DNA of 64,000 nt, from NCBI RefSeq assembly GCF_023147585.1, contig NZ_JAHXOZ010000009.1:62001-126000 (forward strand), in the 5' to 3' direction. The number at the start of each line of letters is the position of its first letter. Within the stretch, counting starts at the first letter, position 1. The stretch is from Micrococcus sp. EYE_212. GTDB lineage: Bacteria > Actinomycetota > Actinomycetes > Actinomycetales > Micrococcaceae. The notes under the pieces were generated by a model that made no database searches, was not told where the DNA came from, and saw nothing but the letters and a program-made list of their open reading frames with translations. The position numbers and the translations under genes were made by a program. Below, in pieces: positions 1-64,000 of the stretch.

Positions 1-422
1 GCCGTCGCCGTGCCGGTGACGGTTCCGGCGCGCGCCGCGGCGTGGTGCGTGGCGCCGATCTCGATGCCCACGACGTTGTGGTCCCGCCCGGCGGCGACCT
101 TGGCGGCCACCGAGCCCAGCGTCTCGGCCAGCACGAGGTGGGCGCCGCCGTGCAGCAGGCCCACGGGCTGCTCGTTGCCGGCCACCGGCATGGTGGCGAC
201 GGCGCGCTCGGCGGTGAGCTCCGTGAACACGATGCCCATCTTCAGGGCCAGCGGGCTGACGCCGGCCCCGCCGAGGGCGTCCTGCAGCTCGGGCGGCAGG
301 CCCGCCGCGGCGGAGAGCTCCGCGAGCTGCTCGGGCGTGAACCGCGGTCGCACCCCCGCCCGGAAGGTGAGGTCGGCGAGGGCGGCCGGGAGGTCGGGGC
401 TGCAGGCGGGGGCGTCGGTCAT
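1..422 (-). CDS. PaaI/hotdog-fold thioesterase, 3' end outside window
   Basis: This is the first 140 residues of a protein that runs off the left edge of the window. Residues about 60-140 read as a hotdog-fold thioesterase of the PaaI/YbgC type: HGG at 91-93 followed by a conserved Glu at 100 (GLLHGGAHLVLAETLGS), then the beta strand VVGIEIGATHHAAARAG. Such enzymes hydrolyse acyl-CoA thioesters, often phenylacetyl-CoA or menaquinone-pathway intermediates; the substrate cannot be read here. The ATG at 422 is the first good start. A CAGCCT hexamer lies seven bases upstream, so the mRNA may be leaderless. It is divergent from polA, with the two start codons only 44 bp apart. Confidence 0.8.
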   Translation of the reverse strand, partial: MTDAPACSPDLPAALADLTFRAGVRPRFTPEQLAELSAAAGLPPELQDALGGAGVSPLALKMGIVFTELTAERAVATMPVAGNEQPVGLLHGGAHLVLAETLGSVAAKVAAGRDHNVVGIEIGATHHAAARAGTVTGTAT

Positions 423-428
423 GGGCAC

Positions 429-434
429 TAGGCT
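429..434 (+). promoter_or_regulatory. -10 hexamer for polA
   Basis: TAGGCT fits the TANNNT pattern found before many genes in this window. It would start transcription near 441, giving a leader of about 26 nt that contains the purine-rich ribosome binding site GAGAGGAG before the polA ATG. No clear -35 is visible. Confidence 0.5.
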
Positions 435-466
435 GGCACCTGGACCACGAGAGGAGCAACGAGACC

Positions 467-3295
467 ATGGGTGAGACCGCCGCGGCCGAGACCGGCACCT
501 CCGAGACCCGGCCGCGCCTGCTGGTGCTGGACGGCCATTCGATGGCGTTCCGCGCCTTCTACGCGCTGCCGGCCGAGAACTTCGCGACCGACACCGGTCA
601 GCACACCAACGCGGTCTACGGCTTCACGGCGATGCTGCTGACGATGATCCGCCAGCAGGCGCCCACCCACGTGGCGGTCGCCTTCGACCTCTCCGGGCCC
701 ACGTTCCGCTCCGCCGAGTACGCGGAGTACAAGGCGGGCCGCTCGGAGACCCCCGCCGAGTTCGCGGGGCAGATCGAGCTGACCGTGAAGGTCATGGAGG
801 CCCTCGGCATCCCCACCCTCACGGTGGAGGACTACGAGGCGGACGACATCGTGGCCACGCTCTCCGCCCGCGCCGAGGCCGCGGGGTGGGACGCCGTCGT
901 CGTGTCCGGGGACCGGGACGCGTTCCAGCTCATCTCCGAGCACACCACGGTCCTGTACCCGAAGAAGGGCGTCTCTGACATCCCGCCGATGGACGCGGAC
1001 GCCGTCATGGCCAAGTACGGCGTGAGCCCCGCCCAGTACCCGGACCTCGCCGCGCTCGTGGGGGAGTCCGCGGACAACCTGCCGGGCGTGCCCGGCGTCG
1101 GCCCCGGCTTCGCGGCCAAGTGGATCAACGCCTACGGCGGGCTCGAGGGCGTGCTGGAGAACGCGGACAGCATCACCGGCAAGAAGGGCGAGGCCCTGCG
1201 CGCCCACCTCGAGGACGTGCGGCGCAACCGCCGGCTCAACGCCCTCGTGCGGGACCTCGACCTGCCCGTCGACCTCGAGGCCATGGCGCTGACGATGCCG
1301 GACCACGACACCGTGTCCGAGCTCTTCGACGCCCTCCAGTTCAACCGCATCCGCGACCGCGTCTTCGAGGTGTTCTCCGAGCGCCTCGGCGCGGACGCCC
1401 CCGCCGCCGAGGTCGAGGAGGCCCCCGAGCACGTGGTCGCGACGACGGCCGCGGACCTGGGCGGGTTCCTCGCCGCCCACGCCGGCGCGCTGCTCGGGGT
1501 GCACGTCGTCGTGGACGGCCCGGACATGCTGCCGAAGCGCAAGGTGCCCGTGCCGGGCACCCACGGCACCCCCGTCGGGGTGGCGTTCGCCGCCGACGAC
1601 GCCGCGCTCTACGTGGACCTCGACGCCGAGGGGCCGGACGCGGAGCTCATGGCGGCCGTGCGCGACGCGCTCGAGGACGCCGGCACCGCCAAGGCCGTGC
1701 ACGACCTCAAGCGCACCGTGAAGGCGCTGGCCGCCCCGACCCGGCCGGCCGGCCTGGGGGAGGGAGCCGTGATCGGCGGGGTCGAGGACGACGTGCTCCT
1801 CTCGGCCTACCTGATCCAGCCCGACCGCCGGGACGTGGACCTGGCCTCGCTCGCCGAGGCGCACCTGCGCACTCCGCTCGCCGCGCCGGCCACGGGGCAA
1901 CCCGCCTCCGCCCAGGGCGAGCTCGACCTCGACGGCGGAGCCGCCGCGGCCGAGCGCGCGCAGCGGGCCACAGACGCCGTCCGCGCCGCGTGGGTGGTCC
2001 GCCGCCTCTCCGCCGAGTTCACCCCCCAGGTGCTCGAACGCGGCGCCCAGCGGCTGCTCCAGGAGATGGAGATCCCGCTCGCGCGCCTGCTCGCGCGCAT
2101 GGAGCTGGCCGGGATCGCCGTGGACCGCGACCACCTCGAGGCGCTGCGCGCCGACTTCGCCGAGCGCGCGGACGCCGCGAAGGAGTCCGCGTGGGCCTCG
2201 GTGGCGGAGGAGACCGGGGGCATGGAGGTCAACCTCGGCTCCCCGAAGCAGCTGCAGGAGGTCCTCTTCGAGCGCCTCAACATGCCGCGCACCCGCAAGA
2301 CGAAGACCGGCTTCTCCACGGACGTGGACTCGCTGCAGGACCTGCTCGAGCAGACGCAGCACCCCTTCCTGGAGAACCTCATGGCGCACCGCGACGTCAC
2401 GAAGCTCCGCCAGACCGTGGAGGGCCTGCTGGAGACCGTGGCGCCGGACGGGCGCATCCACACCACCTACTCGCAGACCGCCGCGGCCACGGGCCGCCTC
2501 TCCTCCCTGCACCCCAACCTGCAGAACATCCCTGTGCGCACCGAGGCCGGCCGACGCATCCGCGAGGCCTTCACGGCGGGCGAGGTGGACGGCACGGAGG
2601 CCGTGCTGCTCTCGGCGGACTACTCGCAGATCGAGATGCGCATCATGGCCCACCTCTCCGAGGACGCCGGCCTCATCGAGGCGTTCAACATGGGGGAGGA
2701 CCTGCACAGCTTCGTCGGCTCGCAGGTGTTCGGCGTGGACCCGCACGAGGTGAGCGCGGAGCAGCGCTCCAAGGTCAAGGCGATGAGCTACGGGCTCGCG
2801 TACGGACTGAGCTCGTTCGGCCTGTCCAAGCAGCTGAAGATCTCGGTGGACGAGGCCCGCGGCCTGATGAAGGGCTACTTCGACCGCTTCGGCGGGGTGC
2901 GGGACTACCTGCGCGACGTCGTCGCCCAGGCCCGGCAGGACGGCTTCACCTCCACCATCGAGGGGCGGCGCCGCTACCTGCCGGACCTGAACTCGGACAA
3001 CCGCCAGCTGCGGGACATGGCCGAGCGCGCCGCCCTCAACGCCCCGATCCAGGGCTCGGCGGCGGACATCATCAAGCGGGCCATGCTGGACGTGCAGGCC
3101 GGCCTTGAGGAGCAGCGCCTGCGCTCCCGCCTCCTGCTCCAGGTCCACGACGAGCTCATCCTCGAGGTCCCGCGCGACGAGCTCGCGGCCGCCACGGCCC
3201 TGCTCAAGGAGCGCATGGGGCGGGCCGCGGACCTCTCCGTGCCGCTGGACGTCCACGTCGGCGAAGGAAGGACCTGGCATGCCGCAGCCCACTGA
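467..3295 (+). CDS. polA: DNA polymerase I
   Basis: Family A DNA polymerase for Okazaki fragment maturation and repair synthesis, 942 aa, a normal length for actinobacterial PolA. The N-terminal 5'-3' flap exonuclease covers about residues 15-310, with VLDGHSMAFRAFYALP, a DYEADD acidic cluster and GDRDAFQL. The middle region (about 330-480) keeps the 3'-5' exonuclease fold but I do not see the catalytic DxE set, as is usual in actinobacteria, so it is probably not proofreading. The polymerase domain has motif A DYSQIEMR (near 718), motif B KVKAMSYGLAYG (near 769) and motif C QVHDELILEV (near 891). The ATG follows a good ribosome binding site. The last 17 bp overlap the next gene, so the two are translationally coupled. 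Confidence 0.97.
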   Translation: MGETAAAETGTSETRPRLLVLDGHSMAFRAFYALPAENFATDTGQHTNAVYGFTAMLLTMIRQQAPTHVAVAFDLSGPTFRSAEYAEYKAGRSETPAEFAGQIELTVKVMEALGIPTLTVEDYEADDIVATLSARAEAAGWDAVVVSGDRDAFQLISEHTTVLYPKKGVSDIPPMDADAVMAKYGVSPAQYPDLAALVGESADNLPGVPGVGPGFAAKWINAYGGLEGVLENADSITGKKGEALRAHLEDVRRNRRLNALVRDLDLPVDLEAMALTMPDHDTVSELFDALQFNRIRDRVFEVFSERLGADAPAAEVEEAPEHVVATTAADLGGFLAAHAGALLGVHVVVDGPDMLPKRKVPVPGTHGTPVGVAFAADDAALYVDLDAEGPDAELMAAVRDALEDAGTAKAVHDLKRTVKALAAPTRPAGLGEGAVIGGVEDDVLLSAYLIQPDRRDVDLASLAEAHLRTPLAAPATGQPASAQGELDLDGGAAAAERAQRATDAVRAAWVVRRLSAEFTPQVLERGAQRLLQEMEIPLARLLARMELAGIAVDRDHLEALRADFAERADAAKESAWASVAEETGGMEVNLGSPKQLQEVLFERLNMPRTRKTKTGFSTDVDSLQDLLEQTQHPFLENLMAHRDVTKLRQTVEGLLETVAPDGRIHTTYSQTAAATGRLSSLHPNLQNIPVRTEAGRRIREAFTAGEVDGTEAVLLSADYSQIEMRIMAHLSEDAGLIEAFNMGEDLHSFVGSQVFGVDPHEVSAEQRSKVKAMSYGLAYGLSSFGLSKQLKISVDEARGLMKGYFDRFGGVRDYLRDVVAQARQDGFTSTIEGRRRYLPDLNSDNRQLRDMAERAALNAPIQGSAADIIKRAMLDVQAGLEEQRLRSRLLLQVHDELILEVPRDELAAATALLKERMGRAADLSVPLDVHVGEGRTWHAAAH

Positions 3296-4697
3296 CACCA
3301 CCGCCCCTCGAGAGTCCTCCGGCCCCACGGCGCCGCCCGATCCGGCCGGCGCGCTGGCCGAGAACGGGCTCGAGCTGCGCCCGGTGCCCTCCCCGTGGGA
3401 GGCCGGGCTGGCGGACCCCGAGGCGCCGTTCGACCTTGCGCGCCGCTGGGACGACGCCCCCGCCGTCCGCCGGCACACGGCCGTCCTGCAGCGCACCTTC
3501 CACGAGGTCGGCGACCCGGAGCTGCGCCTGGCCGACCGCTTCATCGGCGTCGAGCAGGGCGACCGCCGCCGGCTGGTGGGCGTCTACCCTGTGGGCGCCG
3601 ACCCGGACGCCGTCGACCCGGTGGGCACTCTCGTGGACTTCACGAAGGACCTGAATGTGGGCGCCGGGCGCCTCCTGCCGGCCTGGTGCATCTCCGAGGT
3701 GACCGTCTCGCCCACGCACAGGCGCCGCGGGATCCTGCGCGCCATGATGTCGGACTCGCTGCGCCGCGCCCGTGAGGCGGGCGTGCCGATCGCCGCGCTC
3801 ACCGCCACCGAGGCCACCATCTACCGCCGCTTCGGCTTCGGCGTCTCCACGTACTACCGCTCCGTGTGGCTCGACGTCACCCGGGGGATCCAGCTGCGCG
3901 GCGGCCGCCCCGAGGGCGACTTCCGGTTCATCGAGCCCACCACGTCGGGCGAGCTGATCGAGGGCCTGTGGCGTCGGGCCTTCGAGGGACAGCTCGGCTC
4001 GGTCGAGCGCATCCGCTTCCACGCGGCCAAGGAGACGGACCGGGACCCGCGCGTGGACGAGGGCCGGCCGCAGGGGCTGCGCGGCGTCGTGTTCTCCGGC
4101 CCCGACGGCACGGACCGCGGCGTGGCCGTCTACCGGGTGACGGGGGAGACCTCCGAGCTCGTGGCGGACGAGCCCGTGACCGCCACCGTGGTGGCCCTGT
4201 GGGCCGCCGACGCCGAGGCCTACCGGGCCCTGCTGGAGTTCCTCGGCAACCTCGACCTCGTGGTGCGGCTGCGCCTGCCCTCGGTCCCCAACGACCGCAT
4301 GCTCGAGTTCCTCGTGCGCGACGAGTCCCGGATCTACACCCGCGGCGTCCACCACCACCTGTGGCACCGGATCCTGGACGTCGCCGCGTGCTTCGAGGCC
4401 CGTCCCTACCTCCACGACGGCGCCGTGGCCGTGACGGTCGAGGACGACCTCGGCCACGCGGCCGGCACGTGGGAGATCTCGGCGGCGGACGGCCGGGGGC
4501 GCGTCCGCCCGGCGGACGAGGACCAGGCCGAGCTGACCCTCGACGTGGCGGAGCTGGGCTCCGTGCTCCTGGGCGGGGTGCAGGCCGAGGTCATGCGCGA
4601 GGCGGGCATCCTGCGCGAGCACCGCCCCGGCGCGGCCACGGACCTGGACACGCTCCTGCGCCAGCCCCGCCTGCCCTTCGCCCTGACCGGCTTCTGA
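3279..4697 (+). CDS. Eis-like GNAT N-acetyltransferase, copy 1
   Basis: 472 aa, similar in layout to mycobacterial Eis: an N-terminal GNAT domain with the acetyl-CoA loop HRRRGILRAMM near residue 147 and ATEATIYRRFGFG, a second degenerate GNAT domain, and a C-terminal sterol-carrier-like domain. The protein ends in Phe (ALTGF). In Eis the C-terminal Phe carboxylate acts as catalytic base, so this supports an active Eis fold. Known family members acetylate amines on aminoglycosides, peptides or proteins; the substrate here is unknown. The ATG at 3279 is chosen because GAAGGAAGG lies just upstream. It overlaps polA by 17 bp. A 30-residue Pro/Thr-rich N-terminal extension precedes the conserved region. 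A paralogue follows 23 bp downstream. Confidence 0.88.
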   Translation: MPQPTDTTAPRESSGPTAPPDPAGALAENGLELRPVPSPWEAGLADPEAPFDLARRWDDAPAVRRHTAVLQRTFHEVGDPELRLADRFIGVEQGDRRRLVGVYPVGADPDAVDPVGTLVDFTKDLNVGAGRLLPAWCISEVTVSPTHRRRGILRAMMSDSLRRAREAGVPIAALTATEATIYRRFGFGVSTYYRSVWLDVTRGIQLRGGRPEGDFRFIEPTTSGELIEGLWRRAFEGQLGSVERIRFHAAKETDRDPRVDEGRPQGLRGVVFSGPDGTDRGVAVYRVTGETSELVADEPVTATVVALWAADAEAYRALLEFLGNLDLVVRLRLPSVPNDRMLEFLVRDESRIYTRGVHHHLWHRILDVAACFEARPYLHDGAVAVTVEDDLGHAAGTWEISAADGRGRVRPADEDQAELTLDVAELGSVLLGGVQAEVMREAGILREHRPGAATDLDTLLRQPRLPFALTGF

Positions 4698-4720
4698 CGC
4701 GTCCCGACCCAGGAGGACCC

Positions 4721-6034
4721 ATGCCCCCGCACCACGCCCACGACGACAGCCTCGCCGCGCACGGCCTGCAGCTGGTGGTGGCCCCGGGACGCGCCGGCGA
4801 CCCGGCGTTCGAGCGGCACACCCTGGCCGTCGAGCGGGGGTTCTACGAGGAGCCGCCCGCGGGCGAGTCGCTCGCGCAGCTGCTCGAGGCGGGGGAGGCG
4901 GACGGCCGGCGCATGGTCGACGCGTACGCCGCCGGAGACGACCCGGCCGCGTCCCGCCCCGTCGCCACGTTCGAGGACTTCCCGTCCGAGCTGACCGTCT
5001 CGCCCGGCGTCACCGTCCCCGCCTGGCTCATCAGCGCCGTGACCGTGGACCCGGGGTTCCGCCGCCGGGGGATCCTCCGGGCGCTCATGGGCCGCAGCCT
5101 CGCGGACGCGGCGGCGGCCGGGATGCCCGTCGCGGCCCTCACCGCCTCCGAGGCCGCGATCTACGGACGCTTCGGGTTCGGCGCCGCGACCCGCTGGCGC
5201 CGCACGCACCTCGACGTCCGCGGCGAGGTGCGGCAGCGCGGCGACGCGCCGGCGGGACGGGTCACGCGGGAGGAGCCGCGCGAGATCGGCCCCCTCGCCG
5301 ACGAGCTCTACCAGAGGGCCCGCCGCGCGACCCCCGGCGCCACTCAGCGACCGGCCATGACCGCGATCCGCTGGGAGGACCGCAGCCGGTTCAAGAACGA
5401 CGGCAAGGGCACCGGCCTCTACGCCGCCGTGCATCGGGACGCGGCGGGGCGGGCGCAGGGGATCGCGCTGTACCGTTTCAAGGGCTGGGACGTCGAGCCC
5501 CCCACGGTGACGATGGAGCTCTTCATCGCCCTCACCCCTGAGGCCCGCCGCGGCCTGCTCGCGCACCTCACGAGCCTCGACCTCGTCGAGCGGGTCGAGT
5601 GGGAGCGGGCCCCCGAGGCCGGATGGGTCGAGGCCCTCCTCGAGGACGAGCGCCGCATGCGCACCCAGCGCGACGGCGACGACCTCTACCTGCGGATCCT
5701 CGACGTGCCCGCCGCCCTCGGCGCCCGTGACGACCTGGGCGAGGGCGAGGTCGTCCTGACGGTGGCGGACCCGCTCGGCCACGCCGACGGAACGTGGCGG
5801 CTCGCGGTGCAGGAGGGCGCCGCGAGCGTGGCCGCGGCCGAGCCGGCGGAGGCCGATCTCGTGCTCGACGTGGCCGACCTGTCCGCGGTGTGGCTGGGCG
5901 GGCACGGGGCGGCGGGCGGGGCCGCGGCCCGCGTGGCGAGCGGCCTGGTGGAGGAGCGGGTGCCCGGCGCGGCGGACCGCCTGGACGCGATCCTGCGGCC
6001 CACGGCGCCCGTGCGGTCCCTGGTGGGTTTCTGA
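4721..6034 (+). CDS. Eis-like GNAT N-acetyltransferase, copy 2
   Basis: 437 aa paralogue of the preceding gene with the same architecture: AWLISAVTVDPGFRRRGIL forms the acetyl-CoA binding loop near residue 113, followed by ALTASEAAIYGRFGFG, and the C-terminal lipid-carrier-like domain ends in Phe (SLVGF), matching the Eis catalytic carboxylate. AGGAGG at 4711-4716 gives a strong ribosome binding site for the ATG at 4721. It is 23 bp behind copy 1 and very likely co-transcribed with polA and copy 1. The copies differ strongly outside the core motifs, so the duplication looks old and the substrates may differ. Any role in aminoglycoside or peptide modification is an inference from family knowledge. 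Confidence 0.87.
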   Translation: MPPHHAHDDSLAAHGLQLVVAPGRAGDPAFERHTLAVERGFYEEPPAGESLAQLLEAGEADGRRMVDAYAAGDDPAASRPVATFEDFPSELTVSPGVTVPAWLISAVTVDPGFRRRGILRALMGRSLADAAAAGMPVAALTASEAAIYGRFGFGAATRWRRTHLDVRGEVRQRGDAPAGRVTREEPREIGPLADELYQRARRATPGATQRPAMTAIRWEDRSRFKNDGKGTGLYAAVHRDAAGRAQGIALYRFKGWDVEPPTVTMELFIALTPEARRGLLAHLTSLDLVERVEWERAPEAGWVEALLEDERRMRTQRDGDDLYLRILDVPAALGARDDLGEGEVVLTVADPLGHADGTWRLAVQEGAASVAAAEPAEADLVLDVADLSAVWLGGHGAAGGAAARVASGLVEERVPGAADRLDAILRPTAPVRSLVGF

Positions 6035-6040
6035 TAGCCT
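6035..6040 (+). promoter_or_regulatory. -10 hexamer for rpsA
   Basis: TAGCCT sits immediately after the stop codon of the second Eis-like gene. It would give rpsA a leader of about 110 nt (near 6047 to 6157), unusually long for this window and possibly a place for ribosomal-protein autoregulation. No -35 box or conserved RNA fold could be confirmed by eye. Confidence 0.45.
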
Positions 6041-6157
6041 GGAAGGGCACTTTCGTGCGCTCTTGAATCTGACCATCACAACCCATGCCGGGTGACGGAC
6101 ACGCGCGTGCCCGGGCCGCCTCGGCATGAACCCCAATCCCATCGGAGTCCCTCCTAC

Positions 6158-7618
6158 ATGACCACCACTTCCAACGCCCCCCAGGTTGCCGTCAACGACA
6201 TCGGCACCGCCGAGGAGCTGCTCGCCGCGATCGACGCGACCATCAAGTACTTCAACGATGGCGACCTCGTCGAGGGCACCGTCGTCAAGGTGGACCGCGA
6301 CGAGGTCCTGCTCGACATCGGGTACAAGACCGAGGGCGTCATCCCCTCCCGCGAGCTGTCCATCAAGCACGACGTGGACCCGGATGAGGTCGTGGCCGTG
6401 GGCGACTCCGTCGAGGCCCTCGTCCTCACCAAGGAGGACAAGGAAGGCCGCCTGATCCTCTCCAAGAAGCGCGCGCAGTACGAGCGCGCCTGGGGCGACA
6501 TCGAGAAGATCAAGGAGGAGGACGGCGTCGTCGAGGGCACCGTCATCGAGGTCGTCAAGGGCGGCCTCATCATCGACATCGGCCTCCGCGGCTTCCTCCC
6601 CGCCTCGCTGGTGGAGATGCGCCGCGTGCGCGACCTGGCCCCCTACATCGGCCAGAAGCTCGAGGCGAAGATCATCGAGCTGGACAAGAACCGCAACAAC
6701 GTGGTGCTCTCCCGCCGTGCCTGGCTCGAGCAGACCCAGTCCGAGGTCCGCTCCAACTTCCTCCACAAGCTGGAGAAGGGCCAGGTCCGTCAGGGCGTCG
6801 TGTCCTCGATCGTCAACTTCGGCGCGTTCGTCGACCTGGGCGGCGTGGACGGCCTCGTGCACGTCTCCGAGCTCTCCTGGAAGCACATCGACCACCCGTC
6901 CGAGGTCGTCGAGGTCGGCAAGGAGGTCACCGTCGAGGTCCTCGAGGTCGACATGGACCGCGAGCGTGTCTCCCTGTCGCTGAAGGCGACCCAGGAGGAT
7001 CCGTGGCAGCTCTTCGCCCGGACCCACGCCCTGGGCCAGGTCGTGCCCGGCAAGGTCACCAAGCTCGTCCCCTTCGGCGCGTTCGTGCGCGTCGAGGACG
7101 GCATCGAGGGCCTCGTGCACATCTCCGAGCTGGCCTCGCGCCACATCGACACCGCCGAGCAGGTCGTGTCGGTCAACGACGAGCTGTTCGTCAAGGTCAT
7201 CGACATCGACCTCGAGCGTCGCCGCATCTCCCTCTCCCTCAAGCAGGCCAACGAGGGCGTGGACCCGGACGGCACCGAGTTCGACCCCGCGCTCTACGGC
7301 ATGGCCGCCGAGTACGACGAGGAGGGGAACTACAAGTACCCCGAGGGCTTCGACGTCGAGACCAACGAGTGGATGGAGGGCTTCGAGTCCGAGCGCGCGG
7401 CGTGGGAGCAGCAGTACGCCGACGCCCAGACCCGCTGGGAGGCCCACAAGGAGCAGGTGCGTCGCTCCGTCGAGGAGGAGGCCCAGGCGGGCACCGAGTC
7501 CTCCTCGGCCGGCGCCGGCGCCTCCACGTACTCCTCCGAGGCCCCGGCCTCCGACGGCGGCACCCTCGCCTCCGACGAGGCCCTCGCCGCCCTGCGCGAG
7601 AAGCTGACCGGCAACTGA
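6158..7618 (+). CDS. rpsA: 30S ribosomal protein S1
   Basis: 486 aa, close to the 481 aa of mycobacterial RpsA. Four S1 RNA-binding repeats can be followed: around residues 35-105 (VEGTVVKVDRDEVLLDIGYK), 120-190 (VEGTVIEVVKGGLIIDIGLRG), 207-275 (RQGVVSSIVNFGAFVDLGG) and 292-362 (VPGKVTKLVPFGAFVRVEDG). Repeats three and four are the best conserved, as expected. An acidic, Ser/Ala/Gly-rich tail follows to the C-terminus. It binds mRNA and helps initiation on weakly structured leaders. The ATG at 6158 has only a weak Shine-Dalgarno. The upstream 123 bp holds a promoter and long leader; the gene ends before a strong terminator. Confidence 0.97.
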   Translation: MTTTSNAPQVAVNDIGTAEELLAAIDATIKYFNDGDLVEGTVVKVDRDEVLLDIGYKTEGVIPSRELSIKHDVDPDEVVAVGDSVEALVLTKEDKEGRLILSKKRAQYERAWGDIEKIKEEDGVVEGTVIEVVKGGLIIDIGLRGFLPASLVEMRRVRDLAPYIGQKLEAKIIELDKNRNNVVLSRRAWLEQTQSEVRSNFLHKLEKGQVRQGVVSSIVNFGAFVDLGGVDGLVHVSELSWKHIDHPSEVVEVGKEVTVEVLEVDMDRERVSLSLKATQEDPWQLFARTHALGQVVPGKVTKLVPFGAFVRVEDGIEGLVHISELASRHIDTAEQVVSVNDELFVKVIDIDLERRRISLSLKQANEGVDPDGTEFDPALYGMAAEYDEEGNYKYPEGFDVETNEWMEGFESERAAWEQQYADAQTRWEAHKEQVRRSVEEEAQAGTESSSAGAGASTYSSEAPASDGGTLASDEALAALREKLTGN

Positions 7619-7673
7619 TCCGGTGCGGTGAGCCGGTGACGGCCGCCGCCCGGGCGGACGCCCACCACGGACG

Positions 7674-7710
7674 AGCGCCCCGTCCCTCCATCAAGGAGGG
7701 GCGGGGCGCT
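7674..7710. terminator. bidirectional terminator between rpsA and the rsmC-like gene
   Basis: A 16-bp stem (AGCGCCCCGTCCCTCC at 7674-7689 with its complement at 7695-7710, one G.U pair) closes a 5-nt ATCAA loop. It lies between two convergent genes and can serve both. There is no long U tract, as is typical of high-GC actinobacteria. Confidence 0.8.
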
Positions 7711-7725
7711 TCGTCGTGTCCGGGG

Positions 7726-8967
7726 TCAGCCGCGCCGCGTGGAGACCGTCACCGTGAACGTGCGGTTCCGCGCGACCTGCCGGGTGGGCCCGACGACGGA
7801 CTGCAGGATCCCGCGGTGGTGCAGGTGCGAGTTCCACACACACCACAGCTCCCCCTCCGGAGCCAGGACGCGCGCGGCGGCCCCGAAGAGGCGGTGTGCG
7901 ACCGTGGGGTCCACCGCGTTGCCGTCGTGGAACGGGGGGTTCAGCAGGATCCGCTCCTCGGAGGCGTCCGCCCACGAGGCGAGCGCGTCGTCCCGGACGG
8001 CCTCGACCCGCTCGGCCAGGCCGTTGGCCTCGGCCGTCGCCCGCGTCGAGGCGACCGCGACGGCGGACTGGTCCGTCGCGGTGATCCGGGCGTGGGGCCA
8101 CAGGCGGGCCGCGCCGACCGCGATCAGGCCGTTGCCGCAGCCCAGGTCCACGGCGCGGGCCGGGGGGCGCGGGTCCTCCGCCAGCGCCTCGAGGAGCAGG
8201 CGGGAGCCGGGGTCGGCGTGCGCCCCGCCGAACGTGCCGGCCTCGGCCACGAGGCGCACGGGGCCGATCCCCGGCAGGGCCGCCGTGGTCTCGTCATGGG
8301 GCCGGGGCGCCACGCCCGCGCGGGGCGCGCGGGCCGTGAGCACGCGCGCCTTGCGGCGGCCCCGGTTCGCGACGACGTCCTGGAAGGACGCCGCCAGCAC
8401 CGCGTTCATCCGCGGGCTCATGTGCTTGTCCCGGCCCCCGGCCAGCACGACGACGGAGGGGTCCGCGCCGCGCGCCAGGATCCGGGCGATCCGGTCCAGC
8501 TCGTCGAGGGAGCGGGGCAGGGGGAGCAGCACGGTCCGGGCGCCGCGGACGAGCCGATCGTCGAGCTCCGCGTGCGTCAGGGACCCGGCGGAGCCCCGCA
8601 GCAGGCCCTCCGCGCGCCAGCGCTCCAGGTTCGCCCGCACCGAGCGCTCGGCGGACGCGTCGTCCTGGGCCAGGCGGACGTCGTGCCCGGCCGCGAGCAG
8701 GGGGAGGGTGAGGGCGCCGTGCCGGTCCTCGAGAACCACCACGGGGCCGGCCGCGTGACCGCACGCCAGCCATCCGGCGAGGGTGTCGAGGAGCAGCACG
8801 TCCGCGGCGTCGTGGGCGGCGCGCCCCGCCTCGGCGGGCAGGGGCCAGCGCGTGAGGGACTCCCACGGCACGCCGCGGGTCAGGTCGTCCGGGAGCCCGC
8901 CCAGCACCACGTCGGGGGTCACCCCCGCCGGGACGCGGTCGCGGTCATCGTGCGAGGTCGTCGTCAT
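7726..8967 (-). CDS. class I SAM-dependent methyltransferase, RsmC/RlmG-like
   Basis: 413 aa. The C-terminal half is a class I methyltransferase with SAM motif AVDLGCGNGLIAVGAA near residue 270 and the N-(D/N)PPF catalytic motif ILLNPPFHDG near 340. NPPFH is typical of RsmC (16S rRNA m2G1207) and RlmG (23S rRNA m2G1835). The N-terminal half is a degenerate methyltransferase-like domain, also as in RsmC/RlmG, so it probably modifies rRNA; the exact guanine cannot be told. The ATG at 8967 is chosen because it is the first in frame. It overlaps the end of the upstream yigZ gene by 23 bp, so the pair forms a two-gene operon with coupled translation. Confidence 0.88.
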   Translation of the reverse strand: MTTTSHDDRDRVPAGVTPDVVLGGLPDDLTRGVPWESLTRWPLPAEAGRAAHDAADVLLLDTLAGWLACGHAAGPVVVLEDRHGALTLPLLAAGHDVRLAQDDASAERSVRANLERWRAEGLLRGSAGSLTHAELDDRLVRGARTVLLPLPRSLDELDRIARILARGADPSVVVLAGGRDKHMSPRMNAVLAASFQDVVANRGRRKARVLTARAPRAGVAPRPHDETTAALPGIGPVRLVAEAGTFGGAHADPGSRLLLEALAEDPRPPARAVDLGCGNGLIAVGAARLWPHARITATDQSAVAVASTRATAEANGLAERVEAVRDDALASWADASEERILLNPPFHDGNAVDPTVAHRLFGAAARVLAPEGELWCVWNSHLHHRGILQSVVGPTRQVARNRTFTVTVSTRRG

Positions 8968-9679
8968 GGTCCACCCAGTCCTCTCCGACGCGCTCCACGC
9001 GTCCGCTGCCCGCGGTGATCCCCGCGAGGCTCTGCTCGAGATCCGCCCACGCGGCGGGGGAGTCCGCCACCGCGACGTGCAGCCACGCGGCGTCGGCGGC
9101 GTAGTCGGTCGCCGTGACGTGCACCCCGGCGGCACGCAGGTCGTTCTCCCAGCGCCCCGCGTCGGCATGGGGCGCGGCGATCGTTCCGAGCGCCATGCGC
9201 TCCCGGGAGAGCAGCGGCGCCGTGGCCAGGGCGGCGGAGACGGCGCCCGAGTATGCGCGCACCAGGCCGCCCGCCCCGAGCTTCACGCCCCCGAACCAGC
9301 GCACGACGACGGCGCAGACGTCCGTGAGGTCGGCGTGGCCGGGGCGGGTCTCCCGCTGCACGAGGGCCTCCAGCATGGGGGTGCCCGCGGTGCCGGCCGG
9401 CTCGCCGTCGTCGGAGGAGCGCATGCGCTCCCGGCGCGGGCCCAGGACGAAGGCGCTGCACACGTGCCGCGCGTCGTGGTGGCGGCGCCGCAGCTCGGCG
9501 ACCATCTCGCGGGCCTCGTCCTCGTCGGCGACGCGTCCCAGGTAGGCGCGGAAGCGGCTGCGCCGCACCTCCTGCTCGAGGCGGACCCAGCCCTCGGGGC
9601 GCCGTGCGCCGGCGGGGAGCACGGTGCACCGCGCGGCGTCGGCGGGCCCGGGCAGGCCCGGGGCGGGGTCGACAGACAT
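8945..9679 (-). CDS. IMPACT/YigZ family protein
   Basis: 244 aa. The UPF0029/IMPACT N-terminal domain is clear: SRFRAYLGRV, HVCSAFVLG, SSDDGEPAGTAG at 89-99 and VRWFGGVKLGAGGL at 126-139. The bacterial family (YigZ/YvyE) has an EF-G-like C-terminal domain and in eukaryotes IMPACT inhibits Gcn2; the bacterial role is not settled. A GTG at 9685 is also in frame, but the ATG at 9679 is preferred because the -10 hexamer TACGCT ends seven bases before it, predicting a leaderless transcript. It is co-transcribed with the overlapping rsmC-like gene. Confidence 0.9.
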   Translation of the reverse strand: MSVDPAPGLPGPADAARCTVLPAGARRPEGWVRLEQEVRRSRFRAYLGRVADEDEAREMVAELRRRHHDARHVCSAFVLGPRRERMRSSDDGEPAGTAGTPMLEALVQRETRPGHADLTDVCAVVVRWFGGVKLGAGGLVRAYSGAVSAALATAPLLSRERMALGTIAAPHADAGRWENDLRAAGVHVTATDYAADAAWLHVAVADSPAAWADLEQSLAGITAGSGRVERVGEDWVDHDDDLAR

Positions 9680-9686
9680 GGGCACC

Positions 9687-9692
9687 AGCGTA
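9687..9692 (-). promoter_or_regulatory. -10 hexamer for yigZ, leaderless
   Basis: On the minus strand the sequence is TACGCT, ending seven bases before the ATG at 9679. The spacing puts the transcription start on or next to the start codon and argues against the GTG at 9685. Confidence 0.55.
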
Positions 9693-9725
9693 GGCGCTCG
9701 GCACGCGCTGACCGCGGGCGCACGC

Positions 9726-9731
9726 TAGCCT
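9726..9731 (+). promoter_or_regulatory. -10 hexamer for the BCCT-CoaE fusion gene
   Basis: TAGCCT followed at once by an in-frame GTG at 9733. The start would fall near 9738, downstream of that GTG, so the ATG at 9817 with a leader of about 80 nt is the better start. Confidence 0.4.
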
Positions 9732-9816
9732 GGTGACCCGTGCCACCCGGCACCGGCCCACCGGTGAGCGCACGAACCGCCGCCGCGGGCTGGACCCGAC
9801 CCCGTCTGCGAGACCC

Positions 9817-12192
9817 ATGACCTCCCCGCTCACGCGCCTGCACGACGCCCTCCGGCTCCGCACCAGCCCGGCGATCTTCTTCGGCTCCCTCGGCCTCATC
9901 GTCCTCTTCACCGCGGCCATGGGGCTCTTTCCGGGCCCGGTGCAGCGCACCTTCGGCATCGTCGCCACGTGGCTGCGCTACGACGCCGGCTGGATCTACA
10001 CCCTGAGCCTCACCGTCCTCGTCGTCTTCATGCTCGGCCTGGCCTTCAGCCGCTATGGCCGGGTCAAGCTCGGCGACGACGACGCGGTCCCCGAGTACTC
10101 CGGCCTCGTCTGGTTCGCCATGATGTTCGCCGCCGGCGTCGGCGCCGTGCTCATGTTCTGGGGGATCGCGGAGCCGATCAACCACTACGCGAACCCGCCG
10201 CTGGCCGGCACCGAGCCCTTCTCCGACCAGGCGGCGTCGGAGGCGATGAGCATCGCCAACTTCCACTTCGGCATCCACATGTGGGCGATCCTGCTGGTGC
10301 CGGGGCTGTGCTTCGGCTACTTCACGTACAAGCGCAAGCTGCCCCCGCGCGTGTCGTCGGCGTTCCAGCCGCTGCTGGGCGACGGCATCCACGGCCCCGT
10401 CGGCAAGGCCATCGACATCATCGCGGTGGTCTCCACGGTCTTCGGCCTCGGCGTGTCCGTGGGCCTGGGTGCCCTGCAGCTGAACTCCGGCATGAACGAG
10501 GTGCTGGGCACGCCCGTCGCCCCCTGGGTCCAGGCCCTGATCCTCGCCGTGATCACCGCGGTGGGCGTCGCCTCCGTCCTCGCGGGCATGGACAAGGGCG
10601 TCAAGCGCCTCTCCTACGCCAACATCATCCTCGCGATCGCCCTCCTGGTGTACGTCCTCATGTGGGCGGGCTCGAGCATGGACGTCATCCGCGGGACGGT
10701 GCAGGCCGTCGGCGAGTACGTCACCGCACTGCCCCTGCTCTCCACCTACAACGACACCTACAACTCGGGCGCCTGGTCCGGCGACTGGACGGTCTTCTAC
10801 TGGGCCTGGACCGTGACGTGGGCCCCGTTCGTCGGCATGTTCTTCGCGCGCATCTCCCGCGGCCGCACCATCCGCCAGTTCGTCGCCGCCGGACTCGGCC
10901 TGCCGACGGCGTTCGTGATCATCTGGATGGGTGTCTACGGCCATTCGGCGTTCCAGTCGGACCGGGCCACGGCCCCGTCTCCGGGGACGGGCGGAGACCT
11001 GACCCGGACCATCGTGGAGGAGGGCAACGTGCAGGCCGCGCTGTTCCAGCACCTGCAGGGCACCCCCCTCTCCCTCGGCGCCGCCGTCGTCGCGCTCGTG
11101 GTCATCTCGCTGTTCTTCATCACCTCGATCGACTCCGGCGCCCTGGTCATGGATGCCATGGTCAACGGCCACGAGGACCCTGCCCCGCGCATCCAGGGCG
11201 TCGTCTGGGCCGTGTCGATCGGCGCCGTGTGCGCCGCGATCATCCTCACGGCGGGGGAGGACGGCCTGGCCGCCCTCCAGGAGGTCATCATCGTCATCGG
11301 CCTGCCGATCCTCATGATCACCGTCGTCCAGGTGGTGCTCCTCGTTCAGGCGCTCCGTGAGGACGCCGGCGCCGTCCGTCCGATGCGCACCCGCCAGTGG
11401 AAGAAGGTGCTCCCCGCCGAGGAGTACCGCCGCCGCGCCGCGGAGGACGGCGCCGACGTGTCCGACTACGTCGTGCGCCCCGAGTTCGAGGTGGGCACGG
11501 AGCCGGAGTACGACACCCACACGCCGAAGACGTGGCACCAGCAGCGTGCGGCCGCCGAACACGCCCTCCTGACGGTCGGCCTGACCGGCGGCGTCGCGGC
11601 CGGCCGGACCGCGGTGGGGGAGGAGCTCGAGCGGCTCGGTGCCGTCGTCGTCGAGTTCGACGACCTCATGGGCGAGGTCCTCGTGCCCGGCAGTGCCGTG
11701 CTCGACGAGCTGCGCGGGGTGTTCGGCGAGGAGATCGTGCACGCGGACGGCTCCCTCGACGTGCGCGCCCTCAACCGCCTGACCACGGAGAGCACGACGG
11801 CGCGCCGCCGCATGTACGAGATCGTCGCGCCGGCGGTGCGCACCGAGGCCGACGCCCGGGCCAGGGCCGTCGGGGAGGACGCCGTGCTGGTGATGGACCT
11901 CGCGCTCCTGACCGAGACCGGCTCCGCCCGCGAGTTCGACCAGGTGCTCGCGGTCTCCGCCCCGGCCGAGCTGCGCGTCGCCCGCCTCATGGACTCCCAC
12001 GCGATGAGCCGCGAGCGGGCCTGGGCGTTCATCGACGAGGAGGCGGCGGACGAGGAGCGCGCCGAGGTCGCGGACACGGTGCTCGAGAACGCCGGCACCC
12101 TCGAGGAGCTCCGCGACGAGGTCCGGGCATACTGGGACGCGAGGATCCAGCCCGTCGTCGACGCCGCCGGTGCCTCCCACCCTGCCCGCTGA
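9817..12192 (+). CDS. BCCT osmolyte transporter fused to a degenerate CoaE-like domain
   Basis: 791 aa in one unbroken frame. Residues about 1-520 are a betaine/choline/carnitine transporter with about 12 membrane segments and the family signatures MMFAAGVGAVLMFWGIAEP and WTVTWAPFVGMFFARISRG; it imports compatible solutes with Na+ or H+. After an acidic cytoplasmic linker (to about 580) comes a complete CoaE-like fold: GLTGGVAAGRTAV (Walker A Lys changed to Arg), VVEFDDLMG, IVAPAVR in place of the IVHPRVR of real CoaE, and LALLTETG. The loss of Lys, the His-Pro pair and the lid arginines suggests it no longer phosphorylates dephospho-CoA. The genuine coaE starts 17 bp downstream, so the domain probably arose by tandem duplication and fusion. 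An osmosensory or nucleotide-sensing role is only a guess. Confidence 0.9.
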   Translation: MTSPLTRLHDALRLRTSPAIFFGSLGLIVLFTAAMGLFPGPVQRTFGIVATWLRYDAGWIYTLSLTVLVVFMLGLAFSRYGRVKLGDDDAVPEYSGLVWFAMMFAAGVGAVLMFWGIAEPINHYANPPLAGTEPFSDQAASEAMSIANFHFGIHMWAILLVPGLCFGYFTYKRKLPPRVSSAFQPLLGDGIHGPVGKAIDIIAVVSTVFGLGVSVGLGALQLNSGMNEVLGTPVAPWVQALILAVITAVGVASVLAGMDKGVKRLSYANIILAIALLVYVLMWAGSSMDVIRGTVQAVGEYVTALPLLSTYNDTYNSGAWSGDWTVFYWAWTVTWAPFVGMFFARISRGRTIRQFVAAGLGLPTAFVIIWMGVYGHSAFQSDRATAPSPGTGGDLTRTIVEEGNVQAALFQHLQGTPLSLGAAVVALVVISLFFITSIDSGALVMDAMVNGHEDPAPRIQGVVWAVSIGAVCAAIILTAGEDGLAALQEVIIVIGLPILMITVVQVVLLVQALREDAGAVRPMRTRQWKKVLPAEEYRRRAAEDGADVSDYVVRPEFEVGTEPEYDTHTPKTWHQQRAAAEHALLTVGLTGGVAAGRTAVGEELERLGAVVVEFDDLMGEVLVPGSAVLDELRGVFGEEIVHADGSLDVRALNRLTTESTTARRRMYEIVAPAVRTEADARARAVGEDAVLVMDLALLTETGSAREFDQVLAVSAPAELRVARLMDSHAMSRERAWAFIDEEAADEERAEVADTVLENAGTLEELRDEVRAYWDARIQPVVDAAGASHPAR

Positions 12193-12209
12193 GTCCTCCA
12201 GGAGAGTCG

Positions 12210-12848
12210 ATGTCCGAGCCCCCCGCCCCCGTCGCCCACCGTCCCCGCGTCCACGTGGGGCTCACCGGGGGCATCGCGGCCGGCAAGTCGGCCGTGGCCC
12301 GGGTGCTCGAGGAGCGCGGCGCCCTGCTGGTGGACTCGGACGCACTGGCCCGCGCCGTCCTCGAGAAGGGGACGGAGGGCCTCGCCGCCGTCCAGGACGC
12401 GTTCGGGGACCGGGTGATCACCGCCGACGGGGAGCTCGACCGGGTCGCGCTGGCCCGCATCGTGTTCGGCGACGCGGGCGAGCGGGAGCGGCTCAACCGG
12501 ATCGTGCACCCCCGGGTGCGGGAGATGGCCCGCGGGATCGTGGCCGAGGCGGGCCCGGACGCCGTCGTGGTCCAGGACGTGCCGCTGCTCGTGGAGACCG
12601 GCCAGGCGGACGCCTTCGACCTCGTCGTCGTCGTGGAGGCCCCGCTCGAGGAGCGGATCCGGCGCATGACGCAGGACCGGGGGATGAGCCGGGAGGACGC
12701 CGAGGCGCGCATCGCCGCGCAGGCGAGCGACGCGCAGCGCCGCGCGGCCGCCGACGTCGTGATCGTCAACGACGCCGACCTCACGCGCCTGGCCTCCGCC
12801 GCGAACCAGGTGTGGGACCGGTTCCTCGCTCCGCCCGCTGCGCCGTGA
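12210..12848 (+). CDS. coaE: dephospho-CoA kinase
   Basis: 212 aa. Catalyses the last step of coenzyme A synthesis, ATP-dependent phosphorylation of the 3'-OH of dephospho-CoA. The Walker A loop GLTGGIAAGKSAV (17-29) is intact, followed by LLVDSDALAR with the catalytic Asp, RIVHPRVREM, DVPLLVETG and the lid RMTQDRGMSREDAEARIAAQ. Length and motifs are standard. AGGAGA precedes the ATG at 12210. It lies 17 bp behind the BCCT-CoaE fusion, whose C-terminal domain is its degenerate relative, and is probably in the same transcript. CoaE beside uvrB is common in actinobacteria. Confidence 0.96.
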   Translation: MSEPPAPVAHRPRVHVGLTGGIAAGKSAVARVLEERGALLVDSDALARAVLEKGTEGLAAVQDAFGDRVITADGELDRVALARIVFGDAGERERLNRIVHPRVREMARGIVAEAGPDAVVVQDVPLLVETGQADAFDLVVVVEAPLEERIRRMTQDRGMSREDAEARIAAQASDAQRRAAADVVIVNDADLTRLASAANQVWDRFLAPPAAP

Positions 12849-12862
12849 CGCGCTGACGCGTC
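12847..12862. other. short inverted repeat between coaE and uvrB
   Basis: GACGCG, a 4-nt CTGA loop, and CGCGTC. It overlaps the coaE stop codon and lies just upstream of the uvrB -10. It could be a weak terminator or an operator. It is not a LexA box. Confidence 0.35.
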
Positions 12863-12873
12863 GGCGGCGCGCG

Positions 12874-12879
12874 TAGGGT
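12874..12879 (+). promoter_or_regulatory. -10 hexamer for uvrB, leaderless
   Basis: TAGGGT ends seven bases before the uvrB ATG, and no ribosome binding site is present between them. This is the pattern of a leaderless mRNA. No SOS box of the GAAC-N4-GTTC type is seen. Confidence 0.6.
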
Positions 12880-12886
12880 TCTGCCC

Positions 12887-15025
12887 ATGAGCCTGGCCAA
12901 GCAGATCAACCGCGTCGTCGCGCCGTTCGAGGTCGTCTCCCCGTTCGAGCCCTCAGGCGACCAGCCCGCCGCCATCGCGGAGCTCGCCGAGCGTGTCCAG
13001 GCGGGGGAGAAGGACGTCGTCCTCCTGGGCGCCACCGGCACCGGCAAGTCGGCCACGTCCGCGTGGCTGATCGAGAGGCTGCAGCGGCCCACCCTCGTGA
13101 TGGTGCAGAACAAGACGCTCGCGGCACAGCTGGCCAACGAGTTCCGTGAGCTGCTGCCGAACAACGCGGTCGAGTACTTCGTCTCCTACTACGACTACTA
13201 CCAGCCCGAGGCCTACGTCCCGCAGTCGGACACGTTCATCGAGAAGGACTCCTCCGTCAACGAGGAGGTGGAGCGGCTGCGCCACTCCGCCACCAACGCC
13301 CTCCTCACACGCCGGGACGTGGTGGTGGTGGCCACCGTCTCCTGCATCTACGGCCTCGGCACGCCCGAGGAGTACATCGAGCAGATGGTCACCCTGCGCC
13401 GCGGCGGGGAGATGGACCGGGACGCCCTGCTGCGCCAGTTCGTGCAGATGCAGTACGTGCGCAACGACATGGACTTCCACCGCGGCACGTTCCGGGTGCG
13501 CGGGGACACGGTGGAGATCATCCCCATGTACGAGGAGCTCGCGGTGCGCATCGAGTTCTTCGGGGACGAGATCGAGTCCATCCAGACCCTCCACCCCCTC
13601 ACCGGCCAGGTCGTGCGGGAGGAGACGGAGATGTACATCTTCCCGGCCTCCCACTACGTGGCCGGGGACACGCGCATGGGCAAGGCGATCACGTCGATCG
13701 AGGACGAGCTGCGCGAGCGTCTCCAGGAGCTGGAGTCCCAGGACAAGCTGCTCGAGGCCCAGCGCCTGCGGATGCGCACCACGTACGACCTCGAGATGAT
13801 GCAGCAGATGGGCTACTGCAACGGGATCGAGAACTACTCCCGGCACATCGACGGGCGGCCCGCCGGCTCGGCCCCCCACTGCCTGCTGGACTACTTCCCG
13901 GACGACTTCCTGCTCGTGGTGGACGAGTCCCACGTGACCATCCCGCAGATCGGCGCGATGTACGAGGGGGACATGTCCCGCAAGCGCACGCTCGTGGAGC
14001 ACGGCTTCCGCCTGCCCTCGGCCATGGACAACCGGCCGCTGAAGTGGGACGAGTTCCTCGAGCGGATCGGGCAGACCGTCTACATGTCCGCCACGCCCGG
14101 CACCTACGAGCTCTCCCAGGCGGACGGCTGCGTGGAGCAGATCATCCGCCCCACCGGGCTCGTGGACCCGAAGATCGTGGTCAAGCCGACGCAGGGCCAG
14201 ATCGACGACCTGCTCGAGCAGATCCGCGTCCGCGTCGAGAAGGACGAGCGCGTCCTCGTGACCACGCTGACCAAGCGCATGGCCGAGGACCTCACCGACT
14301 ACCTGCTCGAGGCGGGTGTGAAGGTCGAGTACCTCCACTCGGACGTGGACACCCTGCGCCGCGTGGAGCTGCTGCGCGAGCTGCGCCAGGGCGTGTTCGA
14401 CGTCCTCGTGGGCATCAACCTGCTGCGCGAGGGCCTGGACCTGCCCGAGGTCTCGCTCGTGGCCATCCTGGACGCGGACAAGGAGGGCTTCCTGCGCTCC
14501 TCCACCTCGCTCATCCAGACCATCGGCCGCGCGGCCCGCAACGTCTCCGGCGAGGTGCACATGTACGCCGACCGCGTCACGGACTCCATGCGGCAGGCCA
14601 TCGAGGAGACCGACCGCCGGCGCGCCGTGCAGGTGGCGTACAACGAGGAGCACGGGATCGACCCGCAGCCGCTGCGCAAGAGGATCGCGGACATCACCGA
14701 CCAGCTGGCCCGCGAGGACGCGGACACCGCCGATTTCCTCAAGGGCATGGGGGGCGTGAAGTCCGGCTTCGACTACGGCATGGGCCACCGCGGGCTCTCC
14801 TCCGTCCGCGAGGGCGCGGAGCGGGCGGGCACGGGCTCCGACGGCGACGCGCCCGCCGTCGGAGCCGGGTCCATCCCCGCCAAGGACCTCCAGGACCTCA
14901 TCGAACAGATGTCCGCCCAGATGCACCAGGCCGCCACCGAGCTGCAGTTCGAGCTCGCGGCGCGCCTGCGCGACGAGGTCGCGGAGCTGAAGAAGGAGCT
15001 GCGCCAGATGGAGCGCGAACAGTGA
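12887..15025 (+). CDS. uvrB: excinuclease ABC subunit B
   Basis: 712 aa helicase-like damage-verification subunit of nucleotide excision repair. Walker [11 protein letters not shown] is at 48-57; the beta-hairpin region carries [13 protein letters not shown]; the DEAD-like box is DESHVTIPQ; motif III is TVYMSATPG. The C-terminal UVR motif, which contacts UvrC, covers roughly 665-700 ([20 protein letters not shown]) as expected. No Shine-Dalgarno precedes the ATG, consistent with the leaderless promoter at 12874-12879. Its stop TGA overlaps the GTG start of the next gene. uvrA and uvrC follow on the same strand within 19 kb. Confidence 0.98.
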
Positions 15026-16374
15026 CCCCCGCCGGGCTCCTCGACACCACCCCCCGGCGCGCCGCCCGACGCCGCACCGTCCGCACCCTCGCCGCCAGCC
15101 AGGTCTTCTCCGGCCTCGGCAACGGCTCCGCGCTCGCGGTCGGCTCGGTCATGGCCGTCGAGCTCAGCGGCCACGCCGGCTGGGGCGGGACCACCACCAT
15201 GGCCATGTCCCTCGCCGGGGCGCTGAGCGCGCTGCCCCTGGCCCGCCTGGCCCTCGCCCACGGCCGGCGCACGGCCCTCACCGCCGCCTACGGTCTCGCC
15301 GCCCTCGGCACCGTCGGCATGGTCCTCGCCCCCGTGCTCGGCAGCTACCCGCTGCTCCTCGCCGCCGCGCTCCTCGTGGGCCTCGGCGCCGCCGGCAACC
15401 TCCAGGCCCGCTTCGCCGCCACGGACCTCGCCGACGACGCCACCCGCGCCCGCGACCTGGGCCTCGTCGTCTGGTCCATCACCCTCGGCGCCGTCGCCGG
15501 CCCCAACCTCATCGGCCCCGGTGCCGCCCTGGCGCGACCGCTGGGGCTGCCGGACACCTCCGGCCCGTTCCTGCTGTCCCTGGCGGGCATGCTGCTCGCC
15601 GTCGCCGTCCTCCAGGTCGGCCTCCGCCCCGACCCCCTCACCACGGCCCTGCGCCTCGGGGGCGGACCCCCCGCCCCCCGCCCCCGGCTCGCGGACGGTC
15701 TCGCCGTCCTGCGCCGGGAGCGGGCGGTCGCGCTCGCCGTGACGGCCGTGGTGACCGCGCACGCGGTGATGGTGGCCGTCATGTCCATGACGCCCGTGCA
15801 CCTGGCCCGCCTGGCCCAGGACGCGGCGGCCCAGGACGCGGCCTCCGGTGCGGCGCACGCCGCGCACGACCATGCCGCGCACCTGGACACCGCTCCGGAC
15901 ACCTTCGTGGTGATCGGGCTCGTCATCTCCCTGCACATCGCGGGCATGTACGCGCTCTCCCCGGTGATGGGCCACCTGGCGGACCGGTGGGGACGCGTGC
16001 GTCTCACCGCGGTCGGGCTGGGGACGCTGGCGGCCGCGTGCCTCCTCGCGGGGGCGGGTCGGGCCTCGGTGCCCGTGGTCACCGTGGGCCTGATCCTGTT
16101 GGGCCTCGGCTGGTCGGCGGCCACCGTGGCCGGTTCGGCCCGGGTGTCGGAACTGGTCACGGGGACGGACCGCGTGCTGGTGCAGGGCGTCACCGACGCC
16201 GGCATGGGACTGGCCGGAGCCGCGGGCGCCGGGCTGGCCGGCGTCGTGCTGGGCGTGGCCGGCTACGGCGGCCTGGCGGTGCTGTCCGCGATGCTGGCCC
16301 TCGTCGTGGCCGCTGCCGCGCGGCGGGGGGCATTGCCCGGACCGTCCCGTGTCAGGAGTGCTGATATTCGCTGA
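15022..16374 (+). CDS. MFS transporter with His-rich loop
   Basis: 450 aa with about 12 hydrophobic segments, read as a major facilitator superfamily efflux protein. The N-terminal half has the TM2-3 loop [14 protein letters not shown], and the second half has [15 protein letters not shown] after TM8, the standard MFS loop signature. The large central loop (about residues 270-295) is unusual: [12 protein letters not shown] is His-rich, which may bind metal. The substrate is unknown. The GTG at 15022 is chosen because it overlaps the uvrB stop (GTGA), giving translational coupling. A drug or metal exporter coupled to uvrB is seen in some actinobacteria, but no functional link is proven. Confidence 0.85.
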
Positions 16375-16397
16375 TTATCAGCAGTGATGTAACATCA
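16370..16397. promoter_or_regulatory. twin palindromic operator over the satD-like promoter
   Basis: Two perfect odd palindromes lie side by side: GCTGATTATCAGC at 16370-16382 and TGATGTAACATCA at 16385-16397, a sharp AT-rich island in 73% GC DNA. The second contains TAACAT (16390-16395), a TANNNT -10 ending seven bases before the ATG at 16403. A protein bound here would block the promoter. The SatD-like product has a C-terminal HTH, so autoregulation is the simplest model. Confidence 0.65.
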
Positions 16398-16402
16398 GGG
16401 CC

Positions 16403-17077
16403 ATGCCACGTCGCCGGACGGACACCCCAGCGCGCGAGCCCCGACCCACCCGGGGCGTCGCCGTGATCGCGGACATCGTCGGATCCCGCACCCTCGCGGA
16501 CCGGGCGGCCGCCCAGGCCGCGATCCTCCACGCCTTCGCCGCGGCCGAGCGCCAGGTGCCCCCGCTCCTGCCGGGCTGGGCCACGGTGGGGGACGAGTTC
16601 CAGTCGCTCCACACCCACTGGAGCACGGCCGCGCGCGCCGTCCTGCGGGTCGGCCTGGCGCTGCCGCCCGGGCTCGCGCTGCGGTTCGGCCTTGGCGAGG
16701 GGGACCATCACGAGGTCGGCGGGGACGCGGGGGAGGGCGGCCCGATCCTGGACGGCACCGCATGGCACCGCGCCCGCGCGGCCCTCGAGACCGCGGACGG
16801 CCGGGCCCCCGGCGCGGCCACGGCGTTCGTCGGCCCGGACCCGGAGCTCTCCCTCGCCGTGGACGGCCAGCTTCTCCTGAGGGACCACCTCGTCGGGCGG
16901 CTCCGGGCCCGGGAGCGCCGCCTGGCGGCGGCCCTGCTCGCCGGGTCCACGCAGACCGAGGCCGCACGGCAAGAGCGCATCACCCAGTCGGCGGTCTCCC
17001 AGGCCGTCGCCCGCTCCGGCGTGGGACGGATCCTCGAGCTGGACGCCCTGCATGCCGCCGCGGGGGAGGGCCGATGA
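16403..17077 (+). CDS. SatD family protein with C-terminal HTH
   Basis: 224 aa. The N-terminal domain matches the SatD family: VAVIADIVGSRTLADRAAAQ, then WATVGDEFQSLH and a conserved FGLGEGD stretch, a layout resembling nucleotidyl-cyclase-like folds. The C-terminal region (about 172-205) is a helix-turn-helix, STQTEAARQERITQSAVSQAV. The family is named from streptococcal acid-tolerance genes; its biochemical role is not established. Its promoter overlaps two palindromes, pointing to self-repression. The ATG at 16403 is seven bases from the -10, so the mRNA is probably leaderless. Its stop overlaps the ATG of the membrane-protein gene downstream (ATGA), as in the common SatD plus membrane protein pair. 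Confidence 0.8.
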   Translation: MPRRRTDTPAREPRPTRGVAVIADIVGSRTLADRAAAQAAILHAFAAAERQVPPLLPGWATVGDEFQSLHTHWSTAARAVLRVGLALPPGLALRFGLGEGDHHEVGGDAGEGGPILDGTAWHRARAALETADGRAPGAATAFVGPDPELSLAVDGQLLLRDHLVGRLRARERRLAAALLAGSTQTEAARQERITQSAVSQAVARSGVGRILELDALHAAAGEGR

Positions 17078-17793
17078 CCGCGCTCGCCCTGCTCGCCGTC
17101 GGCCTGTACGACCTCGCGCGTTCGCTCGCGCCGGCGGCGTGGTCCCCGGGTCGGGCGGGGCGGACCGCCCTGGGCGCCGCGGTCGTCGGCGTGCTGCTGG
17201 GCGCGGCCGCGCTGGCCGTCGTCGGCCCGCCGTGGACCTCGGTGGCGGGCGCGGTCCTCGTGGCCTGCGGAGCCCTCCTGGCGTGGGGCGCCACGGGAGC
17301 GGAACGGCCCCGCGTCCTGCTGGGCGTGGTGGCCGCCCTCGGGCTGGTCGGCGTCCTCGAGCTGGGTCTCGGCGCACCGGAGCACCGCTTCGCACCGGCG
17401 GGGCTGACGATGGTGGCGGTGGCCGTCGCCCTCGCCGAGACGTCCAATCGCATCACGCGCGCCGTGCTGCAGCTCGCCGGGCGCCGCACCGGGGAGTCGG
17501 ACGCCGCCCCGGCCGCCGAGGCGGAGCCGCCCCTGCGCGGGGGCCGCTACATCGGCCCCATGGAGCGGGTGCTCATGGTGCTCCTCGGCCTCGCCCACGC
17601 GTGGCAGGTCATCGCCGCGCTCATGGCGGCCAAGGGCATCGTGCGCTTCCCGGAGATCTCGGCCGATCGGGGGGACGGCTCGCGCGCCGAGGAGTTCCTG
17701 GTGGGCTCACTGGCCAGCTGGGGGCTCGCCGCCGTCGGCGGTCTGCTCGTGTGGCTCTCCCTCGGCTCTCCGCCCTTCCCTGCGGGAGGGTGA
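17074..17793 (+). CDS. membrane partner of the SatD-like protein
   Basis: 239 aa with about six or seven hydrophobic segments and no enzyme motif that I recognise. The stretch GGRYIGPMERVLMVLLGLAH followed by AAKGIVRFPEI (about 155-195) resembles the conserved segment of membrane proteins commonly encoded beside SatD (I(G)xLER...KSIARFPE). It starts in an ATGA overlap with the SatD-like gene, so expression is coupled and both fall under the palindromic operator. Function is unknown; a sensor or channel working with the soluble partner is an inference from the pairing. Confidence 0.65.
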   Translation: MTALALLAVGLYDLARSLAPAAWSPGRAGRTALGAAVVGVLLGAAALAVVGPPWTSVAGAVLVACGALLAWGATGAERPRVLLGVVAALGLVGVLELGLGAPEHRFAPAGLTMVAVAVALAETSNRITRAVLQLAGRRTGESDAAPAAEAEPPLRGGRYIGPMERVLMVLLGLAHAWQVIAALMAAKGIVRFPEISADRGDGSRAEEFLVGSLASWGLAAVGGLLVWLSLGSPPFPAGG

Positions 17794-17877
17794 GACAGCG
17801 ACGACGCCGTGTCACACGAACACTGATAGTCCCCCCATATAAGCAGTTTCACGCGAACGCACCGGAGGCCCGCCCCC

Positions 17878-18669
17878 ATGACCCACCACCACCACGACGC
17901 CGACTCCCCGGCTGCCCTGGCCCGCGCCGACTTCCGTTCCGGCCTCGTCCGCCCGACGTCGGGCCTGGCCCCGGGCCGCACGCAGGCCAATCTCGTGGTC
18001 CTGCCGCGGGACTGGGCCTTCGACATGCTGCTGTTCGCCCAGCGCAACCCCGGCCCCATGCCCCTGCTGGATGTCACCGAGCCGGGAGAGCCGACGACGT
18101 CGTGGGCACCCGGCGCGGACCTGCGCACCGACCTGCCGCTCTACCGCGTGTGGCGCGGCGGCGAGCTGGTCGAGGAGGTCTCGGACGCGACCGACCACTG
18201 GGGCGAGGACGCCGTCGCCTTCCTCATCGGCTGCAGCTTCGGCTTCGAGGCCGCGCTGCAGCGGGCCGGGGTGCCCGTGCGCAACCTGGACCAGGGGCGC
18301 AACGTGGCGATGTACCGCACGGACCGTCCGCTGCGCCCCGCGGGGCGGATGCGCGGCGAGCTCGTGGTCTCGATGCGTCCCGTGCCGCCCGAGCTCGTGG
18401 CGACGGCCGTCACCGTCAGCGCCGCCGTGCCGTTCGCCCACGGCGCCCCCGTGCACGTCGGCGACCCCTCCCGCCTCGGCGTCGCCGACCTCGCCGCGCC
18501 GGACTACGGCGAGGCCACGGACCTCGAGCCGGGCGACGTCCCCGTCTTCTGGCCGTGCGGCGTCACCCCGCAGCGGGCGCTCGAGGTCTCCCGGCCGCCG
18601 TGGGCCATCACGCATGCGCCGGGGCACATGTTCATCACCGACGCCGTGGAGGGGGCGGCGCGGGTCTAG
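17878..18669 (+). CDS. DUF1445 putative hydro-lyase / D-glutamate cyclase-like protein
   Basis: 263 aa. Hallmarks of the DUF1445 (YcsI/putative hydro-lyase) family are clear: [55 protein letters not shown] and [12 protein letters not shown] near the C-terminus. The related mammalian protein is a D-glutamate cyclase converting D-glutamate to 5-oxoproline; whether this enzyme does the same is unknown. The N-terminus contains a His run (MTHHHHDAD). The 84 bp upstream includes the AT-rich stretch CATATAAGCA, probably its promoter. Its TAG stop is shared with the -10 hexamer of the next gene. Confidence 0.85.
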
Positions 18670-18672
18670 ACT
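18667..18672 (+). promoter_or_regulatory. -10 hexamer for the first terC
   Basis: TAGACT begins with the stop codon TAG of the DUF1445 gene, so stop codon and promoter share bases. It would give a leader of about 28 nt with GAAAGGA as ribosome binding site. Confidence 0.5.
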
Positions 18673-18706
18673 GACGGCCGCCCCGCCGACGAAAGGACCC
18701 CCGTCC

Positions 18707-19750
18707 ATGGACGTTCTCAGCCCCGCCTTCGAGGTCGGCACCCTCGTGGTGCTCGGCCTCATCCTGCTGCTGGACCTGCTCTACGTCGCGCGGCGGCCCC
18801 ATGAGCCCTCCATGAAGGAGGCGGGCCTGTGGATCGGCTTCTACGTGACGCTCGCCCTCGTCTTCGCGGGCCTGCTCTTCGTCCTGGGCGACGCCCAGCA
18901 CGGCACGGAGTTCCTTGCCGGCTGGGTCACCGAGTACAGCCTGAGCGTGGACAACCTGTTCGTCTTCCTCATCATCATGGCCAAGTTCCAGGTGCCGCGC
19001 CGGTACCAGCAGGAGGTCCTGATGGTGGGCATCATCATCGCCCTCATCGCGCGGGCCGTCTTCATCGCGATCGGCGCGGTGGCCATCGAGCACCTCACGT
19101 GGGTGTTCTACATCTTCGGAGCCTTCCTGCTCTGGACCGCATGGCACCAGCTCAACGACGACGACGACGGCGAGGAGTCCGAGCCCGGGATCGTCGCCCG
19201 GCTCACGCGCCGGCTCAACGTGGCCCCGGACTACGACGGGAACAGGCTGCGCACCACCGTGGACGGCAAGCGCATGTTCACCCCCATGGTGGTCGTGTTC
19301 ATCACCATCGGCCTGACGGACGTCATGTTCGCGGTGGACTCGATCCCGGCGATCTTCGGCCTCACCCAGAACTGGTTCATCGTGCTGACGGCCAACATCT
19401 TCGCCCTCATGGGCCTGCGCCAGCTCTACTTCCTGCTCGGCGGGCTCATGGACCGCCTGGTGTTCCTCAAGCACGGACTCGCGTTCATCCTCGCCTTCAT
19501 CGGCGTGAAGCTCATCCTCCACGCCCTGCACGAGAACGAGCTGCCCTTCCTCAACGGCGGCCAGCCCGTCACCTGGGTGCCGGAGATCTCCACGTTCGTC
19601 TCGCTGGCCGTCATCCTGGGCACCCTCGTGGTCGCCACCCTCGCCTCCCTGCTGTGGGGCAAGGCGCCCGAGGACGGGGCGGAGCCGGTCTTCCACGGCG
19701 CGCACCGCATGCAGGACATCGCGGAGCGGGCGGAGTCGGACGGCCGTTGA
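18707..19750 (+). CDS. TerC family membrane protein, paralogue 1
   Basis: 347 aa integral membrane protein with about nine hydrophobic segments. The two TerC signatures with buried acidic residues are present: EYSLSVDNLFVFLIIMAKF near 76-94 and DVMFAVDSIPAIFGLTQ near 205. Between the halves sits an acidic loop (NDDDDGEESEP). TerC/Alx proteins export Mn2+ or load it onto secreted enzymes in other bacteria, and some are linked to tellurite resistance. It has its own promoter and a 28-nt leader without a riboswitch, unlike paralogue 2, which follows 200 bp downstream. The two differ in regulation and in the C-terminal tail. Confidence 0.92.
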   Translation: MDVLSPAFEVGTLVVLGLILLLDLLYVARRPHEPSMKEAGLWIGFYVTLALVFAGLLFVLGDAQHGTEFLAGWVTEYSLSVDNLFVFLIIMAKFQVPRRYQQEVLMVGIIIALIARAVFIAIGAVAIEHLTWVFYIFGAFLLWTAWHQLNDDDDGEESEPGIVARLTRRLNVAPDYDGNRLRTTVDGKRMFTPMVVVFITIGLTDVMFAVDSIPAIFGLTQNWFIVLTANIFALMGLRQLYFLLGGLMDRLVFLKHGLAFILAFIGVKLILHALHENELPFLNGGQPVTWVPEISTFVSLAVILGTLVVATLASLLWGKAPEDGAEPVFHGAHRMQDIAERAESDGR

Positions 19751-19777
19751 GCGGGCGGGCGCGCCCTCCGGTAGAGT
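19747..19777 (+). promoter_or_regulatory. promoter of the riboswitch and second terC
   Basis: TTGAGC at 19747-19752 and TAGAGT at 19772-19777 with a 19-bp spacer. Transcription would begin near 19784-19787, exactly where the GGGGGAGTA riboswitch core follows. Confidence 0.5.
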
Positions 19778-19784
19778 GGGCCCG

Positions 19785-19943
19785 TCGTGGGGGAGTATCC
19801 ACAACGCTGTGAACGTCAGTACGCGCGCCGATCGGTCGAGAATCCCGATGCGGCCCGCCGGGCACAGCGGCCTGGGCGCCGGGAGGAACCGGAGGCGAGG
19901 CGGAGAGACTTGCGAGCACTCATCGAGACCCCCTCACGAAAGG
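19785..19943 (+). ncRNA. yybP-ykoY-like Mn2+ riboswitch
   Basis: The 5' core GGGGGAGTA (19789-19797) matches the invariant GGGGAGUA of yybP-ykoY RNAs. ACGTCAGTACG follows where family members have a GUCAuuACG-like segment, and the 3' core TCGAGACC (19923-19930) matches GCAAGACC/GCGAGACC. The flanks can pair as helix P1: GTGGGGG at 19787-19793 with CCCCTCAC at 19930-19937. The intervening region can form GC-rich arms. The P1 3' strand ends right before the ribosome binding site GAAAGG (19938-19943), suggesting translational control. These RNAs sense Mn2+ and control TerC-type exporters, and a TerC gene is directly downstream. Identification is by eye. Confidence 0.72.
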
Positions 19944-19950
19944 TGCTCCC

Positions 19951-21204
19951 ATGGAGATCACCGGTCTGACCTGGGGGCTGACGATCGCACTGATCGTGGG
20001 CCTCCTCGCCTTCGACTACTTCGCCCACGTGCGCAAGGCGCACACGCCCACCATCCGCGAGGCCGCGGTCTGGTCCGGCGTCTACATCGGCATCGCCCTG
20101 CTCTTCGGCCTCGTCTTCTTCGCGTTCGGGGACGCCCAGCACGCGGTGGAGTACTACACCGGCTACATCCTGGAGAAGGCGCTCAGCGTCGACAACCTCT
20201 TCGTGTTCCTGGTCATCATGGCCTCGTTCCGGGTCCCGCGCGACTACCAGCAGAAGGTGCTGCTGTTCGGCATCACCTTCGCGCTCATCTCCCGCACGGT
20301 CTTCATCCTGCTGGGCGCGGCCGTGATCTCGGTGTGGTCCGACGTGTTCTACCTCTTCGGCATCGTGCTCCTGATCGTGGCCGGCAACCAGCTCAAGGGG
20401 GAGCTCGCGGGCGACTCCGCCGAGGACGAGGCGGACAACGTGATGGTCCGCCTGGCCAAGCGCTTCCTCCCCGCCTCGGACTCGTTCGACGGCGACCGGC
20501 TGTTCACGGTGGAGAACGGCAAGAAGGTCATGACGCCGATGCTGCTGGTCATGGTGGCCATCGGCGCGACGGACATCCTCTTCGCCTTCGACTCCATCCC
20601 CGCCATCTTCGGCGTGACCCAGGAGGCGTACATCGTCTTCACGGCCACCGCGTTCTCCCTCATGGGCCTGCGCCAGCTGTACTTCCTCATCGACGGCCTC
20701 CTGGACCGCCTCGTGTACCTCTCGTACGGCCTGTCCGCGATCCTCGCCTTCATCGGCGTGAAGCTGATCCTCCACGCGCTGCACGAGAACAACCTCTCGT
20801 TCATCAACGACGGCCAGAACGTGTCGGTCGTGGAGATCCCCACGGTGCTCTCGCTGATCGTCGTCGTCGGCATCCTGGTGCTGACCGTGCTGGTCTCCCT
20901 GGCCTCGCCCAAGGGCCAGGCCCTGCGGACGCTGCAGAACGCGGAGAAGTTCTCCCACCGCTTCACCCAGCTCGACCCGCAGGCGCCCCTCGAGGAGCGC
21001 CGCGCGGCCGCCGAGAGGATGGACACCTGGACGGCCAAGGCCGAGCAGGTCGACCAGAAGTGGCGGGACAAGCTCCTGGACCACAAGGACCGCTACTCCC
21101 AGATCATCCGCACGGCGCACGAGACGCGCCTCTCCGACCCGGACTCGGCGGATCCGCGCGGCGTGTCCGAGGCGATCGTCCGCCAGGCCGGACCCCGCGT
21201 CTGA
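19951..21204 (+). CDS. TerC family membrane protein, paralogue 2 (riboswitch-controlled)
   Basis: 417 aa, 70 longer than paralogue 1. The TerC core has LEKALSVDNLFVFLVIMASF near 75-94 and DILFAFDSIPAIFGVTQ near 208. The last 90 residues or so form a hydrophilic cytoplasmic tail, rich in charged residues with heptad-like helical character, that paralogue 1 lacks. A likely Mn2+ exporter or metal-loading protein, supported by the yybP-ykoY-like RNA in its 5' leader. GAAAGG lies eight bases before the ATG at 19951. It converges with the S33 peptidase gene across a shared terminator. Confidence 0.92.
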   Translation: MEITGLTWGLTIALIVGLLAFDYFAHVRKAHTPTIREAAVWSGVYIGIALLFGLVFFAFGDAQHAVEYYTGYILEKALSVDNLFVFLVIMASFRVPRDYQQKVLLFGITFALISRTVFILLGAAVISVWSDVFYLFGIVLLIVAGNQLKGELAGDSAEDEADNVMVRLAKRFLPASDSFDGDRLFTVENGKKVMTPMLLVMVAIGATDILFAFDSIPAIFGVTQEAYIVFTATAFSLMGLRQLYFLIDGLLDRLVYLSYGLSAILAFIGVKLILHALHENNLSFINDGQNVSVVEIPTVLSLIVVVGILVLTVLVSLASPKGQALRTLQNAEKFSHRFTQLDPQAPLEERRAAAERMDTWTAKAEQVDQKWRDKLLDHKDRYSQIIRTAHETRLSDPDSADPRGVSEAIVRQAGPRV

Positions 21205-21228
21205 GGCACGCGGCGTCGCCGCACGGGC

Positions 21229-21266
21229 AGGCCCCCGCCCCGATCACCCGATCGGACCGGGGGCCT
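21229..21266. terminator. bidirectional terminator, terC 2 / S33 peptidase
   Basis: Stem AGGCCCCCG...CCGATC (21229-21245) pairs with GATCGG...CGGGGGCCT (21250-21266), with a 2x2 internal loop and an ACCC apical loop. It overlaps the stop codon of the minus-strand peptidase gene. Confidence 0.75.
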
Positions 21267-22734
21267 CCGTCATCTCCAGGAGACGGGCGAGGACGGCCGC
21301 GCCGTCGTCGGCGAGCCCGTCGTGGTGGAATGCGTCGGTCTCCCACACGCGCAGCCCGCGCACCCGTGCGGCCGTCTCGAGGGAGAGGTCGCGGTCCACG
21401 TAGACGTCGTGCGTGTAGACGGCCGCGGCCACGGGCACGCGGTTGGCCGCGAGCGCGCCGAGGTCGTAGAGCGCGCCCCAGTCCTCGCGGGCGGCAATGA
21501 GCTGCGCGGCCTCGGCCAGCGGGTGCAGGGGCGCCCCGGCCTCGAGCTGCCACGCGAACACGTGCTCGCCCGTGAGCAGGGGGGTGCCCTCCGGGGCGGC
21601 GTCCCCGCCGCACGCGCCCGGGTCGAAGTCCGGGTGCTCCTGGAGGACGCGCGCGGCCGACCAGTCCGTCGGCGCGGCGCCCGGCTGGGCGTAGATCGCC
21701 TCGTGGAGCAGCGTGTACAGCGGCGTCTGGGCGCGGTCGGCCTGGGCGGCGACGGCGGCCCGGAAGCCCTCGCTCAGCCGCGCCTGGCGAGCACCCTCGT
21801 CGAACGCTTCGGTCAGCACGTAGAGCAGGGAGTCGACGCGGGTGTTGCCGCCCAGCAGCATGCCGAGCATCTGGGCGCGGGCCACCGTGAGCGCGGTGCC
21901 GTCCGGCAGGCGCTCGGGCGTGCCGGCCGCCTCGCGGGCCCGAAGATGGGCGACGACGCGCTCCCAGGCCACCCACGCGTGCGGGTGGCGGTCGAAGAAC
22001 TCGCGGTTCCGCTCCCGCATGCGCGCGTAGGTGGCCCGGTACACGCGGTCCGCGTGCCCCGTGAGCGGGGCGAGGCCGCCCGTGACGTGGCAGCGCGCGA
22101 GGCCCTCGGGGAACCAGGAGAGGTAGCTCAGCGTGCAGAAGCCCCCGAAGCTCTGGCCGAGCGTGGCCCACGGGTTCGCGCCGAGGGCGAGGCGGACCAT
22201 CTCGGCGTCCGCGACGATGGAGGGCGCCCGCAGGTGCCCCAGGTACGCGGCCTGGGCCTCGGGGGACATCCCCGCGAGGGAAGCGACGGTGGCCGGGGTG
22301 GCGGCCCCCGTCCCGCGCTGGTCCAGCAGGAGCACCCGGAACCGCCCCGCGGCCTCCTTGAGCCAGCCGCCCAGGCGTGCGGGCCGGGCGGCGCCGCTGC
22401 CCGGACCGCCCTGCAGGTACAGGAGCCAGGGCAGGTCCGCCGACCCTGCCGCCGGTCCGCGCACCTCGTGCGCGACCACGCGGAGCGTGCCCGCGCCCCC
22501 GGGCCCGAGCCCCGTGGCGGACGCGTCCTTCGCCCGCGCCTGCTCGAGGGTGTCGGCGTGGTCGACGGGGACGGTGAACCGGTGGTCCACGATCACCGTG
22601 CCGTCGAAGAGCGTCGTCTGCGCGCCGCGCACGTGCTCCGCGGCCTCCCGGGGCGCGAAGCCGCGCGGGTCGCCGGGCGGGAGCGCCGAGGCGGCCCCGC
22701 CCCCGGAGGCGGGGGAGCCGCCGTCGTGCGTCAC
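21244..22734 (-). CDS. alpha/beta hydrolase, proline iminopeptidase-like (S33)
   Basis: 496 aa. It has the oxyanion-loop motif LQGGPGSG (108-114), DQRGTG (138-143), the nucleophile elbow GQSFGG (Ser195) and a C-terminal AFHHDG carrying the likely catalytic His. These are hallmarks of peptidase family S33, prolyl aminopeptidases that remove N-terminal proline. It is longer than the usual 310-420 aa because of a 50-residue low-complexity N-terminus and a long cap domain. The GTG start at 22734 overlaps the TGA of the upstream helicase gene (GTGA), so it is the second gene of an operon with it. No signal peptide is seen; cytoplasmic. Confidence 0.87.
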   Translation of the reverse strand: MTHDGGSPASGGGAASALPPGDPRGFAPREAAEHVRGAQTTLFDGTVIVDHRFTVPVDHADTLEQARAKDASATGLGPGGAGTLRVVAHEVRGPAAGSADLPWLLYLQGGPGSGAARPARLGGWLKEAAGRFRVLLLDQRGTGAATPATVASLAGMSPEAQAAYLGHLRAPSIVADAEMVRLALGANPWATLGQSFGGFCTLSYLSWFPEGLARCHVTGGLAPLTGHADRVYRATYARMRERNREFFDRHPHAWVAWERVVAHLRAREAAGTPERLPDGTALTVARAQMLGMLLGGNTRVDSLLYVLTEAFDEGARQARLSEGFRAAVAAQADRAQTPLYTLLHEAIYAQPGAAPTDWSAARVLQEHPDFDPGACGGDAAPEGTPLLTGEHVFAWQLEAGAPLHPLAEAAQLIAAREDWGALYDLGALAANRVPVAAAVYTHDVYVDRDLSLETAARVRGLRVWETDAFHHDGLADDGAAVLARLLEMTEAPGPIG

Positions 22735-25382
22735 AGCCCCCACCCGGACTCGGGCGCGCCCACCGAGACGACGCGGATGACGGGGTGACCGGCCTCGTCC
22801 GAGGCGTCGAGGTCGACGACCGCGTTGATGCCGTGGTCGAGGTCGCCGTCGTGGTCCTTGAGGACCTGGCGGACGGCCCACCAGCGGGCGCCGGTGAGCT
22901 CGAGCGGTGCGGGCACGGGGGGCGCCGTGGCCACGCGGAACAGCTCGGGGCCGCGCGCGGCGGCCGAGTCGTCGATGTCCTCGTGGTCGTCGAAGTACGC
23001 GTCGAGCGCGTCGGCCCAGTCGTCCGCAGAGAGGCCGCCGGAGAGCTCGGCCAGCCGCGCGTCCTGCTCGTCCCCGAACAGGCGCACCCGCTGGAACAGC
23101 GCGTTGCGCACCATCACGCGGAACACCGGCGTGTTGTCCGTGAGGCGCGGGGGAGCGGGCGGGGCGATGGACTCCATGTCCTTGCGGAGCTCCTCGATGT
23201 CCCCGGCCACGAGGTCCTCCCACTCCTCGAGGAGGGAGGAGTCGGTCTGCTTGACCATCTCGTCGAGCCAGTCCAGCAGCACCTGCAGCTCGTCCGTGCG
23301 CGACTCCTGCGGCACCGTGTGGCGCAGCGCCTTCACGGCGTCCGTGAGGTAGCGCAGCAGCACGCCCTCGGAGCGGGCGATCCCGTAGAAGCGCACGTAG
23401 TCGCCGAAGCCCATGGCGCGCTCGAACATGTCCCGCACCACGGACTTCGGGGCGAGCTCGAACTCGGCGAGCCACGGGGCGTCCTTGCGGTACACCTCGA
23501 ACTGCTGCTCGAGCAGCTCGGCGAGCGGCTGCGGGTACGTGACCTCCTCGAGGGCGGCCATGCGGTCGTTGTAGTCCATGCCCTCGGCCTTCATGGCGGC
23601 CACGGCCTCGCCCTTGGCCTTCTTCGCCTGGGCGGAGAGCACCTGGCGCGGCGGGTCGAGGGTCGCCTCGATCACGGAGACGACGTCGAGCGCGTGGTCC
23701 GGCTCGGCCGGGTCCAGGAGCTCGAGGGCGGCCAGGGCGAAGGGGGAGAGCGGCTGGTTGAGGGCGAAGTCCGCCTGCAGGTCCACCGTGAGGTCCACCG
23801 TGCGGCCCTCGGCGTCCGGCTCCGGGAGCTTCTCCACGATCCCCGCGGCGAGCAGCTCGCGGAAGATGCCGAGCGCCTGCCGCATCAGCGCCGCCTGGCG
23901 GGCCGGCGTCTCGTGCGTGCCGCGCAGCAGGCGCCGCACCGCGATCACGGGGTCCCCGGGCCGGTCCAGGATGTTCAGGAGCATGGAGTGGGTGAGCTGC
24001 ATGCGGGAGGACAGCGGCTCCGGCTCGGCCTCCACGAGGCGCTCGAAGCTGGCCCGGCCCCACGAGACGAACCCCTGCGGCGGCGACTTCTTCTTCGCGC
24101 CCTTGAGGGACTGCTTCATGCGCTTCTCGCGCTCGGCCTCGTCCTTGACGGACGCGAACTTCGCGGCGGCCCTGCGCGCGGCCGCGGCGTTCTCGATCAC
24201 GTGCTCGGGGGCCTGGACCACCACGGTGCCCGAGGTGTCGTAGCCCGCGCGCCCGGCCCGTCCGGCGATCTGGTGGAACTCGCGGGCCTGGAGGAGGCGG
24301 GTCCGCTCGCCGTCGAACTTGGACAGCGCGGTGAGGAGCACGGTGCGGATCGGCACGTTGATCCCGACGCCGAGCGTGTCCGTGCCGCAGATGACCTTGA
24401 GCAGGCCGTCCTGCGCGAGCTTCTCCACGAGGCGCCGGTACTTCGGCAGCATGCCCGCGTGGTGGACGCCGATGCCCGCGCGCACGAGCCGGTTGAGCGT
24501 GTGGCCGAACCCGGCGGAGAAGCGGAATCCCGCGATACGCGCCGCGATGGCCTCCTTCTCCTCCTTGGTGGTCACGGAGATCGAGGAGAGCCCCTGCGCC
24601 GTCTCCACGGCGTCGAGCTGCGAGAAGTGCACCACGTACACGGGGGCCTGGTGGGTGGAGACGAGCTCCTCCACCTTCTCCTGCAGCGGGACCTCGGACC
24701 ACTCGTAGGTCAGCGGGATGGGCCGCTCCGCGTGGGCGACGACGGCGACCTCGCGCCCGGTGCGGGACCGCAGGTCCTCCTCCAGGCGGGTGGTGTCCCC
24801 GAGGGTCGCGGACATGAGCAGGAAGCGGGCCTGGGGGAGCTCGAGCAGGGGGACCTGCCAGGCCCAGCCGCGGAAGGGGTCGGCGTAGTAGTGGAACTCG
24901 TCCATGACGACGGTGTCCAGCTCCAGGCCCGTGCCCTCGCGCAGGGCGCGGTTGGCGAGGATCTCCGCCGTGCAGCAGATGATCGGCGCATCACCGTTGA
25001 CCGTGGAGTCACCCGTGACCATGCCGACGTTCTCCGCGCCGAACACGTCCACGAGCTGGAAGAACTTCTCCGAGACGAGGGCCTTGATGGGGGCCGTGTA
25101 GTAGGAGACCTTCCCGCGCGCCATGGCGTCCGCGTGGGCGCCGAGCGCCACGAGCGACTTCCCGGACCCGGTGGGGGTCGCCAGGATCACGTGGTTGCCC
25201 TGGACGAGCTCGAGGACGGCCTCCTCCTGCGCCGGGTACAGGGAGATCCCGCGCTCGTCCGTCCACGCGGTGAACGCCTCGAACACCGCGTCGGCGTCCG
25301 GGGACGCGTCCAGGGCGTCGAGGCGGGCGAGGAGGGCGGGCGGAGTCGTGGCGGAGGCGGGAGCGGGGGCAGAGGAAGTCAT
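22731..25382 (-). CDS. superfamily II Ski2-like RNA helicase with DUF3516 domain
   Basis: 883 aa. The helicase core occupies the N-terminal half: Walker [10 protein letters not shown] (68-76), [12 protein letters not shown], a DEFH box (161-164) within [28 protein letters not shown] and the motif [17 protein letters not shown]. The C-terminal half is all-alpha and charged, as in actinobacterial DEAD/DEAH proteins with DUF3516. It probably unwinds structured RNA; the precise target is unknown. The -10 TACCCT ends seven bases before the ATG at 25382, and there is no Shine-Dalgarno, so translation is likely leaderless. Its stop overlaps the peptidase start. Confidence 0.9.
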
Positions 25383-25389
25383 CCCGCCC

Positions 25390-25395
25390 AGGGTA
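25390..25395 (-). promoter_or_regulatory. -10 hexamer for the DUF3516 helicase, leaderless
   Basis: TACCCT on the minus strand, ending seven bases before the ATG at 25382. The intervening GGGCGGG is too close to the ATG to serve as a normal ribosome binding site. Confidence 0.55.
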
Positions 25396-25411
25396 TCGGC
25401 GCCGGCCGGGG

Positions 25412-26095
25412 TCACCAGCCGCGCTCGGCCCACTCCGGCAGGTGCGGCCGCTCGTCGCCGAGCGTGGTCGAGTCGCCGTGGCCGGGGTGGACGTGCGTGT
25501 CGTCGTCGTAGACGTCGAAGAGGCGCGCGGTGACGTCGGCGAGCAGGGAGGCGAACCGCTCCGGATCCTTCTCCGTGCTGCCCACGCCGCCGGGGAAGAG
25601 GGAGTCTCCGGTGAAGAGCAGGGTCGCCTCGTCGGGGCCGGGCTCGTAGGCCAGGGCGATCGAGCCCGGGGTGTGGCCGCGCAGGGCGATCACGTCGAGC
25701 ACGAGGCCGTCCACGGCGATCCGGTCGCCCTGGCCGACGGCCCGGTCGATCTGCACGCCGGACTCCTCGGCGATGGCGGCGGCGTCGTCGGCCCCGGCGT
25801 AGAGGACCGCCTCCTCGTGGGCCCCGGCGACCTCGGCGAGCGCCCGGACGTGGTCCCAGTGACGGTGCGTCGTGACGATCGCCGCGAGCCAGGTCTCGCA
25901 CGGGGTGTCGACGTCGGCCGAGGCCAGCAGCGCCTCGATCGCGTCCGCGTCGTCCGCGGCGTCGATCAGCACCTGTGCTCCCGTCGTCTTGGAGGTCAGG
26001 AGGTACACGTCGTTGTCCATCGCGGAGACGGGGCGGACGCGCACGGAGATTCCCGGCAGGTCGTGCAGGACGCGGTTCTTCGAGGTCGCGGGCAT
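25412..26095 (-). CDS. metallo-beta-lactamase-fold hydrolase
   Basis: 227 aa. The zinc-binding THRHWDH motif (76-82) is the canonical HxHxDH. A GHTPGSI His follows near 140, [14 protein letters not shown] carries the bridging Asp, and HVHPGHG gives the last His. The layout is that of glyoxalase II-like or general MBL hydrolases; the substrate is not identifiable. It lies 29 bp upstream of the helicase gene on the same strand, but the helicase has its own leaderless promoter. A CACACT hexamer lies seven bases before the ATG at 26095. The 195 bp to the divergent uvrA carries two copies of CCCGGACCGG (26144-26153 and 26176-26185). Confidence 0.9.
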
Positions 26096-26278
26096 GCGGA
26101 CCAGTGTGGCCGAAAGGCCCCGGAGGCGCCAGGGGCGGACCGGCCCGGACCGGAGAGCACCGACCCGGGCCGGGGCCCGGACCGGGGCTCGGACGGGGAA
26201 CGACGGTCAGCGTCGGCGCGCCCGGGCGGGCCGGCTCCGCCGCGCGGGGAGTCCCCCTGCCGTGTCCGGTGCCCCGCC

Positions 26279-26284
26279 TACACT
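26279..26284 (+). promoter_or_regulatory. -10 hexamer for uvrA, leaderless GTG
   Basis: TACACT ends six bases before the GTG at 26291. There is no ribosome binding site, so this hexamer is the main reason for choosing that start. No LexA-type box is present. Confidence 0.55.
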
Positions 26285-26290
26285 GGCCGG

Positions 26291-29308
<3,018 letters not shown>

Positions 29309-29350
29309 CATGACCCGATTCCCGACCACACGCTGAAGGGCGGAGACACC

Positions 29351-30034
29351 ATGGCCACCTCGGAGCCCATCCGCCGGTCCGCGGCGGCGTTCCTGCGTCT
29401 GTCGTGCCGGCCGGAGGTGACCGGCCTCGAGAACGTTCCCGCATCCGGGCCGTTCATCCTCGCCTCCAACCACCTCTCCTTCTTCGACTCCGTGATCCTC
29501 CAGGCGCTCGCCCCGCGCCCGGTCGCGTTCTTCGCCAAGGCGGAGTACTTCACGGGCGCCGGGCCCCGAGGCCGCGCCCAGAGGTGGTTCTTCGACGCCG
29601 TCGGATCGATCCCCGTGGAGCGCGGGGAGCAGGCGGCCTCCGTCGCGGCCCTGGACCAGCTGGTGGGCCTGATCGAGGCCGGCCAGGGCGTGGGCATCTA
29701 CCCCGAGGGCACCCGCAGCCGCGACGGGCGCCTCTACCGCGGACGCACGGGCGCGGCATGGCTCGCGCTCACCACGGGCGCCCCCGTGGTCCCGGTCGGC
29801 CTGCGCGGCACCGAGGGCCTCCAGCCCCCCGGCACCAACGGGTTCCGCCCGCACCGCTTCACCCTCGCGGCAGGCGAGCCGCTCGACTTCGGGCACCCCG
29901 GCCGCCGGCACGCCCTGCCGCAGCGGCGCGAGGCCACCGAGGCGATCATGGCCGCGGTCGCCGCGCTCTCCGGCCAGGAGCGCGTGGACACGTACAACGC
30001 CGCGCCGTCGTCGGACCAGGGCGCCCGTGGCTGA
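29351..30034 (+). CDS. 1-acyl-sn-glycerol-3-phosphate acyltransferase family protein
   Basis: 227 aa. The PlsC signature H-x4-D is HLSFFD (41-46), followed by FFAKAEYF, a conserved block GSIPVERG and the phosphate-binding [16 protein letters not shown] near 118. These enzymes acylate lysophosphatidate or related lipids at the membrane. There is no clear transmembrane helix, so it is probably peripheral. It sits between uvrA and uvrC and overlaps the uvrC start by 8 bp, so it is translationally coupled to a DNA-repair gene. No functional link to repair is known. Gene symbol withheld because actinobacteria carry several PlsC paralogues. Confidence 0.9.
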
Positions 30035-31991
30035 TCCGTCCACCTACCGCCCCGCGCCGGGCGAGATCTCCACGTCCCCGGGCGTGTACCGCTTCCGGGA
30101 CGCGGACGGCCGCGTCGTCTACGTGGGCAAGGCGAAGAACCTCCGGTCGCGCCTGAGCTCCTACTTCCAGGACCCGGCCCGGCTGGCCACCAAGACCCGC
30201 ACCATGGTCTTCACCGCGGCCGCCGTGGAGTGGACCGTGGTGGGCTCGGAGCTCGAGGCGCTGCAGCTCGAGTACACCTGGATCAAGCAGTACCGGCCCC
30301 GCTTCAACATCATGTACCGGGACGACAAGTCCTACCCCTACCTCGCCGTGACCATGAACGAGCAGTTCCCGCGCGTGCAGGTGATGCGTGGGGACAAGCG
30401 GCCCGGCGTGAAGTACTTCGGGCCCTTCCACCCCGCCAAGGCCATCCGCGAGACCGTGGACCTCATGCTGCGCGTCTTTCCCGTGCGCACGTGCTCCGCG
30501 GGGGTGTTCCGGCGCGCGCAGGCCCAGGACCGCCCTTGCCTGCTCGGCTACATCGGCAAGTGCTCCGCCCCGTGCGTGGGGCGGATCAGCCCGGCCGAGC
30601 ACCGCGAGCTCGCGCAGGACTTCTGCGACTTCATGGCCGGGGACGCGACCCGCTTCATCCGCGAGCTCGAGGCGGCCATGGGGGACGCCGTCGCGGACCT
30701 GCGCTACGAGGACGCCGCCCGCCTGCGCGACGACGTCGCCGCCCTGCGCCGCGTGTTCGAGCGCAACGCCGTGGTGCTCCCGGAGAACACCGAGGCGGAC
30801 ATCTTCGCCCTCCACTCGGACGAGCTGGAGACCGCCGTGCAGGTGTTCCACATCCGCCAGGGCCGCATCCGCGGCCAGCGGGGCTGGGTCATGGACCGCG
30901 TGGAGGACGTGGGGGAGGACGTCATGGTGGAGGAGCTGCTCAAGCAGGTCTACGGCGACGCCGCGGACACCGAGCGGATCCCCGCCGAGGTCCTCGTGCC
31001 CGTGATGCCGAGCGAGGCGGAGCAGCTGACCGAGTGGCTCTCCGGGCTGCGCGGGGCCCGGGTCTCCATCCGCGTCCCGCAGCGCGGCGCCAAGCAGGAC
31101 CTCCTGGGCACGGTGCGCCAGAATGCGGAGATGGCCCTCGGTCTCCATAAGTCGCGCCGCACGGGGGACCTCACCGCGCGCTCGGCCGCCCTGACCGAGC
31201 TGCAGGAGGCCCTGGAGATCGCCGAACCCCTGCTGCGCATCGAGTGCTACGACATCTCGCACTCGCAGGGCACCGACGTGGTCGGCTCGATGGTGGTCAT
31301 GGAGGACGGCCTGGCCAAGAAGAAGGACTACCGCCGCTTCAACGTCACCGGTGAGGCAGCGCGGGACGACACCGCGTCCCTGCGGGACGTGCTGCGCCGC
31401 CGGTTCTCCCGGCTCGCCGCCGAACGCCGCGAGGGCGTGCCCCTGACGGGGCAGATCGCCGAGGACGGCGAGACCGGGTCGGAGGAGCGCCGGTTCGCGT
31501 ACCCGCCCTCGCTCGTCGTCGTCGACGGCGGCGCGCCCCAGGTGGCGGCCGCGGCCGAGGTGCTCGCCGAGCTCGGCCTCGAGGACCTCCCTGTGGTCGG
31601 CCTCGCCAAACGGCTCGAGGAGGTGTGGCTGCCCGGGGACGAGTTCCCCCTGGTCCTGCCGCGCAGCTCCGAGGGGCTGTTCCTGCTGCAGCGCATCCGC
31701 GACGAGTCCCACCGGTTCGCCATCGCCGGCCACCGCTCCCGGCGGACGAAGGGCATGACCGCCTCCGTCCTGGACGAGGTGCCCGGCCTGGGCCCCGCCA
31801 AGCGCCAGGCGCTGCTCACCCACTTCGGCTCGACGGAGCGCATGCGGGCGGCCGGCATCGAGGGGCTCACGGAGGTGGCCGGCATCGGACCCCGCCTCGC
31901 CGAGGCCGTGCACACGGCGCTGACGGCGTCGGCACCGGCGCCCGCAGACCCCTCTGTCGCGTCCGCCCCGGCGGATACAGTGACCCCATGA
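30027..31991 (+). CDS. uvrC: excinuclease ABC subunit C
   Basis: 654 aa nuclease making both incisions in nucleotide excision repair. The N-terminal GIY-YIG domain shows [20 protein letters not shown] (about 19-38). The UVR/UvrB-binding region is near 200-235 ([20 protein letters not shown], then [12 protein letters not shown]). The second nuclease domain is the RNase H-like fold with [18 protein letters not shown] and [10 protein letters not shown]-terminal helix-hairpin-helix pairs are [13 protein letters not shown] and [13 protein letters not shown] cysteine set ([16 protein letters not shown]...CSAPC) is in the usual place. The GTG start overlaps the acyltransferase gene by 8 bp. Its stop overlaps the rapZ ATG (ATGA). 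Confidence 0.97.
31976..31981 (+). promoter_or_regulatory. possible internal -10 for rapZ
   Basis: TACAGT lies inside the last uvrC codons and ends six bases before the rapZ ATG. It would allow a leaderless rapZ-yvcK transcript independent of uvrC. It is within coding sequence, so it may be chance. Confidence 0.35.
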
Positions 31992-32884
31992 CCGCTCCGA
32001 GTCTGCAGCCCGAGAAGCCCCCGTCCCCCGAGGTCGTCGTCATCACGGGCATGGCCGGCGCCGGCCGCACGACCGCGGCCCACGCCCTCGAGGACCACGG
32101 CTGGTACGTGGTCGAGAACATGCCCCCGCAGCTCTTCGTCACCCTCGCGGACCTCGTGGCCCGCTCTCCCGAGGCGTTCGCGCGCGTGGCCATCGTGGTG
32201 GACATGCGCTCCCGCACGTACGTGGAGGCGCTGTGGACCGCGCTCCAGCAACTCGAGAACAACGGCGTGGAGTTCCGCATGGTCTACCTCGAGGCGGAGG
32301 ACGAGGTGCTCGTGCGCCGCTTCGAGGCGGGCCGCCGCCCTCATCCGCTGCAGGGCAACGCCCGGCTCCTCGACGGGATCCAGGCGGAGCGGGAGGTCCT
32401 CGCGGACCTGCGCGCCCGCGCCGACGTCGTGGTGGACACCTCGAACCTGAACGTGCACGGGCTGGCCACGGAGATCACCCAGCTCTTCTCCGAGTCCGGC
32501 ACCATCACCCTACGCCTGAACATCATGAGCTTCGGGTTCAAGTACGGACTCCCCGCGGACGCCAACTTCGTGGCGGACATGCGCTTCATCCCCAACCCGC
32601 ACTGGGTGCCCGAGCTGCGCCCGTTCACGGGCCGCGAGGAGCAGGTCTCGGACTACGTGCTGCAGCAGCCGGGCGTGCAGGAGTTCCTCTCCGCGTACAC
32701 GGCGGCCCTCGTCCCCGCCTTCGAGGGGTACCGCCGCGAGAACAAGCACTATGCGACCCTCGCTGTCGGGTGCACCGGCGGCAAGCACCGCTCGGTGGCG
32801 GTCGTGGAGGAGCTGGCCCGCCGGCTGGCCCAGCGCCCGCACGTGAGCGTGCACGTGCAGCACCGGGACGTGGGCCGCGAATGA
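31988..32884 (+). CDS. rapZ: RNase adapter / nucleotide-binding protein RapZ (YvcJ)
   Basis: 298 aa. It has the P-loop [10 protein letters not shown] (21-30), with Arg in place of the usual Lys as in the family (GxSGAGRSTA), the Walker B-like [10 protein letters not shown], and the C-terminal [17 protein letters not shown] and [17 protein letters not shown]. In E. coli RapZ binds glucosamine-6-phosphate and guides RNase E to GlmZ RNA; in Gram-positives it is a GTPase-like nucleotide-binding protein. ATGA overlap with uvrC upstream and with yvcK downstream. The uvrC-rapZ-yvcK-whiA order is conserved in actinobacteria. Confidence 0.95.
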
Positions 32885-33927
32885 CGTCCCCCCTCACGGG
32901 CCAGCTGCCCCTGCCCCCCGGATCCGACGGCCGCGGGGGAGTGCGCACCCCGGGCGCCGCCCGCCCCGGCGTGCGGGTCACCGCCCTCGGTGGCGGCCAC
33001 GGCCTCTACGCCTCCCTCTCCGCGCTGCGGCTCGTGGCCGGCCACCTCACGGCCGTCGTCACGGTGGCCGACGACGGCGGCTCCTCCGGCACGATCCGCA
33101 AGGAGATGGCGGTCCTGCCGCCCGGGGACCTCCGCATGGCGCTGGCCGCCCTGTGCGACGACACGGACTGGGGCCGCACGTGGGCGCAGGTGATGCAGCA
33201 CCGCTTCCGCTCCACCGAGGTGCCCGCCCATGAGGCGACGCTGGACAACCACGCGCTCGGCAACCTGTTGATCGTCGCGCTCTGGGAGCTGCTCGGCGAC
33301 CCCGTGGACGGGCTGCGCTGGGCCGGCGCGCTCCTGCGCGCCCACGGGGAGGTCCTGCCGATCTCCCGCACGCCCCTGACGATCGAGGGCGACGTGCTCA
33401 GCTCCGACGCCGAGGGCCGGCTGCGCACGCGCCGTGTCGAGGGGCAGGTGGCGCTGGCTCGGGCCGCGCTCGAGGGGCGCGTCACGGGCGTGCGCCTCAA
33501 CCCTGCGGACGCCGTGCCCGCCCCCGAGGCGCTGTCCGCCATCGAGCTGGCCGACTGGGTCGTCATCGGCCCCGGATCCCTCTACACGTCCGTCCTGCCG
33601 CACCTGCTCATGGCGGACGTGCGGGCGGCCCTGAGCGCCACGCCCGCGCGTCGCCTGTACCTCATGAACCTGCACACCGGGACGCAGGAGACCACGGGCC
33701 TCACGCACGCCGACCACCTCGCCGTGCTGCACTCCCACGCCCCCGACCTGCGGCTCGACGTCGTGATCGCGGACGCGGACGCGGTCCAGGACCGTGCCGA
33801 GGTCGTGCGGGCCGCCCGCCGCATGGGCGCGCGCGTCGTCTTCAGTAGAGTGGGCAGTGCCCTCGACCCGCAGGTCCACGACCCGCTGCGCCTGGCCGTG
33901 GCGATCGACGAGGCCATGACCGACTGA
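32881..33927 (+). CDS. yvcK: YvcK/GlmR (CofD-like) protein
   Basis: 348 aa. It has the family motifs [51 protein letters not shown] and [16 protein letters not shown] of the CofD/YvcK fold, which binds UDP-sugars. In Bacillus this protein (GlmR) supports growth on gluconeogenic carbon and directs carbon to peptidoglycan precursors through GlmS. The first 30 residues are a Pro/Gly-rich extension. Overlaps the rapZ stop by ATGA. Coupling with rapZ places two regulators of amino-sugar flux together, followed by whiA. Confidence 0.94.
33846..33851 (+). promoter_or_regulatory. possible -10 for whiA
   Basis: TAGAGT inside the end of yvcK, 130 bp before the whiA GTG. It fits the TANNNT pattern but lies in coding DNA and has no clear -35. 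Confidence 0.25.
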
Positions 33928-33980
33928 TCGCGTCGGCGACGGCCGCCCATCCGGGCGCAGACCCCAGAAGGAGGCCGAGC

Positions 33981-34943
33981 GTGGCCCTGACCATGACCCT
34001 GAAGGAAGAGCTGGCGCGCGTGCCGGTGGGCTCGACGTCCGAGCGGCGGGCGGAGACCGCCGCCATGCTCCGGTTCGCCGGGGGGCTGCACCTCGTCTCC
34101 GGCCGCGTGGTCATCGAGGCCGAGCTGGACCACGGGGCGAGCGCCCGCCGCCTCCGGGCCGCGATCACGGAGCTGTACGGCCACACGACCGAGATCGTGG
34201 TGGTCTCGGGCGGGAACCTGCGCCGGGGCCAGCGCTACGTCATCCGCGTGGTGCGGGGCGGCGGGGACCTCGCGCGGCAGTCCGGGCTGCTGGACCTTCG
34301 CGGCCGCCCCGTGCGGGGCCTGCCGGCGGTGCTCGTGAACGGCACCCGCGGGGACACCGCCGCCGTGTGGCGCGGCGCCCTGCTCGCCCACGGCTCGCTC
34401 ACGGAGCCCGGCCGCTCCGCCGCCCTCGAGGTCACCACGCCCGGCCCGGAGGCAGCCCTCGCCCTCGTCGGCGCCGCGCGGCGCCTCGGCGTCGGCGCCA
34501 AGGCCCGCGAGGTCCGCCAGGCGGACCGCGTCGTCGTGCGGGACGGCGAGGGGATCGCGACCCTCCTGACGGCGGTGGGCGCGGAGCAGACCGCCACGCT
34601 GTGGCAGGAGCGGCGCGAGCGCAAGGAGGTCCGGGCCACGGCCAACCGGCTCGCCAACTTCGACGACGCCAACCTGCGCCGCTCGGCCCAGGCCGCCGTC
34701 GCCGCCGGGGCCCGCGTGGAGCGCGCCCTCGAGATCCTCGGCGCAGACGTGCCGGACCACCTGCTCGAGGCCGGACGCCTCCGGATCGCCCACAAGGAGG
34801 CCTCCCTCGACGAGCTCGGCCGCCTCGCGGACCCGCCCATGACGAAGGACGCGATCGCCGGTCGCATCCGCCGCCTCCTGGCGATGGCCGACAAGCGGGC
34901 CGCGGAGCAGGGACTGCCGGGGGCCTCCCCCACCGGATCCTGA
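33981..34943 (+). CDS. whiA: DNA-binding protein WhiA
   Basis: 320 aa. The N-terminal LAGLIDADG-like domain begins [20 protein letters not shown] and includes [19 protein letters not shown] linker leads to the C-terminal DUF199 [23 protein letters not shown]. WhiA controls sporulation septation with WhiB in Streptomyces and cell division or chromosome segregation in non-sporulators. The GTG at 33981 is preferred over an internal ATG at 33993 because the family begins MALT and AGAAGGAGG stands upstream. There are 53 bp between yvcK and whiA. Its final codons carry the first unit of a 14-bp repeat that runs into the intergenic region. Confidence 0.95.
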
Positions 34944-34999
34944 ACCCCGGATCCAGCGCACCGATCCCGCGCTCCGGATCCCGAGCGCCGGATCCCGAG
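34933..34999. repeat. 14-bp periodic CCGGATCC array after whiA
   Basis: CCGGATCC recurs at 34933, 34947, (CCGATCCC at 34961), 34974 and 34988, a spacing of 14, 14, 13 and 14 bp. The last two units are identical for 12 bases (CCGGATCCCGAG). The first unit lies inside the whiA coding end. No coding or terminator function is apparent. Confidence 0.7.
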
Positions 35000-35141
35000 T
35001 GCCGGGGCGGTGGGCCATGGCGCCGCAGGGCCCCGCGCGACCAGAATGGTGGTGTACGGAATACGCCGCCGAGAGGCGGAGTTCGCACCAGGTGACGGCC
35101 ACGGGCGCCCCGCCCGCGGTCCCGCCGACGAAGGAGGAAGC

Positions 35142-35768
35142 ATGACGGAGTACGTTCTGCCGGAGCTGGACTACGACTACGCCGCCCTGGAGCCGCACAT
35201 CTCTGCGCGCATCATGGAGCTGCACCACTCGAAGCACCACGCCACCTACGTGAAGGGCGCCAACACGGCGCTCGAGAAGCTCGCCGCCGCCCGCGACGCC
35301 GAGGACTTCTCCGCCGTCAACCAGCTCTCCAAGGACCTGGCGTTCAACCTCGGCGGCCACACGAACCACTCGATCTTCTGGAAGAACCTCTCCCCGGAGG
35401 GCGGCGACAAGCCCACGGGCGAGCTCGCCGCCGCGATCGACGATCACTTCGGCTCGTTCGAGAAGTTCCAGGCGCACTTCACCGCCGCCGCCCTCGGCAT
35501 CCAGGGCTCCGGCTGGGCCGTGCTGGCCTACGAGCCCATCGGCGGCAACCTGGTCATCGAGCAGTTCAACGACCAGCAGAACGGCGTCCCCGTGGCGACC
35601 ATCCCGCTGTTCCAGCTGGACATGTGGGAGCACGCCTTCTACCTGGACTACCAGAACGTGAAGGCCGACTACGTGAAGGCGGTCTGGAACATCGTGAACT
35701 GGGCCGACGTCCAGGACCGCTTCGAGGCGGCCCGCTCCGGCGCCCGCGGCCTCGTCCTCCCGGCCTGA
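35142..35768 (+). CDS. sodA: superoxide dismutase, Mn/Fe family
   Basis: 208 aa. The metal ligands appear in their usual context: His in [18 protein letters not shown] (N-terminal), His in [16 protein letters not shown], and Asp plus His in [23 protein letters not shown] and [12 protein letters not shown] favour the Mn type (or cambialistic), which is common in actinobacteria. It disproportionates superoxide in the cytoplasm. AAGGAGGAAG just before the ATG at 35142 is a near-perfect ribosome binding site, suggesting high expression. The upstream 198 bp contains the 14-bp repeat array and an AT-richer patch GTGTACGGAATACG. The gene ends at its own terminator before gap. Confidence 0.96.
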
Positions 35769-35790
35769 CCCGCCCGACCCCGCAGCGCGC

Positions 35791-35834
35791 AGGGCGGCGC
35801 GCATCCTCCTCCACGGAGGCGTGAGCGCCGCCCT
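35791..35834 (+). terminator. terminator after sodA
   Basis: AGGGCGGCGC (35791-35800) pairs with GCGCCGCCCT (35825-35834). A second small stem, CCTC/GAGG, lies within the loop. There is no U tract, and it stands 22 bp after the sodA stop. Confidence 0.7.
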
Positions 35835-35903
35835 TCGGCGTGTGCGGACGCAGGAACCCGAAGATCCCGAACCCCCAGAGCCAGATCGACAAGAGGGAAC
35901 CCC

Positions 35904-36914
35904 ATGACCAAGATCGCCATCAACGGATACGGCCGCATCGGACGCAACGCTGTCCGCGTGCTCCTCGAACAGGGCCACGACGACCTCGAGCTGGTCGCGG
36001 TGAACGACCTCGCGAGCACGGAGGACCTCTTCTGGCTCACCAAGTACGACACCATCCTCGGCCGATTCCCGGGCGAGCTGGAGCTCACCGACAAGGGCTT
36101 CCGCATCAACGGCAAGGAGGTGGCCTTCTTCTCCGAGAAGGACCCCTCCGCGCTGCCGTGGGGCGAGCTCGGCGTGGACGTCGTGGTGGAGTGCACGGGC
36201 ATCTTCACCACGGGCCCGAAGGCCAAGGCCCACCTGGACGCGGGCGCCAAGAAGGTCCTGCTCTCCGCACCCGGCAAGGAGGTCGACGGCACCTTCGTGA
36301 TGGGCGTCAACGAGGAGGACTACGACTCGGCGTCCATGGACATCGTCTCCAACGCGTCCTGCACCACCAACTGCCTGGCCCCCATGGTCAAGGTGCTCAA
36401 CGACGAGTTCGGCATCGTCGACGGCATCATGACCACGATCCACGCGTACACGGGCGACCAGAACCTGCACGACAACGTGCACAAGAAGGACCGCCGCCGT
36501 GCCCGCGCCGCCGCGCAGAACATGGTCCCCACCTCGACCGGCGCCGCCAAGGCGATCGGCGAGGTCATCCCGGAGCTCAAGGGCAAGCTGGACGGATTCG
36601 CGATGCGCGTGCCGACCATCACCGGCTCCGCCACCGACCTCACCGTCGAGCTGACCCGCCACGTGGAGGTCGAGGAGGTCAACGAGGCCTTCCGCAGGGC
36701 GGCCGAGTCCGAGCGCCTCAAGGGCCGCCTCGTGTACTCCGAGGACCCGATCGTCTCCTCGGACATCGTGACCTCCCCGGCCGCGTGCACCTTCGACGCT
36801 CCCCTGACGAAGTCCATCGGCCAGACCGTGAAGATCATCGGCTGGTACGACAACGAGTACGGCTACACGTGCCAGCTCATGGACATGGCGTCCCACATGG
36901 GCCGCCAGCTCTGA
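35904..36914 (+). CDS. gap: glyceraldehyde-3-phosphate dehydrogenase, type I
   Basis: 336 aa. It oxidatively phosphorylates glyceraldehyde-3-phosphate with NAD+. The Rossmann motif NGYGRIGRNAVR opens the protein, the catalytic Cys153 is in SNASCTTNCLAP, the catalytic His is in ATPase-like context-free MTTIHAYTGDQ, and WYDNEYGYTCQ closes the active site. GAGGGAA provides the ribosome binding site. A very strong terminator follows at once, so pgk, normally in the same operon, must be transcribed separately. Between that terminator and pgk an IS481-family element has inserted. Confidence 0.97.
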   Translation: MTKIAINGYGRIGRNAVRVLLEQGHDDLELVAVNDLASTEDLFWLTKYDTILGRFPGELELTDKGFRINGKEVAFFSEKDPSALPWGELGVDVVVECTGIFTTGPKAKAHLDAGAKKVLLSAPGKEVDGTFVMGVNEEDYDSASMDIVSNASCTTNCLAPMVKVLNDEFGIVDGIMTTIHAYTGDQNLHDNVHKKDRRRARAAAQNMVPTSTGAAKAIGEVIPELKGKLDGFAMRVPTITGSATDLTVELTRHVEVEEVNEAFRRAAESERLKGRLVYSEDPIVSSDIVTSPAACTFDAPLTKSIGQTVKIIGWYDNEYGYTCQLMDMASHMGRQL

Positions 36915-36930
36915 CCTGCTGAGCACCCCC

Positions 36931-36970
36931 GACGGCCCGGCCCGGTGGCATACCACCGGGCCGGGCCGTC
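36931..36970 (+). terminator. strong terminator after gap
   Basis: A perfect 18-bp stem (36931-36948 with 36953-36970, sequence GACGGCCCGGCCCGGTGG and its complement) closes a CATA loop. It ends two bases before the IS target duplication. Confidence 0.85.
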
Positions 36971-36972
36971 TG

Positions 36973-36978
36973 CCTAGA
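36973..36978. repeat. target site duplication CCTAGA, left
   Basis: CCTAGA flanks the left inverted repeat and recurs at 38073-38078. The core CTAG fits the NCTAGN 6-bp target known for IS481 elements. Confidence 0.9.
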
Positions 36979-37000
36979 TGTGATGTCCAGGGACGTTGTT
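36979..37000. repeat. left terminal inverted repeat
   Basis: Starts TGTGATGTCCAGGGA. It differs from the right end at positions 16 and 20. Confidence 0.9.
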
Positions 37001-37019
37001 ACGTGAACAGCTGACAAGC

Positions 37020-37081
37020 GAAGGCCTCCTGTTGCGAGAGTGGAGTTGTCGAGAAACCGCTCACGCGAACAGAAGGCCTTC
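37020..37081 (+). promoter_or_regulatory. hairpin sequestering the transposase ribosome binding site
   Basis: GAAGGCCTCCTGTT (37020-37033) pairs with AACAGAAGGCCTTC (37068-37081) with one mismatch around a 34-nt loop. The right arm contains the ribosome binding site AGAAGG and ends at the ATG at 37082. Transcripts entering from outside would fold this hairpin and translate poorly, as described for other insertion sequences. Confidence 0.6.
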
Positions 37082-38077
37082 ATGTCCCACGCTAACGCCG
37101 CCCTGACCCCTCGCGCCCGCCTACGCCTGGCCAAGCTCATCGTCGAGGAGCACTGGCCGGTCGCCACCGCGGCCAAGATGTTCATGGTCTCCCCACCCAC
37201 CGCACGCAAATGGGCCACACGCTTCCGGGCGGAGGGACCTGCAGGGATGGCAGACCGGTCCAGCCGGCCGTCCACGATGCCGACCAGAACACCGCCGGCG
37301 GTGGTGAAACAGATCGTGGCCGCCCGATGGCGCCGACGCCTGGGGCCGGCACAGATCGCTGGAGAACTCGGGATGCCGGCCTCCACCGTCCATGCCGTGC
37401 TCGTGCGCTGCCGGATCAACCGCCTCGCCCGTCTGGACCGGGTCACCGGCGAGCCGATCCGCCGCTACGAGCACCCCCACCCCGGGTCGCTGATCCACGT
37501 CGACGTCACCAAGTTCGGGCGCATCCCCGACGGGGGCGGACACCGATTCGTCGGGCGCCAGCAGGGCATGAAGCACCGCGCGGCGACCTCGGACCGCGAA
37601 GGAACCCGTGATGCCCGATACCAGCCCCGGCTCGGGGTGGGCTTTCTGCACACCGTGATCGATGATCACTCCCGCTTCGCCTATGTCGAGATGCACTCCG
37701 ATGAGCGCAGCCAGACGGCCATCGAGGTGTTGCGCCGCGCGGTCGCCCACTTCGCGCGCCTGGGCGTGGAGGTGGAGCGGGTGCTCTCGGACAACGGCTC
37801 GGCCTACCGCTCGCATGCCTGGCGTGATGCCTGCACCGAGCTCGGGATCAAGCCCAAGCGGACTCGGCCCTACCGGCCGCAGACGAACGGGAAGATTGAG
37901 CGGTTCCATCGCACGCTCGCTGACGGGTGGGCCTACGCCCGGTTCTACAGCTCAGAGACGGAGCGCAGGGCCGCGTTGCCTGGATGGCTGCACTTCTACA
38001 ATCATCATCGCGTCCACTCCGCGATCGGCGCCGCGCCTGCCACCAGGCTCAATAACCTCCCTGGACATCACACCTAG
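37082..38077 (+). CDS. IS481-family transposase
   Basis: 331 aa DDE transposase. The N-terminal HTH is in [20 protein letters not shown], followed by a second HTH ([20 protein letters not shown]). The catalytic triad is Asp in [10 protein letters not shown], Asp in VLSDNGSAY and Glu in [11 protein letters not shown]. The ATG at 37082 follows AGAAGG; a GTG at 37040 would add 14 residues from the loop of a hairpin and is less likely. The frame has no stop inside the element: the protein ends GHHT and the TAG lies at 38075-38077, within the duplicated target CCTAGA. The gene is therefore completed by the host target sequence. Confidence 0.92.
38051..38072. repeat. right terminal inverted repeat
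   Basis: The complement reads TGTGATGTCCAGGGAGGTTA..., matching the left end at 20 of 22 positions. It also encodes the last transposase residues. Confidence 0.9.
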
Positions 38078-38078
38078 A
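38073..38078. repeat. target site duplication CCTAGA, right
   Basis: Second copy of the 6-bp target. It supplies the transposase stop codon and the first bases of the pgk -10 hexamer. Confidence 0.9.
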
Positions 38079-38080
38079 CT
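38075..38080 (+). promoter_or_regulatory. -10 hexamer for pgk, cut from its -35 by the IS
   Basis: TAGACT begins inside the right target duplication, so the IS lies directly upstream of it and has replaced the native -35 region. No TTGACA-like sequence is obvious in the IS end at the right distance. A start near 38087 would give a 31-nt leader with CAGGAGG. Confidence 0.5.
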
Positions 38081-38117
38081 GACCACGTACGCGCACGACG
38101 CACCCCAGGAGGCCCGC

Positions 38118-39365
<1,248 letters not shown>

Positions 39366-39367
39366 GC

Positions 39368-40156
39368 ATGGCCCCGGCGCGCACCCCGCTGATCGCGGGC
39401 AACTGGAAGATGAACATGGACCACCGCGAGGCGGTCACCCTGGTGCAGCGTCTCGCCTGGCTGCTGCAGGACGCCGGCCACGAGCAGGAGCACGTGGAGG
39501 CCGCGGTGTTCCCGCCCTTCACCGACCTGCGCGCGGTGCAGACCCTCGTCACGGGGGACCGCATCGAGCTCGCCTACGGCGCGCAGGACCTCTCCCCGGA
39601 GGACTCCGGCGCGTACACCGGCGACGTCTCGGGCGCGTTTCTGAACTCGCTCGGCTGCGCCTACGCGATCGTCGGGCACTCCGAGCGCCGCACGATCCAC
39701 GGCGAGGACGACGCCCTCGTGGCGCGCAAGGCCGCCGCCGCGCTGCGCCACGGGCTCGCCCCCGTGGTCTGCGTGGGCGAGGGCCTCGAGGTCCGGCAGG
39801 CCGGCCGTCACGTCGAGCACACCGTGGAGCAGCTGCGCGGCTCCCTCGCGGGGCTCACCGCCGAGGACGCCGCGCGCGTCGTCGTCGCCTATGAGCCCGT
39901 GTGGGCCATCGGCACCGGCGAGGTCGCGAGCGCCGGGGACGCCCAGGAGATGTGCGCGGCGCTGCGCGCGGAGGTCGCCCGCATCCACGGCGACGACGTC
40001 GCCGCCGGGATGCGCCTGCTCTACGGCGGCTCGGTGAAGTCCTCGAGCGCCCCCGAGCTGCTCGCCCAGCCGGACGTGGACGGCGCCCTCGTGGGCGGCG
40101 CCAGCCTCGACGCGGACGAGTTTGCTAGGATCGTCCGGTTCGACGCGGCCGCCTGA
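39368..40156 (+). CDS. tpiA: triosephosphate isomerase
   Basis: 262 aa TIM barrel interconverting dihydroxyacetone phosphate and glyceraldehyde-3-phosphate. Catalytic Lys14 is in AGNWKMN, the His is in AIVGHSERR near 101, the Glu is in [12 protein letters not shown] near 177, and the phosphate loop is [12 protein letters not shown]. Starts 2 bp after the pgk stop, so the two are translated together. A TAGGAT hexamer within its last codons probably drives secG. Confidence 0.97.
40126..40131 (+). promoter_or_regulatory. possible -10 for secG
   Basis: TAGGAT in the last codons of tpiA, about 108 bp before the secG GTG. It fits the TANNNT pattern. Confidence 0.35.
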
Positions 40157-40239
40157 GCGGGCGCGCGGACGAGATGACCTTCGGAGCCGGTCCCGGTGCG
40201 TGACGCCCGGGGCCGGGCCGTGACCCTAAGGAGCGGACC

Positions 40240-40491
40240 GTGGACGTCCTGACCCCCATCCTGCAGATCCTCGTCGTGGTGCTCAGCGTGGTGATCGTCC
40301 TCCTGGTGCTCCTGCACAAGGGGCGCGGCGGAGGCGTGTCGGACATGTTCGGCGGCGGCGTGACCACGTCGATGAGCTCCTCGGGCTCCGCGCAGCGCCT
40401 CCTGACCCGCGTGACGGTGGCATCCGTGGTCCTGTGGGGCGCGTCGATCATCGCCATCGGTCTCATCGGCCGCCTCAGCATCGACTCCTGA
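40240..40491 (+). CDS. secG: preprotein translocase subunit SecG
   Basis: 83 aa, two membrane helices (about residues 5-25 and 58-77) with the conserved LLHKGRGGGVSDMFGGG loop between them. Part of the SecYEG channel in the plasma membrane. The GTG at 40240 follows TAAGGAG by six bases. The gap-pgk-tpi-secG order is conserved in actinobacteria, here interrupted upstream by the IS. Ends before a strong terminator shared with the convergent opcA. Confidence 0.95.
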   Translation: MDVLTPILQILVVVLSVVIVLLVLLHKGRGGGVSDMFGGGVTTSMSSSGSAQRLLTRVTVASVVLWGASIIAIGLIGRLSIDS

Positions 40492-40550
40492 ACCCCGGCC
40501 CTGCTGGCGGGCCATGCCGGCCACGCCCCGCCGTGACGCCCGCCGAGACG

Positions 40551-40585
40551 AGGACCCCGCGATCCGCCATGGATCGCGGGGTCCT
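40551..40585. terminator. bidirectional terminator secG / opcA
   Basis: A perfect 15-bp stem, AGGACCCCGCGATCC (40551-40565) with its complement at 40571-40585, closes a GCCAT loop between convergent genes. Confidence 0.85.
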
Positions 40586-40629
40586 GTCGCGTCGGGAGCC
40601 TCGCGTGTCCGGGGCCGCCGAGCTCCCCG

Positions 40630-41583
40630 TCAGCGCTCGCTCGCCTGCACCGCGGAGAGGTCGGCGAGGGGCAGGCCCTCGTGGAGCACGGCGCCGAACA
40701 CCTCGTCCGGGTCCAGGCGGCGCAGCTCCTCGGCCAGGCAGTCCTGGTCGGAGCGGCGGGGCAGCGCGATGCGCTGCACGGGGCGGCCCTGCTGGTAGAG
40801 CCGGGCCACCTGGGACTGCGAGCGTGAGAGGACGACGTCGCCCTCGGGGCGGCGCAGCCGCACGGACCGGATCCCGCGCCCGACCTTGGAGTGCGCGATG
40901 GTCACGGGGATCCGCAGGCCCAGCGTGAGCCACGAGGCCAGCAGGAGCGTGCTGGGGGAGTCCGGGGCGCCGTCCACGCTCACGGAGGTCAGGCTCCGCG
41001 CGTCGAGGTTGTCCAGGATCCCGGCCACCTGGATGCGCCACAGCGTCAGGCGGGTCCAGGCCAGGTCCGTGTCCCCGTCGCGGTGGCCGGCGCGCAGGCC
41101 CCACAGCGCGGACTCGGCGTGGGCGGAGGCGCCCGAGTCGGTGATGCGCCGGTGGGCCAGGCGGCCCAGGGGCGTGGCGGAGGGCACCGCGGGCGGCAGG
41201 CCCGGCCACCACGCCACGATCGGGGCGTCGGGGAGCAGGAGCGCCCCCACGAGGGACTCGTCGGCCTGCGCGTTGTCCCCGGTGCACCACAGGATCACGA
41301 CGTCGGACGCGCCGGCGTCGCCGCCCACGCGGATCTCCGCGTCGAGGCGGGTGGGCGCAGCGGGGTCGCCGAGCGCGAGCACGATGATCCGGCAGGGATG
41401 CTCCAGCGAGGCCGCGTTGGCGGCCTCGAGGGCGGACTCGATGCCGGCGTCGTCGGTGCTGATCACGAGCGTGAGCACGCGGCCGAGGGCCACGACTCCG
41501 CCCTTCTCCCGCAGGCGGGTGAGGCGCTTGGCCACGTGGGAGGTGGTGGTGTCCTGCATGCTGATCTTCACGGCCGCCTCCAT
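40630..41583 (-). CDS. opcA: glucose-6-phosphate dehydrogenase assembly protein OpcA
   Basis: 317 aa, the actinobacterial OpcA type. Recognisable blocks are VLTLVISTDD, HPCRIIVLALGD, EIRVGGDAGASDVVILW, LLPDAPIVAWWPG and the C-terminal half with SVDGAPDSPSTLLLASWL and LPRRSDQDCLAEELRRLDPD. It is needed for activity or redox control of Zwf in cyanobacteria and actinobacteria. The ATG at 41583 overlaps the zwf stop by 16 bp; a GTG five codons downstream is an alternative start. Last gene of the tkt-tal-pgi-zwf-opcA operon. The 6-phosphogluconolactonase gene often found next is absent; a terminator follows instead. Confidence 0.93.
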   Translation of the reverse strand: MEAAVKISMQDTTTSHVAKRLTRLREKGGVVALGRVLTLVISTDDAGIESALEAANAASLEHPCRIIVLALGDPAAPTRLDAEIRVGGDAGASDVVILWCTGDNAQADESLVGALLLPDAPIVAWWPGLPPAVPSATPLGRLAHRRITDSGASAHAESALWGLRAGHRDGDTDLAWTRLTLWRIQVAGILDNLDARSLTSVSVDGAPDSPSTLLLASWLTLGLRIPVTIAHSKVGRGIRSVRLRRPEGDVVLSRSQSQVARLYQQGRPVQRIALPRRSDQDCLAEELRRLDPDEVFGAVLHEGLPLADLSAVQASER

Positions 41584-43139
41584 GCTCGTCCGTCGCGGGC
41601 CATGAGGGCGTCCGCCGAGGGCGGACCCCACGTCCCGGGCGCGTAGGGCTCGGGCTGCGCGTCGAGGGAGGCCCAGTGCTCCTCGAACGGGTCCACGATG
41701 CGCCAGGACTGCTCCACCTCCGCCTGCCGCGGGAACAGCGGAGGCTCGCCCAGCAGGACGTCCAGGATGAGGCGCTCGTAGGCCTCGGGGGAGTCCTCGG
41801 TGAACGCGTGGCCGTAGCCGAAGTCCATGGTCACGTCGCGGACCTCGGACTGGGTGCCGGGCACCTTGGAGCCGAAGCGGATGGTCACGCCCTCGTCCGG
41901 CTGCACGCGGATGACGATCACGTTCTGCCCGTACTCGTCCCCGGCGTGCACCGGGAACAGCAGGTGCGGGGGCTTCTTGAACACGACGGCGATCTCCGTG
42001 ACCCGCCGGCCGAGGCGCTTGCCCGCCCGCAGGTAGAACGGCACGCCCTGCCAGCGGCGCGTGTGGATGCCCACCTTGAGGGCCGCAAAGGTCTCCGTGG
42101 TCGAGGCCGGGTTGAACCCCTCCTCGTCGAGGAAGCCCGTGACCTTCTCCCCGCCCTGCCAGCCGCTCGTGTACTGGCCGCGGGCGGAGGCCGCCTCGAG
42201 CCCGGCGGGCGTGTCCGGCACCTGCACGGCGGCGAGGACCTTCTCCTTCTCCGCGCGCAGGTGGTCGGCGTCGAAGGAGATGGGCTCCTCCATCGCGGTG
42301 AAGGCGAGCAGCTGGAGCAGGTGGTTCTGGATGACGTCGCGGGCCGCGCCCACGCCGTCGTAGTAGCCCGCGCGGCCTCCGATGCCGATGTCCTCGGCCA
42401 TGGTGATCTGCACGTGGTCCACGTGGTCTGCGTTCCACAGCGGCTCGAAGATCCGGTTGGCGAACCGGAAGGCCAGGATGTTCTGGACCGTCTCCTTGCC
42501 GAGGTAGTGGTCGATCCGGAACACGGCGTCGGAGGGGAAGACGCGCTCGATCACGGCGTTGAGCTCCTGTGCGCTGGCCAGGTCATGGCCGAACGGCTTC
42601 TCGATCACCACACGCCGCCACGGGCCGTCGGCCGGCTGGGAGCGGTCCGCGAGGCCCTGGTCCGCGAGGTGGCGGGAGACGGCCTCGAACCAGTCCGGCG
42701 GGATCGAGAGGTAGAACACCGCGTTGCCGGCGGTCCCGCGGGTGGTCTCGAGCTCCGCGAGGATGTCCCGCAGGCGTGCGTAGGCCTCGGCGTCGTCGAA
42801 CGCGCCCGAGACGAACCGCAGCCCCCCGCGGAACTGGTCCCACACCGTCTCGTCGAACGGGGTGCGGGAGGCCGCCTCGACGGAGGTCCGCACGTAGTCC
42901 GCGAACTCGTCGTCGGACCAGTCACGGCGTCCGAACCCCACGAGGGAGAACGAGGGCGGCAGGAGGCCGCGGTGGGCGAGGTCGTACATGGCCGGCAGCA
43001 GCTTCTTTCGCGCGAGGTCACCCGTCACCCCGAACAGCACGAGCGAGGACGGCCCGGCGATGCGGGTCAGGCGGCGGTCGCGCGGGTCGCGCAGGGGGTT
43101 GGACGGGCGGCCGGCGCGCACGGGGAGCTCAGCGGCCAC
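41568..43139 (-). CDS. zwf: glucose-6-phosphate 1-dehydrogenase
   Basis: 523 aa. First enzyme of the oxidative pentose phosphate pathway, yielding NADPH and 6-phosphogluconolactone. NADP-binding VLFGVTGDLARKKLLPA, catalytic RIDHYLGKETVQN with its His, the IEKPFGHD block, and ISIPPDWF-type motif YLSIPPDWF are all present. GTG start at 43139, overlapping pgi by 11 bp; downstream it overlaps opcA by 16 bp, so the three genes are translationally linked. A 28-residue N-terminal extension before the Rossmann fold is usual in actinobacteria. Confidence 0.97.
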   Translation of the reverse strand: MAAELPVRAGRPSNPLRDPRDRRLTRIAGPSSLVLFGVTGDLARKKLLPAMYDLAHRGLLPPSFSLVGFGRRDWSDDEFADYVRTSVEAASRTPFDETVWDQFRGGLRFVSGAFDDAEAYARLRDILAELETTRGTAGNAVFYLSIPPDWFEAVSRHLADQGLADRSQPADGPWRRVVIEKPFGHDLASAQELNAVIERVFPSDAVFRIDHYLGKETVQNILAFRFANRIFEPLWNADHVDHVQITMAEDIGIGGRAGYYDGVGAARDVIQNHLLQLLAFTAMEEPISFDADHLRAEKEKVLAAVQVPDTPAGLEAASARGQYTSGWQGGEKVTGFLDEEGFNPASTTETFAALKVGIHTRRWQGVPFYLRAGKRLGRRVTEIAVVFKKPPHLLFPVHAGDEYGQNVIVIRVQPDEGVTIRFGSKVPGTQSEVRDVTMDFGYGHAFTEDSPEAYERLILDVLLGEPPLFPRQAEVEQSWRIVDPFEEHWASLDAQPEPYAPGTWGPPSADALMARDGRAWRRP

Positions 43140-44736
43140 GGGCGGCGTCCCGCAGGGCGGCGATCCCGGCGGCGCGCCGGGGCAGGTGCACCGTGATCAC
43201 GGGGCGCCCGAGCGCGCGCAGCACGTCGGCGTCGCCGGAGGCCTGCGCGGCGATCAGGCGGCCGAGGGAGAACGGGCGGTCCGGGACCTCCACGTCCGTC
43301 CCGGCCGCGCCGGTGACCTGCAGGAACACTCCCGTGGCGGGGCCGCCCTTGTGGTACTGGCCGGTGGAGTGCAGGAACCGCGGGCCCCAGCCGAAGGTCA
43401 CCGGACGCCCGGCGAGCGCGGCGAGCTCCGAGCGGATCCCGGCGAGCTCGGCGTCCGCGTGGCGCGAGAGGTAGGCCTGCACGGCCAGGTAGCCGCCCGG
43501 CGGGATGAGCCCGACGACGGCGCCCAGGGCCGAGCGCAGGTCCGCGGACTCCGTGACGGCGGCGGGGCCCGAGACCTCGACGCCCTGGAGCACGGCACCG
43601 GACTCCGCGGGGCCGGCCGGTGCGTCGAGCAGCGCGCGGGCGGCGGCCTTGGCGGCCTCCACGTCCGGCTGGTCGAACGGGTTGATCCCCAGCAGGCGGC
43701 CGGCCACGGCGGTGGCCACCTCCCAGGTGAGCATCTGGGCGCCGAGGGAGCCCGAGACGCGCAGGCCGTGGGCCGGGGCGTCGTCCTCGGGGACGTCGGC
43801 GCCGACGATCTGGACCTGGAGGAGGTCACCCGCGGCGGAGACGGTCTCCGGGTCGCCGGGGGCCACGACGACGGGCAGCAGGCCCGTCCCGTCCTTGCCC
43901 GTGGACTCGGCGAGGAGCTGCTCGGCCCAGTCCCCGAAGCCGGGGAGGCCGGAGCCGCGGTCGGAGATCACCAGCTTGTCGCGCAGCGGGCTCGTGCCGC
44001 CGATCGCGGCGCCGAGCCGCAGCCCGGGGTTCTCGACGTCGTCCGCGGTGAGCAGGCCTGCGACGGACTCCGCCTCGTCGAGGAGGGCGGCGACGTCCGC
44101 GCCGGCCAGGCCCGCGGGCACGAGGCCGAACGCGGTGAGGGCGGAATAGCGCCCGCCCACGGTCGGGTCGGCCGTGAAAACGGCGCGGTAGTGGGCGGCC
44201 TCGGCAGCCTCGTGCAGGGGCGAGCCCGGATCCGTCACCACCACGATCCGCTCGGCGGGGTCGACGCCGGCCTCGCGCAGCGCGCGCTCCACGATGCGCC
44301 GCTGGGAGTCGGTCTCGACGGTGGAGCCCGACTTGGAGGAGACCACGAGCACGGTCCGGTCCAGGTCACGGCCGATCACGTCGGCCACCTCGAGGGGGTC
44401 GGTGGAGTCCAGCACCTCGAGGGGGACGCCGGCGGCGGCCGCGATGACCTCGGGGGCGAGGGAGGAGCCGCCCATGCCGGCGAGGACCACGCGGGTCAGG
44501 CCCGCGCGGCGCAGCTCGGCGGCCAGGGCCTCGACGTCCGCCACCACGGCCCGCGCGTCGGCGAACGGCGAGATCCAGCCCAGGCGGCGCGCGGCCTCGT
44601 CCCGGGCCTGCTCGCCCCACAGGGTGGCGTCCTGGGCGCCGAGGCGGGAGGCGACGCGGTCCTCCAGGAGGGCGGGCAGGTGGCGGTCGATCGCCTCGAG
44701 GGCGGATCCGGTGGCGGTCAGGCCGAGCGTGCTCAT
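43129..44736 (-). CDS. pgi: glucose-6-phosphate isomerase
   Basis: 535 aa. It interconverts glucose-6-phosphate and fructose-6-phosphate. Sugar isomerase (SIS) domains show [27 protein letters not shown] and VVVTDPGS, then [15 protein letters not shown] and [12 protein letters not shown]. The sequence is of the divergent actinobacterial type found inside tkt-tal-pgi-zwf operons (closer to the Pgi/Tal fusion form) rather than the E. coli type. GGAAGGA precedes the ATG at 44736. There are 41 bp between tal and pgi, and pgi overlaps zwf by 11 bp. Confidence 0.95.
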
Positions 44737-44777
44737 GGTGGTCCTTCCGGGTGCGGTGGAGGTCGGTCGGGCTGTGC

Positions 44778-45893
44778 TCAGCGGTGGGCGTCGAGGCCGG
44801 CGCGCACGGAGTCGAGCAGCTCGGCCCACGCGGACTCGAACTTCTGCAGGCCCTCGGCCTCCAGCTGCTCGACGACCTCGGTGTAGGAGACGCCCGCGGC
44901 GCCGATCGCGTCGAGGTCGGCCTCGGCCTGGGCGTCGGCGCGGGTGACGGTGTCACCCGTGACCTCGCCGTGGTCCGCGAAGGCCTCGAGGGTCTTCTCC
45001 GGCATGGTATTCACGGTGCGGGGGGCCACGAGGCCGGCGACGTACAGGGTGTCCGGCAGGGCGGGGTCCTTCACTCCGGTGGACGCCCACAGGGGGCGCT
45101 GCACGGGGGCGCCGGCGGCCTCGAGGAGACGCCACCGCTCCGTGTCGAGGGCCTGCGTGAAGGCCCGGTACGCGAGGCGCGCGTTGGCGAGGCCGGCCCT
45201 GCCGGTCAGGCCGCCGGCGTCGCCACGGCCGCCCGCGCGCAGGCGCGCGTCCACCTCGGTGTCCACGCGGGAGACGAAGAAGGAGGCCACGGAGTGGATG
45301 CGGGAGAGGTCGTGGCCGTTCTCCCGGGCCTGCTCGAGGCCCGACTGCCACGCGTTGAGCACCTCGCGGTAGCGGGGCAGGGAGAAGATGAGCGTCACGT
45401 TCACGCTGATGCCCTCGGCGAGCACCGCGGAGATGGCCGGCAGGCCCTCCACCGTGGCGGGGATCTTCACCATGAGGTTCGGGCGGTCCACGACGGCGGC
45501 CAGCTCGCGGGCCTGCGCGATCGTCCCGTCGGTGTCCCGCGCGAGGCGGGGGTCCACCTCGATGGACACGAAGCCGTCCGCTCCACCCGTCGCCTCCTGC
45601 ACGGGCGCAAGGACGTCTGCGGCGCGGCGCACGTCCGTCGTCGTCAGCGCCGTGACGGCGTCGTCGACGGTGGCACCGGCCGCGGCGAGCTCGGCCAGCT
45701 GCGCCTCGTAGGCGTCCGCGTCCTTCAGGGCAAGGGCGAAGATGGAGGGGTTCGTCGTCACGCCGGTCACGGAGCGGGTCGCGATCAGCTCCTCGAGCGT
45801 GCCCGAGTCCAGGCGCGTGCGGGAGAGGTCGTCCAGCCACAGGGACACGCCGGCCTCGGCGAGGGCGGCGGTGCGGGGGTTCTTCTCGGTCAT
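44778..45893 (-). CDS. tal: transaldolase
   Basis: 371 aa. It moves a dihydroxyacetone unit between sugar phosphates in the non-oxidative pentose phosphate pathway. The Schiff-base Lys is in [16 protein letters not shown]; other blocks are [39 protein letters not shown] and [10 protein letters not shown]. Length and motifs are those of actinobacterial type B transaldolase. It begins 21 bp after the tkt stop and ends 41 bp before pgi, within the operon. Confidence 0.97.
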
Positions 45894-45914
45894 GGGAGGC
45901 GCCCTTCGTCCAGT

Positions 45915-48095
45915 TCAGAGCAGGCCGCGGGCCGTGGCCGCGACGTTCTCGGGGGTGAAGCCGTACTCGGCGAGGAGGAGGGGCCCGTCGGCCGACTCGC
46001 CGTAGTGCTCGAGGCTCACGCGGGCCCCGCGGGATCCGGCGGTGACGGTGTGCTCGAACCACGGCTGGGCGATCCCGGCCTCCACGGAGACGCGGACGGG
46101 GGCATCCGGGCCGTCGGGGAGGACCTCGGCCCGGTAGGCCTCGTCCTGCTCCGCGAACCACTCGAGGCACGGGGCGGAGACCACGCGGGTGGGCACGCCG
46201 TCGGCCTGCAGCAGGCCCCGCGCGCCCAGCGCCACCGACACCTCGGAGCCGGTGGCGATCAGCAGGACGCGCGGCGCGGCGGGGGAGCCGTCCGGGCCGG
46301 CCGCCTCCGCGAGCACATAGGCCCCTCGGGCGGTGCCGGAGGCCGCGGCGAGCGCGCCCTCCCCACGGTCGAGCACGGGGACGTTCTGCCGGGTGAGCAC
46401 GAGGCCCGCGGGGTGCGTGCGGCGCTCGAGCACGGTGCGCCACGCCCACGCGGTCTCGTTCGCGTCGGCGGGGCGCACGACGTCGAGGCCCGGGATCGCG
46501 CGCAGTGCGGCGAGGTGCTCCACGGGCTGGTGGGTCGGCCCGTCCTCGCCGAGGCCGACCGAGTCGTGCGTCCACACGTAGATGCTCGGCACGCCCATGA
46601 GGGCCGCAAGGCGGACGGCGGCGCGCTGGTAGTCGGCGAACTGGAGAAAGGTGCCGGCGTACGCACGGGTCAGCCCGCCGATCGTGATGCCGTTGACGAT
46701 CGCGCCCGCCGCGAACTCACGGATGCCGAAGTGCAGGGTGCGGCCGTACGGGTCGCCCTGCCACGTGCTCGTGGAGCGGCGTGCGGGGACGAAGGAGTGC
46801 TCGCCCTTCATGGTGGTGTTGTTCGAGCCGGCGAGGTCGGCGGAGCCGCCCCACAGCTCGGGCATCACGGGGGCGAGGGCGGTCAGGACCTCGCCGGAGG
46901 CGGCGCGCGTGGCGATGCCCTTCGCATCGGCGTCCCAGGTGGGGAACGCCTCAGCGAAGCCCTCGGGCAGATCGCCGGCGGTCAGCCGGTCGAAGAGGCG
47001 GGCGCGCTCCGGGTTCGCCTCCCGCCACGCGGCGAGGGCCTCCTCCCACTGCGCGCGGTAGGCCTTCGAGCGCTCGCCCACGGCGCGGGCGTGCTCCAGG
47101 AGGCCCGGCTCCACCGCGAAGTGCTCCTCGACGTCGAAGCCGAGGTGCGCCTTGAGCTCGCGGACCTCGTCCTCGCCGAGCTTCGCGCCGTGGATGCCGC
47201 CGGTGTTCTGCTTCGTGGGGGAGGGCCAGCCGATCACGGTGCGCAGCTTGATCAGGGAGGGGCGCCCGGTCTCGGCCTTCGCCGCGGCGAGGGCCTCGTA
47301 GAGCCGCTCGACGTCCTCCGTGTACTCGGAGACGTCGTGCCCCTGGGCGCCGTTGGTCCAGTCGACCTCCTGCACGTGCCAGCCGTAGGCCTCGTAGCGG
47401 GCGGCGACGTCCTCGGTGAAGGCGATGTCGGTGTCGTCCTCGATGGAGATGCGGTTCGCGTCGTAGACGACCACGAGGTTCCCGAGCTCCTGATGGCCGG
47501 CGAGCGAGCACGCCTCGGCGGTCACGCCCTCCTGGACGTCGCCGTCCGAGGCGATCACGAAGACGTGGTGGTCGAAGGGCGAGGTCCCGGGGGCGGCGTC
47601 GGGGTCCAGCAGGCCGCGCACCCGCCGCTGGTCGTACGCGAAGCCGACCGCGGAGGCCAGGCCCTGGCCGAGCGGGCCCGTCGTCATCTCCACGCCGGGC
47701 GTGTGGCGGTACTCCGGGTGGCCGGGGGTCAGGGATCCGCGGGTGCGCAGGGCCTCGAGGTCCTCGACCTCGAGGCCGTACCCGGCGGCGAAGAGCTGCA
47801 GGTAGAGGACGAGGGAGGCGTGGCCCGCCGAGAGGATGAACCGGTCTCGGCCGGCCCAGCGGTCGTCGGCCGGATCCAGGTGCATGACGTTCTGGAAGAG
47901 CTGCCACGCCACCGGCGCGAGCGAGATCGCGGTGCCGGGGTGGCCGTGGCCCGCACGCTCCACCGCGTCCACGGCGAGGACCTTGAGCGTGTCCACCATG
48001 CGGCGGTCGGCGTCGTCGTACACGAACTCCCGCGCGGGCGGCACGCGGTCCAGAGCGGGGATGGGCCCGGCGGCGGGGGACGGGGCGTCGGTCAC
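45915..48095 (-). CDS. tkt: transketolase
   Basis: 726 aa thiamine-diphosphate enzyme. Blocks in order: [13 protein letters not shown] near 50, [13 protein letters not shown], the ThDP GDG-N30 motif from SDGDVQEG to [26 protein letters not shown], then [19 protein letters not shown] and the C-terminal [12 protein letters not shown]. The GTG at 48095 is chosen because AGGAGC stands seven to twelve bases upstream and no ATG is in frame nearby. First gene of the pentose phosphate operon, with the -10 TAGGCT 74 bp upstream. Confidence 0.97.
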
Positions 48096-48168
48096 GGGAC
48101 TGCTCCTGGCATGTGGGGGACATCGGGGCGCGCCGTCGGGATCGCTCCCGACGGGCGGCGTCCCCGCC

Positions 48169-48174
48169 AGCCTA
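48169..48174 (-). promoter_or_regulatory. -10 hexamer of the tkt-tal-pgi-zwf-opcA operon
   Basis: TAGGCT on the minus strand, 73 bases before the tkt GTG, giving a 65-nt leader. The leader contains a small inverted repeat (GGGAGCGATCCC complement pair around 48139-48150). Confidence 0.45.
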
Positions 48175-48241
48175 GCCCGCGGACCCCCGGCCGGTCCCGG
48201 AGTGACGCCCGCCTCCCCGGGCGCGCCGCGGGGCCCGCGGG

Positions 48242-48247
48242 TAGGAT
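48242..48247 (+). promoter_or_regulatory. -10 hexamer for ctaB
   Basis: TAGGAT in the 234-bp divergent region, 82 bases before the ctaB ATG. The leader has a weak ribosome binding site, GAGAAG. Confidence 0.45.
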
Positions 48248-48329
48248 GGAGCAGGGCCCCGTGCAGGGCGTGGAGGTTTCCCCGCGCCCCGCCCCCGGCC
48301 TGACCCCGTCCCCTCACCGTGAGAAGCAG

Positions 48330-49316
48330 ATGTCATCCTCCGTGGAGTCGCACTCCCCAGCACCCGCCGCCGACGTCCGGTCGGCCCCCGCGCCCGAGCG
48401 GCCGCCGGTCCCCCTGGGCCGGAAGCTGCGCGCCTACCTGGAGCTCACCAAGCCCCAGGTGATCGAGCTCCTGCTGGTGACCACGCTGCCCACCATGATC
48501 TTCGCGCAGCGCGGATTCCCGGACCTCACCACCATGATCGCCACCCTCGTGGGCGGTGCCATGGCGGCCGGCGCCTCCGGCGCGTTCAACTGCTACATCG
48601 ACCGGGACATCGACCGGATCATGAAGCGCACCGAGCGCCGGCCCCTCGTCACGGGCGAGCTCACCCCGCGGGAGGCCCTGGTGTTCTCGTGGACCCTCGC
48701 TGTCCTCTCCGTGCTGGTCCTCGGCTTCGGCGCCAACTGGCTGGCGGCGGGCCTGGGCGTGGCCGCCATCTTCTTCTACGTGGTGGTCTACACGCTGATC
48801 CTCAAGCGCCGCACGGAGCAGAACATCGTGTGGGGCGGGATCGCCGGCTGCTTCCCCGTGCTGATCGGCTGGGCCGCGGTCCGCGGCACGGTCGAGTGGC
48901 CCGCCCTCGTGCTCTTCACCGTGATCTTCCTGTGGACCCCGCCGCACTACTGGCCCCTGTCCATGAAGTACAAGCGGGACTACCAGGAGGCGGACGTCCC
49001 CATGCTCGGGGCCGTCGCCTCGGCGCGTCTCGTGTCCAACCAGGTGGTGCTCTACGCGTGGGCCACCGTGGTGTGCTCGCTGCTGCTGGTGCCCATGGGC
49101 TGGGCCGGCATCGTGTACACGGCCGTGGCGCTCGGCGTCGGCGGCTGGTTCGTGTGGGAGGCCCACGTCCTCCAGCGCCGCGCGCAGCGCGAGGACTTCG
49201 ACGACCGCAAGGCCATGAAGGTCTTCCACCTCTCCATCACGTACCTGACGCTGCTGTTCGTGGCTCTGGCCATCGACCCGTTCGTGGGCGAGCCGCTCAT
49301 GCGCTTCGGCGCCTGA
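48330..49316 (+). CDS. ctaB: protoheme IX farnesyltransferase (heme O synthase)
   Basis: 328 aa UbiA-family prenyltransferase that farnesylates heme B to heme O for aa3 oxidases. Nine predicted membrane helices. The first Asp-rich motif is [19 protein letters not shown] (near 88-106) and the second site region is [20 protein letters not shown] with YKRDY. A 35-residue soluble N-terminus precedes the first helix at [14 protein letters not shown]. Divergent from tkt, and convergent with ctaA, which acts next in heme A synthesis. ctaB next to tkt is typical of actinobacteria. Confidence 0.96.
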
Positions 49317-49341
49317 ACCGGCCCTCGGCCCCGTCACGACG

Positions 49342-49379
49342 ACGGCCCCGCATCCTCCGGCCGGAGGATGCGGGGCCGT
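49342..49379. terminator. bidirectional terminator ctaB / ctaA
   Basis: A perfect 38-bp palindrome: ACGGCCCCGCATCCTCCGG (49342-49360) followed directly by its complement to 49379. It serves both convergent genes. Confidence 0.85.
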
Positions 49380-49400
49380 TCTGCGTCGCCGGTGCGGGTC

Positions 49401-50354
49401 TCAGTGCCCCGGCGTGACGTGTCCGCTGGTCTGGCGCTGCCACGCCAGGGTGCCGGCGACGACGGCGACCGTGGCACCGGCCAGGTGGGCCGCCACGACC
49501 CCGATGGGCAGCCCCGCGACGTGCTGCCAGTAGCCGAGGATCCCCTGGAGGACGACGGCCGCCAGCAGGAACCAGGCCGAGGACCGCTGGCCCGCGCCGG
49601 AGCCGAGCGTGCGGTGGATGAGCACCAGCAGCACCACCGTCGCGATGACCGTGAGGTAGACCGGCACGACGTGCAGGCGGGTGATCATGACGGCGTCGAA
49701 GCCGTGCCGGGCCGCCGCCGGGTCGCCGGAGTGCGGACCGGTGCCGGTCACGAGGGTGCCCAGGACGAGGGCGGCCCAGAGGGCGGCGTACGCGACCCGG
49801 GCGGCCAGGCGCGTGCCGGGGGTGGTGACGCCGTCCACGAGGGGTGCGCCCGCGCCGTGGCGGTGCGCCTCCCGCACCCGCAGCCACAGCATGGCCGCGA
49901 GGGCGATGAGCACCCCGGAGATGACGAAGTGGACGCCCACGATCCGGGGGTCCAGGTGCATCCACACGGTGATGCCCCCGATGACGGCCTGGAGCGCGAT
50001 GCCCGCCAGGAGCAGGCACGCGAGCAGGAACGACGTGCGGTGCGTGCGGCGGAGGGGCCACAGCTGCACGATCATGAGCAGGGCGATGACCCCCAGGACG
50101 CCCGTGAGGGTCCGGTTGCCGAACTCGATGATGCCGTGGATGCCCATCTCCGGCGTGGTGGTGAGGGATTCGGGCGTGCACGTCGGCCACGTGGGGCAGC
50201 CCAGTCCGGAGCCGGTGAGCCGGACGGCCCCGCCCGTCACCACGATGACCATCTGGGAGATGAGGGAGGCGAGGGCGAGGGCCACGGTGGTGGCGGTGAT
50301 GCGGGAGGGATCCGCCGCGCCGGCGGCGCGGTGGGAGGAGGATGAAGCGGTCAC
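49401..50354 (-). CDS. ctaA: heme A synthase (COX15/CtaA)
   Basis: 317 aa, eight predicted membrane helices. It oxidises heme O to heme A. Helix 1 to 2 has IVVTGGAVRLTGSGLGCPTWP, whose Cys belongs to the conserved pair region, EFGNRTLTGVLG carries a conserved Glu, and heme-ligand His residues lie in GVHFVISGVLI, MITRLHVVPVYL and VVAAHLAGATVA. The GTG start at 50354 follows AAAGGA by about nine bases. Convergent with ctaB across a palindromic terminator, so heme O and heme A synthases are not co-transcribed. The ABC permease gene lies 63 bp upstream on the same strand. Confidence 0.95.
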   Translation of the reverse strand: MTASSSSHRAAGAADPSRITATTVALALASLISQMVIVVTGGAVRLTGSGLGCPTWPTCTPESLTTTPEMGIHGIIEFGNRTLTGVLGVIALLMIVQLWPLRRTHRTSFLLACLLLAGIALQAVIGGITVWMHLDPRIVGVHFVISGVLIALAAMLWLRVREAHRHGAGAPLVDGVTTPGTRLAARVAYAALWAALVLGTLVTGTGPHSGDPAAARHGFDAVMITRLHVVPVYLTVIATVVLLVLIHRTLGSGAGQRSSAWFLLAAVVLQGILGYWQHVAGLPIGVVAAHLAGATVAVVAGTLAWQRQTSGHVTPGH

Positions 50355-50417
50355 GAGAACCGGTCCTTTGCGGGGTCGAGGGTGGGTCGGGGGAGCAGGG
50401 AGGGCGGTGCCGGGCCG

Positions 50418-51170
50418 TCAGGGGCGCCAGCGGAACCAGCGCAGGGCGGCCAGCACGGCCGCCGCGGTCCACGCCACGAGGACGACGAGGGGCAGCGGCT
50501 CCGACGCGCCGTCGAGCAGGGCGCCGCGCAGGGCCGCGCCGAGGGCGCCCGAGGGCAGGAGCTCAAGCCAGCCCCACAGCGCGGGGAACACGGTGCCGCC
50601 GACCGCGCCGAACAGCACCCACAGCAGGTTGGCGGCGGCGAGGGTCGCCTCGGGGCGCGCCGTGCCCGCCAGGAGCAGGCCGAGGGCGGTGAACGCCGCC
50701 GCGCCCAGCACGAGGGCGACGGCGGCGGGCAGGATCCCCGCCGGGTCCGGCCGCCAGCCCAGCGCGAGGCCGACGCCGCCGATCACCGCGGTCTGGACCA
50801 CGAGCAGGACGGCGACGGACGCGGCCTTGCCGGCGACCAGCCCGAGCGTGCCGAGCGGCGTCGTGGCGAGCGCGGCGAGCACGTCGTAGCGGCGCTCGAA
50901 GCCCGTGGAGATCGCGGTCGCCGTGAAGGCCGAGCTGATGACGGCCAGCGCGAGGACGCCGGGGACGGCCACGTCCAGGCCGGAGCGGGAGGGCGCGTCC
51001 AGCAGACCGGTGGCGTGCACGCCGATCAGCGCGAGCAGCGGCAGGATCAGGGTGACCATCAGCTGCTCGCCGTTGCGCAGGGCCGTGCCGGTCTCGTAGG
51101 CGGCCTGGCGCGCCACGCGGGAGCCCAGGGGGGCGGCTCCGGCGTGGGGGGCGGCGGTGGGGGTGCTCAT
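50418..51170 (-). CDS. ABC-2 type transporter permease
   Basis: 250 aa with six hydrophobic segments and the fold of ABC-2 exporter permeases. Features: MVTLILPLLALIGVHATG, AFTATAISTGFERRYDVLAALATTPLG (the conserved ERR-loop of this group) and GTVFPALWGWLELLPSGALG. In many actinobacteria this permease lies between the COX15 gene and sufR, where it has been suggested to aid heme or oxidase maturation, but the substrate is unproven. The ATG at 51170 overlaps the upstream ATPase stop by ATGA. Confidence 0.88.
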   Translation of the reverse strand: MSTPTAAPHAGAAPLGSRVARQAAYETGTALRNGEQLMVTLILPLLALIGVHATGLLDAPSRSGLDVAVPGVLALAVISSAFTATAISTGFERRYDVLAALATTPLGTLGLVAGKAASVAVLLVVQTAVIGGVGLALGWRPDPAGILPAAVALVLGAAAFTALGLLLAGTARPEATLAAANLLWVLFGAVGGTVFPALWGWLELLPSGALGAALRGALLDGASEPLPLVVLVAWTAAAVLAALRWFRWRP

Positions 51171-52132
51171 GCGGCGCTCTCCTGGAGGATGTGCTCGAGG
51201 CGCAGGCTCGCCCGGTCCCAGCGCGTGGGCAGCAGGCCGTGGGCCCGCCACGTGCCGGCGAGGGCCTCGAGGTCGGCGGGGGTGCGCACGCCCGTGACCC
51301 GGACGCTGGGGGAGTCGGGCAGCGGGCGGGCGGTGAAGGGGGCGCGCAGGGCCGCGGACCACGCGCGCACGTCGGCGGGCCGCGCCTGCGCGAACTCCAC
51401 GTCCACGACGTCGCCGGCCTCCACGCGGGTCAGCTCGGCGAGGGAGCCGGCGCGCACCACGCGTCCGGCCCGGAGGATCGCCACGTCGTCGGCGAGGCGC
51501 TCGGCGTCGTCGAGCAGGTGGGTGGTCAGCAGCACCGCGGCGCCGCGCGCGGTCTGCTCGCGGATGACCTCGTGGACGACGGGGCGCGTCTCCGGGTCCA
51601 GCCCGGCCGTCGGCTCGTCCAGGAAGAGCATGTCCGGGCGGCCGACGAGGGCCGCGGCGAGCGCGACGCGCTGGCGCTGGCCGCCGGAGAGGCGGCGCAG
51701 GGAGCGGCCGGCGACCTTCGCGATCAGCAGGCGCTCGAGCAGCTCCTCCGGGTCCTCGGGGCAGCGGTAGAGCGAGGCCACGTGCGTGACGAACCGGCGC
51801 GCCGTCACCGAGGGCGGCAGCCCGCCCTCCTGCCACATGACGCCGATGCGGGCGCGCAGGTCCGCGGATGCGCGCCAGGGGTCGCGCCCGAAGACGCGGA
51901 CCGTGCCGGCGTCCGGACGGTCCGTGCCGTGGCACAGGCCCAGCGTCGTGGACTTGCCCGCGCCGTTGGGGCCGAGCAGGACGGTCACGGCCCCGGCGCG
52001 GGCGGTGAGGTCCACCCCGCGCAGCACGGGCGTGCGGGCGCGCCCGCGGCCCAGGCTCCGGTGGGCGTCCCGCAGGCTCAGCGCCGGCACGGGTGCGTCG
52101 GTGTGGGCGTCGTCGGGGGAGGTGGGGGGCAC
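51167..52132 (-). CDS. ABC transporter ATP-binding protein
   Basis: 321 aa. Walker A GPNGAGKSTT (about 53-62), Q-loop WQEGGLPP, signature RLSGGQRQRVALA, Walker B MLFLDEPTAGLDP and H-loop LLTTHLLDDAERLAD, followed by a C-terminal accessory domain of about 90 residues. It pairs with the ABC-2 permease in an ATGA overlap. The GTG start at 52132 is supported by a TAGACT -10 six bases upstream, giving a leaderless message. Divergent from sufR. Confidence 0.92.
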   Translation of the reverse strand: MPPTSPDDAHTDAPVPALSLRDAHRSLGRGRARTPVLRGVDLTARAGAVTVLLGPNGAGKSTTLGLCHGTDRPDAGTVRVFGRDPWRASADLRARIGVMWQEGGLPPSVTARRFVTHVASLYRCPEDPEELLERLLIAKVAGRSLRRLSGGQRQRVALAAALVGRPDMLFLDEPTAGLDPETRPVVHEVIREQTARGAAVLLTTHLLDDAERLADDVAILRAGRVVRAGSLAELTRVEAGDVVDVEFAQARPADVRAWSAALRAPFTARPLPDSPSVRVTGVRTPADLEALAGTWRAHGLLPTRWDRASLRLEHILQESAA

Positions 52133-52138
52133 CGGTCC

Positions 52139-52144
52139 AGTCTA
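52139..52144 (-). promoter_or_regulatory. -10 hexamer of the ABC exporter operon, leaderless
   Basis: TAGACT on the minus strand, ending six bases before the GTG at 52132. This spacing sets the choice of start. Confidence 0.55.
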
Positions 52145-52236
52145 GTCGGGCGGGCCGGCGGTGCCCGGTGCCGCGGGCGGGGCGTCCCGGGTGACGCGGG
52201 ACACCGGTGCCGAGAGCGGACGAAGGGCCCCCTCAC

Positions 52237-52266
52237 TTGAACGGTTCCAGATCATTACGTCATCAT
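52237..52266 (+). promoter_or_regulatory. sufR promoter, possible operator
   Basis: TTGAAC (52237-52242) and CATCAT (52261-52266) with an 18-bp spacer; the start would fall at the sufR GTG (52273). The palindrome GAACGGTTC (52239-52247) overlaps the -35 and may be an operator. The region is AT-rich compared with its surroundings. Confidence 0.5.
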
Positions 52267-52272
52267 GGACTG

Positions 52273-52977
52273 GTGTATTCCGAACGGCCCGTCCCCGCGC
52301 ATGACGCCGCGCCCGCCCCGGCACCCGCCGAGGGCACGCGCGAGCGCGTCCTGCAGCTGGTCCTCACTCGCGGGCCGGTGAGCGCGGCCGAGATCGGCCG
52401 GGAGCTGGAGCTCACCGCCGCGGCCGTGCGCCGCCACCTCGACGCCCTCGAGGAGGAGTCCCTCGTGGCCGTGAAGCTCGTCAGCGCCGCCCGCGGAGCG
52501 GGCCGCCCCTCCCGCCGGTACGTGGTGACGCAGCACGCCCAGCGCCGTCTCGGCGACGACCACCTCTCGGTCGCCGTCGACGCGATCGACCGCCTCGCGG
52601 AGCTCGGCGGCGAGGGCGAGGTCCGCCGCCTCGCGCGCGGGGCCTTCCGCGACGTCGAGCGGATGTTCGACGCCGCCGTCGCCGGCGTGGACCTGCCGCT
52701 GGAGGAGCGGACCGCCGTGCTCGCCAGGGTGCTCGACGCCGCCGGATTCGCCGGCACGCTGCGCCACGTGGGCGAGGGGCTGGCCCCCACCCTGCGGGCC
52801 GACCAGGTGTGCCAGGGCCACTGCCCCCTGCAGGGCCTGCCGGCCCGCTACCCGGAGTTCTGCGAGGAGGAGGCCGCCCTGTTCGCGCGCCTGCTCGGCG
52901 TCGACGTGCGCCGGCTCTCCACCCTCGCCACCGGCGGGCACGTGTGCACCACGCACGTGCCCCTGGGCCGCACGTGA
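52273..52977 (+). CDS. sufR: Fe-S cluster-sensing transcriptional repressor SufR
   Basis: 234 aa DeoR/ArsR-like winged helix protein. HTH: PVSAAEIGRELELTAAAVRRHL (about 42-63). The C-terminal domain carries cysteines in CQGHC, YPEFCEEE and GGHVCTTH, positions expected for SufR Fe-S ligands. It represses suf when a cluster is bound and lets the operon be expressed under Fe or oxidative stress. The GTG at 52273 is chosen because the promoter predicts a leaderless start exactly there; an upstream in-frame ORF extension to 52207 would cross the promoter. There are 72 bp to sufB. Confidence 0.9.
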   Translation: MYSERPVPAHDAAPAPAPAEGTRERVLQLVLTRGPVSAAEIGRELELTAAAVRRHLDALEEESLVAVKLVSAARGAGRPSRRYVVTQHAQRRLGDDHLSVAVDAIDRLAELGGEGEVRRLARGAFRDVERMFDAAVAGVDLPLEERTAVLARVLDAAGFAGTLRHVGEGLAPTLRADQVCQGHCPLQGLPARYPEFCEEEAALFARLLGVDVRRLSTLATGGHVCTTHVPLGRT

Positions 52978-53049
52978 GGCCGCCCGCCGGCCCCGAGAAG
53001 ACCACCCGTCCGTCCGACCACCCCGAACACCGCAACGAGAGAGGCTGAG

Positions 53050-54522
53050 ATGACAGACCAGATCGTCCAGCGGGAGACCACGGAGACCGCCGATCCCGGC
53101 GTGATCGCCGAGATCCTCGAGAAGAACCCCGAGTTGAACGCCATCGGCGCCTACCAGTACGGCTGGGCCGACTCCGACGCGGCCGGCGAGAAGGCCGTGC
53201 GCGGCCTGAACGAGGACGTCGTGCGCGACATCTCCGCCAAGAAGTCCGAGCCGCAGTGGATGCTCGACCTGCGCCTCAAGGGCCTGAAGTACTTCGAGCG
53301 CAAGCCGATGCCCGCGTGGGGCCCGGACCTCACCGGCATCGACTTCGACAACATCAAGTACTTCGTGCGCTCCACCGAGGGCCAGGCGAAGTCCTGGGAG
53401 GACCTGCCCGAGGACATCCGCAACACGTACGAGCGCCTCGGCATCCCCGAGGCGGAGCGCGACCGCCTCGTGGCGGGCGTCGCCGCCCAGTACGAGTCCG
53501 AGGTCGTCTACCACCAGATCCGCGAGGACCTCGAGGCCCAGGGCGTGCTGTTCCTCGACACCGACACGGCCCTCAAGGAGCACCCGGAGGTGTTCGAGGA
53601 GTACTTCGGCACCGTGATCCCGGTGGGCGACAACAAGTTCGCCTCCCTGAACACGTCCGTGTGGTCCGGCGGCTCCTTCGTGTACGTGCCCAAGGGCGTG
53701 CACGTGGACATCCCGCTGCAGGCCTACTTCCGCATCAACACGGAGAACATGGGCCAGTTCGAGCGCACGCTGATCATCGCGGACGAGGACTCCTACGTGC
53801 ACTACATCGAGGGCTGCACCGCCCCGATGTACAAGTCGGACTCCCTGCACTCCGCCGTGGTGGAGATCGTGGTGAAGAAGAACGCCCGCGTGCGCTACAC
53901 CACCATCCAGAACTGGTCCACCAACGTGTACAACCTGGTGACCAAGCGTGCCGTGGTCGAGGCCGGCGGCACGATGGAGTGGGTCGACGGCAACATCGGC
54001 TCGAAGGTCACCATGAAGTACCCCGCGGTGTACCTCACGGGCGAGCACGCCACCGGCGAGACGCTCTCCGTGGCCTTCGCCGGCGCCGACCAGCACCAGG
54101 ACACGGGCTCGAAGATGGTGCACATGGCCCCCAACACCTCCAGCTCGATCGTCTCGAAGTCGATCGCCCGCAACGGCGGCCGGGCCGCCTACCGCGGGCT
54201 CGTGCAGGTGGACGAGGGCGCCAAGGGCGCCGCGAACTCGGTGGTGTGCGACGCGCTGCTCGTGGACACGGTCTCCCGCTCGGACACCTACCCGTACATC
54301 GACATCCGCGAGGACGACGTGACCCTCGGCCACGAGGCCACGGTGTCCCGCGTCTCGGAGGAGCAGCTCTTCTACCTCCAGAGCCGCGGCCTCTCCGAGA
54401 GCGAGGCCATGGCGATGATCGTGCGCGGCTTCATCGAGCCGATCGCGCGCGAGCTGCCGATGGAGTACGCCCTCGAGCTGAACAAGCTGATCGAACTGCA
54501 GATGGAAGGGTCGGTGGGCTGA
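53050..54522 (+). CDS. sufB: Fe-S cluster assembly protein SufB
   Basis: 490 aa scaffold subunit of the SufBCD complex. Conserved blocks are [57 protein letters not shown] with its conserved Cys, [19 protein letters not shown], and [18 protein letters not shown] with [28 protein letters not shown] provides the ribosome binding site. First of the sufBDC genes; sufD starts directly at its stop. Confidence 0.97.
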
Positions 54523-55764
54523 GTGGCCGAGACCATGGATGTGACCGAGCGCAATCTCATTCCGGGCATGGGGGAGGAGGGCGAGAAGCTCGCCGTCACC
54601 CAGGAGGCCCCGAAGGCCGCGGCGCAGCCGCGCCGCACCGGCGGCTCCCGCGCGGACCGCGTGAGCTCGTACGAGCTCGCCGACTTCCCGGTGCTCACCG
54701 GGCGCGAGGAGGACTGGCGGTTCACCCCGCTCAAGCGCCTGGGCGGGCTGCACCTGCCCGGCGGCGACGACGCGCGGCTCACCGGCGCGGCACCGACCGT
54801 GACCGTGTCCGAGCACGAGGGCGTCTCCATGGAGACCGTCTCGCGCGAGGACGCACGCGTCGGCTCCGTGCTGACGCCGGACGACCGCGTCTCCGCCGCG
54901 GCGTGGGCCTCGACCTCCGAGGCCGTCGTCGTGATGGTCGCGGCGGGAGCCGAGGTCGCCGAGCCGATCCGGATCGAGGTGACCGGCGCAGGCCCCCAGG
55001 CCGCCGCCGCGCACCTGACGGTGATCGTCGAGGAGAACGCCCAGGCCGACGTCGTGATCCGCCACCGCGGCTCCGCCGTGCTGGCCCAGAACGTCGAGTT
55101 CGACGTCCGCCGGGACGCCCGCCTCAACGCAGTCTCCCTGCAGGCGTGGGACGAGGGCGCCGTGCACGTGTCGGCGCAGCAGGCCTCCGTGGCCACGGGC
55201 GCGCACCTCACGCACGTGACCGTCTCCCACGGCGGCTCGCTGGTGCGCCTCACCCCGACCGCGCGCTTCTCCGCCGAGCGCGGCGAGGCCCGCCTCTACG
55301 GCCTCTACTTCGCCGACGCCGGCCAGCACCTCGAGAGCCGCCTGTTCGTGGACCACAACCAGCCGAACTGTGTCTCGGACGTGCTCTACAAGGGCGCGCT
55401 GCAGGGCGCCGACGCGCGCACCGTGTGGGTGGGCGACGTGCTGATCCGCAAGGAGGCCGAGGGCACGGACACGTACGAGAAGAACCAGAACCTGCTGCTC
55501 ACCGACGGCGCCCGCGCCGACTCGGTGCCGAACCTCGAGATCGAGACCGGCGTCATCGAGGGGGCGGGCCATGCGTCCGCCACCGGACGGTTCGACGAGA
55601 CCCAGCTGTTCTACCTCATGGCCCGCGGCATCCCGGAGTCGGAGGCGCGCCGCCTGATCGTGCGCGGCTTCCTCAACGAGATCATCCAGAAGATCGGCAT
55701 CGCCGACGTCGAGGACGAGCTCACCACCGTCATGGAGGACGAGCTGCGCATCGCCGCGCTCTGA
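54523..55764 (+). CDS. sufD: Fe-S cluster assembly protein SufD
   Basis: 413 aa SufB paralogue, the second scaffold subunit. Blocks: REEDWRFTPLKRLGGL near the N-terminus, AHLTVIVEENAQADVVIRHRG, FVDHNQPNCVSDVLYKGAL, GTDTYEKNQNLLLTDGARAD and HASATGRFDETQLFYLMARG. The GTG at 54523 directly follows the sufB TGA; an ATG four codons later is an alternative start. Forms a heterodimer with SufB that SufC drives. Confidence 0.95.
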   Translation: MAETMDVTERNLIPGMGEEGEKLAVTQEAPKAAAQPRRTGGSRADRVSSYELADFPVLTGREEDWRFTPLKRLGGLHLPGGDDARLTGAAPTVTVSEHEGVSMETVSREDARVGSVLTPDDRVSAAAWASTSEAVVVMVAAGAEVAEPIRIEVTGAGPQAAAAHLTVIVEENAQADVVIRHRGSAVLAQNVEFDVRRDARLNAVSLQAWDEGAVHVSAQQASVATGAHLTHVTVSHGGSLVRLTPTARFSAERGEARLYGLYFADAGQHLESRLFVDHNQPNCVSDVLYKGALQGADARTVWVGDVLIRKEAEGTDTYEKNQNLLLTDGARADSVPNLEIETGVIEGAGHASATGRFDETQLFYLMARGIPESEARRLIVRGFLNEIIQKIGIADVEDELTTVMEDELRIAAL

Positions 55765-55811
55765 GCCCACCTCCCGCTCACCCCACCTTTTTCTTCCAAG
55801 GAGAACCGCAC

Positions 55812-56579
55812 ATGGCAACCCTGCAGATCACCGACCTGCACGTGCAGATCGAGACCGACAACGGCCCCAAGGAGATCCTCAAGGGCCTGAACCTCACCCT
55901 GAACACGGGCGAGACGCACGCCATCATGGGCCCCAACGGCTCCGGCAAGTCCACCCTGGCCTCCACCATCGCCGGCCACCCCCGCTACGAGGTGACCTCC
56001 GGGTCCATCACCCTGGACGGCGAGGACGTCCTGGAGATGGGCGTGGACGAGCGCGCGCAGGCGGGTCTCTTCCTGGCCATGCAGTACCCCGTGGAGATCC
56101 CGGGCGTGACCATGACCAACTTCCTGCGCACCGCCAAGACCGCGCTGGACGGGGAGGCGCCCTCGCTGCGCACGTGGACCAAGGACGTCAAGGGCGCCTT
56201 CGAGGCCCTCCAGATGGACCCCGCGTTCATGAACCGCAACGTCAACGAGGGCTTCTCGGGCGGCGAGAAGAAGCGCGCCGAGATCATGCAGCTCGAGCTC
56301 TTCAAGCCGAAGTTCGCGATCCTCGACGAGACCGACTCCGGCCTCGACGTGGACGCCCTGCGCATCGTCTCGGAGGGCGTGAACCGCGCCGCCGAGGCGA
56401 ACGAGATGGGCACGCTGCTCATCACCCACTACACGCGCATCCTGAACTACATCAAGCCCCAGCACGTGCACGTGATGGTGGCCGGCCGCATCGCCGAGTC
56501 GGGCGGCCCCGAGCTCGCCGCGCAGCTCGAGGCCGAGGGCTACGCCCGCTTCGAGCAGGCCGCAGAGGTCTCGGCATGA
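55812..56579 (+). CDS. sufC: Fe-S cluster assembly ATPase SufC
   Basis: 255 aa ABC ATPase. Walker A MGPNGSGKSTL (about 38-48), the signature FSGGEKKRAEI, Walker B FAILDETDSGLDVDAL and THYTRILNYI are all in place. It powers the SufBCD scaffold. AAGGAG precedes the ATG at 55812 after a 47-bp gap from sufD. Its stop overlaps the next start (ATGA). Confidence 0.97.
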   Translation: MATLQITDLHVQIETDNGPKEILKGLNLTLNTGETHAIMGPNGSGKSTLASTIAGHPRYEVTSGSITLDGEDVLEMGVDERAQAGLFLAMQYPVEIPGVTMTNFLRTAKTALDGEAPSLRTWTKDVKGAFEALQMDPAFMNRNVNEGFSGGEKKRAEIMQLELFKPKFAILDETDSGLDVDALRIVSEGVNRAAEANEMGTLLITHYTRILNYIKPQHVHVMVAGRIAESGGPELAAQLEAEGYARFEQAAEVSA

Positions 56580-56902
56580 CCGAGGCCGCCGCGCAGACGC
56601 CCACGGAGGACGTCCGTGAGGCCCTCAAGGACGTCATCGACCCCGAGCTCGGGGTGAACGTGGTGGACCTGGGCCTGCTGTACGGCCTGCACTACGCCGA
56701 GGACGGCGCGCTGCTCGTGGACATGACCCTGACCACCGCCGCGTGCCCCCTCACCGAGGAGATCGAGGACCAGGTCTCGCGCGCCATCGGCACCATGGTG
56801 GACGAGTGGCGCCTGAACTGGGTCTGGATGCCGCCGTGGGGTCCCGAGCGGATCACCGAGGACGGCAAGGACCAGATGCGGGCCCTCGGCTTCAACATCT
56901 GA
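56576..56902 (+). CDS. MIP18/DUF59 metal-sulfur cluster biosynthesis protein (SufT-like)
   Basis: 108 aa. The family signature is complete: DVIDPELGVNVVDLGLLYGL and LTTAACPLTEEIEDQV with the conserved Cys, then WMPPWGPERITEDGKDQMRALG. SufT-like proteins help mature Fe-S proteins. It starts in an ATGA overlap with sufC, so it closes the operon. sufS and sufU, which usually sit between sufC and this gene in actinobacteria, are not here. Confidence 0.92.
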   Translation: MTEAAAQTPTEDVREALKDVIDPELGVNVVDLGLLYGLHYAEDGALLVDMTLTTAACPLTEEIEDQVSRAIGTMVDEWRLNWVWMPPWGPERITEDGKDQMRALGFNI

Positions 56903-56914
56903 CCCGGCCCCGGT

Positions 56915-57051
56915 CCCGGAACGACGTCGGGCCCCCACCTCCGCGCGGAGGTGGGGGCCCGCTGTTCAAAACCCCCCCCCCGGCCCCGGGCCCCCCACGC
57001 CCGGGGCCCCCCCCCCCCGGGGGGGGGGGGGCCCCCCGACGTCGTTCCGGG
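56915..57051. repeat. nested inverted repeats with extreme homopolymers between sufT-like and ypfJ
   Basis: The outer arms CCCGGAACGACGTCGGG (56915-56931) and its perfect complement (57035-57051) enclose the terminator hairpin, a C10 run (56972-56981), GGCCCCGGGCCCCCC and a block of 12 C, 13 G and 6 C (57007-57037). The C12/G13 block alone could form a 12-bp stem. It could be a super-stable terminator nest or, in part, an assembly artefact. Confidence 0.7.
56929..56960. terminator. terminator after the suf operon
   Basis: A perfect 14-bp stem, GGGCCCCCACCTCC (56929-56942) with its complement (56947-56960), closes a GCGC loop. GCTGTTC follows. Convergent with ypfJ. Confidence 0.8.
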
Positions 57052-57070
57052 GAGACCGCGGGAAGCGCCC

Positions 57071-58012
57071 TCAGATGTCCAGCGTGCTCGCGGTGAACGT
57101 GTTGCACTGCTGGATGTCCGGCTCGGCCTGGCGGCCGTTCTGGTAGCCGCGCATGAACCAGCCCATGCGCTGCTCCGAGGTGCCGTGCGTGAAGCTGTGC
57201 GGGTCGACGCGGCCGCGGGCCTGCTCCTGGATGTGATCGTCGCCCACGGAGGCCGCGGCGTCGATCGCCTGGCGCAGCTGCGCGTCCGAGATGGGCTGCA
57301 GGAACGGCTCCCCGGACTCCGGGTCCGTGGTCACCGTGCCGTGGCCGGCCCACATGCCGGCGAAGCAGTCGGCCTGGAGCTCGGCCTTCACCGAGCCCGA
57401 GGTGGCGCCCGTCGTGCCGTCCCGCGAGTACTCCAGGTAGCCGACCACGTTCTGCACGTGGTGGCCGTACTCGTGCGCGACGATGTACTCCTCGGCCAGG
57501 GGGCCGCCCTCGGCGCCGAAGTCGCGCTGGAGGGTGCCGAAGAAGGACGTGTCGAAGTACATGGACTCGTCGGAGGGGCAGTAGAACGGGCCGGTGTCCG
57601 AGGACGCGGCGCCGCAGCCGGTGTTCACCTGGCCGGAGAACAGGGTGAGCTTCGGCTCGCGCCAGTCGATGTTGGAGTACCGGCCGAGGTACCCGCCCCA
57701 GAACTGGTCGGCGGCCTCGGTGGTGGCGATCACGCGGCAGTCCACGTTGCGGTTCGCGTCGTCGCCGGTGCTGCACTCCGACGGGGAGACCGGCTGGTCC
57801 GTGCCCCCCGTGGTCTGCTGCTGGTACTGGCCCTGGCCGGAGGTGGCCGAGCCGGTGTCGATGCCGAGCTGGTCGGCCAGCCCGGGCGCGAAGATGGCCA
57901 GGAGCAGCGCCAGCAGGCCGCCGCCGCCGCCGATCGCGGCGCCCCGGCCGAGGCCCCCGCCGCCGCCGGAGGCGCGGCCCGCGTCGAGCTGCACGTTGGA
58001 GTTGAAGGTCAT
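57071..58012 (-). CDS. neutral zinc metallopeptidase family protein (YpfJ-like)
   Basis: 313 aa. The zinc motif HEYGHH (HExxH) lies in IVAHEYGHHVQNVVG and the third ligand region is ELQADCFAGMWAG. One N-terminal membrane helix, LLALLLAIFAPGLA (about 33-50), follows a Gly-rich stretch and anchors the enzyme, with the catalytic domain outside. Typical of the bacterial YpfJ/KPN_02809 family, biological role unknown. The -10 TAGACT is eight bases before the ATG at 58012, so the mRNA is probably leaderless. Divergent from the ABC-F gene with mirrored promoters; its 3' end faces the suf operon across the homopolymer block. Confidence 0.9.
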   Translation of the reverse strand: MTFNSNVQLDAGRASGGGGGLGRGAAIGGGGGLLALLLAIFAPGLADQLGIDTGSATSGQGQYQQQTTGGTDQPVSPSECSTGDDANRNVDCRVIATTEAADQFWGGYLGRYSNIDWREPKLTLFSGQVNTGCGAASSDTGPFYCPSDESMYFDTSFFGTLQRDFGAEGGPLAEEYIVAHEYGHHVQNVVGYLEYSRDGTTGATSGSVKAELQADCFAGMWAGHGTVTTDPESGEPFLQPISDAQLRQAIDAAASVGDDHIQEQARGRVDPHSFTHGTSEQRMGWFMRGYQNGRQAEPDIQQCNTFTASTLDI

Positions 58013-58020
58013 GAGGCCTG

Positions 58021-58039
58021 AGTCTAGACGGACTAGACT
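58021..58039. promoter_or_regulatory. mirror-image divergent -10 hexamers, ypfJ and ABC-F gene
   Basis: AGTCTAG-ACGGA-CTAGACT is a perfect 7-5-7 palindrome. The minus-strand TAGACT (58021-58026) serves ypfJ and the plus-strand TAGACT (58034-58039) serves the ABC-F gene (start near 58046, leader about 86 nt with AGGAG). The two polymerase sites overlap and should exclude one another. Confidence 0.6.
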
Positions 58040-58131
58040 GGGGCGGCGCGGCCCCGGGCCCCTCGGCCCTTCGCGCGCCCTCGACCGGTCCGCTGCGGCC
58101 GCCCCCACACCCCCAGGAGCTCCACCCCCTC

Positions 58132-59730
58132 ATGCTCACCGTCACGGATCTCGAACTGCGCGTCGGCGCCCGCCTGCTCATGGACGAGGTGAACTTCCGC
58201 GTGGACAAGGGGGACAAGGTGGGCCTGGTGGGGCGCAACGGCGCCGGCAAGACCACCCTCACGAAGGTGCTCGCCGGCGGCGGACAGCCCGCCGGGGGGA
58301 CCGTCACCCGCTCGGGTCGGATCGGCTACCTCCCGCAGGACCCCAAGGTGGAGGACATGGACCAGTCCGGCCGCGACCGGATCCTCTCCGCCCGGGACCT
58401 GGACCAGACCATCCGCCGCATGCGCGCCGCGGAGGAGGGGATGGCGGCGGACGACGACGCCGAGCGCGAGAGGGCCATGAACCGGTACTCGCGGCTCGAA
58501 GCGGAGTTCGCCGCCCGCGGCGGGTACGCGGCCGAGTCCGAGGCCGCCCGGATCACCTCGAACCTGGGCCTGCCGGACCGCGTCCTGGACCAGCCGCTGC
58601 ACACGCTCTCCGGCGGCCAGCGCCGCCGCGTGGAGCTCGCCCGCATCCTCTTCTCGGACGCGGACATCATGCTCCTCGACGAGCCCACCAACCACCTGGA
58701 CCACGACTCGATCGTGTGGCTGCGCGAATACCTCAAGACGTACTCCGGCGGCCTGCTGATGATCAGCCATGATGTGGAGCTCATGGAGATGACCGTGAAC
58801 AAGGTCCTCTACCTCGACGCCAACCGCCAGGTGATCGACGTCTACAACATGTCCTGGAAGAACTACCTGGCCCAGCGCCAGCAGGACGAGTCCCGCCGCC
58901 GCCGGGAGTTCGCCAACGCGGAGAAGAAGGCCTCCGCGCTGATCTCCCAGGCGGAGAAGATGCGGGCCAAGGCCACGAAGGCCGTGGCCGCGCAGAACAT
59001 GATCAAGCGCGCCGAGCGCCTCATGCGGGACGTCGAGGGCGAGCGCGCGCAGGACCGCGTGGCCGCCATCCGCTTCCCCTCGCCGCAGCCCTCGGGCAAG
59101 ACGCCGCTGCGCGCGGAGAACCTCTCCAAGTCCTACGGATCGCTCGAGATCTTCACGGGCGTGGACCTGGCGATCGACCGCGGCTCCCGCGTGGTGATCC
59201 TGGGCTACAACGGCGCGGGCAAGACCACGCTGCTGCGCATGCTGGCCGGTGCCGAGACCCCGGACACGGGCGGCGTGGAGGCCGGGCACGGCCTCAAGCT
59301 CGGCTACTTCGCCCAGGAGCACGACACCCTCGACCAGGACGCCTCGGTGCTCGACAACATGCGCCACGCCGCGCCGCAGCTGGGGGACACCCAGGCGCGC
59401 ACGCTGCTGGGCTCGTTCCTCTTCCAGGGCGACGACGTGGACAAGCCCGCGCGGGTGCTCTCCGGCGGCGAGAAGACCCGCCTGGCCCTGGCCACGCTCG
59501 TGGCGTCCTCCGCCAACGTCCTGCTGCTCGACGAGCCCACCAACAACCTCGACCCCGCCAGCCGCGAGGAGATCCTCAACGCGCTGCGCCGGTACGAGGG
59601 CGCCGTGGTGCTCGTGACCCACGACGAGGGTGCCGTCCAGGCGCTCGCCCCGGAGCGCGTGGTGCTGCTGCCGGACGGCGTCGAGGACCTCTGGAACGAC
59701 GACTACCTGGACCTCATCACCCTGGCCTGA
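58132..59730 (+). CDS. ABC-F family ATPase
   Basis: 532 aa with two ABC domains and no membrane segment. Domain 1: Walker A GRNGAGKTTLT (about 34-44), signature LSGGQRRRVELARIL, Walker B IMLLDEPTNHLD. The linker (about 240-310) is long, basic and helical (RRRREFANAEKKASALISQ), as in ribosome-acting ABC-F proteins. Domain 2: GYNGAGKTTLL, LSGGEKTRLALATLV and VLLLDEPTNNLD. ABC-F proteins act on the ribosome E site in translation or antibiotic protection; which applies here is not decidable. Its stop codon is paired in a hairpin with that of the convergent SURF1 gene. Confidence 0.93.
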   Translation: MLTVTDLELRVGARLLMDEVNFRVDKGDKVGLVGRNGAGKTTLTKVLAGGGQPAGGTVTRSGRIGYLPQDPKVEDMDQSGRDRILSARDLDQTIRRMRAAEEGMAADDDAERERAMNRYSRLEAEFAARGGYAAESEAARITSNLGLPDRVLDQPLHTLSGGQRRRVELARILFSDADIMLLDEPTNHLDHDSIVWLREYLKTYSGGLLMISHDVELMEMTVNKVLYLDANRQVIDVYNMSWKNYLAQRQQDESRRRREFANAEKKASALISQAEKMRAKATKAVAAQNMIKRAERLMRDVEGERAQDRVAAIRFPSPQPSGKTPLRAENLSKSYGSLEIFTGVDLAIDRGSRVVILGYNGAGKTTLLRMLAGAETPDTGGVEAGHGLKLGYFAQEHDTLDQDASVLDNMRHAAPQLGDTQARTLLGSFLFQGDDVDKPARVLSGGEKTRLALATLVASSANVLLLDEPTNNLDPASREEILNALRRYEGAVVLVTHDEGAVQALAPERVVLLPDGVEDLWNDDYLDLITLA

Positions 59731-59751
59731 GCGGCCGGCCGGGGCCGCTCA
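59728..59751. terminator. bidirectional hairpin pairing two stop codons
   Basis: TGAGCGGCC (59728-59736) pairs with GGCCGCTCA (59743-59751) around a GGCCGG loop. The first three bases are the ABC-F stop and the last three are the SURF1 stop on the other strand, so the genes are separated by only 18 bp of hairpin. Confidence 0.65.
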
Positions 59752-60681
59752 GTCGAACAGCGCGTCCTCGGCCTGCTCGTCCGTGAGCCGTCCGTCCCGG
59801 CGGCGCCGCACGGGCTGGGGGCGCGGCGGGCGGCGGGCGGCGAACGTGCCGTCGTCGACGGCGTCCTCGAGGGCGTCCGCGCGGTCGTTGCGGGCGCGCA
59901 TCCACGCCGAGTAGCCCCACACGCCGAAGCCCATGGCCGCGAAGAGGTACCACTGGATGGCGTAGGAGAGGTGCGGGCCCTCGTCGAGCGTGGGCTCCAC
60001 GAGCCTCTGCGGCGCGGTCTCCGCGGCCGGGTCCTCGCTCACCATGATCCCGTACGCGGTGTCCGCCACGGGCTCGCCGACGACCCGGCCGATCTCCGGC
60101 AGGTCGATCGAGGCGACCTGCCCCTCGGGGGCGTCGCGGTCCAGGGTGGGCTCGCCGGGCTTGACGCGCACGACGGCGGACACCTCGCCCTCCGGCGGCG
60201 CCGGCACCACGTCGGGCCGTCCGGGGGTGTCGCCCACGGGCAGCCAGCCGCGGTCCACCACGACGACGACGCCCTCGTCCGTGCGGAACGGCACCAGCAC
60301 CTCGTAGCCGGGGCGGCCGGCGCGGGGGCGGTTGCGGGCGATCAGCGTCTCCTCCACGAGGTACTCCCCGCTCAGGGTCACAGGCGTCCACTCGTCCTGG
60401 GCGTCGAAGTCCGTGAACATCCGCTCGGCCTTGGCGAACGGCACGGCGTCGTCGTCGTAGTTCTCCAGCACGCGGTTGACCTCGTGCATCTTCTGCACAC
60501 GCCGGTCCCACTGCCACTGCGCGAGGTAGTGGCACGCGAACGCGAAGAGGACGCACACGAGGAGTCCGAGGATCCAGGGCCCCGTGGCGAGGAAGCCGAA
60601 CCGCAGGCGGGGCAGGCGCTCCGTGGCCGTGTCCCCGGGGGGACGGCGGGAGCCGACGCGGGGGCCGGTGGCGGTGCTCAT
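59749..60681 (-). CDS. SURF1 family cytochrome oxidase assembly protein
   Basis: 310 aa. Two membrane helices bracket a periplasmic domain: LATGPWILGLLVCVLFAFAC near 30-50, and YAIQWYLFAAMGFGVWGYSAW near 240. WQWDRRVQKM after helix 1 and VDRGWLPVGD and EGPHLSYAIQWYLFA are SURF1 signatures. It helps assemble the heme a3-CuB centre of aa3 oxidase. The C-terminal 55 residues are Arg/Asp-rich and cytoplasmic. The ATG at 60681 overlaps the upstream small gene by ATGA. It belongs functionally with ctaA and ctaB. Confidence 0.93.
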   Translation of the reverse strand: MSTATGPRVGSRRPPGDTATERLPRLRFGFLATGPWILGLLVCVLFAFACHYLAQWQWDRRVQKMHEVNRVLENYDDDAVPFAKAERMFTDFDAQDEWTPVTLSGEYLVEETLIARNRPRAGRPGYEVLVPFRTDEGVVVVVDRGWLPVGDTPGRPDVVPAPPEGEVSAVVRVKPGEPTLDRDAPEGQVASIDLPEIGRVVGEPVADTAYGIMVSEDPAAETAPQRLVEPTLDEGPHLSYAIQWYLFAAMGFGVWGYSAWMRARNDRADALEDAVDDGTFAARRPPRPQPVRRRRDGRLTDEQAEDALFD

Positions 60682-61052
60682 GCGGGGACCTCATCGTCGG
60701 GGTGGTCGGGGTGGTCGGGTTGGTCGGGGGCCACGAGGGGCCGGACGCGGCGCAGGAAGCCGCGCACCTCGAGGAAGTCCCCGAGGTGGGCGCGATGCTC
60801 GCGGCAGGCGAGCCACGTCTTGGTCCGCTCGGGAGCGTGCACGCGGGGGTTGTTCCACTCGAGCGCCCACACCGCGTCGGCGCGGCAGCCGCGGCGCGAG
60901 CACGGATGCGGATCGCCGGGCCCGGCGGCCACGCCGGCGGGTCCCCCGACGGGCCCGGGCGTGGCGCCCGGAACGGAGCCCGGCGCGGGGGAGGACCCCG
61001 CGGCGAGGGCTCCGAGCAGGTCCATGCCGCCGAGCGGGCCCGCGGTGCTCAT
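60678..61052 (-). CDS. small Cys/His protein upstream of SURF1
   Basis: 124 aa, not recognised as a named family. A Pro/Gly-rich N-terminal half precedes a compact domain with CSRRGCRADAVWALEWNNP and WLACREHRAHLGDFLEVRGF: three Cys and nearby His form a possible zinc-binding site (C-x4-C...C-x2-H). The tail PDQPDHPDHPDDE is a short His-Asp repeat. Its stop overlaps the SURF1 start, and its start overlaps the DUF3099 gene stop by ATGA, so it is translated within a three-gene operon DUF3099-this gene-SURF1. Homologues in this position are known in Micrococcaceae but without function. Confidence 0.75.
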   Translation of the reverse strand: MSTAGPLGGMDLLGALAAGSSPAPGSVPGATPGPVGGPAGVAAGPGDPHPCSRRGCRADAVWALEWNNPRVHAPERTKTWLACREHRAHLGDFLEVRGFLRRVRPLVAPDQPDHPDHPDDEVPA

Positions 61053-61444
61053 GCGCCCGCCTCCCCACCGGTCCGCGGCCCGGGCAGGGCCCGGCGCCGG
61101 TCGAGGACGGGGTCCGCCACGACGTCGCCCGTCAGGACCACGCGCTGCGGCGCCGCGGGGCCGGACTCCTCGGGGACGGGGAGGGCGGCGGCGCCCGAGT
61201 CCACGCGGCGCAGCGTGCCGGAGCGCTCGGGGCCGGCATTGTTCACGGAGACCACCGCGATGTAGGGCAGGGCTACGGCGCCCAGGATGAACGCGAGCTG
61301 GAGCCAGCCGTGCGTGAAGAGGGCGGCCACGAAGCACAGCGTGCGGACGCCCATCTGGAGGAGGTAGACGCGCATGCGGTGCGAGCGGTCCTCGCTGCGG
61401 GCCGGCGCGGCGGTGGTGACCCCCTGGACCGGGCGGGTGGTCAT
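61049..61444 (-). CDS. DUF3099 membrane protein
   Basis: 131 aa. Two hydrophobic segments (about 35-50 and 52-68) with the family core RMRVYLLQMGVRTLCFVAAL and GAVALPYIAVVSVNNAG, matching DUF3099, a small actinobacterial membrane family of unknown function. GGAGGTGA before the ATG at 61444 is a very strong ribosome binding site. First gene of the DUF3099-small protein-SURF1 operon, divergent from fabG. Confidence 0.82.
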   Translation of the reverse strand: MTTRPVQGVTTAAPARSEDRSHRMRVYLLQMGVRTLCFVAALFTHGWLQLAFILGAVALPYIAVVSVNNAGPERSGTLRRVDSGAAALPVPEESGPAAPQRVVLTGDVVADPVLDRRRALPGPRTGGEAGA

Positions 61445-62371
<927 letters not shown>

Positions 62372-62415
62372 CCCGCCCCCTCACCCTTCCCACCCCAGGC
62401 AGAAAGGCCCCGAGC

Positions 62416-63180
62416 ATGACTGAGACAGACCTCACCGGACGCGGCGTCGTCGTCACCGGCTCCTCCCGCGGCATCGGCGCGGAGACCGCGCGGCTGCTGG
62501 CGGCCCGCGGCGCCGGCGTCGTGGTGAACTACCGCCAGAAGGCCCCGCGCGCGAACAAGGTGGTCGCCGCCATCGAGGAGGCCGGCGGCCGCGCCGTGGC
62601 CGTGGGCGGCGACGTCACGAAGGCCGAGGACCGCGCCGCCCTGCTCGACGCCGCCGTCGAGGCGTTCGGCTCGCTGGATGTGCTCGTGCTCAACGCCTCC
62701 GGCGGCATGGAGTCCCAGTTCGGCGAGGACTACGCCATGACGCTCAACCGGGACGCGCAGGCCGCCCTCGCGGACGCCGCCCTCGAGCGGATGGGGGAGG
62801 GTGGGCAGATCGTGTTCGTCACCTCGCACCAGGCGCACTTCATCGACGAGGTGGACACCATGGAGTCCTACGAGCCCGTGGCCCGCTCCAAGCGCGCCGG
62901 AGAGCTCGCGCTGCGCGAGCGCATCCCCGCGTTCGCGGAGAAGGGCCTGGGCTTCGCGGTGGTCTCGGGCGACATGATCGAGGGCACCATCACCGCCACG
63001 CTGCTCAACCGCGCGGAGCCGGGCGCCATCGAGGCGCGCCGTGAGGCGGCCGGGAAGCTGTACACGGTGGAGGAGTTCGCGTCCGAGGTGGCCGCCCTGG
63101 TGGGGCGCACCGACCTCGAGGTGGGCCACACCGAGCTCGTGGGCGGCGCCCGCGACTTCCTGGCCCGCCACCGGGGCTGA
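62416..63180 (+). CDS. SDR family oxidoreductase with Y-x6-K motif, enoyl-reductase candidate
   Basis: 254 aa. Rossmann motif TGSSRGIGAE and LVLNASGG; the Ser region is VFVTSHQAHF. The active-site Tyr-x3-Lys of ordinary SDRs is missing: VARSK has Val where Tyr should be. Instead Tyr-x6-Lys is present (YEPVARSK), the spacing of FabI, InhA and FabL enoyl-ACP reductases. The TGSSRGIG loop fits FabL. With fabG 44 bp upstream, it could be the enoyl-ACP reductase of FASII. AAAGG precedes the ATG at 62416. The alternative is a degenerate SDR. Converges with serB across a terminator. Confidence 0.8.
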   Translation: MTETDLTGRGVVVTGSSRGIGAETARLLAARGAGVVVNYRQKAPRANKVVAAIEEAGGRAVAVGGDVTKAEDRAALLDAAVEAFGSLDVLVLNASGGMESQFGEDYAMTLNRDAQAALADAALERMGEGGQIVFVTSHQAHFIDEVDTMESYEPVARSKRAGELALRERIPAFAEKGLGFAVVSGDMIEGTITATLLNRAEPGAIEARREAAGKLYTVEEFASEVAALVGRTDLEVGHTELVGGARDFLARHRG

Positions 63181-63186
63181 GCCGCC

Positions 63187-63215
63187 GGCTGCTCGGGCTC
63201 AGAGCCCGAGCAGCC
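63187..63215. terminator. bidirectional terminator SDR / serB
   Basis: GGCTGCTCGGGCTC-A-GAGCCCGAGCAGCC is a perfect 29-bp odd palindrome. It covers the stop codon and last codons of serB. Confidence 0.75.
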
Positions 63216-64000
63216 AGCGCAGCGGGGTGAACGAGGGCACGTCGAGCACCACGTCGGCGTGCTCGCGCAGCGCCGGCTTGGCGCACAGGGCCACCCCGCA
63301 CCCCGCGGCCGTCAGCAGGTCGATGTCGTTGGCGCCGTCTCCCACCGCCACGACGGCGGTCTCCGCGACGCCCGCGTCGGCCGCCCACGCGCGCAGCATG
63401 GCCGCCTTGGCGGCGCGGTCCACCACGGTCCCGACAACGCGCCCCGTGAGGCGCCCGTCCGCGGCCTCGAGCTCGTTCGCGCAGTAGGCGTGCAGGCCCC
63501 ACGCGGCCGCGAGCGGGGCGAGCACCGAGGTGAACCCGCCCGAGACGGCGCAGACCCGACCCCCGGCCGCGTGCACGGCGGCGATCAGCTCGAGCGCGCC
63601 GTCCGTGGGGCGCACGGCGTCCACGACCTCCTCGACCACGCCCACGGGCAGGCCCGCGAGCGCCTCGACGCGCGCGTGGAGGGACTGGGCGAAGTCGAGC
63701 TCGCCGCGCATGGCCCGCTCCGTGACCTCGGCGACCTCCGCCTCGCGCCCGGCGTGCGCCGCGAGCAGCTCGATGACCTCCTGCTGGATCAGCGTGGAGT
63801 CGACGTCGGTCACCACGAGCGGGTGCGGGTTCGCCGTCGCGTCCTCGGGCAGCGTCAGCGCGGCCCATCCGGGACCCGGATCGGGAGCCGCGGCCCACGC
63901 GTCGCTCAGGAACCGCCAGCCCACGAGGCCGTCCGCGGCGACGCGCTCGGCGCCCTCCGGCACGCCCTCCGGCGTGCCCGCGGGACCAGGGGCGCCGGCG
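63199..64000 (-). CDS. serB: phosphoserine phosphatase, start unresolved
   Basis: HAD superfamily phosphatase for the last step of serine synthesis. Motif I DVDSTLI, motif II VSGGFTS and motif III GDGANDIDLL are intact, with the SerB cap including AGREAEVAEVTERAMRGELD. A GTG at 63963 would give 254 aa, but the frame stays open to the window edge (AGAPGPAGTPEG...), and many actinobacterial SerB proteins are longer with an N-terminal ACT-like region. The true start may lie outside the window. Confidence 0.93.
   Translation of the reverse strand, partial: AGAPGPAGTPEGVPEGAERVAADGLVGWRFLSDAWAAAPDPGPGWAALTLPEDATANPHPLVVTDVDSTLIQQEVIELLAAHAGREAEVAEVTERAMRGELDFAQSLHARVEALAGLPVGVVEEVVDAVRPTDGALELIAAVHAAGGRVCAVSGGFTSVLAPLAAAWGLHAYCANELEAADGRLTGRVVGTVVDRAAKAAMLRAWAADAGVAETAVVAVGDGANDIDLLTAAGCGVALCAKPALREHADVVLDVPSFTPLRWLLGL

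Follow-up and report, generated by a model that had tools for sequence, protein, structure and literature searches.

The window analysed here, a stretch of 64,000 nucleotides from a contig of Micrococcus sp. EYE_212, contains a gene in which a transporter of the BCCT family is continued in frame by a domain resembling dephospho-CoA kinase (CoaE), and this gene is followed on the same strand by a genuine coaE. The features of the locus are as follows.

9817..12192, + strand: BCCT-CoaE fusion gene, 791 aa, one open frame, with full-length relatives found
9874..11364, + strand: BCCT transporter domain, residues 20-516 (Pfam PF02028, TIGR00842, Foldseek)
11365..11565, + strand: conserved cytoplasmic tail (from alignment) and flexible linker (low pLDDT at 559-579)
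11566..12189, + strand: CoaE-like domain, residues 584-791, 208 residues (PF01121, domain model, VIA match to 4i1v)
11605..11607, + strand: R597, replacing the Walker A lysine (alignment with CoaE)
11827..11829, + strand: A671, replacing the His of HPxVR (alignment with CoaE)
11983..11985, + strand: R723, matching the essential lid Arg140 and present in 36/36 fused domains
12022..12024, + strand: W736, a lid-helix tryptophan found in 36/36 fused domains and 0/61 true CoaE
12210..12848, + strand: genuine coaE, 212 aa, with every catalytic residue that was checked present

The frame opens with an ATG at 9817, its stop ends at 12192 and its 791 codons are uninterrupted, as an earlier note on this DNA had claimed when it described transporter and CoaE-like domain as one continuous frame. 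PF02028 matches residues 20-516 (E 9.4e-157, 522.8 bits versus a cut-off of 27), and searching the C-terminal domain against CoaE profiles, a check that the note had proposed, gave PF01121 on residues 586-763 (E 8.6e-35, 120.5 bits, cut-off 27). The true coaE lies where it had been placed, its start at 12210 being separated from the fusion stop by 17 bp. The fused domain also passes TIGR00152 (CoaE; 85.5 versus a cut-off of 65.55) and is therefore at risk of being annotated as an active kinase; with PRK03333 it scores 161.6, under the cut-off of 215. The tail that joins the two parts carries the motif RTRQWKxVLPxEEYxRRA ... RPExExGTEPE, which is common to fused and unfused relatives in an alignment of 15 fused and 10 unfused rows. 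No promoters or terminators were found between 9600 and 12960, in a search that is uninformative in a GC-rich genome. Elsewhere in the window, 18071-19750 and 19951-21204 hold adjacent paralogous membrane proteins which, judged by eye, have the look of the TerC family.

AlphaFold2 modelled the whole protein with a mean pLDDT of 85.2, with low confidence at residues 559-579, and the domain alone with a pLDDT of 91.7; the alignments used for the models contained true CoaE rows (10 of 35 for the whole protein and 20 of 36 for the domain, the other 16 being fused), which may favour a CoaE fold. When the domain model was searched with Foldseek, each of the first 30 rows was either a CoA synthase or a dephospho-CoA kinase, one of the kinases under the name TT1252, and VIA aligned 204 residues with ADP-bound CoaE 4i1v at Z 22.3 and an rmsd of 3.5, the first kinase other than CoaE following at Z 14.6. 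The claim of a full-length CoaE-like fold is thus borne out on the predicted model by PF01121, Foldseek and VIA, and the P-loop kinase fold, the absence of which the note had named as grounds for giving up its reading, is present in a domain model that matches CoaE 4i1v. For the full model, the first 50 rows listed by Foldseek were all BCCT structures.

The BCCT part scores 468.2 on TIGR00842, above the cut-off of 407.55. The best Foldseek match of its model is TmaT (8zxk_B, E 6e-31, TM-score 0.94 on the target), with BetP entries next, and in sequence, too, no solved structure is closer to the membrane part than TmaT (8zw8). In the portion of the TmaT study used here, an aromatic box of W146, Y154, W326 and W329 together with GXGXG is given as the mark of quaternary-amine carriers (PMC11708041). 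In the window protein W146 is replaced by F, Y154 by L and W326 by T, leaving only W329 of the box (the TmaT positions W151 and W325 are kept as well), and GXGXG reads GVGAV; by the reasoning of that portion (PMC11708041), the protein need not be a quaternary-amine carrier. The tryptophan of W326 and the third Gly of GXGXG are absent in all 24 relatives compared. The glycine-betaine equivalog NF047988 gave 442.7, under its cut-off of 650. Of the earlier description as a BCCT osmolyte transporter, the family therefore stands on both profile and fold, whereas carriage of an osmolyte or betaine is not established, given the F, L and T substitutions and the missed equivalog. An osmolyte substrate is still plausible, since the Corynebacterium relatives may be LcoP or EctP, which transport ectoine, proline and betaine. 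The idea that the carrier takes up a CoA precursor to offset missing pantothenate synthesis found no support, as panC (PF02569) is present in 27/27 family genomes with the fusion. The nine family genomes in which a panC match is absent (G011, G041, G065 and G088 of genus g12; G015, G045 and G069 of genus g15; G067 and G147) are all without the fusion, and in g12 and g15 this absence suggests a pantothenate requirement.

Roles for Lys14, Asp32, Leu114 and Arg140 of mycobacterial CoaE are known from mutagenesis, Arg140 being reported as essential in the part of the study relied on here (PMC3019153). The window copy carries R597 for K14, A671 for the HPxVR His, F738 for Arg155 and E742 for Gln159; the Walker Lys, the HPxVR His, the lid Arg155 and Gln159 (the Arg and Gln of 'ARIxxQ') are each invariant in 61/61 true CoaE. 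It keeps Asp32 (D615), Leu114 (L697) and Arg140 (R723). The numbers 155 and 159, and the division of the other positions into a donor side and an acceptor/catalytic side, are our own presumed reading of the family. Both the Lys to Arg change in Walker A and the change of IVHPRVR to IVAPAVR had been correctly read in the earlier note. Its lost lid arginine is correct for Arg155 but not for the essential Arg140, and its term degenerate suits the acceptor side of the window copy but not the fused domains generally, as six of the 36 keep all eight key residues (K14, S15, D32, His, L114, R140, R155 and Q159). These six, L014 from the metagenome-assembled genome (MAG) Micrococcus sp. Bu38 and L017-L021, all belong to group g4; R36 is changed in two of them (L020 and L021), and the fused domain of Micrococcus terreus is not among them. 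Across the 36 fused domains Arg140 is always kept, K14 is K in 24, R in nine, A in two and T in one, and 9 domains retain the HPxVR His, 22 Leu114, 14 Arg155 and 6 Gln159. The only change noted as common to all 36 is the tryptophan at window residue 736.

Among positions at which one residue is common to at least 58 of the 61 CoaE, that residue is retained by the 35 fused domains of the tree in 287/315 cells (91%) on the donor side and in 273/455 cells (60%) on the acceptor/catalytic side; the lid Arg and the VxN Asn are present in all 35. Judged from these aligned positions, residue loss is selective and concentrated on the acceptor/catalytic side, and the better preservation of the donor-nucleotide side fits the sensing role that the note had inferred, a plausible reading that thereby gains ground but stays putative. 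On a tree that was itself derived from these alignment columns, Lys14 requires at least three changes, and His, Leu114, Arg155 and Gln159 require at least two each. Most simply, they would be repeated losses from an intact ancestor; for Gln159, loss followed by regain would be equally short. Some losses are specific to lineages: His and Gln in Micrococcus and Dermacoccus; Leu114 in all Kocuria rows and Asp32 in 8 of those 11; and Gln in the Arcanobacterium-type domains (L149, L150 and L069), in which the Walker lysine is Ala or Thr and the HP motif and Leu114 are kept.

The search for BCCT-CoaE fusions across the Micrococcaceae that the note had proposed found them in 27 of 295 family genomes among the matches listed, with the fusion protein as query and fusions ranking first; named relatives are those among the best 80 of 588. 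By group, again among the matches listed, the fusion is present in 11/11 genomes of g1 (Micrococcus), 7/8 of g4 (including M. terreus) and 9/24 sampled genomes of g6 (including Kocuria species). The remaining 15 of the 24 g6 genomes lack it, so the fused domain is dispensable for life. A separate count of CoaE matches in the 295 genomes gave at least two in the same 27 genomes and in G024, G059 and G210; the second match of G059 falls under the cut-off, and the weak best scores of the two matches in G024 and in G210 suggest a split gene. Of the 27 family loci, single-contig chromosomes among them, 26 have an open frame, so that joining of two genes by a sequencing error, which would have undone the claim, was not found, and assembly error or split genes can be ruled out as the source of a fusion that occurs in 27 genomes. 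The exception is Kocuria marina KCTC 9943 (G103; L029/L088), with a frameshift inside the fused domain; a second K. marina record (L073) is open. Kocuria atrinae (L079) has a frame break in the BCCT part of its fused gene, and the Kocuria fused copies are strongly diverged.

In 27/27 family fusion genomes the fusion is followed, on its own strand, by a separate coaE. Two genomes carry tandem fusions, both copies upstream of coaE: G044 (L005) and a Micrococcus MAG (L012/L064), where the pair occupies L064:163-2541 and 2542-5082. A sample of 396 genomes of the order contained seven full-length fusions, two in g1, two in family f17 and three in family f3, and thus adds five fusion genomes beyond Micrococcus, of Dermacoccus type (f17, for example Dermacoccus abyssi, L065) and Arcanobacterium type (f3, for example Arcanobacterium bovis, L069). 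No further fusion lineage appeared in a class sample of 394 genomes at E <= 1e-200. In the three Arcanobacterium-type genomes the fusion lies apart from coaE: G295 (A. bovis) and G535 have the two on different contigs, and in G398 about 260 kb separates them. The neighbours of the A. bovis fusion, judged by eye, are polysaccharide deacetylase-like and amidohydrolase-like.

An unfused BCCT gene is linked to coaE in Rothia and in Kocuria palustris; in Rothia (L078, L080-L087) it is of the same subfamily and lies directly after coaE on the same strand. The neighbourhood of carrier and coaE is therefore wider than the fusion. The unfused proteins L077, L080, L082 and L087 stop at the fusion point or at most about 50 residues past it; these four were followed as far as their stop codons, and the remaining six unfused rows, cut at the match end, are uninformative here. 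A Pfam scan of L077 and L080 found no CoaE domain in either. Twelve translated frames of the gap of about 0.8 kb between BCCT and coaE in K. palustris (L077, and L030 of another genome) gave nothing convincing as a decayed CoaE remnant, the best profile matches being 6.3 bits (E 0.0037, mixed profile) and 3.4 bits (fused-domain profile). A related BCCT in a Trueperella MAG (L076), with 70% identity over residues 7-495, runs off the contig end.

When 35 fused domains were placed in one tree with 61 CoaE, all of them fell on one side of a single branch (35 versus 61, support 100/99), and an earlier tree of 86 rows gave the identical split of fused and unfused (100/98). The fused clade lies within a larger group that also holds the coaE of Micrococcus and g4 (100/98). 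The Dermacoccus fused domains nest within those of Micrococcus (99/93), whereas Dermacoccus coaE lies outside the larger group, which argues for lateral spread of the fusion; Kocuria coaE likewise lies outside, and the single Arcanobacterium-type coaE that was placed belongs to another lineage. The M. terreus fused domain (L015) clusters with those of Kocuria (100/99) and its coaE with g4. The single fused clade would be accounted for most simply by one coaE duplicate, fused once and then partly spread by lateral transfer. On the tree, the duplicate probably arose near the ancestor of Micrococcus and g4, with lateral moves at least to Dermacoccus and Arcanobacterium, and possibly the fusion was also transferred between M. 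terreus and Kocuria.

Selection was estimated as dN/dS by Nei-Gojobori count for 14 pairs of loci, giving 0.142-0.560 in the fused domain; coaE ranged over 0.104-0.308 and the BCCT part over 0.024-0.346. Between distant Micrococcus pairs the fused domain gave 0.36-0.56 versus 0.13-0.31 for coaE. By these counts the fused domain is under purifying selection, looser than that on coaE among distant Micrococcus.

The explanation that we favour, and to which we give about an even chance of being correct in full, is that the fused domain is a pseudoenzyme, a cytoplasmic domain that tunes the BCCT carrier, most likely by binding a nucleotide. A BCCT carrier that probably already lay beside coaE would have acquired a coaE duplicate behind its conserved cytoplasmic tail; in the fused copy the kinase fold and the greater part of the donor-nucleotide pocket would have survived, and the dephospho-CoA and catalytic site would have been partly lost in Micrococcus and at least one other lineage. 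The resulting non-catalytic cytoplasmic domain, on its flexible linker, may tune the transporter, with a nucleotide (ATP or ADP, or CTP) as the most likely ligand, and binding may alter the packing of three subunits or the contact between tail and carrier. We count in its support the fusion itself, the predicted fold, the single fused clade, retention away from coaE in other families, the purifying selection, the losses concentrated on the acceptor side and the tryptophan confined to fused domains; what we infer is that the window copy is no longer a kinase, that it binds a nucleotide and that it affects transport. In the sections of PMC10710835 drawn on here, BetP and ProP are described as controlled by their own C-terminal domains, and other transporters as having recruited domains of the CBS, UspA, PAS and cyclic-nucleotide types. 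Several points count against the proposed pseudoenzyme regulator. In 12 of the 36 fused domains R, A or T stands in place of the Walker Lys, which argues against ordinary ATP binding in those, and this loss in a third of the copies, taken with the failure of ATP alone to bind mycobacterial CoaE without dephospho-CoA, as stated in the part of PMC3123319 consulted, argues against a simple ATP sensor. The demands of folding may by themselves explain why R140 and the P-loop glycines are retained, and the higher dN/dS than coaE in distant Micrococcus pairs indicates looser constraint. The six intact-looking copies and the absence of the fusion from 15 of the 24 g6 genomes are counted on this side as well.

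A somewhat unlikely alternative is an inert structural add-on that binds no ligand and lends stability to the carrier or its trimer, or covers the tail. It would fit the replacement of the Walker lysine in at least three separate tree changes, the fusion-specific W736 and the fact that the best-kept residues may be those needed for the fold; the joint preservation of the donor pocket (91%; lid Arg and VxN Asn in 35/35) nevertheless exceeds what a scaffold would appear to need. Also unlikely is a scheme resting on analogy with CoaE itself, in which its ligand-controlled trimer switch is reused as an allosteric cap under a trimeric transporter and a nucleotide or CoA-pathway signal would gate uptake. 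In the parts of the sources used, mycobacterial CoaE is reported to move between trimer and monomer, shifted by dephospho-CoA and CTP (PMC3123319), and TmaT and BetP to be trimers (PMC11708041, PMC10710835), which makes such a cap an attractive idea; the g4 fusions with an intact-looking site (L014, L017-L021) would then be still-bifunctional intermediates. The same g4 branch is where a membrane-tethered, active dephospho-CoA kinase might persist, as the ancestor would have been, with the Micrococcus copies weakly active. The domains with all eight key residues (6/36), the 179 bits of the Bu38 domain (L075) on PF01121 and the D32, L114 and R140 of the window copy speak for this, but the window copy has K14 as R, His as A, R155 as F and Q159 as E, all invariant in 61/61 CoaE, and an intact coaE lies 17 bp away, so that we regard activity as distinctly unlikely.

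Partnership with that neighbouring CoaE, the domain hetero-oligomerising with it and so coupling transport to CoA synthesis or tethering CoaE at the membrane, is in our view very unlikely. Among the loci examined, those of Micrococcus, g4, Kocuria and Dermacoccus do have the fusion next to coaE, and mycobacterial CoaE forms trimers according to the portion of PMC3123319 used, but the Arcanobacterium-type fusions lie far from coaE, and the only coaE of this type placed in the tree comes from a different lineage. That the fusion is an artefact or a decaying passenger, genes joined by error or a fused pseudogene being lost, we consider extremely unlikely: the frameshift in one K. marina assembly (L029/L088), the frame break in K. 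atrinae (L079) and the strong divergence of the Kocuria copies are what one would expect of decay, but the frame is open in 26/27 family loci from separate assemblies, dN/dS is below 1 and the fusion is retained in other families.

The extra soluble domain is appended to a transporter and conserved across relatives. The pairing of BCCT and CoaE had been put forward as undescribed, and a search of the open-access literature, with hits judged by listing, likewise found no description of it. A transporter with a recruited regulatory domain, the plausible reading here, would be of a known kind, and going by that search it is the origin of the domain that is new. We know of no earlier case of a CoA-biosynthesis enzyme turned into a control domain of a transporter; if the regulatory role of the pseudoenzyme is true, this would be the first one known. 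As the relatives form a graded series from all eight key residues to strongly altered ones, the evolution of an enzyme into a regulator is directly testable here.

BetP of Corynebacterium glutamicum, also a BCCT with the same membrane fold, has a C-terminal extension that, to our knowledge, lacks a kinase-like domain. That extension is cytoplasmic and regulatory, as given in the part of PMC10710835 used, and in this BetP resembles the window protein, which differs in having a 208-residue enzyme-derived domain behind its conserved tail. The CBS domains of OpuA and other 'plug and play' domains (CBS, UspA, PAS, CNBD), in the account drawn on here, are alike in that a soluble domain of ligand-binding type has been recruited to a transporter, whereas the window domain derives from a metabolic kinase and its ligand is putative. 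Compared with TmaT, the trimethylamine transporter closest to the membrane part among solved structures by sequence (8zw8), the window protein has F, L and T for W146, Y154 and W326 and GVGAV for GXGXG, and TmaT, at 529 aa, is too short for a CoaE domain. The unfused BCCT of Rothia and K. palustris share 56-60% identity in the BCCT part, the same tail and linkage to coaE, but end at or shortly past the fusion point. With the CoaE of mycobacteria and E. coli the window domain shares the fold, the family profile, the lid Arg140, Asp32 and Leu114, and it departs from them in the Walker Lys, the HPxVR His, Arg155 and Gln159 and in being fused to a membrane protein.
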